Source: an uncultured Eubacteriales bacterium (GTDB taxonomy: Bacteria > Bacillota > Clostridia > Oscillospirales > Acutalibacteraceae). From it: a stretch of DNA of 61,319 bases. The notes under the pieces are model-generated. The model had not been told where the DNA came from. It made no database searches and was given only the letters and a program-made list of their open reading frames with translations. The stretch covers positions 1-61,319 of the forward strand of contig ONID01000015.1 of the NCBI GenBank assembly GCA_900317765.1, read 5' to 3'. Positions within the stretch are counted from its first letter, which is position 1. Each line of letters starts with the position of its first letter. The translations under genes and the position numbers were made by a program. Of this stretch, positions 1 to 61,319 are shown in pieces.

Positions 1-102
1 ATGGTGGGTCACAAGCAAATCGTATACCAGATGGTGCGCAATCAGAAAAAGACACTGCGGTATTCCGCCCTGGATGTCTTTTTAAGACGGAATACCATGT
101 AA
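1..102 (+). CDS. recD2: C-terminal end of a RecD2-like ATP-dependent DNA helicase (partial)
   Basis: The window opens inside a reading frame that ends with TAA at 100-102. The visible 33 residues (MVGHKQIVYQMVRNQKKTLR and on) resemble the last helicase-2 segment of RecD2/RecD-like SF1B helicases, where a 'VGSKE.VY.M..N....RYS.L' ending is common. RecD2 is a cytoplasmic 5'-3' DNA helicase involved in DNA repair. Its place directly before comF (stop 60 nt before the comF start) fits the recD2-comF order found in many Clostridia. The Walker motifs lie outside the window, so the call rests on a short tail and on context. Confidence 0.6.
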   Translation: MVGHKQIVYQMVRNQKKTLRYSALDVFLRRNTM

Positions 103-162
103 TGTCCGATTCGCTGCAACATGCCGCTTCATATTGTGATAATAAGAAAGGTTTGTAAATTG

Positions 163-918
163 ATGGAAATGTTGGAAAGAATAAAAGAGAGTGTGGCGGA
201 ATTGTTTTTTCCGCGCAGGTGTCCGCTGTGCGGTTCTTTGATCAACAGCAATGAGCGCATATGCAATAAATGTTCAAAGGACGTCGAATTTATCCGTCGT
301 CCGATTTGCCGTTTTTGCGGCAGACCGCTCTACAGCTGCAATTGCCAAAGAGGTGAGTTTGCCTTTGTCCGCAACGTTGCGCCTCTGGTTTATACAAAGT
401 CTGCCAAAAAGGGCATTCACCGCATGAAGTTCAACAATTCGCCCTATTCCTGCACATACTTCGGCAAGCTGATGGCAAATGTCGTTCGAACGGAATATCT
501 TGACAGCGGCGTTCACTTTGATTGTGTGATAGGCGTGCCGATGTTCAAGGACGATTATCTCACGCGCGGTTACAACCAGGCGGTGCTGCTTGCCAAAACA
601 GTCGCGGAAGAAACAGAAATTCCTCTCTTCAATAAGGTGCTCATAAAGTACCAGAAAAACCGTCCGCAGCATACCCTTTCATTTATGGAACGCAAGCGGA
701 ATATTGAGGGCGTTTATCGGGTGGCACGTCCCGAAATGATACGCGGAAAGACAGTGCTGTTATGTGATGACGTGACCACATCCGGGAGCACCCTTAACGA
801 ATGTGCCATTACGCTGCTTGACGCCGGTGCAAAAGCGGTTTATTGCGTGACGGCAACGGTGGCGGTTTTGTCAGAAATGCCTGCCATCAAAGCGGCGGCT
901 TTCCGAACGGGCTGGTAG
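163..918 (+). CDS. comF: ComF family protein (phosphoribosyltransferase-like)
   Basis: 251 residues. The N-terminus carries two zinc-finger-like Cys pairs (C20-x2-C23 with C34-x2-C37, then C49-x2-C52 and C59/C61), followed by a type I phosphoribosyltransferase fold with the PRPP loop VLLCDDVTTSGST near residues 198-210. This is the ComFC/GntX architecture. In competent bacteria ComFC helps take up transforming DNA in the cytoplasm; in non-competent Clostridia the role is uncertain. I chose ATG 163 because agaaagg (145-151) lies upstream; an in-frame ATG at 121 has no clear site. It probably shares a transcript with the upstream helicase. Confidence 0.85.
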   Translation: MEMLERIKESVAELFFPRRCPLCGSLINSNERICNKCSKDVEFIRRPICRFCGRPLYSCNCQRGEFAFVRNVAPLVYTKSAKKGIHRMKFNNSPYSCTYFGKLMANVVRTEYLDSGVHFDCVIGVPMFKDDYLTRGYNQAVLLAKTVAEETEIPLFNKVLIKYQKNRPQHTLSFMERKRNIEGVYRVARPEMIRGKTVLLCDDVTTSGSTLNECAITLLDAGAKAVYCVTATVAVLSEMPAIKAAAFRTGW

Positions 919-958
919 CCTGCTATTGTGGACTTTTTCGTCAGTTTTCATAATTCTG

Positions 959-987
959 TTGACAAATTCGTTGGAAATCTTTATAAT
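959..987 (+). promoter_or_regulatory. Sigma-A promoter of the LRR surface protein gene
   Basis: TTGACA at 959-964 and TATAAT at 982-987 with an exact 17-bp spacer, about 85 nt before the start codon at 1071. Full consensus match. Confidence 0.8.
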
Positions 988-1070
988 ATTTATAGACGGT
1001 TTCACAATTTATACAACATTTTTTCATTGTGTTATCATGGCGATTACTTACTGAAAAGAGGAAGATAATT

Positions 1071-4000
1071 ATGAAAACGAGAAAACACAGGCAATTGATC
1101 CGGGTTTCAGTTTTGGGTCTGATGACAGTCATGCTGATGTCCGTAGGTGTGATGTTCTTTAATACACACGCTTCGGAAGCGGTATCCGGCAGCGATCTCT
1201 TGACAAGCAATTCGGATGCTGCTGTCAGCAAGACGGATGCTGCGGCTGCTGAGGCAGGTGCTGCTGAGGAAAAGCAGGATATTGCTTCACAGTCCAAGAG
1301 AACCGTTACGAGGACGGATCCCGTAGAGCCTCGTCCGACTCTGGCGCGAACGGCCAATATTACCTTTACCGCGCACGGTCCCAATCTTGGATTTACGATT
1401 AATTCCGGTTCTTCCACCACGGTATATGTAGACTGGGGCACGGGCACATACAAAAAAGAAACGTCCTCAAACGGCTATTTCTACAATGATTCGCTTCAGA
1501 ACAGTCCGAGCAATATCCGCATCTCGGCGGATTCCACCATCAAAAGCTTTATTTCCGACCGGAACGACAACAGCTATCTTCAGGACTTTGACGCTTCCGG
1601 ATGCACTACGCTCGAGGAGCTTGACGTTTCCCACAACAGTCTTGTCTATACACTCGATCTGTCAGCTCTTGTCAATCTGAAAAAGCTGGACTGCTCCTAC
1701 AATTCCATCCGGGAACTCAAGCTCCCTCACACGGTTTCCCTGTCGGCGCTGGATTGCAGCCACAACCTGCTGAGACCTTCCACCATTGACATCCCTTACG
1801 GGCAGAGGGGCACGTATGTGCCCCAGGCGGTTTCGGACAACTATGATGTGAATATCCAACAAAACGTCGTTTATGATACCGTATATGACGAGCTTGCGCC
1901 TGAGTATAAGCTTACCCATTACAATGCGGACGGCGCGGGTACAAGTAAGACAACCACCTTCAAATGGTATGACGGCAGCGATAATGACGTTACCTCTTCC
2001 GTGCAGAACAAAGGAAACGGCAAATACCTGTTTTCTCACGATTTGCTTAGCGGGACTTATTACTGCGTGATGACAAACCCACTTTTCAAGGACACGAGTG
2101 GGAAGACGTGCGTATGGAAAACGTCAACTACGTTGATTGTTCCCGAATCGCCATCCTTTACGGTTGTGGCGGATGACAGCCTTTCGGGGAATACTTTTTA
2201 TCTCACCACCAATTCCGACGCCCAACACATTTTTGTACAGTATGGGGGAAACACGAGGTTCTACCCCAGAAGCGCCGGCAATGTTTTCGCCCCGCTAAGC
2301 AAAGTAGGCAATCTTGACAGAACCATACACTTTTACGCTGAGAATCTCAAATCGCTCTCCTTTGAACCCTCCAGTGTCAAGCGTATCGAACTGTACGGAA
2401 CACCCGATCTGACCACTCTTATTGTTCCTGACAATCCGTCGCTGACAGCGCTGGATCTTTCCTCCTGTACGAAGCTGAAAACGGTCAACGCGGGCAACGA
2501 CGGACTGACGACGCTTGATCTGACAGGGCTGACCATGCTTACGACCCTCGACGTAAGCGGCAACAAGCTGAGATTCTCCGGTATCAAAAAGCCTGCCTCC
2601 TTCAAAACCGGCAATTTCAGCAATCAGGACAACGGCATGATTGCCCTGACAAATCCCATCGGAATCGGGCAGCCCATAGACCTTTCGGCGGAATATGTAG
2701 ACGCCAGCTCATTGTACACCTGGAGCGGCGGCGTTTCTCCCGAATGCAGCGGCGGTATCGCTACCTTCGACGCTGACGATATAGGCAAGACCACCTCCTG
2801 CGTCATCACGCATCCCGATTTCCCGGGTCTGGAAGTGAAAACCTCCGAAACCAAAATCATTCCTTCCGCTCCTGTTTTCACTCTGACCACCAGTGACAGC
2901 ACGGGAACAATCTCTTTTGCGCTCAACGACAGTGCGACAAAGGTGTATGTCGATTTCGGCAGCGGCTTTGTAGAAAAGAGCGGCGGCAGCATTTCCGGGA
3001 CGCTTGCGGGAAATACGGTCAAGGTCTACGCGGAAAACGTCACTTCGCTGTCGGTTCCGTCGTGCAACCTGACCGGGATGGACATCTCCCGACTGACCGG
3101 GCTGAAGAGCCTGAACGTCAGCGGCAATCCGGCTCTTGGACTGCCTGACCTTTCGCATTGCACCGGTCTGACATCCCTCAATGTCAGCGGAAACGACCTT
3201 GCCGAATTGGATATTGCGGGTCTCAGCCATCTTGCCACACTTGACGCAAGCGGCAACAAGCTGAAATTCTCCACCGTTCATCAGCCGGAAGGCTTTACAA
3301 ACGGCAATTACAGCAACCAGGACAATGAGGCGATTGTCATTGCCAAACCTGTCAGGGCAGGACAGACAATCGACCTCTCGACCGAATATGTCGACGGGAA
3401 GACAGTGTTCACATGGACTCCCAATGATGTTACATTCCGAAACACCGACGGAGTCATCTCCTTCGGGGACAATGCAAAGGGAAAGAGCATTTCCGGAGTG
3501 ATCACTCATCCTGACTACAGCGGTTTGACGGTCAATGTGACAGGCATCAGGGTGATGTCAGGATTCTTTGTGGATGACGATGGTTCAGGCGTTACGGCAG
3601 TGCCGGAGGATGACATTACGCTGGAAGACGCCGACGGCAACCCCATAGATATTGATGATGTCACACTCAGAATCCGACACCTCCATTCCGATGAAATCGA
3701 ATCCGAAAAAGCCGCAATCATCGGCAAGGGCTACAACGTTGCCGACAACGATATTCTGGACGGCTATGACATTTCTCTGATCGACAGAAACGGAAGACCT
3801 GTGAAGATTAAAGGAACAGCGGGTATAAGAATAACGCTCCCATACGGCGGCATCGACAGGAATGAGAATACCTTCGCTCTCTATCACAATGATTCTGTCG
3901 CAGGCATTGAAAAAATGACCTGCACGGCGGATGAAGCGGGAATTGTATTTGTCGGGCACAGGTTCAGCGCTTATACATTTATCGCAAGCCCGAAAGCTTC

Positions 4001-4340
4001 TGGTGAAGGAGGAGATGACACTACCTCTTCGGGAGGAGACACAACTCCGTCGGGAGGGGATACAACACCTTCGGGAGGAGATACAACTCCGTCGGCAGAG
4101 GGCACCATTCCGTCGGGAGACGATACAACTTCTTCTGAAGGCGATACAACCTCTTCAACAGGTGACGGCACATCCAACAAGGGCAATACCCCTGATACGG
4201 GAGAGTCTTCTGGTTATGTTGTTGTGACTTATCTGCTGTTGATGCTTTCATTGGGCGGAATGGCTGCGGTGTACTACCTCAGGCGCCAGGGGTTCCCAGG
4301 CGGCAATGATGATATGTACAGCGACAGTATGAAACAATAA
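1071..4340 (+). CDS. Leucine-rich-repeat cell-surface protein with sortase-like C-terminus
   Basis: 1089 residues. A Sec signal peptide (KTRKHR, then a hydrophobic stretch, cut near THA-SEA) is followed by three modules, each with short LRR-type repeats (L..LDVS.N.L) and a conserved block NxSNQDN...IDLS.EYVD...TW, then an ASP-box/PKD-like region. The tail has eight Thr/Ser/Gly heptads (4011-4178), TPDTG, a hydrophobic helix and an RR tail, which looks like a cell-wall sorting signal with T in place of L of LPxTG. This suggests an exported, wall-anchored adhesin or binding protein, similar in plan to internalin-type BspA/LRR proteins. GAGGAAG at 1058-1064 supports ATG 1071. The ligand is unknown. 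Confidence 0.75.
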   Translation: MKTRKHRQLIRVSVLGLMTVMLMSVGVMFFNTHASEAVSGSDLLTSNSDAAVSKTDAAAAEAGAAEEKQDIASQSKRTVTRTDPVEPRPTLARTANITFTAHGPNLGFTINSGSSTTVYVDWGTGTYKKETSSNGYFYNDSLQNSPSNIRISADSTIKSFISDRNDNSYLQDFDASGCTTLEELDVSHNSLVYTLDLSALVNLKKLDCSYNSIRELKLPHTVSLSALDCSHNLLRPSTIDIPYGQRGTYVPQAVSDNYDVNIQQNVVYDTVYDELAPEYKLTHYNADGAGTSKTTTFKWYDGSDNDVTSSVQNKGNGKYLFSHDLLSGTYYCVMTNPLFKDTSGKTCVWKTSTTLIVPESPSFTVVADDSLSGNTFYLTTNSDAQHIFVQYGGNTRFYPRSAGNVFAPLSKVGNLDRTIHFYAENLKSLSFEPSSVKRIELYGTPDLTTLIVPDNPSLTALDLSSCTKLKTVNAGNDGLTTLDLTGLTMLTTLDVSGNKLRFSGIKKPASFKTGNFSNQDNGMIALTNPIGIGQPIDLSAEYVDASSLYTWSGGVSPECSGGIATFDADDIGKTTSCVITHPDFPGLEVKTSETKIIPSAPVFTLTTSDSTGTISFALNDSATKVYVDFGSGFVEKSGGSISGTLAGNTVKVYAENVTSLSVPSCNLTGMDISRLTGLKSLNVSGNPALGLPDLSHCTGLTSLNVSGNDLAELDIAGLSHLATLDASGNKLKFSTVHQPEGFTNGNYSNQDNEAIVIAKPVRAGQTIDLSTEYVDGKTVFTWTPNDVTFRNTDGVISFGDNAKGKSISGVITHPDYSGLTVNVTGIRVMSGFFVDDDGSGVTAVPEDDITLEDADGNPIDIDDVTLRIRHLHSDEIESEKAAIIGKGYNVADNDILDGYDISLIDRNGRPVKIKGTAGIRITLPYGGIDRNENTFALYHNDSVAGIEKMTCTADEAGIVFVGHRFSAYTFIASPKASGEGGDDTTSSGGDTTPSGGDTTPSGGDTTPSAEGTIPSGDDTTSSEGDTTSSTGDGTSNKGNTPDTGESSGYVVVTYLLLMLSLGGMAAVYYLRRQGFPGGNDDMYSDSMKQ
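4011..4178 (+). repeat. 21-bp (7-residue) tandem repeats, GGDTTPS type
   Basis: Eight consecutive 21-nt units inside the LRR protein gene encode GDDTTSS, GGDTTPS three times, AEGTIPS, GDDTTSS, EGDTTSS and TGDGTSN. They form a flexible wall-spanning stalk just before the sorting signal. Copy number changes here would keep the reading frame. Confidence 0.85.
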
Positions 4341-4347
4341 TTCTTTT

Positions 4348-4394
4348 GCTCCCCTGTTTGACGGGTTTTCAATGTCAAAAAGGGGAGCATTTTT
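4348..4394 (+). terminator. Rho-independent terminator after the LRR gene
   Basis: GCTCCCCT (4348-4355) pairs perfectly with AGGGGAGC (4381-4388), followed by ATTTTTC. It ends the LRR protein transcript before the glyA promoter. Confidence 0.8.
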
Positions 4395-4454
4395 CATAGA
4401 AAACACAATTATTCTGTACAATCTGATGTTTTGAAAATAATTTCATAAAAATTC

Positions 4455-4483
4455 TTGCATGCGGCGTTGTTATCTGTTATAAT
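4455..4483 (+). promoter_or_regulatory. Sigma-A promoter of glyA
   Basis: TTGCAT (4455-4460), 17-bp spacer, TATAAT (4478-4483). The start codon is 46 nt downstream, so there is no room for a riboswitch in this leader. Confidence 0.8.
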
Positions 4484-4528
4484 GTAGCAGTTATATAAGC
4501 TCATATTTTTGAAAGGATGTTGAAGCCA

Positions 4529-5782
4529 ATGTACGCAGATATGCTTGATTCCATCGGATTCCTTAATTCATATGACAGCGAAGTTGCCGCAGCAATGGGC
4601 GATGAGCTTGCCAGACAGAGAAGAAATCTCGAGCTTATCGCCTCCGAAAATCTTGTTTCTCCCGCTGTTCTCGCAGCAATGGGCAGTGTGCTCACCAACA
4701 AATACGCCGAGGGCTATCCCGGCAAGCGCTACTACGGCGGCTGCCAGTGCGTTGACGTTGTCGAGGAGATTGCACGCAAGAGAGCCTGTGAGCTTTTCGG
4801 CGCTGAGCATGCCAATGTGCAGCCTCATTCCGGCGCACAGGCCAACACCGCGGTTTACTTTGCTCTGCTCGAACTCGGCGATACCGTTATGGGCATGAAT
4901 CTGGCCGAAGGCGGACACCTCACCCACGGTTCACCCGTCAATATGTCGGGCAAATACTTCAATTTTGTCCCCTATGGCGTTGATTCCGAAACCGGCAGAA
5001 TAGATTATGAAAAGCTCTATGAGACGGCTCTGCAGGTCAAGCCCAAGATGATTGTCGCGGGTGCCAGCGCTTATCCCAGAGCAATTGATTTTGCCAAGTT
5101 CAGCGAGATTGCCAAGGAAGTCGGCGCTTATCTCATGGTCGATATGGCACACATTGCAGGTCTGGTCGCAGCAGGCGTTCATCAGAATCCTGTGGAATAT
5201 GCCGATATTGTTACCACCACCACACACAAGACCCTGCGCGGTCCCAGAGGCGGCATGATTCTCTGCCGTGAGCAGTACGCCAAGGCAATAGACAAGGCGA
5301 TATTCCCCGGCACACAGGGCGGTCCGCTCATGCACACCATCGCAGGCAAGGCTGTCTGCTTCGGCGAGGCTCTCAAGCCGGAGTTCAAGGCATACGGCAA
5401 GCAGATCGTAGCCAATGCCGCCGCCATGGCGGAGGAATTTGACGCCCGCGGCGTCAAGATGGTTTCGGGCGGTACCGACAACCACCTCATTCTGCTCGAT
5501 CTCCGCGACACAGGCATCACCGGCAAGGAGCTGGAACGCCGTCTGGACGATGTTTACATCACCGCCAACAAGAACACCATTCCCAACGAGCCGCTCAGCC
5601 CGTTCGTGACCAGCGGTGTGCGTCTCGGTACACCGGCTGTCACTACCAGAGGACTTGTCGAGAAGGACATGAAGAAGATAGCCGAGTATATTTCGCTTGC
5701 TATCACGGACTTCGACAACAGTGCCGATGCAATCCGCGCCGGCGTCACCGAACTGCTTGAAGCTTATCCGCTTTATCAGTAA
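4529..5782 (+). CDS. glyA: Serine hydroxymethyltransferase
   Basis: 417 residues, the usual length for bacterial GlyA. It interconverts serine and glycine with tetrahydrofolate, supplying one-carbon units in the cytoplasm. Clear family motifs: LIASENLVS near the N-terminus, [11 protein letters not shown], the aldehyde-binding PLP lysine in [14 protein letters not shown] (Lys near residue 234) and the C-terminal [17 protein letters not shown] at 4511-4517 lies 11 nt before ATG 4529; an in-frame ATG at 4517 would overlap that site, so the later start is preferred. It is monocistronic: own promoter and own terminator. Confidence 0.97.
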
Positions 5783-5818
5783 GATTTTAAAATAAAAATT
5801 TTCCTCAAACATAAAACT

Positions 5819-5862
5819 AACCTCCCGCTCATGCAATTTTTCAGCATGGACGGGAGGTTTTT
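5819..5862 (+). terminator. Terminator after glyA
   Basis: AACCTCCCG (5819-5827) pairs with CGGGAGGTT (5851-5859), with extra pairing GCTCATGC/GCATG inside, followed by TTT. Strong intrinsic terminator. Confidence 0.85.
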
Positions 5863-5967
5863 GTCTGTGAGTAGAAAAAAGCAAATGAATCGACAGAATT
5901 CCGCAATCTCCGTTTCATTTACCAATATAATGATTAGATGGGCAGTGAATATTCTTCCAATTGACCG

Positions 5968-5996
5968 TTGTCTTTCGGTAAGAAAAATGCTATAAT
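5968..5996 (+). promoter_or_regulatory. Promoter of the Spo0A-like gene
   Basis: TTGTCT (5968-5973), 17-bp spacer and TGC-TATAAT (5991-5996, extended -10). The start codon is 54 nt downstream. Good -10, moderate -35. Confidence 0.6.
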
Positions 5997-6050
5997 TTTT
6001 CTCATGGAACTGCCAGATGATGAAATAGGAAAACAAAGGAATGTGGAATC

Positions 6051-6914
6051 ATGAAGAACACCATCAGAGTACTTGCGGCTGCCGGACTGAAGCCCCTGCT
6101 GGAATGCAACGGAAAAAAGTATGCTGCCGAAATCGAATATTTTCTTGACAGTGACGGACATCTCTCGTCAAAAATTGCCTGCATGCAGCCCGATGTGGTG
6201 TTTATGAATCTCTTTATGCCGGATGTGGACGCGATCGAAATCATCAAGGCTTACAGACTGCTGTATGCGAAATCATTTACATATTTCGCAGTGATTGTTC
6301 CGTTTTTGACGGGAAGTTTGAAAAAGGAACTGGATCAATGCGGCGTCAACAGGGTAATAGGCCATCCCTATTCCAAGCGCGATCTTGACGCGGTTCTTGC
6401 TGAGGTCGCTCAGTTGAAAACGACTCCGCTTGCGTCACTGAAAAGCTCCGGAATACATACGGTCCACACGCTGCACCACCGTCACGCTTCCTGTCAGCCT
6501 GACGCGGAACGTGAACAGGCCGACGCTGCCATAGACGAAATATTTGAAAGGCTTGGTCTGAATCAAAGCGACGTGGGATGCCGGTATCTGAAAAGAGCAG
6601 TGTCCATGGCAGCCTTTGGCGGAAGCACCGTTTTTTCCGTGACCAAGAGCATATACCCCGCCGTAGCGGCTGAATTCGGCACGACGCCCTCCTGTGTGGA
6701 ACGCAGGATCCGCGGAGCAATAGCCGGCGCGTGGAAGTCCGAACGTTCGGCGGTAATCACAGCATATTTCGGCTACACGGTGGACAACATGCGGGGCAGA
6801 CCCACCAACTCCGAGTTCATTGCCATGCTCGCCGACCGTATCAGATTGGATATGGCAAATGCCGATGGCAGCGCCAGCCGGCATCCGGACAGAGAAATGG
6901 GCATTCTAAATTAA
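6051..6914 (+). CDS. Spo0A-like DNA-binding protein with degenerate receiver domain
   Basis: 287 residues. Residues about 155-275 match the C-terminal DNA-binding domain of Spo0A, the sporulation master regulator: SITK..YP.-like VTKSIYPAVAAEFGTTPSCV, the helix VERRIRGAIAGAW, and GRPTNSEFIAMLADRIRL. The N-terminal 125 residues have receiver-like predicted order but lack its chemistry: the acidic pair near residue 10 is AA, the phosphoacceptor position (PDVVFMNLFMPD) is Asn53, and the conserved Lys is His (VIGHPYSK). Family knowledge: Spo0A normally needs Asp phosphorylation to dimerise. I infer a phosphorylation-independent paralogue, or a derived Spo0A in a lineage that no longer sporulates. 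AAAGGA near 6034 supports the ATG. Confidence 0.8.
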   Translation: MKNTIRVLAAAGLKPLLECNGKKYAAEIEYFLDSDGHLSSKIACMQPDVVFMNLFMPDVDAIEIIKAYRLLYAKSFTYFAVIVPFLTGSLKKELDQCGVNRVIGHPYSKRDLDAVLAEVAQLKTTPLASLKSSGIHTVHTLHHRHASCQPDAEREQADAAIDEIFERLGLNQSDVGCRYLKRAVSMAAFGGSTVFSVTKSIYPAVAAEFGTTPSCVERRIRGAIAGAWKSERSAVITAYFGYTVDNMRGRPTNSEFIAMLADRIRLDMANADGSASRHPDREMGILN

Positions 6915-6967
6915 AACGTCATTGATTGATTATGACAGAATAATTTAAGCTCTTCATTCGTCATTAC

Positions 6968-6996
6968 TTGACTTGCCCGAAGCAGTGTGATATAAT
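6968..6996 (+). promoter_or_regulatory. Consensus promoter abutting the AI-2E transporter gene
   Basis: TTGACT (6968-6973), 17-bp spacer, TATAAT (6991-6996). Transcription should begin near 7003, only about 6 nt before the first possible start codon (TTG 7009), leaving no room for a ribosome binding site. Confidence 0.75.
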
Positions 6997-7008
6997 GAAT
7001 TCGTTCAT

Positions 7009-8154
7009 TTGCGGCTTCTGTTCGCTCTTTTTCACATCGGCGACATCAAGAATGCGTTTATGGCGTTCTTTGCTGCGCTCGAACCGCTGTGGGTCGGTAT
7101 TGCCTTTGCGTATCTGCTCGTGCCCGTTGCGTCGTTCTTTGAGCGTCTGATTCAAAAAAGCAAACGACTTTCCCGTTATGCACGCCCGGTTTCCGTGCTG
7201 ATCACAAGCCTTCTGGTGGTTGCGTTTATTGCGCTGCTCTGCGCGGTGCTGCTGCCGCAGCTGATCACAAGCGTCACAGACCTTGCCGGAAAGCTGCCGG
7301 GTATGCTCAAGGAACAGCTTGACAGACTGCAGACATTCATCGCCTCCAATAATCGTTTTTCATCCACGGCTGCCAATCTTGTGGAGTCGGCGGAAAACAT
7401 GCTGATGACGTGGATTAAGACAAATCTGCTGGGAACCATCTCCAATATTGCCACCAGCCTGATGTCGGTCGGCTCCGCGATTGTCAATCTTCTGCTTGCC
7501 TTGATCATCACCATCTATCTGCTGCTCGACCGCGAGAGATACATGAACCAGTGCAGAAAGCTGTTCCACACGGTCAGCCGGAACGAGCGTGTCAATGACG
7601 CCGTTTACGATACCCTGCACCAGGCGAACAAGATGTTCGGCGGCTTTATTTCGGGCAAGCTGATTGATTCGCTGATTGTCGGTATCATTTGCTTTGTGTT
7701 TATGCTGATACTGGGTCTGGAATACCCTCTGCTCATCAGCGTTATTGTCGGCGTTACCAATATTATTCCCATGTTCGGCCCGTTTATCGGCGCGGTACCC
7801 TGCGCCTTTCTCCTGCTGCTGGTGTCTCCCAAGCAGTGCCTGATCTTCATTATCTTTGTGGTCATCTTGCAGCAGATTGACGGCAATATCATAGGACCGC
7901 GCATTTTGGGCGATTCCACGGGTCTTTCCTCGCTCTATGTCACCATCGCCATTCTGCTGTTCGGCTCACTCTTCGGATTTATCGGCATGATTATCGGTGT
8001 GCCGCTGTTTGCCACCATTTATTATGTTGTCAAACGTGTCGCCGAATACTTCCTGAGAAAGCGCGGACTTCCCACCGAAACCGCTGCATACGGTCCCGAT
8101 TTCCGTGCTTCCATCAAGTCGGAGGAAAGTGAAGATGACACCGATGACGACTGA
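7009..8154 (+). CDS. AI-2E family transporter (PerM/YdiK family membrane protein), short N-terminus
   Basis: 381 residues as written, polytopic with about seven to eight hydrophobic helices. Family features include the early block GIAFAYLLVPVASFFE, the long central soluble stretch, the region PMFGPFIGAVP and QQIDGNIIGPRILGDSTGLS. Members are putative exporters or antiporters of small molecules; the substrate is not predictable. The frame is closed upstream by TGA at 6988-6990, and homologues usually carry some 20-25 more residues in the first helix. The only upstream starts are TTG 7009 or ATG 7059, neither with a ribosome binding site. The gene may be translated leaderless or be 5'-truncated. 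The lipid kinase gene follows 18 nt later. Confidence 0.8.
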   Translation: MRLLFALFHIGDIKNAFMAFFAALEPLWVGIAFAYLLVPVASFFERLIQKSKRLSRYARPVSVLITSLLVVAFIALLCAVLLPQLITSVTDLAGKLPGMLKEQLDRLQTFIASNNRFSSTAANLVESAENMLMTWIKTNLLGTISNIATSLMSVGSAIVNLLLALIITIYLLLDRERYMNQCRKLFHTVSRNERVNDAVYDTLHQANKMFGGFISGKLIDSLIVGIICFVFMLILGLEYPLLISVIVGVTNIIPMFGPFIGAVPCAFLLLLVSPKQCLIFIIFVVILQQIDGNIIGPRILGDSTGLSSLYVTIAILLFGSLFGFIGMIIGVPLFATIYYVVKRVAEYFLRKRGLPTETAAYGPDFRASIKSEESEDDTDDD

Positions 8155-8172
8155 TGAAAGGGAGGGGTTGCT

Positions 8173-9084
8173 GTGAGATATGTGTTTATCGCCAATCCGA
8201 AAGCGGGAGCAGGAAAGGGATTTAATAAGTATAAGGACAGACTGATCGCGGCATGCGAGAAGATGGGCGTCCCCTACAAATTCATGCTGACCCGCTCAGG
8301 CACAGACCTCACCGATTTCGCCCGCAGCGAGGGTGAAAAGGGCGACGAGGTCAGGATCATCGTCTTAGGCGGCGACGGCGGCATCTGCGGCGCAGCCAAC
8401 GGCGTTATCGGCATGAAAAATGTGGAATTCGGCATTATTCCCTGCGGCTCCGGCAACGATTATGTCAAGTCGTTCGGAGGGGCGAAGGGCTTCGAGGACG
8501 TCGAGCGTTATCTTACCGCGCCGTCCCGTTATGTGGACGCGATCGACACGGGACATTTTGCCTCGGTCAATATCTGTTCAATGGGTATCGACGCCATCAT
8601 CTGTGACCGGACAAACCGCATGACACGTGCCAAAAAGCTGCTCGGCTCCGGAACCTATACTCTTGCGGTTCTGATCTCCATGCTCGGCAAGGTGTACAAT
8701 ACCCTGAAGGTCACCATTGACGACAGCGAGGTGTACGAGGGCGAATTCATGTTTTCGCTCGCGGCATGCGGTCAGTATTACGGCGGCGGCTACCGGGGGG
8801 CGCCCATGGCGGACCCGAGCGACGGTCTGCTGGACTTCGTCATGATCAAGCGGGTTTCAAAGCTGAAAATGGCGCGGCTTTTGGGCGAATACAAGAGTGG
8901 CAGCTATCCCGATTCCAAGAAATTCGAGGGCTTGCTCACTGTTAAACGCGGCAGGAAGATGAAAATTGAGTCCGCCAAACCTGCCATTGTCAACATCGAC
9001 GGCGAATGCCTTACTTTGAGCGAAGTGACTTTTGAGGTTATTCCCAAGGCGCTCAGGCTCATTGTGAATGACACAGCTCAATGA
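8173..9084 (+). CDS. Diacylglycerol/lipid kinase family protein (DagK/YegS/BmrU type)
   Basis: 303 residues. The diacylglycerol kinase catalytic domain is clear: IANPKAGAGKG at residues 6-16, the nucleotide loop VLGGDGGICGAANG near 61-74, and PCGSGNDYVKS. Such enzymes phosphorylate a lipid such as diacylglycerol or undecaprenol-related substrates at the inner membrane face. The start is GTG 8173, with GGGAGGGG at 8160-8167 at a good distance. It sits 18 nt after the AI-2E family gene and is probably co-transcribed with it and perhaps with alr. The lipid substrate cannot be told from sequence. Confidence 0.88.
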   Translation: MRYVFIANPKAGAGKGFNKYKDRLIAACEKMGVPYKFMLTRSGTDLTDFARSEGEKGDEVRIIVLGGDGGICGAANGVIGMKNVEFGIIPCGSGNDYVKSFGGAKGFEDVERYLTAPSRYVDAIDTGHFASVNICSMGIDAIICDRTNRMTRAKKLLGSGTYTLAVLISMLGKVYNTLKVTIDDSEVYEGEFMFSLAACGQYYGGGYRGAPMADPSDGLLDFVMIKRVSKLKMARLLGEYKSGSYPDSKKFEGLLTVKRGRKMKIESAKPAIVNIDGECLTLSEVTFEVIPKALRLIVNDTAQ

Positions 9085-9132
9085 TTTTGTCAAAACAATA
9101 ATTACATAATAATCAGCAAAGAAGATGTAACT

Positions 9133-10251
9133 TTGGAAAAATATCTCAGAGCCTATGCCGAGGTTGACCTTGCAGCCATAGGACATAATATTGCAGAGGT
9201 CAGAAAAAACGTCGGCAAGGACGTAAAAATCTGCGCCGTCATCAAGGCGGACGCGTACGGTCACGGCGCCGTCGCCGTGGGGCGTTATCTGGAGAACGCG
9301 GTGGAGTATTTTGCCGTTGCCACGGTGGACGAGGCAATTGAGTTGCGCGAAGCCGGAATCAAGCTGCCGATTATCATACTATCGTATGTCTCTCCGAGCC
9401 GGTACGACGAGGTCGTGCAGTACGACGTGACGCAGACGGTCTATTCGCTTGAAACCGCGGAACTTCTGGCGGAAGCGGCGCAGGCACAGGGAAAGACCGC
9501 AAAGGCACATGTCGCTCTCGACACGGGAATGTCCCGCATCGGCTTTATGCTCAACGAACAGAGCGCGGACGACATCCGAAAAATCAGTCTCCTGCCGCAT
9601 CTGGAATTAGAAGGGATGTTTACGCATTTTTCCTGCGCCGATATGTACGACAAGACGTACAGCCAGATGCAGATGGAAAAGTACGACCGCATGTGCGAAA
9701 TGCTGGACGAGCGGAATGTCGTCATTCCCATCAAGCATATCTGCAACAGTGCGGGTATCATGGAGTTTGACAGCCACCGTTTTCAGATGGTGCGGTCGGG
9801 AATTATTACATACGGTCTGTACCCCTCGGAAGAGGTAGACAAGAAGGCGCTTGATCTGCGTCCTGCGATGAGTTTCCGCAGCCACGTGGTCAACGTCCAT
9901 ACCGTTCCCGCCGGCGTGGGCGTCAGTTACGGGGCAACCTTCGTGACGAAGGAGCCGACACGCATTGCCACTGTGTCGGTGGGATATGCCGACGGCTATC
10001 CGAGAGCGCTCTCCAACAAAGGACGCGTGCTCATTCACGGACAGTTCGCTCCCGTGCTGGGAAGAGTCTGCATGGATCAGATTATGGTGGATATTTCCCA
10101 TATTGACAATGTTCGGATCGAGGACGTCGTCACCCTCTTCGGCGGGGACGGTGATCAGTTTATCCCGGTGGAGGAACCCGCCGATATGTCGGCTTCCTTC
10201 AATTATGAATTTGTGTGCAGCCTGAGCAGAAGGGTTACGCGGGTATATTGA
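9133..10251 (+). CDS. alr: Alanine racemase
   Basis: 372 residues, normal length. It converts L- to D-alanine for peptidoglycan, using PLP. The PLP lysine is Lys38 in VIKADAYGHG and the second catalytic base is Tyr266 in GVSYGATF; VGYADGYPR and GRVCMDQIMVD are further signatures. The start is TTG 9133 (LEKYLRAYAEVDLAAIGHN), preceded by AAAGAAG near 9118. It follows the lipid kinase by 48 nt on the same strand. The VanX-like D-Ala-D-Ala dipeptidase at 45.5 kb acts on a product of the same branch of wall metabolism. Confidence 0.96.
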   Translation: MEKYLRAYAEVDLAAIGHNIAEVRKNVGKDVKICAVIKADAYGHGAVAVGRYLENAVEYFAVATVDEAIELREAGIKLPIIILSYVSPSRYDEVVQYDVTQTVYSLETAELLAEAAQAQGKTAKAHVALDTGMSRIGFMLNEQSADDIRKISLLPHLELEGMFTHFSCADMYDKTYSQMQMEKYDRMCEMLDERNVVIPIKHICNSAGIMEFDSHRFQMVRSGIITYGLYPSEEVDKKALDLRPAMSFRSHVVNVHTVPAGVGVSYGATFVTKEPTRIATVSVGYADGYPRALSNKGRVLIHGQFAPVLGRVCMDQIMVDISHIDNVRIEDVVTLFGGDGDQFIPVEEPADMSASFNYEFVCSLSRRVTRVY

Positions 10252-10260
10252 AATTTCCTG

Positions 10261-10290
10261 TTGACAATACTATACCCGATATGGTAAAAT
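10261..10290 (+). promoter_or_regulatory. Promoter of the DUF1292 gene
   Basis: TTGACA (10261-10266) and TAAAAT (10285-10290) with an 18-bp spacer, beginning 10 nt after the alr stop codon. Confidence 0.65.
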
Positions 10291-10368
10291 CATCTTTGAA
10301 ATGCGCCGAACAGGGAATGATGGTGCATTATCCGCGCAAAAACTGCGCCGAAAGGAAGGTATACGGAC

Positions 10369-10689
10369 ATGAATGATGAAAATATCGATATCTTTGACGA
10401 AGAAGAAGTGGACGAAGAAGAACTGGATAATCTGGTTTATCTCTGCGACGAGGACGGCAACGAAGTTGCCTTTGAGTATCTCGATTCGGTAGAATACAAA
10501 GGCGACGAATACGTAGTGCTGGTTTCTACTGACGAGGACGACGACGAGGTCGTTATTCTCAAGGTCGAGCCTACTCCCGACGAGGAGGAGGAAGAGGACT
10601 TCGTTACCGTGGAGAGCGAAGAAGTCGCACAGGCTGTCTTCAACATCTTCAAGGAGAGAAACAAGGATTATTTCAACTTTGCCGAGTAA
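10369..10689 (+). CDS. DUF1292 (YrzB-like) small acidic protein
   Basis: 106 residues, extremely acidic: long Asp/Glu runs at both ends flank a DUF1292 core (LCDEDGNEVAFEYLDSVEYKG..YVVL). In Firmicutes YrzB-type proteins are usually encoded near alaS/yrrK; the function is not known. It is a single cytoplasmic domain without membrane segment. GAAAGGAAGG lies before ATG 10369. Own promoter and terminator make it a monocistronic unit here. Confidence 0.85.
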   Translation: MNDENIDIFDEEEVDEEELDNLVYLCDEDGNEVAFEYLDSVEYKGDEYVVLVSTDEDDDEVVILKVEPTPDEEEEEDFVTVESEEVAQAVFNIFKERNKDYFNFAE

Positions 10690-10710
10690 TTGTCAGAAAA
10701 CCAAAAAAAG

Positions 10711-10755
10711 ACCGTGCCGCATGCGCTTTATGACATGAGGCACGGTTTTATTTTT
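10711..10755 (+). terminator. Terminator between the DUF1292 gene and the convergent DUF4956 gene
   Basis: ACCGTGCC (10711-10718) pairs with GGCACGGT (10739-10746), followed by TTTATTTTT. An A-run (AAAAAAAG) on the other side lets it act in both directions. Confidence 0.85.
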
Positions 10756-10767
10756 GCATAGCAGAGA

Positions 10768-11430
10768 TTATTCGGCGTAGTCGCCGTTGTAGTTGACCAG
10801 AGCAGCGCTCTCCACACCTTCTATCTTGGTGATTTTCTCAACAAAATGATCGTCGATGGCGTTGTCCTTGACTTCGATGATCGTTTCCACGCCGGCTTTG
10901 CCGACCGTGCGGTTGCGGATCTTGCCTTTGACGTCTGCGATCGCCTTGTCTATCTCGTCTGTGACGGAAACGTCATAGCGAACAATTACGAGATAAAGCT
11001 TTTCGCTGTCGCTGAGCTTGCACATGATCATGCAGAATATGGTGATGATGATAACGCATATCAGCGCAAAGATGTACTGCTTGGCGCCGATGATGATTCC
11101 CATGGAGATGGCCCAGAAGAGGTACATCAGATCAACGGGGTCCTTCACCACTGTGCGGAATCGGATGATGGAGAGAGCGCCGACCATACCGAGCGACAGC
11201 ACGGGATTAGCTGTGATGGTGAATATAATGACAGTGGTGATGAGCGTCATCAGGATGAGCGACATGTTGAAGTTGTGGCTGTATGCGACGCCGTTGTAGG
11301 TTTTTTTGTATACAAAATAAATGATCAGTCCCACCAGAATGGAGAATACCAGCGCCAACACATATTCGATGGGGGAAGTCAATTGAAACTGGGCTAAGAA
11401 TTTGTTTTTGAATACATCAGTAAAAGTCAT
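10768..11430 (-). CDS. DUF4956 domain membrane protein
   Basis: 220 residues with four hydrophobic helices in the N-terminal 145 residues, including the family signature NPVLSLGMVGALSIIRFRT (residues about 76-95), then a soluble alpha/beta tail of about 75 residues. DUF4956 proteins are membrane proteins of unknown mechanism that are very often encoded next to VTC-domain proteins, as here (3-nt gap after the upstream VTC gene). I infer a joint role in polyphosphate or related anionic polymer handling at the membrane. Translation is probably coupled to the VTC gene. Confidence 0.88.
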   Translation of the reverse strand: MTFTDVFKNKFLAQFQLTSPIEYVLALVFSILVGLIIYFVYKKTYNGVAYSHNFNMSLILMTLITTVIIFTITANPVLSLGMVGALSIIRFRTVVKDPVDLMYLFWAISMGIIIGAKQYIFALICVIIITIFCMIMCKLSDSEKLYLVIVRYDVSVTDEIDKAIADVKGKIRNRTVGKAGVETIIEVKDNAIDDHFVEKITKIEGVESAALVNYNGDYAE

Positions 11431-11433
11431 GAT

Positions 11434-12189
11434 TTAGTAAACAACCTTTCCTAAATAATTTGACTGCGCCATGCAGCAGAGAGAATATTTTGATTCGGCT
11501 GACTGCCAGAGACTCAGCTTCTTTGAGCGGAGCAACCGTCGGATGAACTGGGGAAGATAATCGTCGTATTTGACCTCTAAAATCATCTTGCCGTTCTCGT
11601 AAGCCGGAACGGTGGGGAGGTGAGGGTCAAATATGCTGCCTGTCGACTGACCTGCCCGCAGGTTCATGTCAAAGGTCATGCGGACATTGCCCTCGTCGCA
11701 GATGAACACCTCTCGGTCGTAGTCCACCACCACCTGCGGACGGAGGATTCTGCACGCGCAGTCTATGCAGCCCATCCGGAGAGCGCGGTTTTTTTCCGAT
11801 GCGGCGTTCGCGCGGTCGTGAAGAATCATGTCGCTGACGAACCCGAAGTCCCCCCTGATAATGCTGTCGCACTGTTCGCGGGTGATGAGGGAGGACTTTT
11901 TGGAGATGTAGCTGTCGAATTTATCCTTGATCTCGAACTTGATCACATCGTCCTTGCAGTCGTAAATCCGGATACGGTATTTCCTTCTGCGGCTCTGTCC
12001 GGCGTTCTTCTGGTTGAAGTCAGCCATATAGATGTCGTCGAGGTACAGACTTCTGATAAAATATTTGCCGTCGTTTCCGTGCTCGTCGTGCCGCATGAAG
12101 CACAACGCACGACTGCGAAGCTCGAGATATTGGGCGTAGGAGATGCTGTACTTCAGCTCGTGACGCAGCCCGTGTGTTTTGTAGCGCAA
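11434..12189 (-). CDS. VTC domain protein (polyphosphate polymerase-like)
   Basis: 251 residues, matching the bacterial VTC catalytic tunnel fold: RHELKYSIS at the start, YFIRSLYLDD, RRRKYRIRIYD and later EVKYDDYLPQFIR supply the basic and acidic residues that line the nucleotide-triphosphate tunnel in yeast Vtc4. Homologues are annotated as polyphosphate polymerase domain proteins. No transmembrane segment is present, so the partner DUF4956 protein, encoded 3 nt downstream, may provide the membrane anchor (inference). The start is TTG 12189 with AGGTGA 5 nt before it on the minus strand. Confidence 0.87.
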   Translation of the reverse strand: MRYKTHGLRHELKYSISYAQYLELRSRALCFMRHDEHGNDGKYFIRSLYLDDIYMADFNQKNAGQSRRRKYRIRIYDCKDDVIKFEIKDKFDSYISKKSSLITREQCDSIIRGDFGFVSDMILHDRANAASEKNRALRMGCIDCACRILRPQVVVDYDREVFICDEGNVRMTFDMNLRAGQSTGSIFDPHLPTVPAYENGKMILEVKYDDYLPQFIRRLLRSKKLSLWQSAESKYSLCCMAQSNYLGKVVY

Positions 12190-12273
12190 AAGCTGTCACC
12201 TGCCTTTGTCTGTCGATTGATTGCATTGGAAATTATTGCAGTATGAATAATTTAAAAAGCGCTTATTAAAATA

Positions 12274-12301
12274 ATTATATCACAATTCAATACAATGTCA
12301 A
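12274..12301 (-). promoter_or_regulatory. Promoter of the VTC-DUF4956 operon
   Basis: On the minus strand TTGACA (12301-12296) and TATAAT (12279-12274) with a 16-bp spacer, about 80 nt before the VTC start. Confidence 0.7.
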
Positions 12302-12423
12302 TGGTGCAAGTGGAAATGTGATAATATTTTGGCGTTTTCCATAAAGGATTGGTTATTTTGCTAAAATGCAATACTTCTTTTTTGGTATGTTTGAAGTTAT
12401 TTGCCAAAATGAATAAAAACATC

Positions 12424-12452
12424 TTGACATCAGCGCTTTAAAGTGCTATACT
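12424..12452 (+). promoter_or_regulatory. Promoter of the ABC importer operon
   Basis: TTGACA (12424-12429), 17-bp spacer, TATACT (12447-12452); start codon 55 nt downstream. The rest of the 316-nt gap between the VTC and importer genes is AT-rich and holds only these two divergent promoters. Confidence 0.8.
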
Positions 12453-12506
12453 CACTATCAGCACTCAACGGGATAACCCGTGAGTTATTTTTCAGGAGGT
12501 AGAAAC

Positions 12507-13490
12507 ATGAAATTCAAGAGAATTCTCGCGTCCGTGCTCTCTTGCGCACTGATCGCAACATCACTCATGGCTGTAACAGGCTGTAACGATGAAAACACCA
12601 AGAAGGAAGACGGCACCTACACCGTCGGTATCTGCCAGCTCGTGCAGCATCCCGCCCTTGACGCTGCTACTGAGGGCTTCAAGAAAGCTCTTACCGAGAA
12701 GCTGGGCGACAAGGTGAAGTTTGATGAGCAGAACGCTTCCGGCGATTCCGCTACCTGCACCACCATTGTCAATCAGTTCAAGTCTTCCAACGTCGATCTG
12801 ATTATGGCCAACGCAACGCCTGCGCTTCAGGCAGCAGCTTCTGCCACTGCTGATATTCCGATTCTTGCCACTTCTATCACCGAGTACGGCGTGGCCCTCG
12901 GTATTGACGGCTTCAGCGGCAAGACCGGCATCAACGTTTCCGGTACATCCGACCTTGCCCCTCTCGACAAGCAGGCAGCTATGTTTACAGAGCTTCTCCC
13001 CGAAGCTAAGAAGGTCGGCATTGTCTACTGCTCCAACGAAGCTAACTCCAAGTACCAGGTTAACGTTGTCAAGGCTGAGCTTGAAAAGGCTGGTATCACA
13101 GTGACCGAATACAGCTTTGCTGACTCCAACGATATTGCACAGGTTGTCACGAAGGCTTGCGAAGAGATGGACGCTCTTTATATTCCCACCGATAACAAGT
13201 GCGCTGACAATGCAGAGCTGATCAACAGCATTGCCGAGCCTGCCAAGAAGCCGATCATTGCCGGTGAAGAAGGCATCTGCAAGGGCTGCGGTATCGCTAC
13301 CCTTTCTATCAGCTATTCCACCATCGGTTACAACACCGGTTTGATGGCATATGAGATTCTTGTCAACGGCAAGAACCCGGGCGAAATGGCAATTGAATAT
13401 GACAATGCGCCTGTATACAAGTATGCTCCCGCGCGCTGCGAGGCTCTTGGTATTAATGTTCCCGAAAGCTACGAGGCAATTGCTGAGTAA
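12507..13490 (+). CDS. ABC transporter substrate-binding lipoprotein (ABC_sub_bind/TrpX-like family)
   Basis: 327 residues. The signal peptide ends in a lipobox (AVTG-C), so the mature protein is lipid-anchored outside the membrane. The fold matches the ABC_sub_bind family: VGICQLVQHPALDAATEGFK at the mature N-terminus, FDEQNASGD, and ALYIPTDN in the second lobe. Related systems in streptococci (TrpXYZ) take up tryptophan or aromatic compounds; here the ligand is unproven and no T-box precedes the operon. AGGAGGT supports ATG 12507. First gene of a three-gene importer operon. Confidence 0.9.
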   Translation: MKFKRILASVLSCALIATSLMAVTGCNDENTKKEDGTYTVGICQLVQHPALDAATEGFKKALTEKLGDKVKFDEQNASGDSATCTTIVNQFKSSNVDLIMANATPALQAAASATADIPILATSITEYGVALGIDGFSGKTGINVSGTSDLAPLDKQAAMFTELLPEAKKVGIVYCSNEANSKYQVNVVKAELEKAGITVTEYSFADSNDIAQVVTKACEEMDALYIPTDNKCADNAELINSIAEPAKKPIIAGEEGICKGCGIATLSISYSTIGYNTGLMAYEILVNGKNPGEMAIEYDNAPVYKYAPARCEALGINVPESYEAIAE

Positions 13491-13529
13491 TTGTAGGAAA
13501 AACACAATTCAATAACAAAAATTTGTTAA

Positions 13530-13572
13530 AAATCTGCGGTAGGGTGTTCAAAAAACGCCTTATCGCTGATTT
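13530..13572 (+). terminator. Intercistronic hairpin between binding protein and permease genes
   Basis: AAATCTGCGGTA (13530-13541) pairs with TATCGCTGATTT (13561-13572) with two mismatches, enclosing GGTG/CGCC. A short T-run follows. Such partial terminators often keep binding-protein mRNA in excess over permease mRNA; that role is inferred. Confidence 0.45.
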
Positions 13573-13617
13573 TGGTATTTATCCATTCATTATTAATCGA
13601 AAGGAAGTTGGTTTTCT

Positions 13618-14538
13618 GTGCCATTCTTAAATGCTATGCCGGGTGCGATAACGCAGGGCATCATCTGGGGTATAATGGCAATAGGCGTGTACCTCACCTT
13701 TAAAATTCTCGATGTAGCCGATCTTTCAGTGGACGGTTCCTTTGCCACAGGCGGCGCCGTGCTGGTTTCAATGGTGACCGCCGGACAAAATCTTTATCTT
13801 GCTATGTTTTGCGCGTTTCTCGCAGGCTGTGCCGCGGGTCTTGCGACAGGTATTTTCCACACCAAATTCGGTATACCGGCGATTCTTGCAGGTATCCTTA
13901 CACAGCTCGGACTTTACTCCATCAATCTGAGAATTCAGTCGGATATGGCAAACCTGCCGCTTCCATATTTGAAGTACCACTATCCCATTACGCTGAGAAA
14001 CATCAATGAATCTCTGATTATCTGCTCGGTGATCGCGGTTGCGCTAATCGCTGTGCTTTACTGGTTCTTTGGCACGGAGAGGGGGCATTCTCTCCGCGTT
14101 ACCGGAAGCAATCTCGATATGGCCCGTGCCAACGGCATCAACACCGATAACAACAAGATTCTCGGCATTATTCTTTCCAACGGCATCGTCGCTTTTTCGG
14201 GCGGAATGCTTTCCCAGTATCAGGGCTTCTGTGACGTCAACATGGGAAGAGGCGCGATTGTTATCGGTCTGGCAGCCGTCATTATAGGCGAGGTCATCTT
14301 TGGAAAGATATTCCATAATTTTGCCCTTCGTTTGCTTGCCACCATTTTTGGAGGAATCGTTTACTATATCGTCATTACGATTGTGCTCAATTTCGGCATG
14401 AAGGCAAACGACCTCAAGCTCTTTACGGCACTTGTAGTTGGTCTGTTCCTCGGCATTCCCTATTGGAAAGCGCAGCTCACACAAAAATTCAGCAAAAAGA
14501 CCTATTCCGAGAAAGAGGAGGTAATCGAAAATGCTTGA
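13618..14538 (+). CDS. ABC transporter permease (branched-chain amino acid/TrpY-like type)
   Basis: 306 residues, eight or so transmembrane helices, BPD_transp_2 type as in LivH/TrpY-like permeases: GIIWGIMAIGVYLTFKILDV at the start and ADLSVDGSFATGGA, a strong family block. It forms the membrane channel for the importer with the binding lipoprotein and the downstream ATPase. The start is GTG 13618 with AAAGGAAG about 10 nt upstream. It overlaps the ATPase gene by 8 nt, indicating translational coupling. Confidence 0.92.
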   Translation: MPFLNAMPGAITQGIIWGIMAIGVYLTFKILDVADLSVDGSFATGGAVLVSMVTAGQNLYLAMFCAFLAGCAAGLATGIFHTKFGIPAILAGILTQLGLYSINLRIQSDMANLPLPYLKYHYPITLRNINESLIICSVIAVALIAVLYWFFGTERGHSLRVTGSNLDMARANGINTDNNKILGIILSNGIVAFSGGMLSQYQGFCDVNMGRGAIVIGLAAVIIGEVIFGKIFHNFALRLLATIFGGIVYYIVITIVLNFGMKANDLKLFTALVVGLFLGIPYWKAQLTQKFSKKTYSEKEEVIENA

Positions 14539-15328
14539 AGTCAAAGGACTTTATAAAACCTTCAACCCCGGTTCGGTCAATGAAAAGAAGGCGTTGAGCG
14601 GCATCGACCTCACACTGAACGACGGCGATTTTGTGACCGTCATCGGCGGCAACGGCGCAGGTAAATCCACCATGCTCAACATGATCGCAGGCGTTTATCC
14701 GGTGGACAGCGGTACCATTACCATTGACGGCATCAACGTCACCAAGCTTTCGGAGCACAAAAGGGCAAAATACATCGGCAGAGTATTCCAGGATCCCCGA
14801 ATGGGTACCGCCGCGGATATGTGGCTGGAGGAAAATCTCGCTATCGCCAACCGCCGCGGCAAGTTCCGCGGTCTGAACTGGGCGATCTCCGGCAAGGAGC
14901 GCAAGGAATTCAAGGAAATGCTTGCCAAGCTCGACTTAGGTCTGGAAAACCGACTCACCACCAAGGTGGGACTTCTCTCCGGCGGTCAGCGCCAGGCCGT
15001 TACGCTGCTCATGGCGGTCATGAATCATCCGAAGCTCCTGCTGCTCGACGAGCACACGGCTGCTCTCGACCCGAAAACAGCCAAGAACGTGCTTGACCTT
15101 TCGGACAAATTCATCGAGGAAAACCATCTGACCGCGCTGATGGTAACCCACAACATGCGCGACGCCATCGCCCACGGCAACCGCCTTATCATGATGAACG
15201 AGGGCAGAATCATTCTCGACGTCAGAGGTGAGGAAAAGAAGAACCTCACAGTGGAGGAGCTTCTGGAAGAATTTGCAAAGCTCAGCGGTTCGGAATTTGC
15301 CAACGACCGCGCATTGCTTTCCAACTGA
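14531..15328 (+). CDS. ABC transporter ATP-binding protein
   Basis: 265 residues, a single complete nucleotide-binding domain: Walker A GGNGAGKST (near 39-47), Q-loop in RVFQDPRMG, signature LLSGGQRQAV, Walker B LLLLDEHTAALDP and the switch His in MVTHNM. It drives the importer encoded by the two upstream genes. The Walker B sequence ends in DEHTAALDP, common for this TrpZ/YufO-type subgroup. It starts at ATG 14531 inside the permease gene and is followed by the palindromic element at 15333. Confidence 0.95.
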   Translation: MLEVKGLYKTFNPGSVNEKKALSGIDLTLNDGDFVTVIGGNGAGKSTMLNMIAGVYPVDSGTITIDGINVTKLSEHKRAKYIGRVFQDPRMGTAADMWLEENLAIANRRGKFRGLNWAISGKERKEFKEMLAKLDLGLENRLTTKVGLLSGGQRQAVTLLMAVMNHPKLLLLDEHTAALDPKTAKNVLDLSDKFIEENHLTALMVTHNMRDAIAHGNRLIMMNEGRIILDVRGEEKKNLTVEELLEEFAKLSGSEFANDRALLSN

Positions 15329-15332
15329 TCAT

Positions 15333-15491
15333 ATACTAATTGTCAACCAAAAGAAGACATTCTTTGCGGTCTATTTCGCGTCCTGCTTCGTCTTCCTCCT
15401 AGGCAGGCGCCAGCCTGCCGTCGTCGTCATCCTCGCATGACACGAAATATCCTCGCAAATCCTTTGTCTACTTTCAATCGCCAATTAGTAT
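15333..15491. repeat. 159-bp imperfect palindrome (MITE-like element or large RNA hairpin)
   Basis: The ends are ATACTAATTG and CAATTAGTAT. The two arms, about 75 nt each, stay similar along most of their length when one is reverse-complemented (shared blocks include AGAC, TTTGCG, TATTTCG, GTC.TGC). The centre is a perfect hairpin GGCAGGC-GCCA-GCCTGCC (15402-15419). No protein is encoded. It lies 4 nt after the ABC ATPase stop. Either a non-autonomous mobile element or a very long transcript-end hairpin. Confidence 0.65.
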
Positions 15492-15527
15492 TAGGTTTGT
15501 GTTTGTATCCTGAAATAAAAAATAAAA

Positions 15528-15589
15528 AAGCCCGGCAGTTTATTTGTTTTCGTTATTCGTTGACAGCATAAAGTACTGTCCGGGCTTTT
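15528..15589 (+). terminator. Terminator-like hairpin before the GH114-like gene
   Basis: AAGCCCGGCAGT (15528-15539) pairs with ACTGTCCGGGCTT with one bulge (15575-15587), followed by TTGATTT; A-runs precede it. It probably ends the ABC importer transcript in + orientation. The gap 15329-15612 holds this and the palindrome. Confidence 0.6.
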
Positions 15590-15612
15590 GATTTAAAAAG
15601 GAAAGGATCATA

Positions 15613-17208
15613 ATGAAAAGAATTACTGCAATACTGTTAGTGGTGATCATGATGACTTCGGTTCTGTCTTCCTGCGGTTCGGATGAAAAGGGGAACGTCA
15701 TTGACATTCCCGTTGTCAAAAAACCGACCTACATGATCTATTACGGAGAGGTAAACGAAGCCGTTGTAGAAAACGCGAAACAATACGATTTAGCCATTCT
15801 TCATCCGAGACAGGGCAATCTCACAAGGGAACAGGTGGAGGAAATACAGTCGACCGGCACGAAGGTGCTGGGATATATCGCCATCGGCGAGGACCTGCGC
15901 ACGGCTGGAAAAACCGCCGAAGAAATGCTGGCGGAAGAGCGCTTCACAGGGGACGGGACAGGTCCCAAAGTCGACGCACGCACAGAGGGGGAGACCTCTC
16001 TCAAAGCCGCCGATATAAAAGGAGTGACTTCACCGGCCGGTTCCGGATTTGCGTCGTATTACCTGGATGACAACGACCGCGACGGAAAACCGGATTTCAA
16101 TCCCTATTTCACATGCGCATACACCAACATCGGCGACCCGAACTGGTATGAAGTGCTGGACAATATGAAATTCGACGGTGAAGACAATGTTCCGGGCATC
16201 AGGGAGATTCTTACCACCGAATACGGAAGAGGTCTTGGATGTGACGGGCTGTTCCTGGATACCGTTGACACATGTGCGCCGAACGGTTACACTTCGGATG
16301 AAGATCCGGGAAGAACAAGGTTTGAATGGACTGCGCCGGGTGTGAAGGACTTCATGGCAAGGGTGAAGCAGAATTACCCTGACAAGCTCATCTGTCAGAA
16401 CCGAGGTCTGTTCTTCTACAATCATCTGCTGGAGCATTATCAATACTCTCCCCGTGAGAACGTTGATTATCTGTTCTATGAGAGCTACATGCTCGATTCA
16501 AGTCCGACACAGCTTTTCAATGAAGGATTCTTTGCCGACAACAAATTCAATCAGCTTCCGAAGCTCTCTGTTGAAGCGAGTTGCCCCGACGGATTTACCG
16601 TGCTTTCACTTGGATACGCTGAGGGCCCGGAAAAATACGGATTGAAAAAGGCGCTTGAAGGAAAAGGCGGTGAGGGAACTGCCATTCTGTGCGGAGAGAT
16701 AGCCGAGGCGGAAAATGTGGCGGGATTCTCTCATTATATCACCAATGCCAACCTGACCGAGATCAACGATTTTGTCATGAACAACCGCATTGACGGAGAC
16801 GATGACGAACCTGTCTGGAGCAGTGTATACAATAATTCCACCGAATGGCCCCCGCATGAACCGGAGCCGAGAGTGGGCATATCTGCTGCCGTTCCCGCTA
16901 AAGGCGGAGCAATGGTTTATTGGGATGTGGCTCTTGACAAGTCGGGTGTATCCTATGTGCTTTACTACAGCGACAAGCCGTTTGATTTTGCCGCAGATCC
17001 GGATCTGGAAAAAGCAGGCAAGATTCTGCTTAAACCATCTGTCACAGCCGAATACGAACAGGGACAATTCGACGCTCTGCCGTATCAGGCGGAGATAAAC
17101 GGTCTGGAAAGCGGCAAGGAATACTACCTGGTGATTCGTGCCGTTGACAGGTCTGAGAAACACAACACAGAACAGAACACGGTCTATCAGATCGTTACGC
17201 CAAACTAA
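15613..17208 (+). CDS. Secreted GH114-like (TM1410 family) glycosidase lipoprotein
   Basis: 531 residues. Signal peptide with lipobox SVLSS-C. The catalytic-type barrel begins at YMIYYGEVNEAVVE and runs to about residue 400, with DLAILHPRQGNLT, VLGYIAIGED and GLFLDTVDTCAPN; these fit the GH114/TM1410 family, whose characterised members cut alpha-1,4-galactosaminogalactan. The C-terminal about 110 residues look like a fibronectin type III domain (VGISAAVPAKGGAMVYWDVA, ..YYLVIRAVD). I infer an extracellular, membrane-anchored carbohydrate-active enzyme; the substrate is unproven. AAAGGA lies before ATG 15613. Confidence 0.75.
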   Translation: MKRITAILLVVIMMTSVLSSCGSDEKGNVIDIPVVKKPTYMIYYGEVNEAVVENAKQYDLAILHPRQGNLTREQVEEIQSTGTKVLGYIAIGEDLRTAGKTAEEMLAEERFTGDGTGPKVDARTEGETSLKAADIKGVTSPAGSGFASYYLDDNDRDGKPDFNPYFTCAYTNIGDPNWYEVLDNMKFDGEDNVPGIREILTTEYGRGLGCDGLFLDTVDTCAPNGYTSDEDPGRTRFEWTAPGVKDFMARVKQNYPDKLICQNRGLFFYNHLLEHYQYSPRENVDYLFYESYMLDSSPTQLFNEGFFADNKFNQLPKLSVEASCPDGFTVLSLGYAEGPEKYGLKKALEGKGGEGTAILCGEIAEAENVAGFSHYITNANLTEINDFVMNNRIDGDDDEPVWSSVYNNSTEWPPHEPEPRVGISAAVPAKGGAMVYWDVALDKSGVSYVLYYSDKPFDFAADPDLEKAGKILLKPSVTAEYEQGQFDALPYQAEINGLESGKEYYLVIRAVDRSEKHNTEQNTVYQIVTPN

Positions 17209-17224
17209 ACTAACATAAAAAATC

Positions 17225-17271
17225 AGCACAGCCCCTTGCGAAACATGATGCGTGGGACTGTGCTTTTGTTT
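17225..17271. terminator. Bidirectional terminator between convergent genes
   Basis: AGCACAG (17225-17231) pairs with CTGTGCT (17258-17264), with CCC/GGG next to it across one mismatch. TTTTGTTTT follows on the + strand and GATTTTTTAT on the minus strand, so it serves both the GH114-like gene and the repressor gene. Confidence 0.8.
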
Positions 17272-17282
17272 TGTGTGATACA

Positions 17283-17876
17283 TTATAAATAGCTTACAAA
17301 ACCGACTGCCTTACCGAGAATGCGAATCTCGTTCATCTGCTCTCTGCGGTAAACAAGGGGAGAATACTCGCTGTTTTCCGGCATGAGTGTAATAGCATCG
17401 GGCTGCTTGTATACCCTTTTGAGCGTTGCGTCTTCGCCGATGAGAACAGCGGCGATTTCACCGTTGCTGCAATCGGGCTGGGAATGGATAAATACAATGT
17501 CGCCGTCACAGATGCGCGCGCGGATCATGCTGTCACCACGGCAGCGGAGGGCAAAGTCTGCATCGCAGCCGATAGGGGCGGCAATGTATTCTTCGATGTT
17601 TTCCTCTGCCAGAATGGGGCTGCCGCAGGCGATCGTCCCCACAAGGGGGATTTTTTTTGTGCCGCTGAATCCCGGCTCATTCCATCCCATAAGCTCAATG
17701 GGCGTAGTGCCGAGAATATCCGCCAAAGGCTCAATGGTGGATATGGGCAGTTTTTCAATCTCGTGGCTCTCGTATCTGTAGAGCGTTGCGCGTGAAATGC
17801 CCAATGCTTCCGCCACATCGTTTGCGTTGAGTCCGAGCTGGAGTCTGCGCTGCTTGATTTTTTCATTAATGGTCAT
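17283..17876 (-). CDS. XRE-S24 self-cleaving repressor (LexA/CI-like)
   Basis: 197 residues. An N-terminal XRE helix-turn-helix (residues about 6-60) is fused to an S24 peptidase domain. The predicted cleavage site is Cys84-Gly85 (TIACGSPI), and the catalytic pair is Ser116 (RGDSM) with Lys153 (ATLKRV), as in LexA and phage CI. Such repressors are inactivated by RecA-stimulated self-cleavage. Because the DNA-binding part is XRE-like rather than LexA winged-helix, it is not the SOS LexA itself. No phage genes flank it. The likely target is the adjacent divergent small membrane gene, and itself (see the TCTCA sites). Confidence 0.9.
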   Translation of the reverse strand: MTINEKIKQRRLQLGLNANDVAEALGISRATLYRYESHEIEKLPISTIEPLADILGTTPIELMGWNEPGFSGTKKIPLVGTIACGSPILAEENIEEYIAAPIGCDADFALRCRGDSMIRARICDGDIVFIHSQPDCSNGEIAAVLIGEDATLKRVYKQPDAITLMPENSEYSPLVYRREQMNEIRILGKAVGFVSYL

Positions 17877-17953
17877 GCTTCATACCGTCCTTTTTATCTT
17901 CTGTCGCATAAATAATACCTGATGTATTTCTTCTGTTTCTTGTTTGCAATATA

Positions 17954-17982
17954 ATTATATCACATCCATCTCAAAAATGCAA
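17954..17982 (-). promoter_or_regulatory. Promoter of the XRE-S24 repressor gene
   Basis: On the minus strand TTGCAT (17982-17977) and TATAAT (17959-17954) with a 17-bp spacer. An imperfect copy of the TCTCA-N4-TGAGA site (17969-17982) covers the -35 box. Confidence 0.75.
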
Positions 17983-18041
17983 CGATTATTTGTAAAAAAA
18001 TAAATGTATTTTTTGTGAAAAGTATAAGAAAATGAATTGCT

Positions 18042-18057
18042 ATCTCATAACTGAGAT
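18042..18057. promoter_or_regulatory. Inverted repeat, candidate operator 1
   Basis: ATCTCA-TAAC-TGAGAT, a perfect 6+6 palindrome with a 4-nt centre, midway between the repressor gene and the divergent membrane-protein gene. Confidence 0.55.
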
Positions 18058-18148
18058 TTCGAAAGTTGGCAAAAATGCGACTGAAGAAAAGAGCACTCTG
18101 CTGACGGTGGATAAATTGCAATTTACATTTATTTTTTTACCATGTGAG

Positions 18149-18162
18149 TCTCAACTGTGAGA
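18149..18162. promoter_or_regulatory. Inverted repeat, candidate operator 2
   Basis: TCTCA-ACTG-TGAGA, same arms and spacing as operator 1, placed just before the ribosome binding site of the small membrane protein gene and near its expected transcription start (weak promoter TTGCAA 18116-18121 / TACCAT 18138-18143). Confidence 0.55.
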
Positions 18163-18182
18163 ATGAAAGGACGGTCTCAAAA

Positions 18183-18491
18183 ATGAAGAAAGAAAAGAAT
18201 TATTTAGGAATGCTGATCAAGGAATTTGCGGTTTATGCGGTAGAAATCATTCTGGCAGCAGGTGCGATTATCGGGGCATTTTACGTTGTCAACCTGCTGG
18301 CGGATTGTTTAGGATCGTTTGTGACGATTGAAATGGGACTGCTTGTACTATTTACGATGGCCGGTTTAGCTCTGTACATAGATTTCAGACCGGAAAAGAA
18401 AGACTCCCGTGAAAAAAGAAGCAGTACACAGATGCATGTCGTCAGCAAAGCCTCATCCCGCAAAATGTTAAGAGCGTATTCAGCAAAATAA
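18183..18491 (+). CDS. Small two-helix membrane protein of unknown function
   Basis: 102 residues with two hydrophobic helices (FAVYAVEIILAAGAIIGAFY and about 20 residues from IEMGLLVLFTMAGLALYI), a short Lys-rich N-terminus and a basic C-terminal tail of about 35 residues. I do not recognise a family. ATG 18183 is preferred (GAAAGGA at 18165-18171); an in-frame GTG at 18144 lies upstream within the operator. It diverges from the XRE-S24 repressor gene, which suggests that damage or stress induces it; small membrane proteins under such control can be toxins or cell-division inhibitors, but this is inference only. Confidence 0.6.
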   Translation: MKKEKNYLGMLIKEFAVYAVEIILAAGAIIGAFYVVNLLADCLGSFVTIEMGLLVLFTMAGLALYIDFRPEKKDSREKRSSTQMHVVSKASSRKMLRAYSAK

Positions 18492-18526
18492 ATACAAAAA
18501 TACATAATAAACATAATAAACATAAC

Positions 18527-18562
18527 GCCCGCGGTCTGACGCCGGAATGTCAGATCACGGGC
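18527..18562. terminator. Hairpin between convergent genes
   Basis: GCCCG...TCTGAC (18527-18540) pairs with GTCAGA...CGGGC (18549-18562) with an internal mismatch. T-runs are poor on both sides, so termination efficiency is uncertain. Confidence 0.5.
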
Positions 18563-18592
18563 ATTACTGTTAATGAGGAATACGCAACGTTT

Positions 18593-20389
18593 CTATTCGC
18601 CGACAGATGATTCCGAGTCGGTCGGAGTGACAATATCTGTCGGGGTGACAATTGGCGCTGCGGTTGTTGTGGTGGTGACAAATGTCGAATTGACCTTGCC
18701 GGGATTGCGAAGCACAGCCGTTGCCCTCGGGGGCAGTGTCAGAATGCCGTTGACGTAGAAGACAGGCGATGCCATAGGACGGATTTCGGGGACTTCGTAT
18801 TCGCTTTCCTCCATATACGCCCTGAACTGTTCCTGTTCGATGTAATCGTCGGCGATGACAAATCCGCTCAGTTCACTGTAATCCCCGTAACCGGCGGCTT
18901 TGACGTCAATGGTTTTGGGGGTTCCGGTGATATTGGTGACCACCATGACTGACGAACTGTCAAACGAGCAGGTGTAGGCGGAGACATTTCTGTTGCCGAG
19001 GTCGGAGTTTGAAACTACCTGGGCGCGTTGAATTTCGGGATTCTGATTCTTCAGCTTTATGAGTCTTCGATAATGGTTGACAAGAGATGTTTCGTGGTTC
19101 AGCTGCTCCAATGCTCCGTATTGCGGGGCATTGACGTTTTTGCCGCCGGTAGGCGGGAGGATGTTGAATCCGCTTTCGTTTGCGGACCACTTGATCGGCA
19201 GTCGTTTGTAAGGATCGTTTTCCCATCCGCCTGTCATGCCGATCTCCTCACCGTAGTAAATGAAGGGGTTGCCGGGAAGCATCATGTAAAGGCTGGCAGC
19301 GAGTTTTTTATTGGCGGAACCCTTGAAGTATGTTCCGCTGCGCGGTGTGTCGTGATTTGAAAGAAAAGGAGCGTCGATGGCGTTGATGTTCTGGTTGCGG
19401 ATATCGACGTTGAATTCCTCAAGATGGCGTCCGAGTTTCTGACCGTTGCCGGTGTTAATATTATTGAAAAGACCAGCGTAGGGGCCCATATAGGAACAGT
19501 CGAAATTGAAAATGCTGTCCACACCGCTTTTGTAATACTGTGCGATCATCCAGGGACCGTCCCACACCTCGGCGACAAAATAACAGTCGGATTTGACTGA
19601 TTTTCCGTAATCCACTATTTTGGCGAGGGCTTCGATGCTTTGACCCATGGAGTTTGTGTAATAGCTCTTGCAGGCGTCAAGACGGAAGCCGTCCACGCCC
19701 TTGTCGAGCCAGAACTTCATGATGTCCTTGATTTCTGCCCAGACGTCAGGGTTGTCGAGATTCAGGTCGGGCATATCGGGGGAAAATCTTGATTCGTAAT
19801 AATATCCTTCCTCGTTGCCGGGGACGACAGTGTATCCTTTCGCGTTGCCTTCTTCATCCAATCCTTCGGGCTCGGTGGTGAAATTGTAGTATTTCACATA
19901 CTTGTTTTCAAAGTCGCCCTTGTTAAGCGCTTCAACAGCCTGCAGAAACCACGGGTGACGCTGCGACGAATGATTGACGACCAGATCGAGAATCAGATGA
20001 ATGCCGCGCTCGTGGAATTTTTTCAGCAGCTCGTCAAAATCACCCATTGTTCCGTAGGAGGGGTCAATGCTGTAATAGTCCGTCACGTCGTATTTGTGGT
20101 CGGAAGGAGACGAAAAGATCGGCATTAACCACACGGCGTTGATACCGAGCGAATGAGAATCGTCCTGTCCGTCGGCAGCTTTCAGGTAGTCAATTTTGGA
20201 AATAACGCCCTGAAGATCGCCGATTCCGTCGCCGTTGGAATCACTGAATGAACGCACATAGATTTCGTAAAAATTCCTGTAATTGTCGTCGTAGACCTTA
20301 TTATTCTCTTGCTTCTCGCCGTTGCATGACGCCATGACTGCCGTCAGCATTCCGATCGCCAGTAGCATTGCGATTGCTTTTCTTAACAC
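18593..20389 (-). CDS. Extracellular alpha-amylase lipoprotein (GH13)
   Basis: 598 residues. Signal peptide with lipobox AVMAS-C. The GH13 barrel is complete, with all four conserved regions: LDLVVNHSS, GFRLDACKSYY (nucleophile Asp), FVAEVWDG (acid/base Glu) and FLSNHDTPRSG (transition-state Asp). The beginning NFYEIYVRSFSDSNGDGIGD is typical. A C-terminal beta-sandwich of about 90 residues follows, and the protein ends in a Thr-rich tail. It should hydrolyse alpha-1,4-glucans at the cell surface. GTG 20389 is chosen because GGAGAGGTG lies 8 nt before it; an in-frame TTG at 20407 overlaps that site. Confidence 0.95.
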   Translation of the reverse strand: MLRKAIAMLLAIGMLTAVMASCNGEKQENNKVYDDNYRNFYEIYVRSFSDSNGDGIGDLQGVISKIDYLKAADGQDDSHSLGINAVWLMPIFSSPSDHKYDVTDYYSIDPSYGTMGDFDELLKKFHERGIHLILDLVVNHSSQRHPWFLQAVEALNKGDFENKYVKYYNFTTEPEGLDEEGNAKGYTVVPGNEEGYYYESRFSPDMPDLNLDNPDVWAEIKDIMKFWLDKGVDGFRLDACKSYYTNSMGQSIEALAKIVDYGKSVKSDCYFVAEVWDGPWMIAQYYKSGVDSIFNFDCSYMGPYAGLFNNINTGNGQKLGRHLEEFNVDIRNQNINAIDAPFLSNHDTPRSGTYFKGSANKKLAASLYMMLPGNPFIYYGEEIGMTGGWENDPYKRLPIKWSANESGFNILPPTGGKNVNAPQYGALEQLNHETSLVNHYRRLIKLKNQNPEIQRAQVVSNSDLGNRNVSAYTCSFDSSSVMVVTNITGTPKTIDVKAAGYGDYSELSGFVIADDYIEQEQFRAYMEESEYEVPEIRPMASPVFYVNGILTLPPRATAVLRNPGKVNSTFVTTTTTAAPIVTPTDIVTPTDSESSVGE

Positions 20390-20429
20390 AAAGAAACACC
20401 TCTCCAATTATTCATAGTTATTTAACACT

Positions 20430-20458
20430 ATTATACAATTATTATAATAGAATGTCAA
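20430..20458 (-). promoter_or_regulatory. Promoter of the alpha-amylase gene
   Basis: On the minus strand TTGACA (20458-20453), 17-bp spacer, TATAAT (20435-20430): a full consensus match, about 40 nt before the start. I saw no clear cre (CcpA) site overlapping it. Confidence 0.85.
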
Positions 20459-20515
20459 TTAAAAAGTTGGATTTTTGACAATTAATCTGATGAAATTCTG
20501 GATGGGTGAGTGAAA

Positions 20516-21343
20516 ATGGAATTTAATAAGAAGTCTGGTCTGAAAGGCAGAAACGTAATCGTGACGGGCGCATCCGGAGGGCTTGGCAAAGCCCTGACAT
20601 TGCGGCTTGTGCGCCATTTCGGCTGCAATGTGCTCGGCGTGGCACGGAATAAGGAGAAACTGTTGTCGATCAAAAACGAGCTGGGAGAGCTTGCGGATAA
20701 GTTCGGGTATATGATACTTGACGTTTCACGGCGCGAAAGCTGGACGCAGTTGGCAGCATATGTCAATTCGGGAGGATTTGATGCCGACGTGCTGATCAAC
20801 AATGCGGGAATGCTGCCGAGATTTGCAAAATTCGGGATGTACTCTCCCGAAGAAACGGAAAAGTGCCTCTCTCTCGATCAGAATTCGGTCATATGGGCAT
20901 CGGAGGAATTCATTCCGATTTTCGGGAGGAAGGAAGGGTGTTCCATTATCAACGTCGCCAGTGCGGACGCGCTCTGTCCACTTGCGGGCACGTCGGTCTA
21001 TTCGGCGGCCAAGTCGGCGGTCAGGGCATTTTCGGAGGCACTCAGGGAGGAATACCGCGGGAGTATTTACATTCCGGCGGTATGTCCGGGTTTCATTCGC
21101 ACCGATATAATGAAAGGTCAGGGGAGAACCGTCAGCCCCCTGATCAGATTCTTCAGCATGCCCTCCGAAAAGGCTGCCCGGATTCTTTTGCGACGTGCCA
21201 ACGCGCACAGGAGCCGGATCGTTTTTGGTTTTGACGCGCACTTCATGTCAGTGTCCTACAAAGTATCCCCTGTGCTTTCGCTGCGTTTTTTTAAGTGGAT
21301 TTTTAAAGTATCGGGACTGGATATGTTCCGGGATATTTTTTGA
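20516..21343 (+). CDS. Short-chain dehydrogenase/reductase
   Basis: 275 residues. Classical SDR: NAD(P) motif TGASGGLG (residues 17-24), NNAG, and the active-site YSAAK with an upstream Ser (NVASADA). The C-terminal extension (ILLRRANAHRSRIVFGFDA and a hydrophobic end) resembles SDRs acting on lipid-linked or long-chain substrates. The substrate is unknown. ATG 20516 lies 5 nt after GGGTGAG; GTG 20510 is an in-frame alternative. It diverges from the amylase gene and stands alone before its terminator. Confidence 0.88.
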   Translation: MEFNKKSGLKGRNVIVTGASGGLGKALTLRLVRHFGCNVLGVARNKEKLLSIKNELGELADKFGYMILDVSRRESWTQLAAYVNSGGFDADVLINNAGMLPRFAKFGMYSPEETEKCLSLDQNSVIWASEEFIPIFGRKEGCSIINVASADALCPLAGTSVYSAAKSAVRAFSEALREEYRGSIYIPAVCPGFIRTDIMKGQGRTVSPLIRFFSMPSEKAARILLRRANAHRSRIVFGFDAHFMSVSYKVSPVLSLRFFKWIFKVSGLDMFRDIF

Positions 21344-21351
21344 GCAAAGAA

Positions 21352-21389
21352 AAAAGACACACGCGTTCGGATGATACGTGTATCTTTTT
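21352..21389. terminator. Terminator between the SDR and TSCPD genes
   Basis: AAAAGACACACG (21352-21363) pairs with CGTGTATCTTTT (21377-21388) with one mismatch, ending in a T-run; the A-run on the other side makes it usable in both directions. Confidence 0.75.
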
Positions 21390-21399
21390 AAAGGAATAA

Positions 21400-21660
21400 T
21401 TATGCCGTATGGGTGTCGTTGTAAGCCTGACGCACTGCCTTGGCGAGCTGATCAGCGCATGAGGTCGGCTTTCTGCCGCAGGTGTTGCCGCTGAGTGCGT
21501 TCTCAATCTGATCGACCGTCCATCCGTTGACGAGCTTGGAGACTGCCTTTAAATTGCCGTTGCAGCCTCCGGTGAACCGGATGTCTTTGATGACATCGTC
21601 GTCAATATCAAATTCAATCTTGATGGGGCATACGCCTTTGGGTGTGTATGCGTAATACAT
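21400..21660 (-). CDS. TSCPD domain protein (TIGR03905 family)
   Basis: 86 residues. A single TSCPD domain with the family cysteines: TPKGVCPIKI, FTGGCNGNL, GNTCGRKPTSC. The domain is also found at the C-terminus of some ribonucleotide reductases, where its cysteines may bind metal or donate electrons. Stand-alone members are common in Clostridia and have no assigned role. ATG 21660 with GGAGC 8 nt upstream on the minus strand. Confidence 0.88.
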   Translation of the reverse strand: MYYAYTPKGVCPIKIEFDIDDDVIKDIRFTGGCNGNLKAVSKLVNGWTVDQIENALSGNTCGRKPTSCADQLAKAVRQAYNDTHTA

Positions 21661-21824
21661 GAAAACAGCTCCTTCATTATTTTTGTTCTTTCATTCAATT
21701 ATAATATATTGTTTGTCAATTATCAATGGAAGCAAGCCATTTATTTTTGAATTTTGTGTAAATCGGATTCCTTAAAAAAAGATAAAATTATTCCAAAAAT
21801 GTTTTCATCGTGTAATTCATGTGG

Positions 21825-21830
21825 TATAAT
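21825..21830 (+). promoter_or_regulatory. Extended -10 promoter of era
   Basis: TGG-TATAAT (TATAAT at 21825-21830) with a weak -35 (TTTTCA 21802-21807, 17-bp spacer). Transcription would start near 21837. Confidence 0.55.
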
Positions 21831-21878
21831 ATGTGTGCAGACAAAATGAATGATACGGAGTTGACTGATTTGGATCAT

Positions 21879-22790
21879 ATGAAAAAGACAAAATCGGCTT
21901 TTGTGGCGATAGTCGGCAAGCCGAATGTCGGCAAATCCTCGCTGCTCAACCGGCTGCTGGGAGAGAAGATCGCCATTGTTTCTGCCAAGCCGCAGACCAC
22001 ACGCAGCAAGATCATGGGCGTCATGAATGCGGGAGAATACGGTGAGACACAGCTTGTCTTCACCGACACGCCCGGAATGCACAAGCCCAAGAATAAGTTG
22101 GGCGATTACATGGTCAAGACGATTGTGGACAGCATAGGCGATGTCGATCTCTGTCTGATGGTGGTGGAGGAGAGCGGCAAGCTGCACGAAGCAGAACTTG
22201 AGCTGATCGAAAAATGCAAGAAGCTGGATATGCCGGTGGTGCTTGCCATCAATAAAATTGACAGACTGAGCGACAAGACGAAGCTGCTGGAGCGGATCTC
22301 GCAGTTTTCAGAGCTCTACGATTTTGCCGGAATCATTCCGATCAGCGCGCAGGAGAGCGAAGGCGTGGAGCAGCTCATCGAAAAGCTGTGTGAGATGGCG
22401 GAAGAAGGCCCTCACTTCTTTGACGACGACACGCTCACCGATCAGCCCGAGAGGGTCATTGCTTCCGAAATAATCCGCGAGAAAATGCTGCGTCTGCTAA
22501 GTGACGAGGTTCCTCACGGCACGGCTGTTGAGATAGAAAAAATGCGGGAGCGCGAAGGCGGCGGCATGATGGATATAGAAGCCATCATCTACTGCGAGAA
22601 GGAATCCCACAAAGGAATTATTATCGGCAAGGGCGGAGCCATGCTCAAAAAGATAGGCAGCTATGCCCGTGAAGATCTTGAAAAATTCCTCGAAATCAAG
22701 ATCAATTTAAAGCTGTGGGTGAAGGTCACTCCCGACTGGCGCAACAAAGCGGGAGGACTCAGACGCTTTGGCTACGTGGAGGAAAAATAA
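21879..22790 (+). CDS. era: GTPase Era
   Basis: 303 residues. Essential GTPase that binds the 3' end of 16S rRNA during 30S assembly. G1 GKPNVGKSS, G3 DTPGMHKPKN, G4 NKIDRL and G5 ISAQ are all present, followed by the KH domain with GIIIGKGGAMLKKIG. ATG 21879 gives the usual N-terminus (KKTKSAFVAIVG); ATG 21846 is in frame but would lie only 9 nt after the predicted transcript start, and no ideal ribosome binding site precedes either. The era-yqzL-recO order is conserved in Firmicutes. Confidence 0.96.
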   Translation: MKKTKSAFVAIVGKPNVGKSSLLNRLLGEKIAIVSAKPQTTRSKIMGVMNAGEYGETQLVFTDTPGMHKPKNKLGDYMVKTIVDSIGDVDLCLMVVEESGKLHEAELELIEKCKKLDMPVVLAINKIDRLSDKTKLLERISQFSELYDFAGIIPISAQESEGVEQLIEKLCEMAEEGPHFFDDDTLTDQPERVIASEIIREKMLRLLSDEVPHGTAVEIEKMREREGGGMMDIEAIIYCEKESHKGIIIGKGGAMLKKIGSYAREDLEKFLEIKINLKLWVKVTPDWRNKAGGLRRFGYVEEK

Positions 22791-22897
22791 GCCTGTCACT
22801 TCCGGCGCGATTCAATAATTTTTTGTAAACAATGCTGACCTGTTCCGATGTTTTTTAATATTCTGTCAATGATAGTAATGAGCAGTTTTGGAGAACT

Positions 22898-22922
22898 GTT
22901 ACGGTTTTTCAAAGACTGTAAC
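22898..22922 (+). other. Hairpin in the era-yqzL gap
   Basis: GTTACGGT pairs with ACTGTAAC (one internal mismatch), loop of 9 nt. No T-run follows, so it is not an obvious terminator. Possible mRNA processing or stability element. Confidence 0.3.
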
Positions 22923-22953
22923 ATGATGATAGATAAATAGGTGATCCAAAAAT

Positions 22954-23157
22954 ATGGACAACAGGGAAGCGTGGGAAAAATTTATCGAGACGGGCCGGGT
23001 GGATTATTATCTTCTCAGCCGTGGAATAGACGTGTATGAACAGGGCTATGTGAAGCGCCCGCAGGCGCTGGATTCAGCTGCGGAAAAGGAAGTCGGAGGG
23101 GATGTACATGAATCTGACGGTTTCGGGAATAGTGCTGAAGGTCAGCCAATCGGGTGA
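22954..23157 (+). CDS. YqzL-like small protein
   Basis: 67 residues; the N-terminus MDNREAWEKFIETGRVDYYL matches the YqzL family (W..F..TG..D.YLL), which in Bacillus is encoded between era and recO, as here. The function is unknown. The last third has no similarity to YqzL and is read through the first 50 nt of recO in another frame, so the end may be extended. AGGTGA (22939-22944) precedes ATG 22954. Confidence 0.6.
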   Translation: MDNREAWEKFIETGRVDYYLLSRGIDVYEQGYVKRPQALDSAAEKEVGGDVHESDGFGNSAEGQPIG

Positions 23158-23837
23158 CAGCGACAGATTCTGCACGATCCTGACCGACACGCGCCTTTGC
23201 GAAGGGCGCAAAGAGCATGAAAAACAAGAATTCCACGGCGACAGCTCAGTTTGTCTATGGCAGCTACGAGCTGTTTCGCCGGCGGGATCATTATTTTATC
23301 GATGAATCGCAGTACGAGGAATTATACACCGGACTGCGTCAGGACTTATTCAGGCTGTCGGTAGCGCAGTATCTCTGTCAGCTGACGATGGAGCTTGTTC
23401 CGGGCGAACAGCCCGCGGGGGAATATCTGCCGCTGATGCGCGCAGCGCTGTGGTACCTTTCGGAAAACAGCCGTCCCCCGATGCTTGTCAAGGCAGCGGC
23501 GGAAATGCGTATGCTGAGCATGGCAGGGTATATGCCCGATCTTGTGATGTGCCGTGAATGCGGCACCTACGAGCGTGACCTGATGTATTTCATACCGGCG
23601 ACAGGACAGATCAGCTGCCGCGATTGCGGCGTGAAGGGCGGAGAATATTCCGTTAAGCTGGGCAGAGGAGCCATGACGGCGATGAGGCATTCGGTGTATG
23701 CCGATCTCAAAAAGCTCTTTGCCTTTTCGCTGCAGGAAGAGAGCCTGCAGCAGTTCTCTCAGGCGGCGGAGGCATTTACCCTGTCCAAATTAGAAAAGAG
23801 CCTGACGACACTTGAATTTTTACGTACAATGATGTAG
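23108..23837 (+). pseudogene. recO: DNA repair protein RecO, interrupted by a frameshift
   Basis: The reading frame starts at ATG 23108 (GGAGGGG at 23095-23101) with the RecO OB-fold start NLTVSGIVLKVSQSGDSDRF and CTILTDT, then goes out of frame near 23192 and would stop at 23305. The rest of RecO continues in the +1 frame from about 23193: RAFAKGAKSMKNKNS, FVYGSYELFRR, the C..C zinc pair in MCRECG..CRDCG, and the C-terminal helical domain to 23837. RecO loads RecA through RecF(O)R. Compared with the usual LT...G(L/I)xRAFAKGA, about five residues are missing, which fits a 14-nt deletion. ATG 23217 could only restart a protein lacking the OB fold. A sequencing or assembly error cannot be excluded. 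Confidence 0.8.
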
Positions 23838-23865
23838 AATAAAAATGAGAAATAAGTGATTATTG

Positions 23866-24642
23866 ATGATGACATATGATAAAATACTTCGCATGGCAAT
23901 GGAGCAGTCTGCCACTGATCTTAGCTGTCAACCGGAGGATTTCAGTTCCGCCGAAAATCAGGTTGTCATCTCCCAAACCAGCGAAAACGCCCACAAATAT
24001 CTTGAACTTCCTTTTTTCTGTCAGTTGGTTACATACGGGAATAATGTGGTGGCATCAGTCAATGAAAATATAGCGGCATTTGTGAAGACTTACATAAACA
24101 AGTACGGCGCGGTGGGATGCTTTGAAACGCCCGCCATTCTGTCCCTGAACGAAGAGCTTATGAAGTACCGTCATAAGGTGTGCTTCATGGCGCGGTATTA
24201 CCTTCCTGTGCCGGAGCTGATGGTTGTGCAGGAGTGTCCATATCAACTGAAGGTCATGGAAAAGCGTGAGTTTGAGAAGTATTACCTTCCGCAGTTCGGC
24301 AACGCGATTTGCGCAAAGAACAGCGAACGCGACGTGATAGCCGTAGGTGCTTTTGAAGGAAGCAAACTGGTGGGATTGGCGGGAGCTTCCGCCGACTGCG
24401 ACAGCATGTGGCAGATCGGCGTGGACGTTCTTCCGGAATACCGCAGACAAGGCATTGCTTCTGCAATCACATCCAGGCTTGCCAGTGAAATCATGCATGC
24501 CGGCAAGGTGCCGTATTATTGCGCGGCGTGGTCGAACATCAAGTCCGCCCGAAATGCCGTCAAATGCGGATTCCGCCCTGCATGGGTGGAACTCACCGCC
24601 AAGAGCATTGATTTTGTCAATAAAATGAACGGGAGCGAATGA
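23866..24642 (+). CDS. GNAT family N-acetyltransferase
   Basis: 258 residues. The C-terminal half (about 150-258) carries the GNAT acetyl-CoA motif, IGVDVLPEYRRQGIASAITS (R/Q-x-x-G-x-A), and the later strand YCAAWSNIKSARNAVKCGF. The N-terminal half is a helical domain of unknown role with MVVQECPYQL at the junction, as in many clostridial two-domain GNATs. The acceptor is unknown. The start codon is uncertain: TTG 23863, ATG 23866 and ATG 23869 are adjacent and no strong ribosome binding site is visible. It probably forms an operon with the Rpn gene 4 nt downstream. Confidence 0.85.
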   Translation: MMTYDKILRMAMEQSATDLSCQPEDFSSAENQVVISQTSENAHKYLELPFFCQLVTYGNNVVASVNENIAAFVKTYINKYGAVGCFETPAILSLNEELMKYRHKVCFMARYYLPVPELMVVQECPYQLKVMEKREFEKYYLPQFGNAICAKNSERDVIAVGAFEGSKLVGLAGASADCDSMWQIGVDVLPEYRRQGIASAITSRLASEIMHAGKVPYYCAAWSNIKSARNAVKCGFRPAWVELTAKSIDFVNKMNGSE

Positions 24643-24646
24643 TCCA

Positions 24647-25591
24647 ATGTCAGATGTAAGCAAGATTAACCGCAATTACAAGGACAGACTGTTTAAATTC
24701 ATCTTCGGCAATCCGGAGAAAAAGGAATTGACGCTCAGTCTTTACAATGCGATGAACAATTCATCATACACAGACCCGGATGCAATCAGTCTGAATACCA
24801 TTGAAGACGCCGTCTATATGGGCATGAAAAACGATGTATCCTTTCTGATTGCCGACACCTTCAACCTTTACGAACATCAATCGAGTTACAATCCCAATAT
24901 GCCCATGAGATTCCTGATTTATGCCGGAATGCTCTATGATAAATACACCGAAACCACGGAGGAATACCACCGGTTCAGTTCGAAACAGCAAAAAGCTCCT
25001 ACTCCCAAATGTGTCTGTTTTTACAACGGCACAAAGGAGATGGGAGACAGAGTGATCCTGAGATTATCCGACGCATTCATTTCCCCTGTCGAACCGGATA
25101 TTGAGGTGAAGGTGACGATGATCAATATCAACTACGGTCACAACAGTGAGCTGCTTAAAGCCTGCGAACCCTTGGGGGATTACGCGTATTTCGTTCATGA
25201 GACACGCATCAATCAGAAGCAAACCGGATCGCTGGTAAAAGCCATTGATATTGCCATAGAAATGCTTCCGGATGATTCGCAGATCAAACCTTACTTATTA
25301 GCCAACAGAGCGGAGGTAAAGAATATGTTTATTACCGAATACGACGAACAGAAAGCATTTGCCGAACAGAAAGCAGAGGGCAGAGCAGAGGGCAGAGCAG
25401 AGGGCAGAGCAGAGGGCAGAGCGGAAGGCTTAGTAATAGGAGAAGCAAAAGGCATAGCAATCGGAGAAGAAAAAGGGAAAATGAAAGCATTCGTCAGCCT
25501 GGTGAAGGACGGATTGCTGACGGTTGCCCAGGCCGCCGAAAAGGTCAACATGACGGTGCCGGAATTCGAAGCGGCTATGCAAAGCATTTGA
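24647..25591 (+). CDS. Rpn family recombination-promoting nuclease (PD-(D/E)XK)
   Basis: 314 residues. N-terminal nuclease fold typical of Rpn/PDDEXK_2 proteins: start NRNYKDRLFKFIFGNPEKK, then the metal-binding Asp in NDVSFLIADTF and the E-x-Q motif in LYEHQSSYN, then PMRFLIYAGMLYD. E. coli RpnA promotes RecA-independent recombination; many relatives are host genes or phage-defence nucleases. The C-terminal part is variable, with AEGR repeats (about 243-258), GEAKGIAIGEEKG and a short helical end. It starts 4 nt after the GNAT gene and ends 34 nt before mutS2. Confidence 0.85.
   Translation: MSDVSKINRNYKDRLFKFIFGNPEKKELTLSLYNAMNNSSYTDPDAISLNTIEDAVYMGMKNDVSFLIADTFNLYEHQSSYNPNMPMRFLIYAGMLYDKYTETTEEYHRFSSKQQKAPTPKCVCFYNGTKEMGDRVILRLSDAFISPVEPDIEVKVTMININYGHNSELLKACEPLGDYAYFVHETRINQKQTGSLVKAIDIAIEMLPDDSQIKPYLLANRAEVKNMFITEYDEQKAFAEQKAEGRAEGRAEGRAEGRAEGLVIGEAKGIAIGEEKGKMKAFVSLVKDGLLTVAQAAEKVNMTVPEFEAAMQSI
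25373..25420 (+). repeat. 12-bp tandem repeat, four copies, inside the Rpn gene
   Basis: gcagagggcaga occurs four times without change, coding for repeated AEGR. The unit is a multiple of three, so copy-number change would lengthen a linker without shifting frame. Similar hypervariable linkers are typical of Rpn proteins. Confidence 0.95.
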
Positions 25592-25625
25592 TAAGATACA
25601 GAATGACAACAGTAACGGAGAAATA

Positions 25626-28019
25626 ATGGAAAACCAAACAAACAGAGATTACAGAGTGCTGGAACTCGGTAAGGTGCTGGAGATGCTTGCGGCAAAATGT
25701 TCCTGCGCCGATACGGCAGAGGAAGCGCTCAGAATTCAGCCGCAGACCGACCTGAATCAGGTTCACGAGATGCTGCAGCAGACGTCGGACGCGCATATGC
25801 TGGCTGGAAGATTCGGAACACCCGGTTTTGCTGGTGCGCCGAATATTTCCAACGCCCTCAGAAGGGCGCAGTCGGGTGCGGTTCTCTCCATGGGAGAGCT
25901 GCTGCGGATCGCCTCGGTCATGCGGACCGTACGAACACTGCGCGACTGGCGTAGCCATTGCGAAGGTGTATCCACTTCGCTGGACGGGCTGTTCATGACG
26001 CTGGCCTCGAACAACCGGCTGGAGGAAAAGATCGTCACCTCCATCGACAGTCCCGATGAGATGAACGACCGTGCATCCGCAGAGCTTTACGACATACGCC
26101 GCAAGATAAAGAGCGCGGAGAACCGGGTGCGCGAACAGTTGGACAAGATCATACGTTCGGCTACCTATCAGAAATACCTGCAGGAGGCGCTTGTCACGCT
26201 GCGAGACGGTCGTTTTGTGGTACCCGTCAAGGCGGAATACCGCAGTCAGGTTGCGGGTCTGGTACATGATACTTCCTCATCCGGCGCAACGGTGTTCATT
26301 GAACCTATGGCCGTGGTGGAAGCCAACAATGACATTAAACTGCTGAAAGGCAGGGAACAAGAGGAGATCGAGCGCATTCTCACCGCGCTTTCAGGTGAAT
26401 GCGGCGACAACGCGGACATGCTGATAGCCAGCTATCACAATTTGATTGAGCTTGACCTTCTCTTTGCGAAGGCGAATTTAGCCTATGACATGGACTGTTC
26501 GCTTCCGGTGGTTACCGCAGACGGAGTGATTGACCTTAAAAAGGCGCGTCACCCGCTGATACACAAAAAGAAGGTCGTCCCCTCCGATATCCGTCTGGGT
26601 GAGGAATTTGACACACTGATGATTACGGGTCCCAACACAGGCGGCAAGACCGTTACGCTGAAAACGTTGGGACTTCTCACCGCCATGACCATGTGCGGAC
26701 TCATGATTCCGGCAGGTGCGAACAGCCGCATTTCGGTCTTTGACAACATTCTCGCCGACATTGGCGATGAGCAGTCGATTGAACAGTCGCTGTCCACCTT
26801 CTCTGCGCACATGACCAATATCATCCGTATCATTCAGACTGCCGGGGAGCATTCCCTTGTGCTGCTGGACGAGCTGGGAGCGGGAACCGACCCCATTGAA
26901 GGCGCTGCGCTTGCCGAATCCATCATAGAAACGCTCAGAAATAAGGGAGCCAAGATCGCAGCTACCACGCATTACGCGGAGTTAAAGAGCTATGCGCTCA
27001 CAACACCGGGCGTGGAAAACGGCAGCTGTGAATTTGACGTGGAAACCCTTCGTCCGACCTACAAGCTGCTGATCGGCTTGCCGGGACGTTCCAATGCCTT
27101 TGCGATATGCGCGCATTTAGGAATGCCGGAAGAAGTGGTAGAGCGTGCGCAGACCTTTGTTTCGGGGGAGAATACCCGCGTGGAGGATGTAGTGGCGCAG
27201 CTTGACACTTCCCGACAGGAGATGGAGCGCAGGCTCGATGAAGCCGAGAAGATACGCGCAGAATCGGAGGCTCTGAAGGCGGAAATGCTCGAGAAGGAGC
27301 GGAAGCTGGAGCAGCAGAAGCGTGATGAAATAGCAAGCGCACGCCGTGAAGCGGAGCGCATCGTTTCCATGGCCAGGAGCGAAGCGGACGACCTGCTCAA
27401 AGAGATCGACCGACTGCGCAAGGATTATGAATCGGCGAAGATTTCCGCTCTGAACGGCGACGCAAAGGCGAGTCTCCGCGCAAGGCTGCGCAGGATAGAG
27501 GATTCGGTCAATCCTGTTGAAGCGCGTTCCAACGAGGGATATGTCCTTCCGAGGGCGTTGAAGATAGGGGACACTGTCGAGGTGTTCGGTCTGAATGAGC
27601 GCGGAACCGTGCTTCGTCTGCCGGATAAATCCGGCAATGTCGAGGTGCAGATGGGAATCATCAAATCCCGTGTGAAGATCGGCGAGCTTCGGCTGGTGGA
27701 GGAGGAAAAGGTCACCCTTAACGGTCAGAACCGCCGTCAGAAGGGAAGTACCACCCGTTCCATCGACACCAAGAAGGTGCAGACAGAGGTTGACGTAAGG
27801 GGCTGCACGGTAGAGGAAGGCATTCTGGAAGTGGACCGTGTGATAGATCACGCGGTTGTGATGAAGCTTGGCGAGGTCAGGGTGATTCACGGCAAGGGAA
27901 CAGGTGCCCTTCGTGCTGGACTCCATCAGCACTTCAGGAAGCATCCGAATGTCAAGTCTTTCCGGCTCGGTGTATACGGCGAGGGAGAGACCGGTGTCAC
28001 CATACTTGAATTGAAATAG
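25626..28019 (+). CDS. mutS2: Endonuclease MutS2
   Basis: 797 residues, normal length. ATPase with Walker A GPNTGGKT (about 334-345), Walker B LVLLDELGAGTD (about 410-421), a long charged coiled coil (about 510-600), and a C-terminal Smr nuclease domain (about 718-797) with VDVRG and VIHGKGTGALR. MutS2 suppresses recombination and, in Bacillus, rescues collided ribosomes. GGAG followed by AAATA precedes ATG 25626. The upstream Rpn and GNAT genes may be co-transcribed. Confidence 0.97.
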   Translation: MENQTNRDYRVLELGKVLEMLAAKCSCADTAEEALRIQPQTDLNQVHEMLQQTSDAHMLAGRFGTPGFAGAPNISNALRRAQSGAVLSMGELLRIASVMRTVRTLRDWRSHCEGVSTSLDGLFMTLASNNRLEEKIVTSIDSPDEMNDRASAELYDIRRKIKSAENRVREQLDKIIRSATYQKYLQEALVTLRDGRFVVPVKAEYRSQVAGLVHDTSSSGATVFIEPMAVVEANNDIKLLKGREQEEIERILTALSGECGDNADMLIASYHNLIELDLLFAKANLAYDMDCSLPVVTADGVIDLKKARHPLIHKKKVVPSDIRLGEEFDTLMITGPNTGGKTVTLKTLGLLTAMTMCGLMIPAGANSRISVFDNILADIGDEQSIEQSLSTFSAHMTNIIRIIQTAGEHSLVLLDELGAGTDPIEGAALAESIIETLRNKGAKIAATTHYAELKSYALTTPGVENGSCEFDVETLRPTYKLLIGLPGRSNAFAICAHLGMPEEVVERAQTFVSGENTRVEDVVAQLDTSRQEMERRLDEAEKIRAESEALKAEMLEKERKLEQQKRDEIASARREAERIVSMARSEADDLLKEIDRLRKDYESAKISALNGDAKASLRARLRRIEDSVNPVEARSNEGYVLPRALKIGDTVEVFGLNERGTVLRLPDKSGNVEVQMGIIKSRVKIGELRLVEEEKVTLNGQNRRQKGSTTRSIDTKKVQTEVDVRGCTVEEGILEVDRVIDHAVVMKLGEVRVIHGKGTGALRAGLHQHFRKHPNVKSFRLGVYGEGETGVTILELK

Positions 28020-28031
28020 TACAGCGCAATC

Positions 28032-28065
28032 ATTTGCTGCGGCATTTGCTATGCCGATGGCAGAT
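28032..28065. other. Hairpin downstream of mutS2
   Basis: CGGCAT-TTGCT-ATGCCG with further outer pairing (ATTTGCTG with GATGGCAGAT including GU pairs and one bulge) forms a stem of about 14 pairs. No T-run follows; it is within the mutS2-to-membrane-protein gap. Confidence 0.45.
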
Positions 28066-28107
28066 CATAAATATTTACCAATTCTTTTTATAAGGAGACA
28101 TGGAAAA

Positions 28108-29097
28108 ATGGAAGAAGAAAAAACATTGGCAATCCCACTGGGAGGAAGCACGGTTGACGGCGCACAGGTTCAGCCCACTGTCGGTCCGGTAGAGTCTTCC
28201 GCGTCAGGTGTTCGGGAACCCGAACAGAAAAGCGGAAAGTCACAGAGCAACAGGCAAAAATCCGCAAAATCAATCGTCAGGTCGGATGAAGAAACTTTTG
28301 ATGTAAGCGGCGGCCCCGTTTTTCAGTCTGATGAGCCAAAAAAGCCAAGTGCTGTCGGCAAAGCAGTCAAGGCATTTGGTGCGCTGATTATTTTCCTGTT
28401 GGTTGTTGTGGTCATCGGAGGAGCAATCCTGTTCGTTCTGGCGACACGGGATGAATTGCCGTCTGCTCCCGAAATTAAAACCGATATGAAGACCGTTGCG
28501 ACTGATTCGGCATGGGAGGCAATCAGGGAACGGGAAATCAGGCTTAACTCCGATGAAATCAATCTTTTCCTTTCTACGGTTAAAGAAAAATCTGCTGAAA
28601 AAGCGGCGGAACACGGCGTTGAGATCATCGATCTGTTTTCTGTCATCGCAGGCGACAAGGCTACTATATACGCCCGCATCAAGTATAAAGGCATTACATG
28701 GCCGGCAAAGGTTATCGTCAAGCTGGGGTATGATGACCCGAATATCATTATTTCAGTCGATAAGGCGTACCTCGGCAAACTGGATCTTCCGTCCGAGAGC
28801 ATAATGAAATTTGTCGGCGACAACATTGAAAATGATAATATCTCCGTTTACAACGGCATGATTTATTATGATACGACTGAATTCAACGATCAGATCGCCG
28901 AAGTTACAATCAAGCAGCTCGGTCTCGAGGTTGACGAGTCCAATCCCGAAGAAAAGAGCTGGTGGCAAAAGGTGAAGGATTGGTTCAAGGAAAAGACAGC
29001 TACCATTGTGAGCGACATGATTCATGACCTTAAATTCAAGAATATCACCATTGTAGATAATGAAATTGTTATCACAGTATCATACGCCGAGGAATGA
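28108..29097 (+). CDS. Single-pass membrane protein of unknown function
   Basis: 329 residues. A charged, disordered N-terminus of about 85 residues (MEEEKTLAIPLGGS...) is cytoplasmic, one transmembrane helix (ALIIFLLVVVVIGGAILFV) follows, then an extracellular domain of about 210 residues rich in Lys/Asp (SDEINLFLSTVKEKSAEK, ISVDKAYLGKLDLPSE). I recognise no family. The start at ATG 28108 fits AAGGAG (28092-28097); earlier in-frame ATGs lack a site. Plausible roles are in envelope stress or wall assembly, but no motif supports a choice. Confidence 0.7.
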   Translation: MEEEKTLAIPLGGSTVDGAQVQPTVGPVESSASGVREPEQKSGKSQSNRQKSAKSIVRSDEETFDVSGGPVFQSDEPKKPSAVGKAVKAFGALIIFLLVVVVIGGAILFVLATRDELPSAPEIKTDMKTVATDSAWEAIREREIRLNSDEINLFLSTVKEKSAEKAAEHGVEIIDLFSVIAGDKATIYARIKYKGITWPAKVIVKLGYDDPNIIISVDKAYLGKLDLPSESIMKFVGDNIENDNISVYNGMIYYDTTEFNDQIAEVTIKQLGLEVDESNPEEKSWWQKVKDWFKEKTATIVSDMIHDLKFKNITIVDNEIVITVSYAEE

Positions 29098-29135
29098 CGT
29101 CCGGATTTATCCGAAAAACAACATAACCGAAAATT

Positions 29136-29176
29136 ATCCGGTGAGCATCAGTTGAATGATGTTCACCGGATTTTTT
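29136..29176 (+). terminator. Terminator after the membrane protein gene
   Basis: ATCCGGTGA (29136-29144) pairs with TCACCGGAT (29163-29171), with CATC/GATG inside, followed by TTTTT. Strong. Confidence 0.9.
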
Positions 29177-29183
29177 CAATTCA

Positions 29184-29225
29184 AAAAATAAAAAAGCGGC
29201 GCGTTCCTTTCGGGAAAGCTGCCGC
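29184..29225 (-). terminator. Terminator of the F420-ligase-like gene (minus strand)
   Basis: On the minus strand GCGGC (29225-29221) pairs with GCCGC (29200-29196) around TTCC/GGAA, followed by TTTTTTATTTTTT. It lies next to the stop codon of the minus-strand gene. Confidence 0.75.
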
Positions 29226-29233
29226 CGTTGTTA

Positions 29234-29971
29234 TCAGCCGATCTTGCGCACAATGCAGAGGGGAGTCTGTTCGTGACCCTGACCGAGGGGGTTGTCCTTG
29301 AATATCTTGGAGAAGTATTCGTCGGGAATATCCTGTGTGGGTTTGCCGAGAATGTTGACGCCGATGTCGTTGGCATCGACTACGATCACCATATTGCCGC
29401 CCATAGCCTCGGTGAATTTTTTGGCTGCATCGTGGGGCTTGTCGGGTGCCATTTTGGCGTATCCGTTGTAGGGAGGAATCGTGCAGTCACAGGGGCCGTC
29501 GATGGCTCTTGCGTCGGGACCGAGAATGTTGTAAAAGACGCCGCGCTTGCCGAAGAGCTTGCAGATGCCGGAAATAATGGCTGCAAAAATAATCTTGGGT
29601 CTGCCGACAGAGCGGATGGCAAGTTCCATTGTCTCAGGCATTCCCAAACCGATGCCGTAGGGGGACTTATAGACGAATTTGGTGAGGAACCGTGCAAGGC
29701 GCGAAGGCTTGATGTCCTCAATCTTGAAGGCTCTGCCCTGGCTGATGGCGAGAATCTTTTCACTCATGTAGATCATGTCGCCTTCCTGCAGGTAGGGCTT
29801 GACCAGTTCATTCAGCAGCGCGACGAGATCGTCTCCGCTCTTGATGATGGGAGTCTTGACGGGATAGCGCTCAAAGCTGCCGTCATCGGTGGTTATGACA
29901 AGGTTCTTGCCCTCGTTGGGAGTAAAGGGCATATTCTGTGCTGTTTCGGTATCTTTTACTTCTTCGCTCAT
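29234..29971 (-). CDS. F420-0:gamma-glutamyl ligase-like protein
   Basis: 245 residues. It matches the CofE-like fold: TPIIKSGDDLVALLNELV, YLQEGDMIYMSEKILAISQGR (a nucleotide/metal-binding strand) and NMVIVVDANDIGVNILG near the C-terminus. CofE adds glutamate to coenzyme F420; Clostridia lack the rest of that pathway, and many encode this shorter homologue whose true substrate is unknown. I find no other F420 gene here. ATG 29971 is chosen over 29977: on the minus strand AGAGGA is 9 nt before the former and only 3 nt before the latter. Confidence 0.75.
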   Translation of the reverse strand: MSEEVKDTETAQNMPFTPNEGKNLVITTDDGSFERYPVKTPIIKSGDDLVALLNELVKPYLQEGDMIYMSEKILAISQGRAFKIEDIKPSRLARFLTKFVYKSPYGIGLGMPETMELAIRSVGRPKIIFAAIISGICKLFGKRGVFYNILGPDARAIDGPCDCTIPPYNGYAKMAPDKPHDAAKKFTEAMGGNMVIVVDANDIGVNILGKPTQDIPDEYFSKIFKDNPLGQGHEQTPLCIVRKIG

Positions 29972-30003
29972 AAACATAATTCCTCTTTTCAACTTGATTG
30001 GCG

Positions 30004-30031
30004 CAGGCATTGCCAAAACCGACAATGCCTG
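30004..30031 (-). promoter_or_regulatory. Hairpin at the 5' end of the F420-ligase-like transcript
   Basis: CAGGCATTG (30004-30012) pairs perfectly with CAATGCCTG (30023-30031). It starts about 8 nt downstream of the predicted transcript start of the minus-strand gene, so it sits at the very 5' end of the mRNA. Confidence 0.5.
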
Positions 30032-30044
30032 AACGACAAATCAT

Positions 30045-30073
30045 ATTATATAGCCTGTTTGCGGAAATTGCAA
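30045..30073 (-). promoter_or_regulatory. Promoter of the F420-ligase-like gene
   Basis: On the minus strand TTGCAA (30073-30068) and TATAAT (30050-30045), 17-bp spacer. Confidence 0.7.
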
Positions 30074-30153
30074 GTAGCCCCGGCAATATTCGCCGTTCTT
30101 TTGCAAAATAATGCGCGAGTGATGAAAGTTTTAATGATATTATCTATAAATAG

Positions 30154-31023
30154 TTATCTCTTCTTTTTGAAGATGACGCCGACCACCTTGGGACCTGCGT
30201 TGACCGCAATGGCTGCGCCGATCTGATAGAATCCTGCGGGCGGATAACCCAGTTTCTGGTACATCGCCTTGGCGAGGTCGTCGCAAACGGAAGTGTCGTT
30301 GCCGTAGACAATGCAGTAGGGCGTCTGCGGCTCAATGGCGGCGGCAGTTTTCTTGACAATGGTGGGAATGATCATCTTGTCGCCGCGAACCTTTTCGTCG
30401 GTAGTTATCACATGGTCAAATATCTTCATGATGGGCTTCAGTCCCAGCGCGTCGCCTACAAAGGCAGCCGCTGCGGGGATGCGACCTGATTTCTTGGCGT
30501 ATTTGAGGGAATAGAGGGCAAAATAGATCATGCAGTTTTCGACCCAGTTGTTGATGAAATCAACGATCTGATCGACGTCGGCGCCGCGCTGTACCATTTT
30601 GGCGGCTTCCACGGCGGCATATCCGTATGCGCCGGTGTAGCTTCTGCCGTCGATGGAGATGAATCTGATTTTTCCCACTGCCTCGGGGTTATCCTCATAG
30701 AAATTGTCGGCAGCCATGATGGAATTGTTGTATGTAGCCGACCCCTGCGCGTTGATGAGCACGCAGATGACGTCGGTCACGCCGTCCTTGTACATTTCCT
30801 CGTAAACTTCCTGAAACTCGAATGCCGTGAACTGCGAGGTGAGGGGAAGCCCGTCGTATGCCTCCATCATGCTGTAGAATTTGTCGTTGTTGAAATCCAC
30901 ACGACTGACATAGGATTTGTCTCCCATAGCTATTTTGAAGGGGACGACCTTGATGTTGTATTTTTTTTCGTGCTTTTCTGAAATATCGCTTGCGGAGTCA
31001 GTGATAATCCTTATTTTTGACAT
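30154..31023 (-). CDS. DegV family fatty-acid-binding protein
   Basis: 289 residues. DegV/FakB-type protein: ITDSASDIS at the start, VPFKIAMGDKSYV, and the C-terminal lobe with VTTDEKVRG and CIVYGNDTSVCDD. In Staphylococcus FakB presents fatty acids to FakA for phosphorylation. This class may have roles beyond fatty acid incorporation, and a Fak kinase gene is not seen in this window. AGGAG lies 8 nt before ATG 31023 on the minus strand; a longer upstream frame has no such site. It is preceded by the MarR gene and may be in one unit with it. Confidence 0.92.
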   Translation of the reverse strand: MSKIRIITDSASDISEKHEKKYNIKVVPFKIAMGDKSYVSRVDFNNDKFYSMMEAYDGLPLTSQFTAFEFQEVYEEMYKDGVTDVICVLINAQGSATYNNSIMAADNFYEDNPEAVGKIRFISIDGRSYTGAYGYAAVEAAKMVQRGADVDQIVDFINNWVENCMIYFALYSLKYAKKSGRIPAAAAFVGDALGLKPIMKIFDHVITTDEKVRGDKMIIPTIVKKTAAAIEPQTPYCIVYGNDTSVCDDLAKAMYQKLGYPPAGFYQIGAAIAVNAGPKVVGVIFKKKR

Positions 31024-31115
31024 GTTTAATTCTCCTAACGCATAATGCATATCAAATGTAGCCAATAACAAACAAACCAAACTATTAACAAAACATGCGC
31101 AACGCCAAATGAATC

Positions 31116-31583
31116 TTAATGTGCGGTGCTAAGCGCTTCCGGTTCCTCGGTGAGGGAAAAGAGCTTGTCGCTGATAGTGAATAATGTGCGGTAGAATACT
31201 TCAAGATCTGCTTTGGGAATAGAGCCGCTGACATATTCCAGAGCCTTGTCTATGAGATTGTTGAGATCCTTTGCGATACTTTTGCCGGCTTCCGTCAGAG
31301 TGAATTTATTCTTGTATTTCTGACCGTTTCCGGAGCACCGGGCGATGAATCCCTTGTCTGTCAGCTCGGAAACCACGCGGGAGATCTGCGCCTTGTCCAT
31401 ATGTCCTGCGCGGGAAAGCTCCGAGGCAGTCAATCCGTCCTCACGCTCGCCCAATTGCACCATAAATAACACATGGGAACTTTTCAGACCGTAAGACTGC
31501 ATGATCTCGCTCTTGATCTTCTGGATGCTCTTGCATATAAGCGACATGGAAACATCAAACAATTCAAATCTGTTTTCCTGCAT
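31116..31583 (-). CDS. MarR family transcriptional regulator
   Basis: 155 residues with a winged helix: VLFMVQLGEREDGLTASELS, MDKAQISRVVSELTDKGFI (recognition helix and wing start), and a closing C-terminal dimerisation helix. MarR proteins usually sense small ligands and repress themselves and neighbours. A palindrome over the gene's own -35 box supports autoregulation. It lies just upstream of degV in the same direction; a role in lipid-related control is a guess. ATG 31583 is favoured (AAAGGA 11 nt before); ATG 31592 and 31610 are in frame but badly spaced. Confidence 0.9.
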   Translation of the reverse strand: MQENRFELFDVSMSLICKSIQKIKSEIMQSYGLKSSHVLFMVQLGEREDGLTASELSRAGHMDKAQISRVVSELTDKGFIARCSGNGQKYKNKFTLTEAGKSIAKDLNNLIDKALEYVSGSIPKADLEVFYRTLFTISDKLFSLTEEPEALSTAH

Positions 31584-31635
31584 ACTCAGCATCGTCCTTT
31601 CACAACGCATTGAATTGTCTCAGTTATTTACAATA

Positions 31636-31664
31636 ATTATATATGAAATTTGTTGATATGTCAA
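31636..31664 (-). promoter_or_regulatory. Promoter of the marR-degV unit
   Basis: On the minus strand TTGACA (31664-31659) and TATAAT (31641-31636), 17-bp spacer: full consensus. Confidence 0.85.
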
Positions 31665-31666
31665 CA
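31651..31666. promoter_or_regulatory. Palindrome over the marR -35 box, candidate MarR operator
   Basis: TGTTGA-TATG-TCAACA, perfect 6+6 arms with a 4-nt centre, which overlaps the -35 element of the MarR promoter, as expected for an autorepressor site. Confidence 0.6.
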
Positions 31667-31766
31667 TGCTCACATAAAATACATATGTAAACTTTTAACA
31701 TATCGCAAACGGAATTTTAGTACACAACACATAATTCCGATTTAAACCTTTTTTATGACTAACAGT

Positions 31767-31815
31767 AAAAAACCTCACGGGACGGCTTGCCGAAAACAAA
31801 CTCCCGTGAGGTTTT
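31767..31815 (-). terminator. Terminator after the membrane LuxR gene
   Basis: AAAACCTCACGGGA (31769-31782) pairs perfectly with TCCCGTGAGGTTTT (31802-31815), loop of 19 nt. On the minus strand it is followed by TTTTTTACT. Confidence 0.88.
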
Positions 31816-31826
31816 CCGGAATGAAA

Positions 31827-33293
31827 TTATTGTTCCGTTACGAGTTCGGTAAGTTCATCCGGTTGCGCCTGATCATAGGAAGGATCAAGTATTTTTTCAA
31901 AATACCCGCGAAGATCCGAGAGATTATCCACATCCAGCTTTTTGAGCAGGTTGCGGCTCTGTGCGCGGACGGTGTTGCGCGAGAGCATCATCTTGTCGGG
32001 GAGCTGTTCCATGGTGTAGCCGCCAAGTACGACAAGATCAAGGATATATTTTTCACGGTCGCTGAGCTGCATTTCGTCCGACTTTTGGATGATAAGCTCC
32101 CTGAGCAGCCGGTGATGTTCCAGACTCTCCTGGGTAAGGCCGTATTTTTTCAGCAGCGAGAAGACGGCAGGTCCGCCGATCACCAGCAATGCGGCTGTTG
32201 CCGCGATGATCAGGTCTTTATTTCTGATTTGCAGATAATAGTTGAATATATCGGCAGCAAGCCGGGCGGCAATCACGCATGCATATCCGAATATCGCATA
32301 GAACATGGGATGCTGTCTGTCCATGGCAAAATTGATAATAAAGATATAGACAAACACGGCAAAGCACGCCTGTCCGATAAAGCTGCACACCAGGAAGACC
32401 GCTTCTTCCCTGCGTGAGAAGTAGGGAAGCTGGAGCATGATCGCAGTGATCGCCATAAAGCATACGCTGTAGACATAGAGCGGCGTGACCTTGTGGAACT
32501 TTACAAAAAGCGCTATGATCAAAGCCGCGGCGACATAGGAAATATAGGTGTAAAGTCCGTAATTGCGGAAAATGGGGACATACATTTCATAACCGAGGGT
32601 GTTGATTCTTCCGAGGCAGAGGTAATAAATGCCCGCCAGCACAAAGAGCAGCCAATACGCTCCGGGGATATTGCGCATCAGAATCTTGTGAGAGGCTTCT
32701 GAATAGCTGATGATGGGCATCTGTTCCTTGGAGAATCCGGAGGAACGCACCGTCAACAGGGCGAGTGCTCCCGAGAGAACAGCGAGCGCGTAGATGCCGC
32801 GGGTCATGTCCATATAGGTATAAATCACGTGGTCGGCGTATCTCACGAGTCCTCCGATGGCAATACCGCCTGCCACGGCGAAGAGTCTGTGGCTTACCCT
32901 GATGCTCAGCAGCCGCGAGAAGAAGGCAAGCACTCCGAACGCAGCGCAGATGCCTGTAATCACCGAGTATACGCTGAATGAATCGGCGTTGGTGAACGCG
33001 AGGGCGATACCGCTTTCCGCCATCAGCACCGCGGGAACAATCCTGAAATATCTGTGTCCGAGCAGTCCCTCAAAATCCAGGTGGAACATAAGCATAAGCA
33101 TGACGCCGAGCGTCACGGCAAGAGACGCTCCGAAAATAATGTTTGTGACCTCATAGAGCGACGATGTGCCGTATATCTCGAGACTTTTTTCGCAGATGAA
33201 TTTAACAGTGAGATACCAGCCGATAAACCCGCCGATGCATACCGCGCCGCCCATGGAGCTTTTTGTAATGTTTCCGAATAATTTGTTGATCAC
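31827..33293 (-). CDS. Membrane-embedded LuxR-type transcriptional regulator
   Basis: 488 residues. Roughly 10-12 hydrophobic helices fill residues 15-395 and a LuxR helix-turn-helix occupies about 415-472 (LSDREKYILDLVVLGGYTME ... LSRNTVRAQSRNLLKKLDV). Proteins with an MFS-like sensor and C-terminal LuxR domain are known mainly from gut Actinobacteria (Eggerthellaceae) and some Firmicutes; the DNA-binding part would act at the membrane. The start is GTG 33293 with GGAGG about 10 nt before it. A perfect palindrome in its promoter region suggests autoregulation. No clear structural target lies next to it; the ligand is unknown. Confidence 0.85.
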   Translation of the reverse strand: MINKLFGNITKSSMGGAVCIGGFIGWYLTVKFICEKSLEIYGTSSLYEVTNIIFGASLAVTLGVMLMLMFHLDFEGLLGHRYFRIVPAVLMAESGIALAFTNADSFSVYSVITGICAAFGVLAFFSRLLSIRVSHRLFAVAGGIAIGGLVRYADHVIYTYMDMTRGIYALAVLSGALALLTVRSSGFSKEQMPIISYSEASHKILMRNIPGAYWLLFVLAGIYYLCLGRINTLGYEMYVPIFRNYGLYTYISYVAAALIIALFVKFHKVTPLYVYSVCFMAITAIMLQLPYFSRREEAVFLVCSFIGQACFAVFVYIFIINFAMDRQHPMFYAIFGYACVIAARLAADIFNYYLQIRNKDLIIAATAALLVIGGPAVFSLLKKYGLTQESLEHHRLLRELIIQKSDEMQLSDREKYILDLVVLGGYTMEQLPDKMMLSRNTVRAQSRNLLKKLDVDNLSDLRGYFEKILDPSYDQAQPDELTELVTEQ

Positions 33294-33343
33294 CTTACCG
33301 ATACCTCCGCATCATTTTTCTGTATGCATAATATATCAATATA

Positions 33344-33372
33344 ATAATACCACGAATAATCTGATTATTCAA
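33344..33372 (-). promoter_or_regulatory. Promoter of the membrane LuxR gene
   Basis: On the minus strand TTGAAT (33372-33367) and TATTAT (33349-33344), 17-bp spacer. The palindrome 33354-33370 sits inside the spacer and -35. Confidence 0.6.
33354..33370. promoter_or_regulatory. Palindrome in the LuxR promoter, candidate operator
   Basis: GAATAAT-CTG-ATTATTC, perfect 7+7 arms around 3 nt, between the -10 and -35 of the LuxR gene. Confidence 0.5.
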
Positions 33373-33429
33373 TAAGCAATGAGATATTTTTAACAAAAAA
33401 TAAATTATTTAAACAAATACACAAAACAC

Positions 33430-33458
33430 TTGCAATTTCATTTGGTTTGTGCGATAAT
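33430..33458 (+). promoter_or_regulatory. Promoter of the DUF1232 gene
   Basis: TTGCAA (33430-33435), 17-bp spacer, GATAAT (33453-33458). Confidence 0.65.
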
Positions 33459-33510
33459 TAAGTTAGAAAAGACGGATGATATTCCGTAGAAAAGGAGTTG
33501 AGTTTGCAGA

Positions 33511-33873
33511 ATGTTTATCAAGTTGCTTCTCGCTCTAATATCATACAAAGGACTGAAAAAAATGGACGAAAAATTCAACAAAAACGTGAACGCACAGGGA
33601 GAAGGTCAGGGCGCCAAGAAGTCAGGCATCGCCTGGAAAATTGTTCTTATGATTATTCTTGCGGTTCTGGTGCTTTCACCGATCGACGCTCTTCCGGATG
33701 TCATACCTGTTGTGGGCTGGGTTGATGACGTTGCCTATGTTGCAGGTATTCTTGGCACAGTGGTTGGTATGCTCAAGGGCAAGAGGACACAGGAGATTCC
33801 CGGCGCATCAGGCGCACAGGGATATATCCCCCCGATGTACAATGAAGTAAAGACCAACAGAAAGAGTAAGTAA
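33511..33873 (+). CDS. DUF1232 (YkvA-like) membrane protein
   Basis: 120 residues. The DUF1232 signature LSPIDALPDVIPVVGWVDDVAYVAG (in two parts) spans the second hydrophobic stretch at about residues 57-80. A short hydrophobic N-terminus and a charged C-terminus flank it. The function of the family is unknown. ATG 33511 has AAGGAG 14 nt before; an in-frame ATG at 33562 has AAAGGA 9 nt before and may be the real start, which would drop the first 17 residues. Confidence 0.8.
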   Translation: MFIKLLLALISYKGLKKMDEKFNKNVNAQGEGQGAKKSGIAWKIVLMIILAVLVLSPIDALPDVIPVVGWVDDVAYVAGILGTVVGMLKGKRTQEIPGASGAQGYIPPMYNEVKTNRKSK

Positions 33874-33939
33874 TCAGTAGCTTGCAGCTGACTGTACCGC
33901 GCAGCCTTTGTGTGGGAAGTCCAAAAATATGTTCATTCT

Positions 33940-33978
33940 ATGCGGTGTTCTTCACTTTTGATGAATGCCGCATTTTTA
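33940..33978 (+). terminator. Terminator after the DUF1232 gene
   Basis: ATGCGG (33940-33945) pairs with CCGCAT (33968-33973), followed by TTTTA. Confidence 0.65.
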
Positions 33979-34019
33979 TGTCAAGTGCGAATATCGTAGT
34001 TATAAAGGAGAAGGTATAC

Positions 34020-34763
34020 ATGCCAAACGACATGACAGGAATAATCAAAAAAATAAAAAAAGGCGCAGCCATTTTGCTTGCGGCATCCGTACTGCTGTCA
34101 TTGGCGGTTTCGTGCGACACGGGGAGCAAAACCGATGTTCCGGACGCAACCAAAATTCTCAGCAGTCAGGCGGAAGAATCACTGAAGGCGTTTCTTGCGA
34201 GGTTTGTCAAAGGTTATCCGGTAGCTGTCAACGGCAAATGGGAGTATGACTGCACAGCTCCTTCCGAGAACGGCATCAACGTCCTGGCCTGTATTGTGAC
34301 ACCGGCGTCCTGCGTCGACTGGACGCTTTACTCGGATATTTCCGAGGAGGATTGTTTTATTGAAAAAACAGATGATCCCAGGGGATGGGCGAATGATACG
34401 CATGCCTATTACAGGTATGACGCCGCAACCGTGGAATTGATCGCCCGTGAGATCTTTAACCTGAGCAAGGACGACATCAGCAAGCTTACGGAACGCGGTG
34501 AAAATGAATTCGTGTTTTATAAGGATAACGGCAGCTATTTTACCCTTTGTGAAGATATATACGATTCCTATTACGATGTAACGCTTCTGTCGGTCGGTTA
34601 TGACGGCGAGAGGTACTATGTGGAGTTTGACGCGGATAAACTTCAGAAGACAGATAATGATAACGAATTCATCCATATTACCGGCAAGTGCCGTGCGGAA
34701 TTGGCACCTAAGACGGTCGACGGCAGGGAATACTGGTCCCTATATCGTTTTAAAGCTCTTTGA
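34020..34763 (+). CDS. Lipoprotein of unknown function
   Basis: 247 residues. Signal peptide with lipobox SLAVS-C, so it should be tethered on the outside. The mature domain has aromatic- and Asp-rich patches (GKWEYDCTAPSENGINVLAC, YRYDAATVELIAREIFN, FYKDNGSYFTLCEDIYDS). I do not recognise the family. AAGGAG (34004-34010) supports ATG 34020. It may be the first gene before the PP2C phosphatase, although the 178-nt gap and a weak promoter at 34862-34889 argue for separate units. Confidence 0.65.
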   Translation: MPNDMTGIIKKIKKGAAILLAASVLLSLAVSCDTGSKTDVPDATKILSSQAEESLKAFLARFVKGYPVAVNGKWEYDCTAPSENGINVLACIVTPASCVDWTLYSDISEEDCFIEKTDDPRGWANDTHAYYRYDAATVELIAREIFNLSKDDISKLTERGENEFVFYKDNGSYFTLCEDIYDSYYDVTLLSVGYDGERYYVEFDADKLQKTDNDNEFIHITGKCRAELAPKTVDGREYWSLYRFKAL

Positions 34764-34861
34764 TGGTGAGATAAAACAGGACAAATTCGGCTGCTGACGG
34801 TGGTCATGATGTTTTTGTCAAGATAGTTTATTAATTATTTGTAAATCTTGCTCAAAGTTTT

Positions 34862-34889
34862 TTGTATTTTAAAACTCATGTGTTATTAT
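34862..34889 (+). promoter_or_regulatory. Candidate promoter of the PP2C gene
   Basis: TTGTAT (34862-34867) and TATTAT (34884-34889), 16-bp spacer. Moderate match. Confidence 0.4.
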
Positions 34890-34941
34890 ATATCGCAGTG
34901 CATTTTAAATCGGAGATTTGATGAGTTGAGGTGAGAGCAAA

Positions 34942-36276
34942 TTGAGCGAGGCCAACAAGATCCTGATCCGAGCGGCTGCCGAGTCCAACGTGGGCAACGC
35001 AAGGGGCAATAATGAAGATAATGTGTATTTCAACGGCGATTACATAACCCCCCGGAATATCGGCAGACCTTTTGCCATAAAGACCGGAGATTACACTGAC
35101 GTCAATATTTTTGCGGTTTTTGACGGAATGGGGCGAAACAATACAGGCTCCTTCGCTTCGCTTGTTGCCGCGACCAAGCTGGATAATCTTGCCGACCGCA
35201 TTTCATTCGACCCTGACGCAACGCCGGATGATGCCGTTCTTGAATACATGCAGGAAACCAACGAGCTGATACGCGACCAGCGCCGTGAAACCGGCGGTGT
35301 GCGCACCGCGTCCACCATGGCTTTGCTCATTATCGAAAACGGAAACGCGCATGTCTATAATGTGGGAGACAGCCGTGTGTATCTGTACCGCGACAAACAG
35401 CTCGTCAAACTGACCCGCGATCATGTGGCCGTGGAGGGACAAAAGAGTGTCGCTCTCACAGAGGAAGGCATCCGCCACGGCAGAATCACCAAATTTCTCG
35501 GCATGAACAGCCGTGAAGGAAAGATGGAACCCTACCGCGCAAAGCCCTTCAAAGTAAAGAAGGGGGACAAATTCCTTGTGTGCAGCGACGGCGTGACCGA
35601 CCAGTTAGATGAGGACGAGATAACGGTTTGTCTCGGCAAGCGCAAGGATCCCTTCGGACATACCAATGAACTGATGGCGCTTTCCATGAGCGATGACAGC
35701 GACGACAACGTTTCCGCGATTGTGGTGGAAGCCATTGAACCCGGCATCCACATCACGCAGAATATGATCATGGTGATGGTGGGATGTCTTATCATGATGT
35801 TCGGCGTCGGGGTGGGTTTTGTGTTCGGCTGGCTCGTGGGCAGCACATCGTCTGAATATGAGGGACTGAACGACTACGACAGCGGCTACTACAATATGGA
35901 AGTCATCAAGGGAGTCAGCGGCTCCGATCTTTCGTCCGATGTGGCGGAGGTCAGCAATGTTTCTTCTGCCATACCCACCACGGTTCCCAAGAAGGATGAT
36001 ACCAGCTCAGAGGAGATTCAGTACACCGTTTACGCCCTGACCCTTCGTCAGAGCAACGATATTACCCTCAAGCGAGGCAAGAGCGTGAAGCTCTCGGTGG
36101 AAATCAACCCGGACAACGTTCCGCAGAGCTATATCAAATGGAGTTCTGACAACGAGAAGGTCGCCACTGTTGATGAAAACGGCAAGGTGGTCGCCAAAAA
36201 GAAGGGACAGGCTACCATCACCGCGCGTGCCGGCAATAGCAATATGACGGCAACCTGTCTGATTCGTGTGCCGTAA
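34942..36276 (+). CDS. Membrane-anchored PP2C family Ser/Thr phosphatase with BIG_2 domain
   Basis: 444 residues. A PP2C domain (about 5-265) shows the metal-binding acidic motifs: NNEDNVYF, AVFDGMGRNNTG, YNVGDSRVYLYRD, VCSDGVTDQL and SDDNVSAIV. A transmembrane helix (about 275-298, MIMVMVGCLIMMFGVGVGFV) is followed by a Ser/Thr-rich linker and a bacterial Ig-like group 2 domain (about 355-444, KSVKLSVEINPDNVP, VAKKKGQATITARAG) that would be outside the membrane. PP2C phosphatases reverse Ser/Thr kinase action. TTG 34942 follows GAGGTGAG at good distance. The giant 43-residue-repeat protein is next, 79 nt away, and is its most likely partner. Confidence 0.88.
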   Translation: MSEANKILIRAAAESNVGNARGNNEDNVYFNGDYITPRNIGRPFAIKTGDYTDVNIFAVFDGMGRNNTGSFASLVAATKLDNLADRISFDPDATPDDAVLEYMQETNELIRDQRRETGGVRTASTMALLIIENGNAHVYNVGDSRVYLYRDKQLVKLTRDHVAVEGQKSVALTEEGIRHGRITKFLGMNSREGKMEPYRAKPFKVKKGDKFLVCSDGVTDQLDEDEITVCLGKRKDPFGHTNELMALSMSDDSDDNVSAIVVEAIEPGIHITQNMIMVMVGCLIMMFGVGVGFVFGWLVGSTSSEYEGLNDYDSGYYNMEVIKGVSGSDLSSDVAEVSNVSSAIPTTVPKKDDTSSEEIQYTVYALTLRQSNDITLKRGKSVKLSVEINPDNVPQSYIKWSSDNEKVATVDENGKVVAKKKGQATITARAGNSNMTATCLIRVP

Positions 36277-36330
36277 TGATGTTTTTTGTGTGTGATTATT
36301 CAGGAATAATTTATTATATATTGAATTTTT

Positions 36331-36346
36331 CGCCGCCTGTGCGGCG
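36331..36346 (+). other. Short GC hairpin before the giant gene
   Basis: CGCCGC-CTGT-GCGGCG, perfect 6-bp stem and tetraloop, directly before the ribosome binding site AGGAAGG of the giant gene; preceded by TTTTT. It could mask or set off the translation start. Confidence 0.35.
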
Positions 36347-36355
36347 ATAGGAAGG

Positions 36356-39300
36356 ATGGTCGTAAAGTTGGCTTTTTTCAAGAGATTTAAAAATCAGAAT
36401 ACGAAAAAACGCTACGAAAATCCTGCTGTCAATCAAGCAATTGATGAAATAAACAAGCGCAAGGAAACAGAGAACGCTGCCCCTGTCCGCGACAGTAAGT
36501 CTTCTTCCGGCAGGGCGGCGGAGAAGCCTTCGGACAAAAAAGACGGAGGGTTTGCGCCTGTCCTTGCATTTGATCCGAGCGGAGCCGGTGCGGAGAATCT
36601 CGTGTATAAACCCACGCCGATCAGTCCGAGAGCCTCACGCTCAGAGCAGTTTGACAAGGAAATGGAAAATTTAGCGGGTATCTACGGTGTGGACAAGACT
36701 GAGTCGGAAAGCTACGCCGAAAGTCCTGCACCCATCATTCCCTCTATGGCTGCCGCATCGGAGCCCGTACAGGCTCCCGTCCGCAGACTGAACGGCAGCG
36801 GCGAGTCGCTGGCCTTCATGGACCTGAGCGACCGCACAGATCTGCAGCCCGAGGAGATCGAAGAGGCAAGCGAGATCTTCGGCATCAAATATCCCGCCGG
36901 ATTCCGCACCGATCTTGTCAATTACGCGGGCAGAGAGATTGACCTGAGCGATTTCAGCCTTGTCGAAAATCTGCGTTGGAAACATATTGAGAATGCATCC
37001 GACATCAGCGGTATTGTTTTTCCCTCTACCATAGATACCGATTCCTTCAATTTTTACGACAGAAATATCAGCGGATGCGATTTCAGCTCGGTTTACGGGC
37101 TGCGCTGGAGACATATCCAGAATGCGCGCGATATTGCCGCCGTCAAATACCCCGCAACATTTGACATAGACAATGCCGTCTTTGCCGCAAGGAATATATC
37201 GGGCAGCGACTTCAGCATGATAGGAAGCCTGCGTTGGGATCATATCATGAGTGCCTCGGACATCAGAGGCATCAAATACCCTGCTTCCTTTAACACATCG
37301 GAGGCGAAGTACTACGGCAGAGACATATCCGGAAGCGATTTTTCCCTTTGCAAGGGACTTAAGTGGAGCGACATCAGCCTCGCTTCCGATCTGAGCGGAA
37401 TCATTTATCCCGACAATTTCGATTTCAGCGAATGTGACTTCACTGATATTGACATCTCCGGCAGTGATTTTTCCAAGGCGGAGAGCCTCAGATGGAGCCA
37501 GATTGCCAATGCGTACGATATTACCGGCATAAAGTATCCCTCCTGCTTTGCCCCTGACAAGGCCGATTTTGCCGGCAAGGATATTTCAGGGAGCAATTTC
37601 AGCCGCGTGGCAAGTCTTCGCTTTGCGCATATCAAGCCGGCGAAGAATATCAGAAAGATCGTATATCCGCCGCAGTTTGACATAGACGACGCAGATTTCA
37701 CCGACCGTGATATCGACCGTTCTGACTTTTCGCTTCTTCCCGGTTTCAACTGGGAGAGCGTGAAACTCGCATTCAGCAGGGATAATGTGATTTATCCCGC
37801 CGGATTTGTCGAGCCTGTACCCTCTGACGAGGATGTGGAAGGCGCGATGCTGATCTATCTGCTCAGGCTCTACAGCCGTGTGCAGCAGGATACATTCAGC
37901 ACGGAGGCATTTTACAGCGACATCACGGCTCTTTATCCGGGACTCACTGATGCTGACGCGGCGGCACTTATCGAGCGATCGACTGCCAAATGGGAGAGGA
38001 AAAACGGAGCACGTCTGATACGATCTGACGCCCGGTGCGCTCACACAGGCGACAAGCTCTTCATGACCAAGCTTGGTTTCAAGCTGCTTTATCCCGTCTG
38101 CGGCGGAGAAAATGCCGCGCAGATTCTGCGCGAGTCATTCGGAGACATGATCCGCACGCGTGAACAGGAAAAATTCGAGCAGAGACTTTACGATCTGCAA
38201 TGCGGCAAATACCTTTCGGCAGCCGAGCTGACAGAGATCGGCTTCATGGCGGGCAAACTTCCGCAGAAAGCGGAGCTTCATGTCGCTGTAGACAAGCCCA
38301 AGAGGGTGCTGCCTGTTCTCACTGAACTGGAAAGCATGGAGGAAAACGAACGCGGCAGCCGCGTTCGCGCCGTCCCGATCACCGAACCGCTTGTTCCGCC
38401 GGAGGTATCTCCCCTTACGGAAATCGCCGACAGGGTCAAGGTGAAGGTGGTTCAGTCGGAGGCTCCTATTCTGGCACCAGTCAAGCCGATAGACCCCGCG
38501 ACGCTGCTGACTGGACAGAAAACCGACGAGCAGCCGCAGTCCGATGAGCAGCCTGAGAACATAACGGCTGCGGAAGAAGCCGATGCCGTTGTGCAGGCGG
38601 AGGAACCCGTGCCCGAAGAGACGGAAGCACCCGTTCCGGAATCAGTTCCCGAACCGGAGAAAGCAGAGGATGAACCGCCCGTTGAATCCTTTGAGCCTGT
38701 CAGCATAGAAGAATATACCGACAACAAACCGCAGGAGCCGCAACAGAGGGGGTACAGCTTCGGCGAACATGTTGCGCCTATAGATATTGACATCAGTGTT
38801 CCGCCTTCGATTCCCGTTCAGCCGGAAACCGAGCCGGAATATATTCCCATCGCACAGACCGATCCATTTTACGGGTACACCCCCAAGCAGCCCGAACCGG
38901 AGCTTCCCGAACCTGAGGAACCTTCTCCGGTGGGAGAAGCGATCGGTGTTCGTGACGACGCATTTGAGCCGGTTCAGCTGCACATCGATAAGCTGCGCGA
39001 TGCCAACGCCGACGACGCGGGCGAAAAGCTGCGCCGCAAGAAGCTCGACGATGAGGAAAAAGCCATTCGCACCGGCGTGATGGGAATGCTGCTCTACATC
39101 AATCAGAGCATTACCGACTCCGATCTCACCAATTCGGAGCTTTTCAACGAATTTATGCGCATATACCCCGGCGCACAGCCCAAGGAAACGGCTGCAATGG
39201 CGCAGTTCGCTGCCAACACGCTCAGCGGAATCAACGCAAAGACACGCGCCAAACTCTTTATGTTTGCGACAAAGGCCGATCCGACTGTCAAGCGCAGACT

Positions 39301-42082
39301 GATGGATTTTGCTCTCGAACAGTACAGCTACAAACTGCGGGTGGCAGAGGATGAAGCTTCATTCCGCGACTTTTTGCAGACCTTATGCACCACACTCTTT
39401 GAGGAATCGGGAGATTATGAGTATTCCTCCTATTTGCTCTCAAAGGGCATATTAAAGGACCCGCCCGAGCAGCGGGAGGCACATTATAAACAGATCCCCT
39501 TTGAAAAAGGTGTCGGTAAAGCCAATCTCTACGCCAATGCGCGTTATCCCTATTACCGCACACTCGAACAGGTCGGATTCTCGCACTTTACCTTTGAGTC
39601 CATCCGCGACAGCCTTAAAATTGAGCTGAGCGACAGTCATTACTACGAGGAACTGGAAGACCTGGTCTACCGCAAGTGTGAGCCTACGCTGATGAAGTTC
39701 GTGGTCATCGAGACCACCATGGGTCTGCTCTATCTCGAACAAAGGACGCTGGCAGACTGGGGCGTGGACGAGGAATTTGTCTGGCGCGCAGCGGAAAACA
39801 ACATGAAAAACACCCGGTTCCGCGAGAGATATTCCTTCAGCACAGAGGATTGCAGTCCCTTCCGTTACATTCAGCACGATCTTGCGAGCTTCGTGCTTGC
39901 TCTGCCGGAAAAATTAGCGGAGCTTGCCGACGGGCGCGATCTGATTCTCACCGCGCCTTGCCGTGAGATTGTTTACATCGACTACTACGATCTCTCATCC
40001 ATCCGGGAAATGCTCAGCTTCAGCGCCCATTACGACTGCACCATACAGCTCGGCGGCGATCAGTATGAGCACCCCTTCACCCCCGACGTGTTTATCTATC
40101 ACGCCGACGACAGTTCTCTTGAACGCGTCAACGATGAGACATACATCCTGCTGGGCGATTCCGTCGCAAGGCGCGAAGTGCTGAAGTCGGTGCTTCCGCA
40201 GGATATGAAGGTGGACACGGACGCCATTGTAAAGCCTAAGAATACAGACGAGATTGAGATTATCGGAGATGACACCTACAATCTTCAGGCTGCGGCCTTC
40301 ACCATTCTGAGGCTGTATTCCGAGATGAACGGAGACACCGATTATACCCTTCCGCAGAACGCGGTCATGGCGGTGTTTGACGACCTATTCATCTCCTTTG
40401 ACGCCGTCTATCCGCCGGTTCGCGGCAGAGAACAGCCTGATCCCATGCAGCACATCGACGATTGCGCACGGATGGTTGTCCGCGGCGGAAAAACCGTCTG
40501 CTGGCTGCTTGTGCAGGCGATACAGCAGCTCTGCGGCGACATCAATTATGAAACTCCCGCGAGCGCAGGCATCCGACAGACCACACTGCGCGAGATTTAC
40601 GGCGACAACGCCAACGCCGTCTGGCTCAACTGTGCCACGGCGACCGAATTCCGCAGACGTTACGAGGCTGTGCGGCGCTATCACGAGATTCCCGTGGCGA
40701 ACCAGCACCTCACCATCCTTGACGCGAAGGTGGAGGTGGCTATGCATGCGCTGGTCATGATATTCCACCAGTTCGGACAGCGTTATGCCCTCGGACAGGT
40801 GCGCCGACATCTTTACAAGATCATACCCGACATCAAGTTCTGCTATGAGATCAATCAGAGCGCGTGGCTTCCCTCTCCGGGCGATGACATTGACGTGGAC
40901 GTGCAGTCCATCGGCATGATATTCCGCGGATTTGACAACGCGACGCAGGAAAACATTCTCACAGGTCTTGCCAATGCCATCGGCGACCGCGATCTTGCGG
41001 AAGGCGGCTGGGGACTGCTTTACTTCATCAAGTTTGTCAAGTACGCCTATCTTGACCCCGCCGAGATGGTGGAGAGATACTTCATCTCCCGCAGCAGGCT
41101 GATTCCCTCGCAGAATATCCTCAAGCAGCTCTACTACAAGGATCTCAACAACGAATTCATCAAGCACATGCGCAAATCGGTCAAGCAGGTGCTCTCCGAA
41201 TACGGCGACAGCTTTGAGGTGATTCGCAACACGCCTGTCAGAGGCGGAGAGGATGAAAACAATACTCCGGTGGAGAACTTTGAGAACGTGCTGAATTTCG
41301 CCCGTGAAATAGAGGAGAAAATGAGCGCTCCCCCCGAAGGTCCTGTTGAAGGCGAAATGATCAACCTGCAGGGCAACCGCCCCATGGCGACCACCAAGCC
41401 GGACATTCAGCTGCGGCAGGTGGAAAACGGCTTCCTGGAAAAGCGTCTGAATTTCGTGCTGGAACCTGTTGACGCCAAAATGGCTGATCAGTTGGTGGAC
41501 GCCGCGCATTTCGTTACTAAGCTCTTCCACGTGCCGGAGATCGAGTTCCGGGCCAACAACGACATCGAGTGTGAGCTGCATTACGGAATCATCCGCAGCA
41601 AGAATCAGGTGATTGCACTTCGTTCGCTGGCGTGGACGGTGGCGCAGCTGATGTACGAATCCGGGCGTGAACTGCGCGACGTGACGGAACAGGACGTCTA
41701 CCGTGCCAACGACATCGTGGAACAGTGCGACAGGAACAACTACAAAAAATCCGGTGCGTTCCCGACGCTCTGTTCAATGCCTGTGGACGAAGGCATGTAC
41801 ATTCCCGCCTATCAGGAGTATATCTTCTTTGCGCAGGAACTGATGCCAGAGGTAAAGCTGTCGAGTCTGTTCTCGCTGCAGCAGGAGCTTGCCGATATAG
41901 CCCCGATGATGAAGATCGTGTACGACATACTCAAGAGTGAACGGCGCGACGGTCCGGTGCAACCGGGCACTGTGCTTGCTGACGCGCTTTGCGCGTGGAG
42001 CGCATATTGCTTTGCCGCCGTGGATTCGTTTGAAGTGGTGGCAGGTCCTTCTGCCTACAGTTTTGCACAGATCAAGAGATAA
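36356..42082 (+). CDS. Giant protein with exact 43-residue repeats
   Basis: 1908 residues. Residues 166-466 hold seven full 43-residue repeats and a partial eighth, consensus (W)xHIxxAxDIxGIxYPxxF with a later DISGSDFSxxxxLR. A Pro/Glu-rich linker (about 700-880) leads into a large helical region (about 900-1908) I cannot assign; two similar segments (TAFYSDITALYPGL-like at about 520 and ELFNEFMRIYPGAQ at about 930) suggest a duplicated small domain. No signal peptide or transmembrane helix, so it is probably cytoplasmic. The gene follows a membrane PP2C phosphatase by 79 nt. ATG 36356 directly abuts AGGAAGG; TTG 36368, 12 nt after that site, may be the true start. Confidence 0.75.
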   Translation: MVVKLAFFKRFKNQNTKKRYENPAVNQAIDEINKRKETENAAPVRDSKSSSGRAAEKPSDKKDGGFAPVLAFDPSGAGAENLVYKPTPISPRASRSEQFDKEMENLAGIYGVDKTESESYAESPAPIIPSMAAASEPVQAPVRRLNGSGESLAFMDLSDRTDLQPEEIEEASEIFGIKYPAGFRTDLVNYAGREIDLSDFSLVENLRWKHIENASDISGIVFPSTIDTDSFNFYDRNISGCDFSSVYGLRWRHIQNARDIAAVKYPATFDIDNAVFAARNISGSDFSMIGSLRWDHIMSASDIRGIKYPASFNTSEAKYYGRDISGSDFSLCKGLKWSDISLASDLSGIIYPDNFDFSECDFTDIDISGSDFSKAESLRWSQIANAYDITGIKYPSCFAPDKADFAGKDISGSNFSRVASLRFAHIKPAKNIRKIVYPPQFDIDDADFTDRDIDRSDFSLLPGFNWESVKLAFSRDNVIYPAGFVEPVPSDEDVEGAMLIYLLRLYSRVQQDTFSTEAFYSDITALYPGLTDADAAALIERSTAKWERKNGARLIRSDARCAHTGDKLFMTKLGFKLLYPVCGGENAAQILRESFGDMIRTREQEKFEQRLYDLQCGKYLSAAELTEIGFMAGKLPQKAELHVAVDKPKRVLPVLTELESMEENERGSRVRAVPITEPLVPPEVSPLTEIADRVKVKVVQSEAPILAPVKPIDPATLLTGQKTDEQPQSDEQPENITAAEEADAVVQAEEPVPEETEAPVPESVPEPEKAEDEPPVESFEPVSIEEYTDNKPQEPQQRGYSFGEHVAPIDIDISVPPSIPVQPETEPEYIPIAQTDPFYGYTPKQPEPELPEPEEPSPVGEAIGVRDDAFEPVQLHIDKLRDANADDAGEKLRRKKLDDEEKAIRTGVMGMLLYINQSITDSDLTNSELFNEFMRIYPGAQPKETAAMAQFAANTLSGINAKTRAKLFMFATKADPTVKRRLMDFALEQYSYKLRVAEDEASFRDFLQTLCTTLFEESGDYEYSSYLLSKGILKDPPEQREAHYKQIPFEKGVGKANLYANARYPYYRTLEQVGFSHFTFESIRDSLKIELSDSHYYEELEDLVYRKCEPTLMKFVVIETTMGLLYLEQRTLADWGVDEEFVWRAAENNMKNTRFRERYSFSTEDCSPFRYIQHDLASFVLALPEKLAELADGRDLILTAPCREIVYIDYYDLSSIREMLSFSAHYDCTIQLGGDQYEHPFTPDVFIYHADDSSLERVNDETYILLGDSVARREVLKSVLPQDMKVDTDAIVKPKNTDEIEIIGDDTYNLQAAAFTILRLYSEMNGDTDYTLPQNAVMAVFDDLFISFDAVYPPVRGREQPDPMQHIDDCARMVVRGGKTVCWLLVQAIQQLCGDINYETPASAGIRQTTLREIYGDNANAVWLNCATATEFRRRYEAVRRYHEIPVANQHLTILDAKVEVAMHALVMIFHQFGQRYALGQVRRHLYKIIPDIKFCYEINQSAWLPSPGDDIDVDVQSIGMIFRGFDNATQENILTGLANAIGDRDLAEGGWGLLYFIKFVKYAYLDPAEMVERYFISRSRLIPSQNILKQLYYKDLNNEFIKHMRKSVKQVLSEYGDSFEVIRNTPVRGGEDENNTPVENFENVLNFAREIEEKMSAPPEGPVEGEMINLQGNRPMATTKPDIQLRQVENGFLEKRLNFVLEPVDAKMADQLVDAAHFVTKLFHVPEIEFRANNDIECELHYGIIRSKNQVIALRSLAWTVAQLMYESGRELRDVTEQDVYRANDIVEQCDRNNYKKSGAFPTLCSMPVDEGMYIPAYQEYIFFAQELMPEVKLSSLFSLQQELADIAPMMKIVYDILKSERRDGPVQPGTVLADALCAWSAYCFAAVDSFEVVAGPSAYSFAQIKR
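36851..37753 (+). repeat. Seven 129-bp coding repeats (43 residues each)
   Basis: Seven consecutive units of exactly 129 nt starting at residue 166 of the giant protein, with no insertion or deletion; a partial eighth extends to about 37816. Units are well diverged at DNA level but keep the protein consensus HI..A.DI.GI.YP..F and DISGSDFS. Confidence 0.9.
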
Positions 42083-42089
42083 ATTTTTG

Positions 42090-42137
42090 TTCCCTTTTCC
42101 GGAGAAAACCTTCGGAAAAGGGAATTTATTTTTATTT
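42090..42137 (+). terminator. Terminator after the giant gene
   Basis: TTCCCTTTTCCG (42090-42101) pairs perfectly with CGGAAAAGGGAA (42113-42124), followed by TTTATTTTTATTTT. Confidence 0.9.
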
Positions 42138-42161
42138 TACTCAAAATCATTTAATTACCCG

Positions 42162-42190
42162 TTGAAAAAAAGAGAGTTACAGATTATAAT
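42162..42190 (+). promoter_or_regulatory. Promoter of the YfhO-type gene
   Basis: TTGAAA (42162-42167), 17-bp spacer, TATAAT (42185-42190). Confidence 0.7.
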
Positions 42191-42230
42191 AACTGTATAA
42201 TCAAAATTTTGCATTGACAGAGGGCTGAGC

Positions 42231-44837
42231 ATGATGAGTCATTTGAACAACAAAGAAAAAAAAGATTTCAAAGGTGCCGCGCTTTGGGTGTTTCTTTCGT
42301 TTGCCGTGCCTGCGGCGATCATGACCGTGATCATGGTCATCTGCGGCATTGCTCCCTTTGGTGACGGTACCCTTATCAATGACGCAAATGCAGCATGGTT
42401 TGAGAGTTTTACCGGAATGTACCGTTCGATTGTTTCGGGAGAAGGCGTTTTTTACCATCTCAATGTGGGCTTCGGTTCCAGCTTTTACGGTGAATTCGCA
42501 TCGGGACTGTGTTCGCCCTTTATGTTTTTGTCCTTCTTCTTCGGTCAGCGTTCGCTTGCGGCAGCCTATTCGGTCATAACCGTTGTCAGGACAGGAGCCG
42601 CCGGCTTATCTGCGTGGTACATGCTCCGCAAATGCACCGAAACGGACAGGATGATGAGCTTTGCGGTTTCCTGCGGTTATTCGCTCTGCGGATTTGCCGC
42701 GTTTGCGCCCTATTATCCCTCTGTCGCAGACGGTGCCGTGTTCCTTCCGCTGTTGGTTGCGGGAATATACAGCTATGTGCAGGCGTCGCGTCCCGTCAGA
42801 CTCTTTGTTTTCGGAGGGCTGTTCTTCATCACCTGTCCGCGGCTGACGCTGCTTGGATTGGTATTTTCGTTTGCCATGTATGCGGCGTTTTATGTCCGCA
42901 AGGGCAGCAAGCGGCAGAGAGTCTATAAATTTGCCATGTTTGGCGCAACATTGCTGTGTTCCGCTGCAATCAATGCGGTTTTGGTGATCCCTGTGTGGGC
43001 TGGTTCGGTCTATTATAAAAACGGGGTGTTCTCCGATATAAGAACAAATGATATTCTCAGCGACCTCTGTTTCGGCGGCTTCGGCACCACACCGGTCGGC
43101 GGAGCGGGTCTTTGTGTGGCGGGACTGCTTCTTGTCAGTTTCTTTGCCTTTATGATGAATCATCGTATCAATGTAATGGAAAAAATTTCCATCGCATCCT
43201 GTGCTGTGATTATTATTCTCTGTCACTCGGTCAGGCTGTTTGCAAAATACGCCTTAGGCTTCGGAAATGCCGACGGAGAATATATCTCCGCCGGATTCAT
43301 GCTTGCGCTGCTCTGCGTCTATTGCACGGCGCGCAATTATACCGAACGCGAAGGGCTGAAGATGAATGGGATTATTTCTTCTGCTGCAATATACGTCGTA
43401 TTGGCGGCAGTTTCGTTTGCCATAAAGGGCAGCGACGTCTTTTCTGCCATTGCCGAAAGCGGTCTTGTTGTCGTTGCCTGCGCCGTGTTTGTTCAGCTTG
43501 TTTTCAGCGGAGCTGAGAACAAGCGGCTATCGGCTGTTACCTTTGCAGCGCTTGCGCTTTTCGGTGCGGTGCATTGTTCAGGGGCTGTGGGAAGGATTCA
43601 TTCCGACGTGACCGCAAGCAGGCTTACCTTCATCGCAGAAAGCAGGATGAAGGCAAAGGAGGAACTGGAGGCAAGCTATCGGGAAAAGAACGAAGAGATA
43701 CCGCGGTTCTATCGCACCAGAAGTACCGACGAAGCTTCGGACAGCGTTGACATCAACCGCAATGAAGTGGAAGGGCTGACAGCGCTGGCTGAAAGACTCG
43801 GAATCATGCGCGGCTCACCTTACGGCGGAGCTGACAACTTTACGGAGTTTACGGATGTGCTTTTCGGAATTGCCAACACCGATTTCGGCTACTACACAAA
43901 GGAAGCGGCACTCCATAAGGCATGCTCGCCGGCATACCTGATCGGAAACAAGGTAGGGGAGATTCCCGAGGGCATGAATGCCTTTGAGACACAGAATTAC
44001 CTTGCGCTGAAATGGTTCGGCGTGCAGCTCTTCGAATCCGCTGAGCCTGTGGAGCATACAACCGAGACTTCTTCCGAAAGCGAGCGGTACAAATGGACCT
44101 TCGGCAATGAGACGACGGTTGTGGACCGGTATGTGTTTGACGTTTCGGACGGAGCGCACATTTATATGCTTGTTCCCGATATGGATTATGCCTACGCTGT
44201 CAACAGCGACAGCCGCAGCGACTGGAAAAAGGCCTGTGCCGGAGGTGTTTACAGTCTGACAGGCAAGGGCGAAGGCGAAACGGTGGAGGCCTATGTTTCG
44301 TCGGACCTTTCCGAAGGAGTTCCCAAGCCGGTATTCATGGCCTACCGCGGAAACATTGACCGGGCGGTGAAGTCGGAATGTGCGGATTATATCTCTCACA
44401 GGGGAAGCACCATCCGGTTTCTGTTCGATAATCAAAGATCGCAGGTAGCGATCACATCCATTCCATATGAGAACGGCTGGGAGATCACCGTAAACGGCGA
44501 AAAAGTTGAGCCTCTCGAACTTTACGGAGGACTGATCGGCATTCAGCTTGAAAAAGGGACAAACTCTGTGGTCATGAGCTATACGCCCCCCTGTTTCCGC
44601 ATCAGCCTGTGGTTTTCTGCGATACTCTTTGTAATAGGATTATACATCACTTTGAAGATCGAGCATGAGGCTGCCCGCCGCCGCAAGGTGCGCATGGCAT
44701 TCCGGGCGGTGGAGCTGAATATCAGCCGTATGACGGCGGATGAGCTTGACAAACTTCCGGAGGATACGGAGAAATCCAAAGAGGACGGCAATGACGCTGC
44801 GGATGACAGTGAACCTGCAGAAAAAACGATTGAGTGA
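42231..44837 (+). CDS. YfhO family membrane protein
   Basis: 868 residues with about 12-14 helices, starting with the family block GIAPFGDGTLINDANAAWFE and HLNVGFGSSFYGE. YfhO-type GT-C proteins are linked to glycosylation of teichoic acids or exopolysaccharide in Bacillus and Listeria. A long extracellular loop and an Asp/Glu-rich cytoplasmic tail end the protein. ATG 42231 and ATG 42234 are both possible and the ribosome binding site is weak. It overlaps no gene but ends 10 nt before the HAD start, so the two are probably co-translated. Confidence 0.88.
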   Translation: MMSHLNNKEKKDFKGAALWVFLSFAVPAAIMTVIMVICGIAPFGDGTLINDANAAWFESFTGMYRSIVSGEGVFYHLNVGFGSSFYGEFASGLCSPFMFLSFFFGQRSLAAAYSVITVVRTGAAGLSAWYMLRKCTETDRMMSFAVSCGYSLCGFAAFAPYYPSVADGAVFLPLLVAGIYSYVQASRPVRLFVFGGLFFITCPRLTLLGLVFSFAMYAAFYVRKGSKRQRVYKFAMFGATLLCSAAINAVLVIPVWAGSVYYKNGVFSDIRTNDILSDLCFGGFGTTPVGGAGLCVAGLLLVSFFAFMMNHRINVMEKISIASCAVIIILCHSVRLFAKYALGFGNADGEYISAGFMLALLCVYCTARNYTEREGLKMNGIISSAAIYVVLAAVSFAIKGSDVFSAIAESGLVVVACAVFVQLVFSGAENKRLSAVTFAALALFGAVHCSGAVGRIHSDVTASRLTFIAESRMKAKEELEASYREKNEEIPRFYRTRSTDEASDSVDINRNEVEGLTALAERLGIMRGSPYGGADNFTEFTDVLFGIANTDFGYYTKEAALHKACSPAYLIGNKVGEIPEGMNAFETQNYLALKWFGVQLFESAEPVEHTTETSSESERYKWTFGNETTVVDRYVFDVSDGAHIYMLVPDMDYAYAVNSDSRSDWKKACAGGVYSLTGKGEGETVEAYVSSDLSEGVPKPVFMAYRGNIDRAVKSECADYISHRGSTIRFLFDNQRSQVAITSIPYENGWEITVNGEKVEPLELYGGLIGIQLEKGTNSVVMSYTPPCFRISLWFSAILFVIGLYITLKIEHEAARRRKVRMAFRAVELNISRMTADELDKLPEDTEKSKEDGNDAADDSEPAEKTIE

Positions 44838-44847
44838 GGAAATGATT

Positions 44848-45543
44848 ATGAAACAACTTAAAGGAATAATTTTCGATTTTAACGGCACGCTGTTCTTTGA
44901 CACGGAACAGCACGAACAGGCGTGGAAGGAGTATGTCCGGCAGCTCTGCGACAGGGACATTACCGACGACGAATTCCGTTACTGCATACACGGCAGGACG
45001 AATGCCGATATTTTAAAGTATTTTCTTCATAACGGACTGACCGACCGTGAGATCGAGCGCCATTCCGAGGCGAAGGAAGATATTTACCGCAGACTGTGCA
45101 TGAAGATGGGGGATCAGCTTCATCTTGCCGACGGAGCGTATGAGCTTCTGGATATGCTCAAAGCTGCCGGTGTGCACATGTCTGTCGCCACATCGTCGGG
45201 GAGAACCAACACGCAGTTTTATATCAAGCGCTTTGATCTCTGGCGTTGGTTCAACCAGAATACGTTTATCTACAGCGACGGCACCCTTCCGGGCAAGCCC
45301 GAGCCGGACATTTACATTGCGGCAGCGGAGGCGATCGGGCTTGAACCTTCGGAGTGCGTCGTATTTGAGGATATGCCGTCCGGCATTGAATCGGCTGTTG
45401 CCGCCGGAGCCGGAAGCATCATCGCCGTTGCGTCGTCGCTCAGTCCGGAATTCCTGTCCAGTGTAGGCGGTGTTGACGAGGTGATCACCGATTTCGGAAA
45501 CGATGATTTCAGAAAGCGTCTTATTGAATCGGTAAAGGGTTGA
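44848..45543 (+). CDS. HAD superfamily hydrolase (beta-phosphoglucomutase-like)
   Basis: 231 residues. HAD motif I is FDFNGTLFFDTE, so the second catalytic Asp is Asn (DxN instead of DxD); motif II is SVATSSG, Lys motif PGKPEPDIY, motif III VFEDMPSGIESA. The cap domain is in the usual position. It belongs to the beta-PGM/phosphatase-like class; the substrate is unknown. GAGG lies before ATG 44848, 10 nt after the YfhO stop. The next gene starts 6 nt after its stop. Confidence 0.9.
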   Translation: MKQLKGIIFDFNGTLFFDTEQHEQAWKEYVRQLCDRDITDDEFRYCIHGRTNADILKYFLHNGLTDREIERHSEAKEDIYRRLCMKMGDQLHLADGAYELLDMLKAAGVHMSVATSSGRTNTQFYIKRFDLWRWFNQNTFIYSDGTLPGKPEPDIYIAAAEAIGLEPSECVVFEDMPSGIESAVAAGAGSIIAVASSLSPEFLSSVGGVDEVITDFGNDDFRKRLIESVKG

Positions 45544-45549
45544 TCTGGC

Positions 45550-46386
45550 TTGGAAAATAAAGTGCTTAATAAATCCAGATGCCGTCAGTTGATAACGGCT
45601 GCCTGTTTTCTTGCGGTTTCCTTGGCAATTCTGGGCATTTCCCTGGGCATTGGTTTTTCCGGCGGGCGTGAAGCTTCCCTGCCCGAGAATGTATCCGCTT
45701 CGCATGCTGTTGCAAAGCGGACAGGCGTGCATCAGCAATTCTTTGCCGGAGGCAGCACAACGTCCGCTGTCAGTTCTTCAGACTCGACAGCTTTCACAAC
45801 CGCTCCGAATAAGGTCAAGCACAAGAAGTCGGATTTTGTGCGCGTCAGGGAATACATTCCGGACATCGAGGTGGATCTGAAATATGCCACCGAGGAAAAT
45901 TTCACCGGCAAGGTGATCTACGATTTCAGCGACGCGTGGCTCCGGTACGGCACCGTCATGAAGCTCTCCAAGGCGCAGGAAAAGCTCAAGGAAAAAGGTA
46001 TGCGTCTTAAAATCTGGGATGCCTTCCGCCCGGTAAACGCACAGTTCAAGCTGTGGAAGATATGTCCTGATGCAAGATATGTTGCCAATCCCAATAAGGG
46101 ATATTCCTCTCACAGCCGCGGAAACACAGTGGATGTGACTCTTGTGGATATGGATGGGAACGAGGTTGCCATGCCGACTGCCTTTGACGATTTCACAAAA
46201 CTGGCAGACAGAAATTATTCTGACATAAAGGACAAAACCGCGGTATCAAACGTAAAACTGCTGGAAAAGACCATGTCAGGCTGCGGTTTCAGACCCTATT
46301 ACGGCGAATGGTGGCATTTCTCAGACAGCGACGTGTTCGGGGTTGCCAAGAAATTCAGTCCGGCATCATCGGAAAAGGACGGTTGA
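45550..46386 (+). CDS. D-alanyl-D-alanine dipeptidase (M15D, VanX-like), membrane-anchored
   Basis: 278 residues. An N-terminal transmembrane segment (about 15-35) is followed by a linker and an M15 peptidase domain: YATEENFTGKVIYDFSDAWL, WDAFRP, the zinc site SSHSRGNTVDVTL and the catalytic end YGEWWHFSD. VanX-type enzymes split D-Ala-D-Ala. Because it has a membrane anchor outside and no vanH/vanA next to it, cell-wall turnover or recycling is more likely than vancomycin resistance. TTG 45550 follows AAAGGG (45535-45540). Confidence 0.88.
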   Translation: MENKVLNKSRCRQLITAACFLAVSLAILGISLGIGFSGGREASLPENVSASHAVAKRTGVHQQFFAGGSTTSAVSSSDSTAFTTAPNKVKHKKSDFVRVREYIPDIEVDLKYATEENFTGKVIYDFSDAWLRYGTVMKLSKAQEKLKEKGMRLKIWDAFRPVNAQFKLWKICPDARYVANPNKGYSSHSRGNTVDVTLVDMDGNEVAMPTAFDDFTKLADRNYSDIKDKTAVSNVKLLEKTMSGCGFRPYYGEWWHFSDSDVFGVAKKFSPASSEKDG

Positions 46387-46390
46387 ATGA

Positions 46391-47395
46391 ATGATGAAGG
46401 ATGCGACGCTTTGTTATATAGAGCGTGACGGGAAATATCTCATGCTGCTGCGCAACAGAAAGCGGAACGACCCGAACGAGGGAAAATGGATAGGCGTCGG
46501 CGGCAAGGCGGAACCAGGCGAAACGCCCGAGGAATGTGCCAAACGTGAGATTTCGGAGGAAACGGGGCTGAAAGCCACCCGACTTCTCCCGTGCGGCAAT
46601 GTGTATTTTTATTCCGACGTGTGGGAAGAGGAAATCATGCGCCTCTTTCTTGTTACTGCATTTGAGGGGGAACTCACCGAATGCGATGAGGGCGAGCTTC
46701 ACTGGATTGATAAGGACAAGATATTCGATCTGCATCTCTGGGACGGAGACAGAATCTTTCTGAAATATCTGGTCACAGGAAGGCGTTTTGACGAGATGAT
46801 CCTGACCTACAGGGGCGAACGTCTTTGCAGCTGTACGGTGGACGGAAAAGAAGTGGAGCTTTTTGACGTCTTCAACGAGGACGGAAGCCCTGCCGGCTAT
46901 GTCGCTTCACGCGATTATGTGCACTGGAAGGGACTTTGGCACACCACAAATCATATCTGGATCGTAAGAACGGACGAAAGCGGCCAAACGGAGCTTCTGC
47001 TTCAGCGGCGGGCAGCCTGCAAGCGTCTCTATCCCTCCTGTCTGGACATATCAGCGGCGGGTCATATATCCGCCGGAGAAGATGCGCTGAACGGTGCTGT
47101 CCGGGAGATAGAAGAGGAACTGGGAATCCATGTGGAACCGGAAGAACTGGAAAATATCGGCACCCTGATCATGACATATGACGACGATGACGACGAGGGC
47201 TATCACGACCGCGAGCATTGCAGGATCTATCTTCTCCGCAGGCAGGTGGATCTGTCCGAAATGACGCTTCAGAAATCGGAGGTCGAGAGCGTCATGTGGA
47301 TGGAGATCGACGCACTTTCTCAGGCCATGAAAGCCGGCACGTTGAAGCACTGTCTTTTTGAAGAAGAAATTGAATTACTCCGACGGCATTTATAA
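46391..47395 (+). CDS. Protein with two tandem Nudix domains
   Basis: 334 residues with two complete Nudix boxes. The first (residues about 35-60, GKAEPGETPEECAKREISEE) is MutT-like with an RNRKRNDP start; the second (about 220-245, GHISAGEDALNGAVREIEEE) resembles IPP-isomerase/NUDT-type hydrolases with WKGLWHTTNHIWIV. Each box is intact (G-x5-E-x7-REUxEExGU), so both may be active, for example on oxidised nucleotides and a second diphosphate. ATG 46391 comes 4 nt after the VanX-like stop. Confidence 0.9.
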   Translation: MMKDATLCYIERDGKYLMLLRNRKRNDPNEGKWIGVGGKAEPGETPEECAKREISEETGLKATRLLPCGNVYFYSDVWEEEIMRLFLVTAFEGELTECDEGELHWIDKDKIFDLHLWDGDRIFLKYLVTGRRFDEMILTYRGERLCSCTVDGKEVELFDVFNEDGSPAGYVASRDYVHWKGLWHTTNHIWIVRTDESGQTELLLQRRAACKRLYPSCLDISAAGHISAGEDALNGAVREIEEELGIHVEPEELENIGTLIMTYDDDDDEGYHDREHCRIYLLRRQVDLSEMTLQKSEVESVMWMEIDALSQAMKAGTLKHCLFEEEIELLRRHL

Positions 47396-47408
47396 TATCA
47401 TCATATCT

Positions 47409-47459
47409 GACAGCCTGTTTTTGTCGCTCCGGCACTGGGGGAGGCGAAAACAGGCTGTC
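47409..47459. other. Long hairpin upstream of azlC
   Basis: GACAGCCTGTTTT (47409-47421) pairs perfectly with AAAACAGGCTGTC (47447-47459), with further pairing TCGCTCC/GGAGGCGA inside. There is no T-run; it is too long for a simple terminator and lies between the Nudix gene and azlC. Confidence 0.7.
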
Positions 47460-47484
47460 TATCGGAAAGGAATTACTGTTATCT

Positions 47485-48198
47485 ATGAAATCTCCGTTTG
47501 TAAAGGGTGTGCTGGACGGCGTGCCCATAGCGCTGGGGTATCTTTCGGTATCCTTCGGATTCGGGATACTGGCGGTGCGCTCAGGGCTGACGACACTTAC
47601 CTCGGTGATCATTTCGGCTGTGAATCTGACTTCGGCGGGACAGGCGGCGGGAATCGCCATCATAGCTGCCGGAGGGTCCTATATCGAAATGGCACTGACA
47701 CAGCTTATCATCAACCTGCGCTACGGGCTGATGTCGATCTCGCTCTCGCAGAAGCTCGACAGTACCTTCAACACACCGAGAAGGCTGCTGGTTGCCTACG
47801 GAATCACCGATGAGATATTCGCCGTCGCCTCGGCGCAGAAGGGACTGCTGACGGCGCGTTATATGTACGGGCTGATTTCAATCTCGACCCTGGGATGGTG
47901 CACGGGAACCTTCCTCGGCGCGTCAGCGGGTCAGCTGCTTCCCGCGTCGCTCACCAATGCAATGGGAATCGTGCTGTACGCCATGTTTATTGCCATCGTG
48001 ATTCCTCCCGCCAGAAAGAGCAGAGGCGTGCTGGCGGTGGCGGCGACGGCAGCCATTTGCAGCATGATCTTCAAATACCTGCTGCCGCAGGTGACGGGCG
48101 GATTTGCGATCATCTTCAGCGCGATCATCGCTGCGGTGATAGGAGCGCTGGTCTTTCCTGTCGCAGAAGAAGAAAAGACGGAGGGAGAGGCTCAATGA
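47485..48198 (+). CDS. azlC: AzlC family branched-chain amino acid exporter subunit
   Basis: 237 residues with seven to eight helices and family motifs: DGVPIALGYLSVSFGFGILA, TLTSVIISAVNLTSAGQAAG, and LRYGLMSISLSQKL. AzlCD exports branched-chain amino acids (Bacillus azlBCD gives resistance to azaleucine). ATG 47485 is about 14 nt after GGAAAGG. The stop overlaps the azlD start (ATGA). Confidence 0.93.
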   Translation: MKSPFVKGVLDGVPIALGYLSVSFGFGILAVRSGLTTLTSVIISAVNLTSAGQAAGIAIIAAGGSYIEMALTQLIINLRYGLMSISLSQKLDSTFNTPRRLLVAYGITDEIFAVASAQKGLLTARYMYGLISISTLGWCTGTFLGASAGQLLPASLTNAMGIVLYAMFIAIVIPPARKSRGVLAVAATAAICSMIFKYLLPQVTGGFAIIFSAIIAAVIGALVFPVAEEEKTEGEAQ

Positions 48199-48506
48199 GT
48201 ATTGTAATGTATATAGCGGTCATGGCGTGTGTCACGTATCTTATCAGAATGATTCCCTTTGCCGCCTTCCGCAAGCAGATCAAGTCGCGGTTTTTCCGCA
48301 GTTTCCTGTATTATGTACCATACGCTGTGCTGACGGCGATGACGATTCCGGCGATCTTCTATTCCACCGGAAGCATGACGACGGCAGCTTTCGGCACTGC
48401 GGTGGCAGTGATTCTGGCATACTTTGACATGCCGCTGATCGTTGTCGCTTTAGCGGCATCGGCTGCCGCATTCGCAGCCGGATTTTTCATGCAGTTTTTT
48501 GCGTGA
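48195..48506 (+). CDS. azlD: AzlD family branched-chain amino acid transport protein
   Basis: 103 residues with four hydrophobic helices, LIRMIPFAAFRKQI and YYVPYAVLTAMTIPAIFYST. It is the small partner of AzlC. The start ATG 48195 overlaps the azlC stop by 4 nt. Its TGA is 90 nt before mnmA. Confidence 0.93.
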   Translation: MSIVMYIAVMACVTYLIRMIPFAAFRKQIKSRFFRSFLYYVPYAVLTAMTIPAIFYSTGSMTTAAFGTAVAVILAYFDMPLIVVALAASAAAFAAGFFMQFFA

Positions 48507-48522
48507 GGGAATGACGATACGG

Positions 48523-48551
48523 TTGCATTGACCTGTCCGGTATGGTATAAT
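48523..48551 (+). promoter_or_regulatory. Promoter of mnmA
   Basis: TTGCAT (48523-48528), 17-bp spacer, TATAAT (48546-48551). Confidence 0.75.
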
Positions 48552-48596
48552 GAACAATAACTTCAATCAATTGATAAAGGCGGTCATTGACGAAAA

Positions 48597-49646
48597 ATGA
48601 ACAAGGCAATGATAGCAATGAGCGGCGGAGTGGACAGCTCGGTGGCGGCATTGCTCACGTTACAACAGGGAATGGAAGCTGTCGGTGCCACAATGCGGCT
48701 GCTGGACGGATGCGGAGAGAATGACATTCATGACGCGGAAAGCGTCTGCCGACGTCTTGGAATAGAGCACAGGGTATTTGATATGCGCGGAGAGTTTGAC
48801 CGGGAGGTAATGCGTCGTTTCGCAGACGCCTATTTAGGAGGCGAAACCCCAAATCCCTGCATCATCTGCAACAGATTCATCAAATTCGGAAGCCTGCTCG
48901 ACAGGGCAACGGAATCGGAATTTGATCATATTGTCACCGGGCATTACGCCTCGGTCAGATACGATGCCGGTTCAGGACGCTGGCATCTGGTCAAGGCTGC
49001 CGATCACGCGAAGGATCAGACCTATTTTCTGTATATGCTGAGTCAGGAGCAGCTTTCCAGAATCCTGTTCCCCGTGGGAGAGCTTACCAAGCCGGAAGTG
49101 CGGGAACTGGCGGAGTCCAATGGCTTTGTCACATCCCGCAAGCACGACAGTCAGGACATCTGCTTTGTACCGGACGGTGATTATGTCGGATTCCTCAAAG
49201 GCTACCGCGGGCTGGATTTTCCGGCAGGAGACTTTCTGGATCTGAGCGGGAACGTCATCGGAAGACACAGCGGCGCGGTGCGCTACACCATCGGACAGCG
49301 GAAAGGTCTGGGAATGGGCTTCAACAAGCCCATGTACGTCTGCCGCAAGGATATGGCAGCCAATACCGTTACCCTCGGCGGAAATGACGATTTATTCAGC
49401 AGACGGGTCATTGTCAGGAACATCAACATGATGGCGGTTTCCCGCATAGACGGTCCCGTCCGGGCAGCTGCAAAGATCAGGTATTCGCAGGGAGAGGCTC
49501 CGGCAACCCTGATACAGACGGGTGAGGATGAGCTAACGATTGAATTTGACACGCCGCAGCGTGCGGTCGCTCCGGGACAGGCTGCGGTTTGCTACGACGG
49601 GGACTGCGTGATCTGCGGCGGCAGAATTGTGCGCGGAGAAAACTGA
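48597..49646 (+). CDS. mnmA: tRNA-specific 2-thiouridylase MnmA
   Basis: 349 residues. It 2-thiolates U34 of Glu, Gln and Lys tRNAs. The PP-loop MSGGVDSS (residues 8-15), the catalytic Cys in ETPNPCIICNRF and the second Cys in SQDICFVPDGDY are present, as are KDQTYFLY and the C-terminal beta-barrel. Start ATG 48597 with a weak upstream site. It stands alone between azlCD and the orphan solute-binding protein. Confidence 0.96.
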   Translation: MNKAMIAMSGGVDSSVAALLTLQQGMEAVGATMRLLDGCGENDIHDAESVCRRLGIEHRVFDMRGEFDREVMRRFADAYLGGETPNPCIICNRFIKFGSLLDRATESEFDHIVTGHYASVRYDAGSGRWHLVKAADHAKDQTYFLYMLSQEQLSRILFPVGELTKPEVRELAESNGFVTSRKHDSQDICFVPDGDYVGFLKGYRGLDFPAGDFLDLSGNVIGRHSGAVRYTIGQRKGLGMGFNKPMYVCRKDMAANTVTLGGNDDLFSRRVIVRNINMMAVSRIDGPVRAAAKIRYSQGEAPATLIQTGEDELTIEFDTPQRAVAPGQAAVCYDGDCVICGGRIVRGEN

Positions 49647-49732
49647 CGGTTTTTTTGCATATTAATTCGAATGTTTTTTCATATAATATATATTATTGAT
49701 TGTTATGGAACATGAAATGAGGTGCTGATTGG

Positions 49733-51079
49733 ATGCGTAAGAGTGTTCTCAGAGTGATTTCGCTGGTATTGGTTTCAGCGTCATTGTTGATCAGCTTTGC
49801 ATCATGCGGTGGAGAGAGGAACAAGAATCTCCCTGTCATCACATTCAGGATCATGTCGTGGAACGAAGATTTCCGCGACATGATGGAAACATATTTTGTC
49901 CCCCGGCATCCGGAGCTGATGGAACATGTCAGGCTGGAATGGGTAACCGAAGAGATCAACACCTATCGCAGCGGAATGCAGAGAAGGCTTGCCGGCGGCG
50001 AACAGATTGACCTGTTTTTGGGAAACAATGAAATGGCGCCTTATTTTGCCGAGGATGAAAACGTCGCTTCCCTGGCGGAAGTGGGTATTACGGAGAAGGA
50101 GCTTTCAAAGCAATATCATTTTACCCGCATACTCGGCTCTGACAGCAAAGGCGTTCAGAAGGGCTCGGCATTCACAGCCGAACCGGGAATACTGCTTTAC
50201 AGGACGGATTACGCCGAGAAGTATCTCGGAATCACCCATCAGGAGGAAATGCAGGAAAAGCTGTCGTCATGGGATTCCTTCATAGCAGTGGCGCGCACGC
50301 TTCACGAACAGTCGGGAGGCAAGGTCAAAATGCTTCCCAACAGCGGGGAACTCTGGAAATCGGTGGACTGTGCCATGTACGGACTCTGGCTGTCGGACGG
50401 GAAGCTTTCGGTGTCCTCTGAAACCGCTCTTCACTGGCTCGACATTGTGAAGGAGCTTGAATCGGCCAAAGCGTTTGCCGGAGTCAAGACACTTGACGAC
50501 AGATGGTATAACACTCTTGACAGCGGAGTATTCTGTTTTTATGCCGCGCCGTGGCTCTGCAAGAGCAACAGTCAGGAAAGGGCTGATATTACGACGGTGT
50601 TTTCGTCTGCCAAGCGAAGCGGCGCGTCATTCGGCAAATTCAAGACTTCGCTTGCGCCGAACGGATTTGTTTACGGCGGCAACTGGCTCTACTGTCCCAA
50701 AAAATCCGCGCATAAAGACATTGCCGCCGAGATCATCCGCGCATTTACCTGCGACAGCCGGTTTATGAAGCTGACAGCGCTGGCGGAAATGCAGTATGTC
50801 AACAACAGCGATGTGTGCGATGAGCTGGCCGGCATGAAAATACCGAACGCGCTTTTTGACGGGCTTGACGCGTTCTCGGTGTATAATTCCGCAGCCCGCA
50901 GTCTGGAATTTGCCGTGCCCTCTGTCTATGATGCTTCGCTCAGCGATCTGCTTTACGATCAGACAAAGAATTACAGCAAGGGCGAGATCAGCGGCAATAC
51001 GGCCGTATATAATTTCCGTTTGAATGTGTGGAAAAAATACGAGGAAATAACCGAGGAACCGCGCAGAGTCAACCGTTAA
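49733..51079 (+). CDS. Orphan ABC-type solute-binding lipoprotein
   Basis: 448 residues. Signal peptide with lipobox ISFAS-C. Family 1 extracellular solute-binding fold (LFLGNNEMAPYFAEDENV, GVYGGNWLYCPK-like FVYGGNWLY), similar to sugar-binding proteins. No permease or ATPase genes lie nearby, so it may work with a distant permease or serve as a receptor. GAGGTG lies before ATG 49733. The ligand is unknown. Confidence 0.8.
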   Translation: MRKSVLRVISLVLVSASLLISFASCGGERNKNLPVITFRIMSWNEDFRDMMETYFVPRHPELMEHVRLEWVTEEINTYRSGMQRRLAGGEQIDLFLGNNEMAPYFAEDENVASLAEVGITEKELSKQYHFTRILGSDSKGVQKGSAFTAEPGILLYRTDYAEKYLGITHQEEMQEKLSSWDSFIAVARTLHEQSGGKVKMLPNSGELWKSVDCAMYGLWLSDGKLSVSSETALHWLDIVKELESAKAFAGVKTLDDRWYNTLDSGVFCFYAAPWLCKSNSQERADITTVFSSAKRSGASFGKFKTSLAPNGFVYGGNWLYCPKKSAHKDIAAEIIRAFTCDSRFMKLTALAEMQYVNNSDVCDELAGMKIPNALFDGLDAFSVYNSAARSLEFAVPSVYDASLSDLLYDQTKNYSKGEISGNTAVYNFRLNVWKKYEEITEEPRRVNR

Positions 51080-51156
51080 GAGGTTAATAAGTATGACTAA
51101 TTTGTTAAAAATTCATATCAATATCTCTTGATGAGGTTACAGTGCATTAATAATCT

Positions 51157-51185
51157 TTGACAATTGGAAAATAATGTGGTAGAAT
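51157..51185 (+). promoter_or_regulatory. Promoter of the pseudokinase gene
   Basis: TTGACA (51157-51162), 17-bp spacer, TAGAAT (51180-51185). It would give a leader of about 350 nt that carries the hairpin array 51341-51478. Confidence 0.7.
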
Positions 51186-51340
51186 GTGTTTGATCATTTA
51201 AATAGTTGAGAAAGTTTTTTACGGTTGCGGGATATTTATCAGTCAGAAATCTGTCCGGCAATCATGTTAGAAATAGGCGATTGTAAAACAAAAAAGAAAA
51301 AAAGAATAGCGCAGCGCATAACAAGCGAGCGTATGCGAGC

Positions 51341-51478
51341 GTGGGGTCCAGGGGGCAAGGCTCCCTGGCAGGTCAAGGGCAGGGCCCTTGCGGGGAGTGG
51401 GGCAGAGCCCCACGAGGTACAACGATTTTCTTGCCCTGACCGGAGAAAAACTTCGTTTTGAACAATGCATGACCCCAC
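51341..51478. repeat. GC-rich intergenic repeat with three consecutive triloop hairpins
   Basis: Outer inverted repeat GTGGGGTC (51341-51348)/GACCCCAC (51471-51478) encloses three perfect or near-perfect stems, each with a 3-nt loop: CCAGGGGGC-AAG-GCTCCCTGG (51348-51368), CAAGGGC-AGG-GCCCTTG (51374-51390) and GTGGGGC-AGA-GCCCCAC (51397-51413). Elements of this sort recur between genes in Ruminococcaceae and produce spurious reading frames. It is probably transcribed in the leader of the pseudokinase gene. The rest of the gap 51080-51541 holds only a promoter. Confidence 0.75.
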
Positions 51479-51541
51479 CAATTTCCGGCATTTTCGAAGT
51501 TTTACAATTACCTAATGTTAGAAATTAAAGGAGAGATTTTC

Positions 51542-53272
51542 ATGGAATTCAAAGGCCTGTGTCTTGGCTGCATGAATAACAAGGGCGATGCAATGGAATG
51601 CCCTAAATGCGGCTATGTAGAGGGTACGCCTCAGGTATTGCCATATCTTGAACCCGGTACATTGCTCAAAGAAAGATATATCGTCGGCAAGCATCTCAGC
51701 GCAAACGGCGAAGGCGTCACCTACATCGGGTTTGACGTGACAACCAACAAAAAGGTGACGGTCAGGGAATATCTGCCCAAAACGCTCTGTTCAAGAATCA
51801 AAGACGATGACAACATTATCATAGCTTCCGGCAACAAGTTAGTCTATCAGGATTACCTTCAGGACTTTATGGAGATAGGCAGAGCGCTTGCAAAGCTCTC
51901 GAGTCTTCCTTCCATCGTGCCTGTCATTGACATGTTTGAAGCCAACAAGACAGCCTATGTCGTGTATGAATTTATCGACGGAAAACCCCTTGATGAAATC
52001 ATCAAGCGTGCCCGCCGTTTCACATGGGAAGAAGCAAGACCGCTTTTCCTGCCGCTGATTTCAACGGTCAATTCCGCGCACTCCATCGGACTGGTTCATT
52101 TCGGCATTTCCCCCGAGAACATCATCATGACCCGCAGCGGCACTTTGAAGCTGCAGGGATTCGGAAGCCCTGACGCGCATTTGGCTGAGACGGAGCTGAC
52201 TGCCGAATTTTACGAGGGCTTCAGCGCCATCGAACAGTATTCCCTCGAGGGCAAAAAGGGCAAATGGACCGACGTCTATGCCATGTGTGCCGTCATATTC
52301 TATGCGCTGACCGGCAAGAGACCGCCCGACGCGGTTTCGCGTTCCTATGAGCCGCGGCTCAATATGCCGGCGGATGTCGCGCAGAACATTCCCACCCACG
52401 TTGTCACCGCTCTCGCAGGCGGTCTTCAGGTCAACATTGAATCGCGCACGCATTCCATGGAAGAGCTGAAAAATCAGTTTACCAATCCCGTACCGCGCAA
52501 GCCCGAGCATAAGCCTGTTCCGGCAGCACCTGCGGCAGAGCCTTCCGGGTACGGTGACAGATATGTAGATGAACCTTCCTATAAGGACTCGCCGGCTCCG
52601 GCTGCGTCTGCCCAGATGAACAGGAACATTCCCCGAGGCTATGAACCGGAGGATGATGAGCCGGAGATCTCGCCGTATAAGTACGGAATCATTTCGGGAC
52701 TGATAGGCTTTGTGGTTCTCGGTGTCATTGCCCTGATCTGTCTGAACCTCATTGTCATTCCGATGATGAACAAGAACAAAGAGCAGGAAGGCGAGGATGT
52801 TTCGTCCGCTTATGTGTCGTCGGCGGAAGACCCGACCGATTCCGAGCCGAAGGTGCTCTACAGGGTGCCTAACCTCGTCAATAAAAAGTGGAGCAGCGTG
52901 GACGGCAATGAGAAGTACAGCAACTTCTATATCCGCCTCAAGGAAGAAGTCTATGACGAAAACTACGAAGAGGGCAGGATCATTTCCCAGACCGTAAAGG
53001 CAGGTTCAACCGTACCGCAGAATACGCCTATCGGCGTCGTGGTCAGCAAGGGCTCCAAGATGCGCACCGTGCCGAATATCATCGGCAAGACCGTTTCCGA
53101 AGCATCCAAGGAACTGGAAAGCGCAGGTCTCGCGCTCGGTGATCAGGCTGAGGAATACAGCGATGACGTGGAAAGCGGAAAGATTATCCGTCTCAACGGC
53201 ATTGAACCGGGCAAGAAGATTCAGGCAGGCAGCATGATCAATGTAGTGGTCAGCCTTGGACCTGAGGATTGA
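51542..53272 (+). CDS. PASTA-domain protein pseudokinase with N-terminal zinc ribbon
   Basis: 576 residues. Zinc ribbon C7-x2-C10...C20-x2-C23; a protein-kinase-like domain (about 35-330); a transmembrane helix (about 380-408); and two PASTA domains (about 440-576) outside. The kinase fold is recognisable (GISPENIIM, EQY at 231-233, DVYAMCAV) but the catalytic residues are lost: the VAIK Lys is Arg75 (KVTVREYLP), the HRD Asp is Gly188 (VHFGIS), and the DFG Asp is Gly206 (LQGFGSP). PASTA domains bind peptidoglycan fragments. So it probably senses wall state and acts as a scaffold or binds ATP without catalysis. AAGGAG (51528-51533) supports ATG 51542. Confidence 0.88.
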   Translation: MEFKGLCLGCMNNKGDAMECPKCGYVEGTPQVLPYLEPGTLLKERYIVGKHLSANGEGVTYIGFDVTTNKKVTVREYLPKTLCSRIKDDDNIIIASGNKLVYQDYLQDFMEIGRALAKLSSLPSIVPVIDMFEANKTAYVVYEFIDGKPLDEIIKRARRFTWEEARPLFLPLISTVNSAHSIGLVHFGISPENIIMTRSGTLKLQGFGSPDAHLAETELTAEFYEGFSAIEQYSLEGKKGKWTDVYAMCAVIFYALTGKRPPDAVSRSYEPRLNMPADVAQNIPTHVVTALAGGLQVNIESRTHSMEELKNQFTNPVPRKPEHKPVPAAPAAEPSGYGDRYVDEPSYKDSPAPAASAQMNRNIPRGYEPEDDEPEISPYKYGIISGLIGFVVLGVIALICLNLIVIPMMNKNKEQEGEDVSSAYVSSAEDPTDSEPKVLYRVPNLVNKKWSSVDGNEKYSNFYIRLKEEVYDENYEEGRIISQTVKAGSTVPQNTPIGVVVSKGSKMRTVPNIIGKTVSEASKELESAGLALGDQAEEYSDDVESGKIIRLNGIEPGKKIQAGSMINVVVSLGPED

Positions 53273-53291
53273 TTTTTTCAAATAGCGTATT

Positions 53292-53335
53292 ACCGCCGCG
53301 TGATGGCATATTGAGCTGTCATGCGGCGGTTTTGT
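53292..53335 (+). terminator. Terminator after the pseudokinase gene
   Basis: ACCGCCGC (53292-53299) pairs with GCGGCGGT (53323-53330), followed by TTTTG. Confidence 0.85.
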
Positions 53336-53349
53336 CATACAAGAAAAAA

Positions 53350-53385
53350 ACACACCGTACATGTCGCGTGACGGTGTGTTTTTAT
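53350..53385 (-). terminator. Terminator of the second DegV gene
   Basis: ACACACCGT (53350-53358) pairs with ACGGTGTGT (53371-53379). The T-run of the minus strand (TTTTTTT after GTGT) makes it a good terminator for the minus-strand gene. Confidence 0.75.
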
Positions 53386-53415
53386 CGGTGTCTGTTTTTG
53401 AAGGGGTCAAATGCT

Positions 53416-54264
53416 TTATGCCTCTATGTAAAGAATGCCGAGTGTATTGGGACCGCAATGACTGTAGACCGTACATCCGGCTTTTGTTTCCAGCACCTCG
53501 TCGAACATGCCGGAATCTCTCGCCTGCTTCAGAGCGGCTTCCACTGGAGCCCTGTTTTCAAAGGTATGTGTGATAAACACCCGTCTGCGTATGACATGGG
53601 GCGTGGAATCCAGTCTGTCCCTGATATACTGAGGAATGACCTTGTCGATATTGCCGCGGTATTTTTTGCCGACAGACATTTTGCCGTCAACCACTTCGAT
53701 GCAAGGCTTGAGTCTGAGAAGATTTGCTCCGAGAGCCGCTACTCCGGAACATCTTCCGCCTTTCCAGAGAAATTCCAATGTATCTATCACAAAGCTTGCG
53801 CGGACCTTTGGAACGATTTCTTTCAGCTTTTCCACAATTTCCTCTGCGCCCATTCCGCTTTCAATCATATCGGCAGCGGCGAGCACCACCAGAAGGATGC
53901 CGGTGGAGAGGTTGGCGGATTCGACAACATAGATGTTGTCGAATTTTTCGGCTGCAAGAGAAGCGTTGGCAAAGGCCGAAGAAAACTCACTGCTGATCGT
54001 GAAGAAAAGCACATCATACTCGTCGGAGGGCCAATTCCTGAAAAGCTCCTCGTATTCACTGGGAGGTGCCGCGGCGGTTTTAGAAACGTTGCCGGTTTCC
54101 CTGTAATAATTCAGAATATCGCCGGTGGTAATATCCACGCCGTCTTTGAAGCTGTTTTCACCGAGGTTGACAACAAAGGGATGAATTTCTATGTCATACT
54201 TTGCCGTCAGTTCAGGTGAAATGTCACAGGTGGAATCCGCAACGATCTTGATTTTTTTGGACAA
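53416..54264 (-). CDS. DegV family fatty-acid-binding protein (second copy)
   Basis: 282 residues. DegV/FakB signature: VADSTCDISPELTAKYDIE, the TTGDIL loop, SSAFANAS, KGGRCSGVAALGANLLRLKP and a C-terminal HCGPNTLGI. Same family as the protein at 30.2-31.0 kb but clearly a different subgroup. TTG 54264 follows AAGGTGA by 5 nt on the minus strand; a longer frame to 54300 has no site. It lies downstream of the membrane protein gene on the same strand (60-nt gap). Confidence 0.9.
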   Translation of the reverse strand: MSKKIKIVADSTCDISPELTAKYDIEIHPFVVNLGENSFKDGVDITTGDILNYYRETGNVSKTAAAPPSEYEELFRNWPSDEYDVLFFTISSEFSSAFANASLAAEKFDNIYVVESANLSTGILLVVLAAADMIESGMGAEEIVEKLKEIVPKVRASFVIDTLEFLWKGGRCSGVAALGANLLRLKPCIEVVDGKMSVGKKYRGNIDKVIPQYIRDRLDSTPHVIRRRVFITHTFENRAPVEAALKQARDSGMFDEVLETKAGCTVYSHCGPNTLGILYIEA

Positions 54265-54324
54265 TTGAATCACCTTATTATCTATTTGTATTCTTTGCAC
54301 CCGTTCAGCATTGCTGCCGGGATG

Positions 54325-55785
54325 TCAGATGCACCAAACGCCGTATGCCACACTGCATACACAGAACGCCAGACAGATTACAACGGTCATCAAATAAAGA
54401 ATCTGTGAAACAAAGCTGAGTTTTTTCTTCATGCTGAGCACTTTGATACCGCAGCACAGCATGGTAACTCCCAGAGCGAGAATGATCGGAACCACTCTGA
54501 AATCCATAGTTTCTGCGCTGTTTGAACCGATATTCTGCAGGAAATAATATCCGACCGCACAACCCGTCATGGCGATCATTGTCCAGATGTTCACTTTCTT
54601 TTTCGAGTCTGCTCTTGCGATCATGTTGCCGAATACGGTAAGTCCGGAAATAGCCGCAACCACAAACGTGATGCCGACAAATATCTGAAGTATCGAAAAA
54701 TCGAGATCAATGTCGTTTTTAGTCAGATCTCCGAAAAGAGATGATTTAACGAGATAGATCCAGGCATTCTTGTCATTGGGCTGGGTAAATACCTCAAGAA
54801 GTTCGTTGAGATCAAAGGAGAAAAATTTTGTGGTGAAGTCAATGGAGCCTTCCCGCTTGCCGAACAGCTGCATCAGTCCGGTGTCTTTACCTGCGAGCAT
54901 GTTTCTCACCGGATAGGCGAAGCTGAGCACTCCCCATGCGCCTACGCCGCAGAGAATATGCACAAACGAAGATACAGTGTTGGCCACGCTTTTGCGTTTA
55001 AGCACTCTCACAAGGTTGATGATGACAAGAGTGGCAACGACAGGCAGGAAAATGAGGGCGGACATGTGGATCATCGTGGCAAGGCCGAACGAAACACTCA
55101 TAAAGACGAAGTCAAATCCGTCAGTGAAGTTATTCCATCTTGTGAGGAAGAGAATAGATAAACACATAACGGCGAACATCGGCATCAGAGGGCTGATGTC
55201 TCCGCCGAGCATAATAAGTCCGGGATGGAAGGCGATAATGGAAGTGCCTAAATAGATAGCGGAGTCGTTTGACTCAAGCTCGCACAGAATGTAATAGACT
55301 GCAATGGCTGCGACGATTCCCATATATTCAGTCACGAGACGTACTATATCGAGCGAATAGTGCTGCGTAAATCTGAATAATGCCATCAGGTTGTATACGG
55401 CAGCCGCACCGATATAGTAAAGAGGCTGGAAGGCTTCAGGAAGCGTGAGGTTGGTCTGCACCTCGGAAAACGTGTCGAAATCCTGACCGGAAAAACCCTT
55501 TTTCGAAGTAATGATCACGTAGCAAAGTCTTATGATAATGGAGATCAGCAGAATAACATAGATTGTCTTGCGCTCACTGTTGGATTTTTTCCATTTGGAA
55601 TAAATCAGTCCGCCGATCATCAGCACAATCATGACGAGCGAGAGAATCTTTAGCGGAATTACTCCGAAGAAGCTGTAGAATACATTGAACAATAAGAAAC
55701 CTACAGCCATAAACATAGCCATCCAAAGATATGACCAGTTGTCAATACGATTATCTTCGCGCAGCTTTTTTTTGGCAAGAGACAT
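54325..55785 (-). CDS. Polytopic membrane protein, GT39/PMT-like glycosyltransferase
   Basis: 486 residues, about 12 hydrophobic helices. The first extracellular loop contains GQDFDTF, which may be the acidic motif of GT-C glycosyltransferases, and the overall plan resembles the PMT_2/ArnT-like families. The assignment is tentative. ATG 55785. It may share a transcript with the downstream DegV gene. Terminator 55931-55968 separates it from oadB. Confidence 0.6.
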   Translation of the reverse strand: MSLAKKKLREDNRIDNWSYLWMAMFMAVGFLLFNVFYSFFGVIPLKILSLVMIVLMIGGLIYSKWKKSNSERKTIYVILLISIIIRLCYVIITSKKGFSGQDFDTFSEVQTNLTLPEAFQPLYYIGAAAVYNLMALFRFTQHYSLDIVRLVTEYMGIVAAIAVYYILCELESNDSAIYLGTSIIAFHPGLIMLGGDISPLMPMFAVMCLSILFLTRWNNFTDGFDFVFMSVSFGLATMIHMSALIFLPVVATLVIINLVRVLKRKSVANTVSSFVHILCGVGAWGVLSFAYPVRNMLAGKDTGLMQLFGKREGSIDFTTKFFSFDLNELLEVFTQPNDKNAWIYLVKSSLFGDLTKNDIDLDFSILQIFVGITFVVAAISGLTVFGNMIARADSKKKVNIWTMIAMTGCAVGYYFLQNIGSNSAETMDFRVVPIILALGVTMLCCGIKVLSMKKKLSFVSQILYLMTVVICLAFCVCSVAYGVWCI

Positions 55786-55930
55786 AAAAGGATCAACCCC
55801 CGAGTTAATGAAAATTTGTTAACAGTCTGCAAACTGATTAACATGATAATTTTAACATATTTTATATAAAAATTCAATATATTTTGAAAATTATTTATTG
55901 ATTGACACGCTCATGCTTGTGTTATTCAAA

Positions 55931-55968
55931 AAAAGTGCTTTGCCTAATACTCTAAGCAAAGCACTTTT
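55931..55968 (-). terminator. Terminator after oadB (minus strand)
   Basis: AAAAGTGCTTTGC (55931-55943) pairs perfectly with GCAAAGCACTTTT (55956-55968), with a T-run on the minus strand. Very strong. Confidence 0.9.
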
Positions 55969-56033
55969 AAAGCGGTTTTATTGATTCCTAATGCAGTGAT
56001 TATGCGAAACAATTATTATAGCCCATGGAAAAA

Positions 56034-57287
56034 TTATTTGCCAAGAACCGCGAGAAGTACGCCCGCAGCGACAGCGGAACCGATTACGCCGGCGACATTC
56101 GGACCGAGCGCGTGCATAAGCAGGTAGTTGGAGGGATTGGTTTCCTGACCGACCTTCTGCGAGACTCTCGCCGCCATGGGAACGGCTGAAACGCCTGCGG
56201 AACCGATGAGGGGATTTACCTTGCCGCCGGTGAAGATGTACATCAGCTTGCCGAAAATGACGCCGAATGCCGTGCCGAGGCAGAATGCAGTCAATCCCAG
56301 ACCCACGATCAGGAGCGTTTCGGTTGTGAGGAATACTTCGGCTCTTGCGGTTGCGCCAACCGTGGTGCCGAGGAAAATGGTGACGATATTCATAAGCTCA
56401 TTCTGAGCCGCGTCGGAAATTCTCTTGACGACACCGCTCTCACGCATGAGGTTGCCGAGCATGAGCATGCCGACAAGCGGAGCCGCGGAAGGCAGCAGCA
56501 GTGCCACAACGATGGTGACGATGATCGGGAACATGATCTTCTCGGTCTTGGAAACGGTGCGCAGCTGCGTCATGACAACGGCACGTTCCTTCTTGGTGGT
56601 GAGCAGACGCATGATGGGAGGCTGAATGATGGGAACCAGCGCCATATAGCTGTATGCCGCAACCGCGATGGGACCGAGATAATCGGCTGCGAGCTTGGAT
56701 GTGACGTAAATGGCTGTAGGACCGTCCGCACCGCCTATGATGGCAATGGAACCGGCGACGTTGGAGGGGAAGCCGAGGAGTATAGCGCCGCAGAAGGTAA
56801 AGAAGATGCCGATCTGGGCGGCAGCGCCTAAAATAAAGCTCTTAGGGTTGGCGATCAGGGGACCGAAGTCTGACATGGCGCCGATACCGAGGAAGATGAG
56901 CGGAGGATAGATGCCGAGCTTGACGCCGAGATAGAGATAATAGAGCAGACCGCCGGAATGAGCGACCTCCACATAGGTCTGACCGTCGGGCATGATCACC
57001 TGACCGTACTTGGCTATTTCGGTAGCCGACGCCTTTGCAAGCGGAACCAGTTCTGTGGTAGGCACGTCCATGACGCCGGAAAGCGGCAGATTGACGAGCA
57101 GCATGCCGAATGCGATAGGCAGCAGAAGCAGGGGTTCAAACTGTCTGCCGATAGCGAGATAAAGCAGGAAACAGGCGATTCCTATCATTATTGCATTCTT
57201 CCAGCCGTCGCCCTGAAAGAGTCCGAGCAGACCGGAGTCATTGAGAATGCTTATGATAGAGGCCCAGATGGATTGAAGTATTTCCAT
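56034..57287 (-). CDS. Sodium-translocating decarboxylase beta subunit (OadB/GcdB/MmdB type)
   Basis: 417 residues, multi-pass, with the OAD_beta features: early FEPLLLLPIAFGMLLVNLP, IGGADGPTAIYVTSKLA, SAAPLVGMLMLGNLMRESG and GSAGVSAVPMAARVSQKVG. The beta subunit couples decarboxylation of biotin-bound carboxylate to sodium export. AGGTGG lies before ATG 57287 on the minus strand. It follows oadG by 30 nt. The carboxyltransferase and biotin carrier genes are not in the window. Confidence 0.93.
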   Translation of the reverse strand: MEILQSIWASIISILNDSGLLGLFQGDGWKNAIMIGIACFLLYLAIGRQFEPLLLLPIAFGMLLVNLPLSGVMDVPTTELVPLAKASATEIAKYGQVIMPDGQTYVEVAHSGGLLYYLYLGVKLGIYPPLIFLGIGAMSDFGPLIANPKSFILGAAAQIGIFFTFCGAILLGFPSNVAGSIAIIGGADGPTAIYVTSKLAADYLGPIAVAAYSYMALVPIIQPPIMRLLTTKKERAVVMTQLRTVSKTEKIMFPIIVTIVVALLLPSAAPLVGMLMLGNLMRESGVVKRISDAAQNELMNIVTIFLGTTVGATARAEVFLTTETLLIVGLGLTAFCLGTAFGVIFGKLMYIFTGGKVNPLIGSAGVSAVPMAARVSQKVGQETNPSNYLLMHALGPNVAGVIGSAVAAGVLLAVLGK

Positions 57288-57317
57288 AAATTGACCACCT
57301 TTCGGGAATTAATGCAA

Positions 57318-57764
57318 TCAGAAGGGACGGGTATTTTCGTAGATGCCGTAAGCAGCCCATGCGTTGCGGCTGCCGGTCTGACGCTGCGCGCGGGAGACCT
57401 TTTTGACGGCGTACTTTTTACCGTCGCTCATGGCAGCCACCGCAGCGGCGATGACGGCGATGATTTCGCCGGGGATGGTACCGTCGTCAACCGGTTCAGG
57501 CGAAGCAGCCGTGACAGTCTGTTCTTCTTTTACTTTGGAAGCAGCCTCCGCAGCCTTTTTGGCAGCGAGCTTTTTGGATTTAGCGGATGTGATTGCTCCG
57601 AATATTCCGCCGTAGGCGTAGAAAATGAAAATGAGCAGCAGCAGAATTGCAAAGACGATCAGGATACCCGAACATGTGATGACAGCCATCAGCATGCCCT
57701 TGCTGTCGGATAATTCCGTGCCGACTGCCTGCGTAAAAGCCGCAGGCATTAACGATGTCAACAT
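57318..57764 (-). CDS. Sodium pump decarboxylase gamma subunit (OadG-like)
   Basis: 148 residues. One N-terminal transmembrane segment (GMLMAVITCSGILIVFAILL), a Lys/Ala-rich linker, then a conserved C-terminal stretch IPGEIIAVIAAAVAAMSDGK ending in RQTGSRNAWAAYGIYENTRP. It assembles the decarboxylase complex and binds zinc in characterised relatives. GAGAGATG lies before ATG 57764 on the minus strand. Upstream gene of the pair with oadB. Confidence 0.85.
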   Translation of the reverse strand: MLTSLMPAAFTQAVGTELSDSKGMLMAVITCSGILIVFAILLLLIFIFYAYGGIFGAITSAKSKKLAAKKAAEAASKVKEEQTVTAASPEPVDDGTIPGEIIAVIAAAVAAMSDGKKYAVKKVSRAQRQTGSRNAWAAYGIYENTRPF

Positions 57765-57848
57765 AGTGAAACATCTCTCCCAACATTATTGTTTTTGCGA
57801 TCGGGAGGAAAAAAGCCGCTTCTTCCCAATATGCAATATTTGTAAAAT

Positions 57849-57877
57849 ATTATAGCTCAATCAATCGCTTATTTCAA
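57849..57877 (-). promoter_or_regulatory. Promoter of the oadG-oadB operon
   Basis: On the minus strand TTGAAA (57877-57872) and TATAAT (57854-57849), 17-bp spacer. The 356-nt gap 57765-58120 holds only this and the divergent promoter at 58035-58063; the middle is very AT-rich. Confidence 0.75.
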
Positions 57878-58034
57878 CATTGAGTCGTTATTTCTTATGA
57901 TTTAAATCGCATTTTTTCTGTTTTAAATATAAATAATTACATATTTTTGTTAATTTGCTGCAATTGTTCATTTTCCAAATTAACGCAAACTTTTATGTTT
58001 TTTTTATGTATAGTGTAAAATTATCATTATCGTG

Positions 58035-58063
58035 TTGCAAATTCGAAATGAAAGTATTATAAT
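58035..58063 (+). promoter_or_regulatory. Promoter of the phosphodiester glycosidase-type gene
   Basis: TTGCAA (58035-58040), 17-bp spacer, TATAAT (58058-58063). Confidence 0.75.
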
Positions 58064-58120
58064 AACCAAGAAAGCTAATCCATGATTGAGTGATCAGCGG
58101 ATGGAGGATTTTCTGATAAA

Positions 58121-59200
58121 ATGTCAAAAGATATCAGCCGAATCGACAAAACAAATTCAAAGGAACGCGATACTGGGGCAACTGCCAAAAAAAAGAAGTC
58201 CGGATTCAACACTCTGCTTAATTATACAATAATTGCACTCTTGCTTATATTTGTTGCTACTGCGTTTGTCAAGATGGACGTTTTCAATATGATCATGAAT
58301 TCCATTATTGATGATTCTGCGGAATACACCCTTTTATCGGATATAAAGGAAGTATGCGACGACGCCATTGACTCTTCGGAAAAGGAAATAAAGAGCCGGG
58401 ATCCTGTTTATGTGGTTGAACTTGATGAATATGTCGCTCCCAAGCCCAATGCAAAGAATTATGATTCTTCGTACGAAAACTACAAGGACGATACGATTGA
58501 GGTTCATTATTATAAGGAGAGAAAACACAGCTCATGGTTCCATTATATGGAAGTGAGAATCAAACACCCATCTCAGCTCAGAATGGCTCTGGCATACAAC
58601 AAATTTGCCAAGACAGGCAAGATCCGCAAGCTTCCCACCGAGATCTCGTCTGATGTCAACGCGGTATGCGCCGTCAACGGGTGTTTTTACAACGTGCGGT
58701 GGGGAGGCATCTTCATTCACAGGAGAGAGCTTCTGAGAGACCGGCCTTTCGGCGCGGATGTTCTGCTGATTGATTCGATGGGCAATTTCCATATCGTCGA
58801 GGACAAGCAACTGAAAACCAGCGGCATACTTGAACAATACGATATTATCAACGGCGTTTCCTTCGGACCCGAGCTTGTTCACGACGGGAAGGAACTCACC
58901 ATTACCAAACGTGACTGGGAACCCTTCACCAATGAACCGCGCACTGCCATCTGTCAGTATGACGACGAGCTTCATTACCTGGTCGTCCTTGCAGAGGGAA
59001 GAAACAGCCAGAGCGTAGGCGTGACGATGCAGACTTTTGCGCATGAGGTTGCCGCCAAGAATGTCAAGATCGCTTACAATCTTGACGGAGGCCGTTCGGG
59101 TACCATGATCATCGGAAACCGCCTGAAAAACCGGGTCGGCTGGGGTGCCGAAAAGCCGCAGAGCGATATTATTTATTTTGCTACTGCTGTTCAGAACTGA
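58121..59200 (+). CDS. Phosphodiester glycosidase family protein (NAGPA-like)
   Basis: 359 residues. A cytoplasmic basic N-terminus and one transmembrane helix (about 30-52) lead to an extracellular NAGPA domain: MRIKHPSQLRMA-like VRIKHPSQLRMALAYN, VCAVNGCFYNVRWGG, RTAICQYDDELHYLVVLAEG and the conserved YNLDGGRSGTMI. Homologues cut or modify surface glycans (N-acetylglucosamine-1-phosphodiester relatives) and occur in exopolysaccharide clusters. ATG 58121 with GGAGG upstream. It ends before a strong terminator. Confidence 0.9.
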   Translation: MSKDISRIDKTNSKERDTGATAKKKKSGFNTLLNYTIIALLLIFVATAFVKMDVFNMIMNSIIDDSAEYTLLSDIKEVCDDAIDSSEKEIKSRDPVYVVELDEYVAPKPNAKNYDSSYENYKDDTIEVHYYKERKHSSWFHYMEVRIKHPSQLRMALAYNKFAKTGKIRKLPTEISSDVNAVCAVNGCFYNVRWGGIFIHRRELLRDRPFGADVLLIDSMGNFHIVEDKQLKTSGILEQYDIINGVSFGPELVHDGKELTITKRDWEPFTNEPRTAICQYDDELHYLVVLAEGRNSQSVGVTMQTFAHEVAAKNVKIAYNLDGGRSGTMIIGNRLKNRVGWGAEKPQSDIIYFATAVQN

Positions 59201-59210
59201 TCAACCGGAT

Positions 59211-59267
59211 AAACCGATATTTTCCTGAGCATTCGTGCTTTCTGCGGGAAATGTCGGTTTTTTTATA
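59211..59267 (+). terminator. Terminator after the phosphodiester glycosidase-type gene
   Basis: AAACCGATATTTTCC (59211-59225) pairs with GGGAAATGTCGGTTT (59246-59260) with two mismatches, then TTTTTATATTT. Confidence 0.8.
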
Positions 59268-59401
59268 TTTCAGCGCTCTTTTTTGCCTTTTACACGCGTT
59301 TATATAATGGAAAGGTGCATGGTCTCATAATAATCGGCGGAAGAAAAAGCACTGTGAATGACGACCCGGTGCCGATCCGAGGATGTATTTGTGGATAAAT
59401 C

Positions 59402-59433
59402 AAGCGTATGTGGATGGAAGCGTATGTGGATGG
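59402..59433. repeat. 16-bp tandem repeat (two copies)
   Basis: AAGCGTATGTGGATGG occurs twice in direct succession. It lies in the gap before the ribosomal operon promoter and encodes nothing I can support. The gap 59268-59695 otherwise holds the promoter and hairpin listed below. Confidence 0.8.
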
Positions 59434-59504
59434 AAGTTTATTAACATGGAACCCCCAAGTCGTCAGGGGATTCTTATTTTGTGCGATTAAAATCAAAAAA
59501 ACAC

Positions 59505-59533
59505 TTGACTATTGCGCAAAGATATGCTACACT
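59505..59533 (+). promoter_or_regulatory. Promoter of the rpmG-secE-nusG operon
   Basis: TTGACT (59505-59510), 17-bp spacer, TACACT (59528-59533). It gives a leader of about 155 nt before rpmG. Confidence 0.7.
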
Positions 59534-59582
59534 AAAATTACCTCGCATTGGGCGTGTTTTTTTTATGCGTCTGTTTATTTGC

Positions 59583-59605
59583 ATATCTCATCTGCGATGA
59601 GATAT
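59583..59605 (+). other. Perfect hairpin in the rpmG leader
   Basis: ATATCTCATC-TGC-GATGAGATAT: a perfect 10-bp stem with triloop, about 90 nt before the rpmG start. No T-run, so probably a leader RNA structure. Confidence 0.5.
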
Positions 59606-59695
59606 CGAGGGAGGCTGAATGCCGCGGAAATGCGCTGTTTTTGCAGAGACGGAGTGTATCCGACGGTAAATTATTCCGTTACGGGAGGTGCCGAC

Positions 59696-59845
59696 ATGAG
59701 AGTTAAGGTCACATTGGCATGCACAGAATGCAAGCAGAGAAACTACTACACTGTCAAGAACAAGAAGAATGACCCTGACAGACTTGAGATGAAGAAGTAC
59801 TGCAGATTCTGCAAGAAGCATACTTCACACAAGGAAAGCAAGTAA
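59696..59845 (+). CDS. rpmG: 50S ribosomal protein L33
   Basis: 49 residues. Zinc-binding version with C9-x2-C12 and C36-x2-C39; [17 protein letters not shown] is the standard start. GGGAGGTG lies 6 nt before ATG 59696. Followed by secE after 17 nt, the typical rpmG-secE-nusG order of Firmicutes; the tRNA-Trp gene often found between these is absent. Confidence 0.96.
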
Positions 59846-59862
59846 GGGAGGACGAATTATCT

Positions 59863-60234
59863 ATGAGCGACAAGTTGACCAAAAAGGACGACAAAAAAAT
59901 CGCTAAGGACACAGGCAAAAAAGCCGCTTCCAAGAAGGATTCGTCCAAGAAGAAGGCAAATCCCATCAAATCGATGGGCAAGTTCGTTCGTGAATACAAG
60001 AGCGAACTCAAGAAAATATCCTGGCCGAGTGCAAAGGACACCACCAGAAACGCAGCCATCACTCTTGCAGCCATCGCAGTGGTCGGCGTGTTCATCTGGG
60101 TGTTGGATTTCGGACTGAGCGAGATCAGAGATCTCGGTCTCAAGAAGATTCCCGAGTGGTCTGCTTCCGCCAAGCAGGACGATGTTACTTCGCCTTCGGA
60201 TGTAATTGTGACACCGAGCGATACAGCTGAATAA
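59863..60234 (+). CDS. secE: Preprotein translocase subunit SecE
   Basis: 123 residues. SecE core: FVREYKSELKKISWPSAKDT then a single transmembrane helix (about 64-82, AAITLAAIAVVGVFIWVLDF). The Lys-rich N-terminal extension of about 35 residues and the tail of 20 residues are longer than in most Firmicutes (about 60-75 residues). Stabilises SecY at the membrane. GGGAGGA precedes ATG 59863. Confidence 0.94.
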   Translation: MSDKLTKKDDKKIAKDTGKKAASKKDSSKKKANPIKSMGKFVREYKSELKKISWPSAKDTTRNAAITLAAIAVVGVFIWVLDFGLSEIRDLGLKKIPEWSASAKQDDVTSPSDVIVTPSDTAE

Positions 60235-60324
60235 TGAAGGTTCAGCGCAGACATTCACACAGGCAGAACCGAAGGGCTGCCTCACAGAGCCCAAGGGCTG
60301 TCTCACGATGGGAGTGAAAGCAAT

Positions 60325-60906
60325 ATGTCAGATACAACAGGCGTTTCGGGTTCCGCGCATTGGTATGTGATCCATACCTATGCAGGCTATGAAAACAAGG
60401 TCGCCTCCGACCTGATGACGATAGTGGAAAACCGTAAGCTCCAGGACATGATCATGGATGTCAAGATTCCCACCGAAACTGTCAAAGAGACCGTTACGGT
60501 CAAAAAGGACGGAGTGGAGCAGCAGGTTGAGCGTGAAGTGGAACACAAGCTCTTCCCGGGCTATGTGCTTGTAAAGATGGTTATGACCAACGAAACATGG
60601 TTCATTGTCCGCAACACACGTGGATGCACCGGATTTGTCGGTCATGATTCCAAGCTTGTTCCCGACTCCAAGCCGGTTCCTCTCACGGATGAAGAGGCGG
60701 CTAAGTGGGGCGTAGAGATGAAATCCGAAAGATTTGCCTTTGAAGTGGGCGAGGAAGTCAAGGTTGTGGACGGCTCCATGTCCGGACACAAGGCTGTTGT
60801 CAATTCCATCGACCACGAGGCGAAGACCGCTACCATTACACTGGATATGTTCGGCAGGAAGGTTGACGCAGAGGTTGATCTCTCCAGTGTGGTTCCGCTC
60901 AACTGA
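60325..60906 (+). CDS. nusG: Transcription termination/antitermination protein NusG
   Basis: 193 residues. NGN domain (HWYVIHTYAGYENKVASDL, LFPGYVLVKM, WFIVRNTRGCTGFVG) and a C-terminal KOW domain (FEVGEEVKVVDGSMSGHKAV). It links RNA polymerase to ribosome and Rho. An N-terminal GVSGSAH extension is slightly longer than usual. GGGAG lies before ATG 60325. The 90-nt gap before it contains a 14-nt direct repeat (60272-60285 and 60293-60306). Confidence 0.97.
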   Translation: MSDTTGVSGSAHWYVIHTYAGYENKVASDLMTIVENRKLQDMIMDVKIPTETVKETVTVKKDGVEQQVEREVEHKLFPGYVLVKMVMTNETWFIVRNTRGCTGFVGHDSKLVPDSKPVPLTDEEAAKWGVEMKSERFAFEVGEEVKVVDGSMSGHKAVVNSIDHEAKTATITLDMFGRKVDAEVDLSSVVPLN

Positions 60907-60946
60907 CAGGCTGAGCGTGTGCCCATCGGGCAGCAGAGGTTTTTTC

Positions 60947-61053
60947 TTAGGGAACTATGCACTATTTTTTCAGTCGTTTTAAGCTGATTAAGAATAGTTT
61001 ACTTCGGTGTTTCAGCGAGTAAAATGTATTAATTATTTCTGCATAGTTCCTAA
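60947..61053. repeat. 107-bp palindromic element between nusG and rplK
   Basis: Outer inverted repeat TTAGGGAACTATGCA (60947-60961) and TGCATAGTTCCTAA (61040-61053) with two inner hairpins: ACTATT...CAG/CTG...AATAGT (60961-60998) and TTTAC-TCG/CGA-GTAAA with one bulge (60998-61023). TA on both sides of GGGAACTATGCA...TGCATAGTTCC could be a target duplication, as for Tc1-mariner-like MITEs. Alternatively a three-way-junction leader RNA. Confidence 0.65.
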
Positions 61054-61113
61054 AAAGGCGCCGGCGTTTTCCGGCGGCGGCATGCAAGACCGCACAAAAC
61101 TTGCGATAGAGGT

Positions 61114-61126
61114 TCGCTTTCAGCGA
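61114..61126 (+). other. Triloop hairpin in the rplK leader
   Basis: TCGCT-TTC-AGCGA (61114-61126), plus an upstream GC hairpin CGCCGG...CCGGCG near 61058-61077. Possible r-protein leader RNA; not assigned to a known class. Confidence 0.35.
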
Positions 61127-61205
61127 GCTTCTGTGGGAGAGACAGTAAATCTATTCCAAAATAAATGCTGTTTCGGTATCACCACATATTTGGAGGTGCT
61201 TTTAA

Positions 61206-61319
61206 ATGGCTCAGAAAGTAACAGGTTACATTAAACTTCAGATTCCGGCAGGCAAGGCAACACCCGCTCCCCCTGTTGGTCCTGCCCTTGGTCAGCACGG
61301 CGTGAACATCATGCAGTTC
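61206..61319 (+). CDS. rplK: 50S ribosomal protein L11 (partial, cut by window end)
   Basis: The first 38 codons are visible: [20 protein letters not shown] and then [12 protein letters not shown], the classic L11 start. GGAGGTG lies before ATG 61206. L11 forms the stalk base of the 50S ribosome together with the thiostrepton loop. It follows nusG by 299 nt in the usual nusG-rplK-rplA order. Confidence 0.97.

Follow-up and report, generated by a model that had tools for sequence, protein, structure and literature searches.

Pentapeptide repeat proteins (PF00805), which form the Rfr beta-helix, are the described proteins closest to the repeat array reported here, and the available text of PMC8145042 defines a pentapeptide repeat protein by at least eight contiguous consensus pentapeptides. 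According to the accessible part of PMC13123833, the Brevundimonas Knotted Solenoid is another solenoid outside described families, and its nearest unknotted relatives are pentapeptide repeat proteins. Among larger systems, the portion of PMC7159879 available to us lists pentapeptide repeats in VMAP ternary systems and PP2C phosphatases in GAP1-N2 systems. PP2C phosphatases of the Stp1 type belong to phosphatase/kinase pairs.

Here, we analyzed a 61,319-nucleotide stretch of DNA from an uncultured gut bacterium (hereafter the window), in which an array of 43-residue units forms part of a giant protein whose gene adjoins that of a PP2C phosphatase. The array resembles pentapeptide repeat proteins, as presented in the available text of PMC8145042, in having a small residue, D/N and a large hydrophobic residue at five-residue spacing in part of its unit, in predicted bridges five residues apart and in sub-threshold profile matches. 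It differs from them in its unit length (43 residues vs. 5), in runs of at most four relaxed pentads, in a probable second turn with LRWEHI and GIKYP motifs and in a short predicted helix per unit. We class the array as a new variant of pentapeptide-like solenoid, partly of the pentapeptide type and by definition not a member of that group. Its likeness to the Knotted Solenoid, which is dimeric, triangular and from other bacteria, is one of description only (PMC13123833, accessible part). Beyond the array seen earlier, the present analysis adds the phosphatase pairing and further domains of the giant protein.

The open reading frame that encodes the array (36356-42082, forward strand) comprises 1908 codons. 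Over residues 141-480, identity at a lag of 43 residues reached 0.43, compared with 0.03-0.09 at 14 other lags from 35 to 49. Eight units follow each other head-to-tail over residues 151-494, with the consensus DISGSDFSLVxGLRWEHIxNAxDIxGIKYPATFDIDNADFTGR across 22 proteins, and column 30 is a proline in 176 of 176 units. The outer two units are partly diverged: the DISGSDFS half of unit 1 reads SLAFMDLS, and unit 8 is without the second half. The LRW motif occupies columns 13-15, where 54 inner units from nine proteins carry a large hydrophobic residue in 100% (column 13) and 98% (column 15) of cases. The unit matches itself best between columns 1-8 and 34-41 (p 0.002), a pentapeptide-like offset of ten residues. 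The original prediction had described a 43-residue repeat array of seven 129-nt units at 36851-37753 (exactly 7 x 129 nt), without indels, in a 1908-residue protein. The repeat is confirmed by the lag analysis, and seven was a fair count in the earlier phase, the present phase giving eight with the outer two diverged; the absence of indels is borne out by all 22 aligned full-length proteins. The length of 1908 holds for the reading frame counted from its ATG, but the protein itself probably begins four codons later at a TTG (Table 1), a start favored by the conserved N-terminus (M/L-A-F/I-F-K/R) and by a GGAAGG at 36350, which touches the ATG.

Table 1 Features of the phosphatase and giant protein genes in the window
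Feature	Position (nt)	Strand	Evidence or remark
Partner gene: PP2C phosphatase carrying one membrane helix and a C-terminal Big_2 Ig-like domain	34942..36276	+	Pfam, hydropathy, adjacency, co-occurrence
PP2C domain of partner	34984..35730	+	Pfam PP2C_2, 46.3 bits vs. cut-off 24
Predicted membrane helix of partner	35767..35823	+	Hydropathy peak 2.52, residues 276-294
Big_2 Ig-like domain of partner	36055..36258	+	Pfam; putatively extracellular
Giant protein gene	36368..42082	+	Probable start TTG 36368 (1904 aa); open reading frame opens at ATG 36356 (1908 aa)
Array of eight 43-residue units, 129 nt each	36806..37837	+	Lag analysis, unit table, equal length in 22/22 aligned proteins, solenoid prediction
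Helical module 1	37823..38251	+	Directly behind array; helices in model, profile match to module 2
Linker, low conservation	38285..39007	+	Conservation profile; dN/dS of 0.17-0.32 across five pairs
Helical module 2, homologous to module 1	39029..39472	+	Profile match; helices in the better part of a poor C-terminal model
C-terminal domain	41381..42079	+	Also present in a BRCT-like protein from another family of the order, whose gene lies in one row with vWA and AAA genes
Strong terminator-like hairpin with 16 pairs and a T-rich tail	42089..42125	+	After giant gene; hairpin scan

The giant gene was found in all 17 genomes of the same genus, in three of them in pieces. Matches to the giant protein occurred in 20 of 98 genomes, its own and two outside the genus included (the G066 match covers the C-terminal domain only), and in 15 of 398 family genomes from six genera; one of these 15 matches (G405, E 2.6e-4 over 69 residues) is doubtful and was judged unconvincing. 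A scan of species genomes yielded 24 loci in genomes titled as uncultured Ruminococcus, Clostridiales, Clostridia, Bacillota and Oscillospiraceae, several bearing goat or water-deer gut names. With profiles, the array matched only its own genome among 295 genomes of the order, and the C-terminal profile A3 likewise matched only its own among 291 of the class. The two-unit profile matched two of 378 phylum genomes, its own and one (E 0.0018) that was judged a chance match, with two stops inside. A shorter C-terminal profile, A4, matched four of 295 order genomes; a match in G599 (E 0.005) was judged unconvincing. Profile A1 was built from 16 of the 22 aligned proteins, profile A6 from 20 of 69 non-redundant two-unit segments, and the unit statistics from nine proteins.

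We then compared the array across 22 full-length proteins (the window's own and 21 homologues, a set that omits G001, G004 and G016, where contig ends or a stop interrupt the protein). The array segment measures 355 residues in all 22, each with 8 x 43, and no unit has been gained or lost among them. Meanwhile, identity to the window protein falls as low as 41% overall (16 of the 22 proteins) and to 44% over the array and the module behind it. In 455 of 576 comparisons across nine proteins, the best match of a unit was the unit at the same position; the array is therefore old, without turnover, and was complete before these genera separated. Array dN/dS was 0.030 and 0.026 in the two closest of five pairs, with dS already above 1, and 0.011 in a third, with dS saturated; the two remaining pairs were not computable. 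Between L001 and L002, the array had a dN/dS of 0.03 and the C-terminal part one of 0.026. These ratios indicate that the array is under strong purifying selection. In G016 (L052 6501-12416), an in-frame stop divides the gene into two open reading frames.

We utilized AlphaFold2 with the 22-sequence alignment to predict the structure of the array and the module behind it. The model is a regular solenoid with a mean pLDDT of 92.7 and a pTM of 0.82, values to be read with the reservation that AlphaFold2 confidence on repeats may run too high. By eye, bridges lie at columns 1, 6, 23 and 28 in units 2-8 (only 6 and 28 in unit 1), a short helix lies near columns 15-18 in all eight units, and a three-residue helix spans columns 35-37 in six of the eight. 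These positions suggest that a unit of 43 residues is probably folded into two turns, about 22 and 21 residues long. The sequence gave no significant support for a two-turn unit, either from hydrophobicity at lag 21 (p 0.37) or from comparison of two halves with one gap (p 0.10). Two homologous half-units were rejected as a candidate, the best DIxG match at lag 22 being 5.7 against a null mean of 5.0, with the same two hydrophobic patterns. The earlier proposal of a stacked solenoid under strong constraint is supported by the predicted fold, by the absence of indels in 22 proteins and by the array dN/dS of 0.03.

Foldseek returned neither a PDB nor a viral match at E≤0.001 for a query that also carried the helical module, so that a fold may have been missed. 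Its top rows were leucine-rich repeat (LRR) proteins, and the sole PDB sequence match of the whole protein (E 4.7) was a plant receptor kinase, which we take to be LRR-bearing. Since every turn of the model also shows bridges together with a short helix, the array might form an LRR-like horseshoe with helices on one side. We consider this highly improbable: the best Foldseek row (E 0.0067, TM 0.16, rmsd 24.9) is no real match, Pfam scans detected no LRR family in the protein (E≤1) or in 16 members (E≤10), and bridges five residues apart differ from the LRR strand pattern.

No scan of Pfam, NCBIfam, PADLOC, PDB or PHROGs assigned the unit to a described family, in agreement with the expectation that it belongs to none that is named. 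In whole-protein Pfam scans, none of 16 members had a match at E≤0.001; PF00805 was the family matched by most of them (nine of 16, best E 0.0074), and single members matched two unrelated families (E 0.0013 and 0.0017). NCBIfam and PADLOC gave no relevant match for the array protein, and PHROGs gave one, to a family of unknown function (E 0.0084). Against PDB sequences the best E was 0.17, and the longer profile and the single protein matched unrelated chains only. The two-unit profile had two PDB matches (E 0.33 and 6.2), one of which is presumably a pentapeptide protein. The other is named as such in the available text of PMC8145042. In the literature as far as its text was accessible, we found no published description of this 43-residue repeat or of the gene pair.

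These matches raise the question of whether the array is an ordinary pentapeptide repeat protein that has diverged so far that the standard model misses it. Three isolated arrays matched PF00805 with E 0.00065, 0.094 and 2.9, whereas none of seven column-permuted control arrays did. Both weak plasmid matches, and all 20 of the phage matches listed (the best 20 of 39, all from phages of one host), carry pentapeptide annotations; both PDB matches of the two-unit profile lean the same way. However, no PF00805 score passed the cut-off of 20.2 bits, the best (19.7 bits) coming from an isolated array, and for two of the seven permuted controls the match to an unrelated family was stronger than that of any real array to PF00805, in one case above cut-off. 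The control matches are a warning on such Pfam scores, as are the two unrelated families matched by single members. In all 22 proteins the longest contiguous run is one full consensus pentapeptide, or two to four under relaxed rules, against the eight required, and the best 50 of 229 Foldseek rows hold no pentapeptide structure. A diverged ordinary member is thus an unlikely reading, and we retain that of a partly pentapeptide-type variant. The original prediction had remarked that the unit recalls pentapeptide repeats but is longer and includes an aromatic step; the longer unit and the aromatic step stand, and the likeness proves closer than the passing one it described, as the sub-threshold matches lean that way.

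Behind the array, the two helical modules are homologous over 64 columns (profile match, probability 84, E 7e-6) and flank a variable linker. No described family matched them in the family scans. A suspected TerB-like resemblance gained no support, as no such family appeared in Pfam scans of 10 segments or in the PDB profile search. In BFVD, two unnamed viral proteins gave alignments of 123 columns (probability 0.94, but E 0.08) and 126 columns (probability 0.90, but E 0.28). For the middle part of the giant protein we considered a DUF5688-like resemblance; PF18941 was absent from four genomes, but from 14 controls too, which makes this search weakly informative. The model of the C-terminal half is poor (pLDDT 55) and was left out of the fold search, and an enzymatic domain may be hidden there. 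Hydropathy reached no membrane-level peak in the five giant proteins examined (highest 1.76).

Over 189 columns, the C-terminal domain matches a protein of 1213 residues found in another family of the order (probability 98, E 3e-14). A BRCT-like stretch of this protein falls below cut-off, and the gene row of the protein in G066 (L046 2311-12257) comprises genes for a WYL regulator, the BRCT-like protein, a vWA protein (DUF2201), a BspA-LRR/BRCT protein and an AAA protein, the last scoring 25.4 bits with the bpMoxR model (cut-off 27). In G457, a second genome of that genus, a similar protein was seen by eye as two open reading frames behind a P-loop gene. The giant protein might accordingly belong to a MoxR/vWA-type conflict or stress system with the array as its target-recognition part, and the occurrence of pentapeptide repeats and PP2C in the VMAP and GAP1-N2 systems (PMC7159879, available portion) would fit such a role. 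The window locus differs from the ternary systems of that source in that no MoxR or vWA gene was found among 24 window proteins scanned, and PADLOC gave no match in P0001-P0005. Conflict genes are patchy and fast-changing, whereas this gene is present in 17 of 17 same-genus genomes and strongly conserved by selection. We regard a conflict role as quite improbable.

Next, we examined the gene upstream of the giant gene. In 23 of 24 loci it lies directly in front of the giant gene, no more than 266 nt away; the remaining locus starts inside the giant gene, cut by a contig end. PP2C and Big_2 were both found in all eight partner homologues scanned, PP2C above cut-off in each, as in the window protein (Table 1), and membrane-helix hydropathy peaked at 1.89-2.63 in the eight homologues examined. 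A search of 220 family genomes with the phosphatase gave 23 with a match at E≤1e-20. In eight genomes the match extended past query residue 300, and all eight have the giant protein; the G028 match ends at residue 315, yet its protein has Big_2. The other matches at E≤1e-20 lay within residues 5-299 at 25-36% identity, and their 15 genomes are absent from the giant-protein matches. The phosphatase and giant genes thus form a two-gene cassette. A hairpin scan of the region, which found 17 sites against 10.9 expected, scored no terminator-like hairpin between the two genes, and their products are probably made from one operon.

The partner resembles Stp1-type PP2C of phosphatase/kinase pairs over residues 15-263 (120 bits, below that model's cut-off of 230). 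The cassette departs from such pairs in the membrane helix and Ig-like domain of the phosphatase, in having a giant protein as the neighbor and in the lack of an adjacent kinase gene in the window. Further PP2C and kinase genes occur in the genome, such as a PP2C gene beside a kinase match on contig C40.

Other genes surround the cassette in the window. A membrane protein with a LuxR-type HTH (31827-33293, reverse strand) is divergent from it, with relatives upstream in three of four g77 loci, and a DUF1232 protein and a lipoprotein-like gene (33511-34763, forward strand) lie between this regulator and the cassette; the lipoprotein-like gene was found by similarity in part of the genus only. 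Outside the genus, the immediate neighbors of the window were not recurrent, except the LuxR-type gene in three loci. Further downstream, a PASTA kinase-like protein (51515-53272, forward strand; Pkinase and PASTA) has HFG in place of HRD and GFG in place of DFG, and is therefore probably a pseudokinase. A relative in G006, about 2.8 kb behind the giant gene, keeps HFG and has QDF at the second place.

The adjoining membrane phosphatase gene suggests that the giant protein is a signalling scaffold. The explanation we favor as a whole, with confidence that is evenly balanced, is a docking scaffold of fixed reach that contains a stacked solenoid and is governed by the membrane phosphatase. The array would be a regular beta-solenoid of fixed length at the front of a giant cytosolic protein, which also holds the two homologous helical modules and the C-terminal domain. 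One turn of each unit would be close to a pentapeptide-repeat coil (DIDNA DFTGR DISGS DFSLV), and the other would carry the short helix (LRWEHI). The solenoid could then act as a docking ruler that positions partner proteins, while the phosphatase, anchored in the membrane with its Ig-like domain outward, may control how the giant protein or its docked partners are phosphorylated, in response to the cell surface.

The unit number has stayed constant while the array and the module behind it drifted to 44% identity, which suggests that the cell requires a certain length or geometry. More tentatively, and with somewhat less confidence than in the docking scaffold, we propose that the array may represent a new class of beta-solenoid, with a two-turn 43-residue unit held at exactly eight copies by selection, and that it may be the ruler in a trans-envelope phosphatase-scaffold signalling device standard in one gut genus. 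For structural biologists, the array offers a clean natural solenoid. A PP2C with a putatively outward-facing domain, tied to a constant partner, would offer an uncommon entry into the phosphorylation signalling of uncultured gut bacteria.
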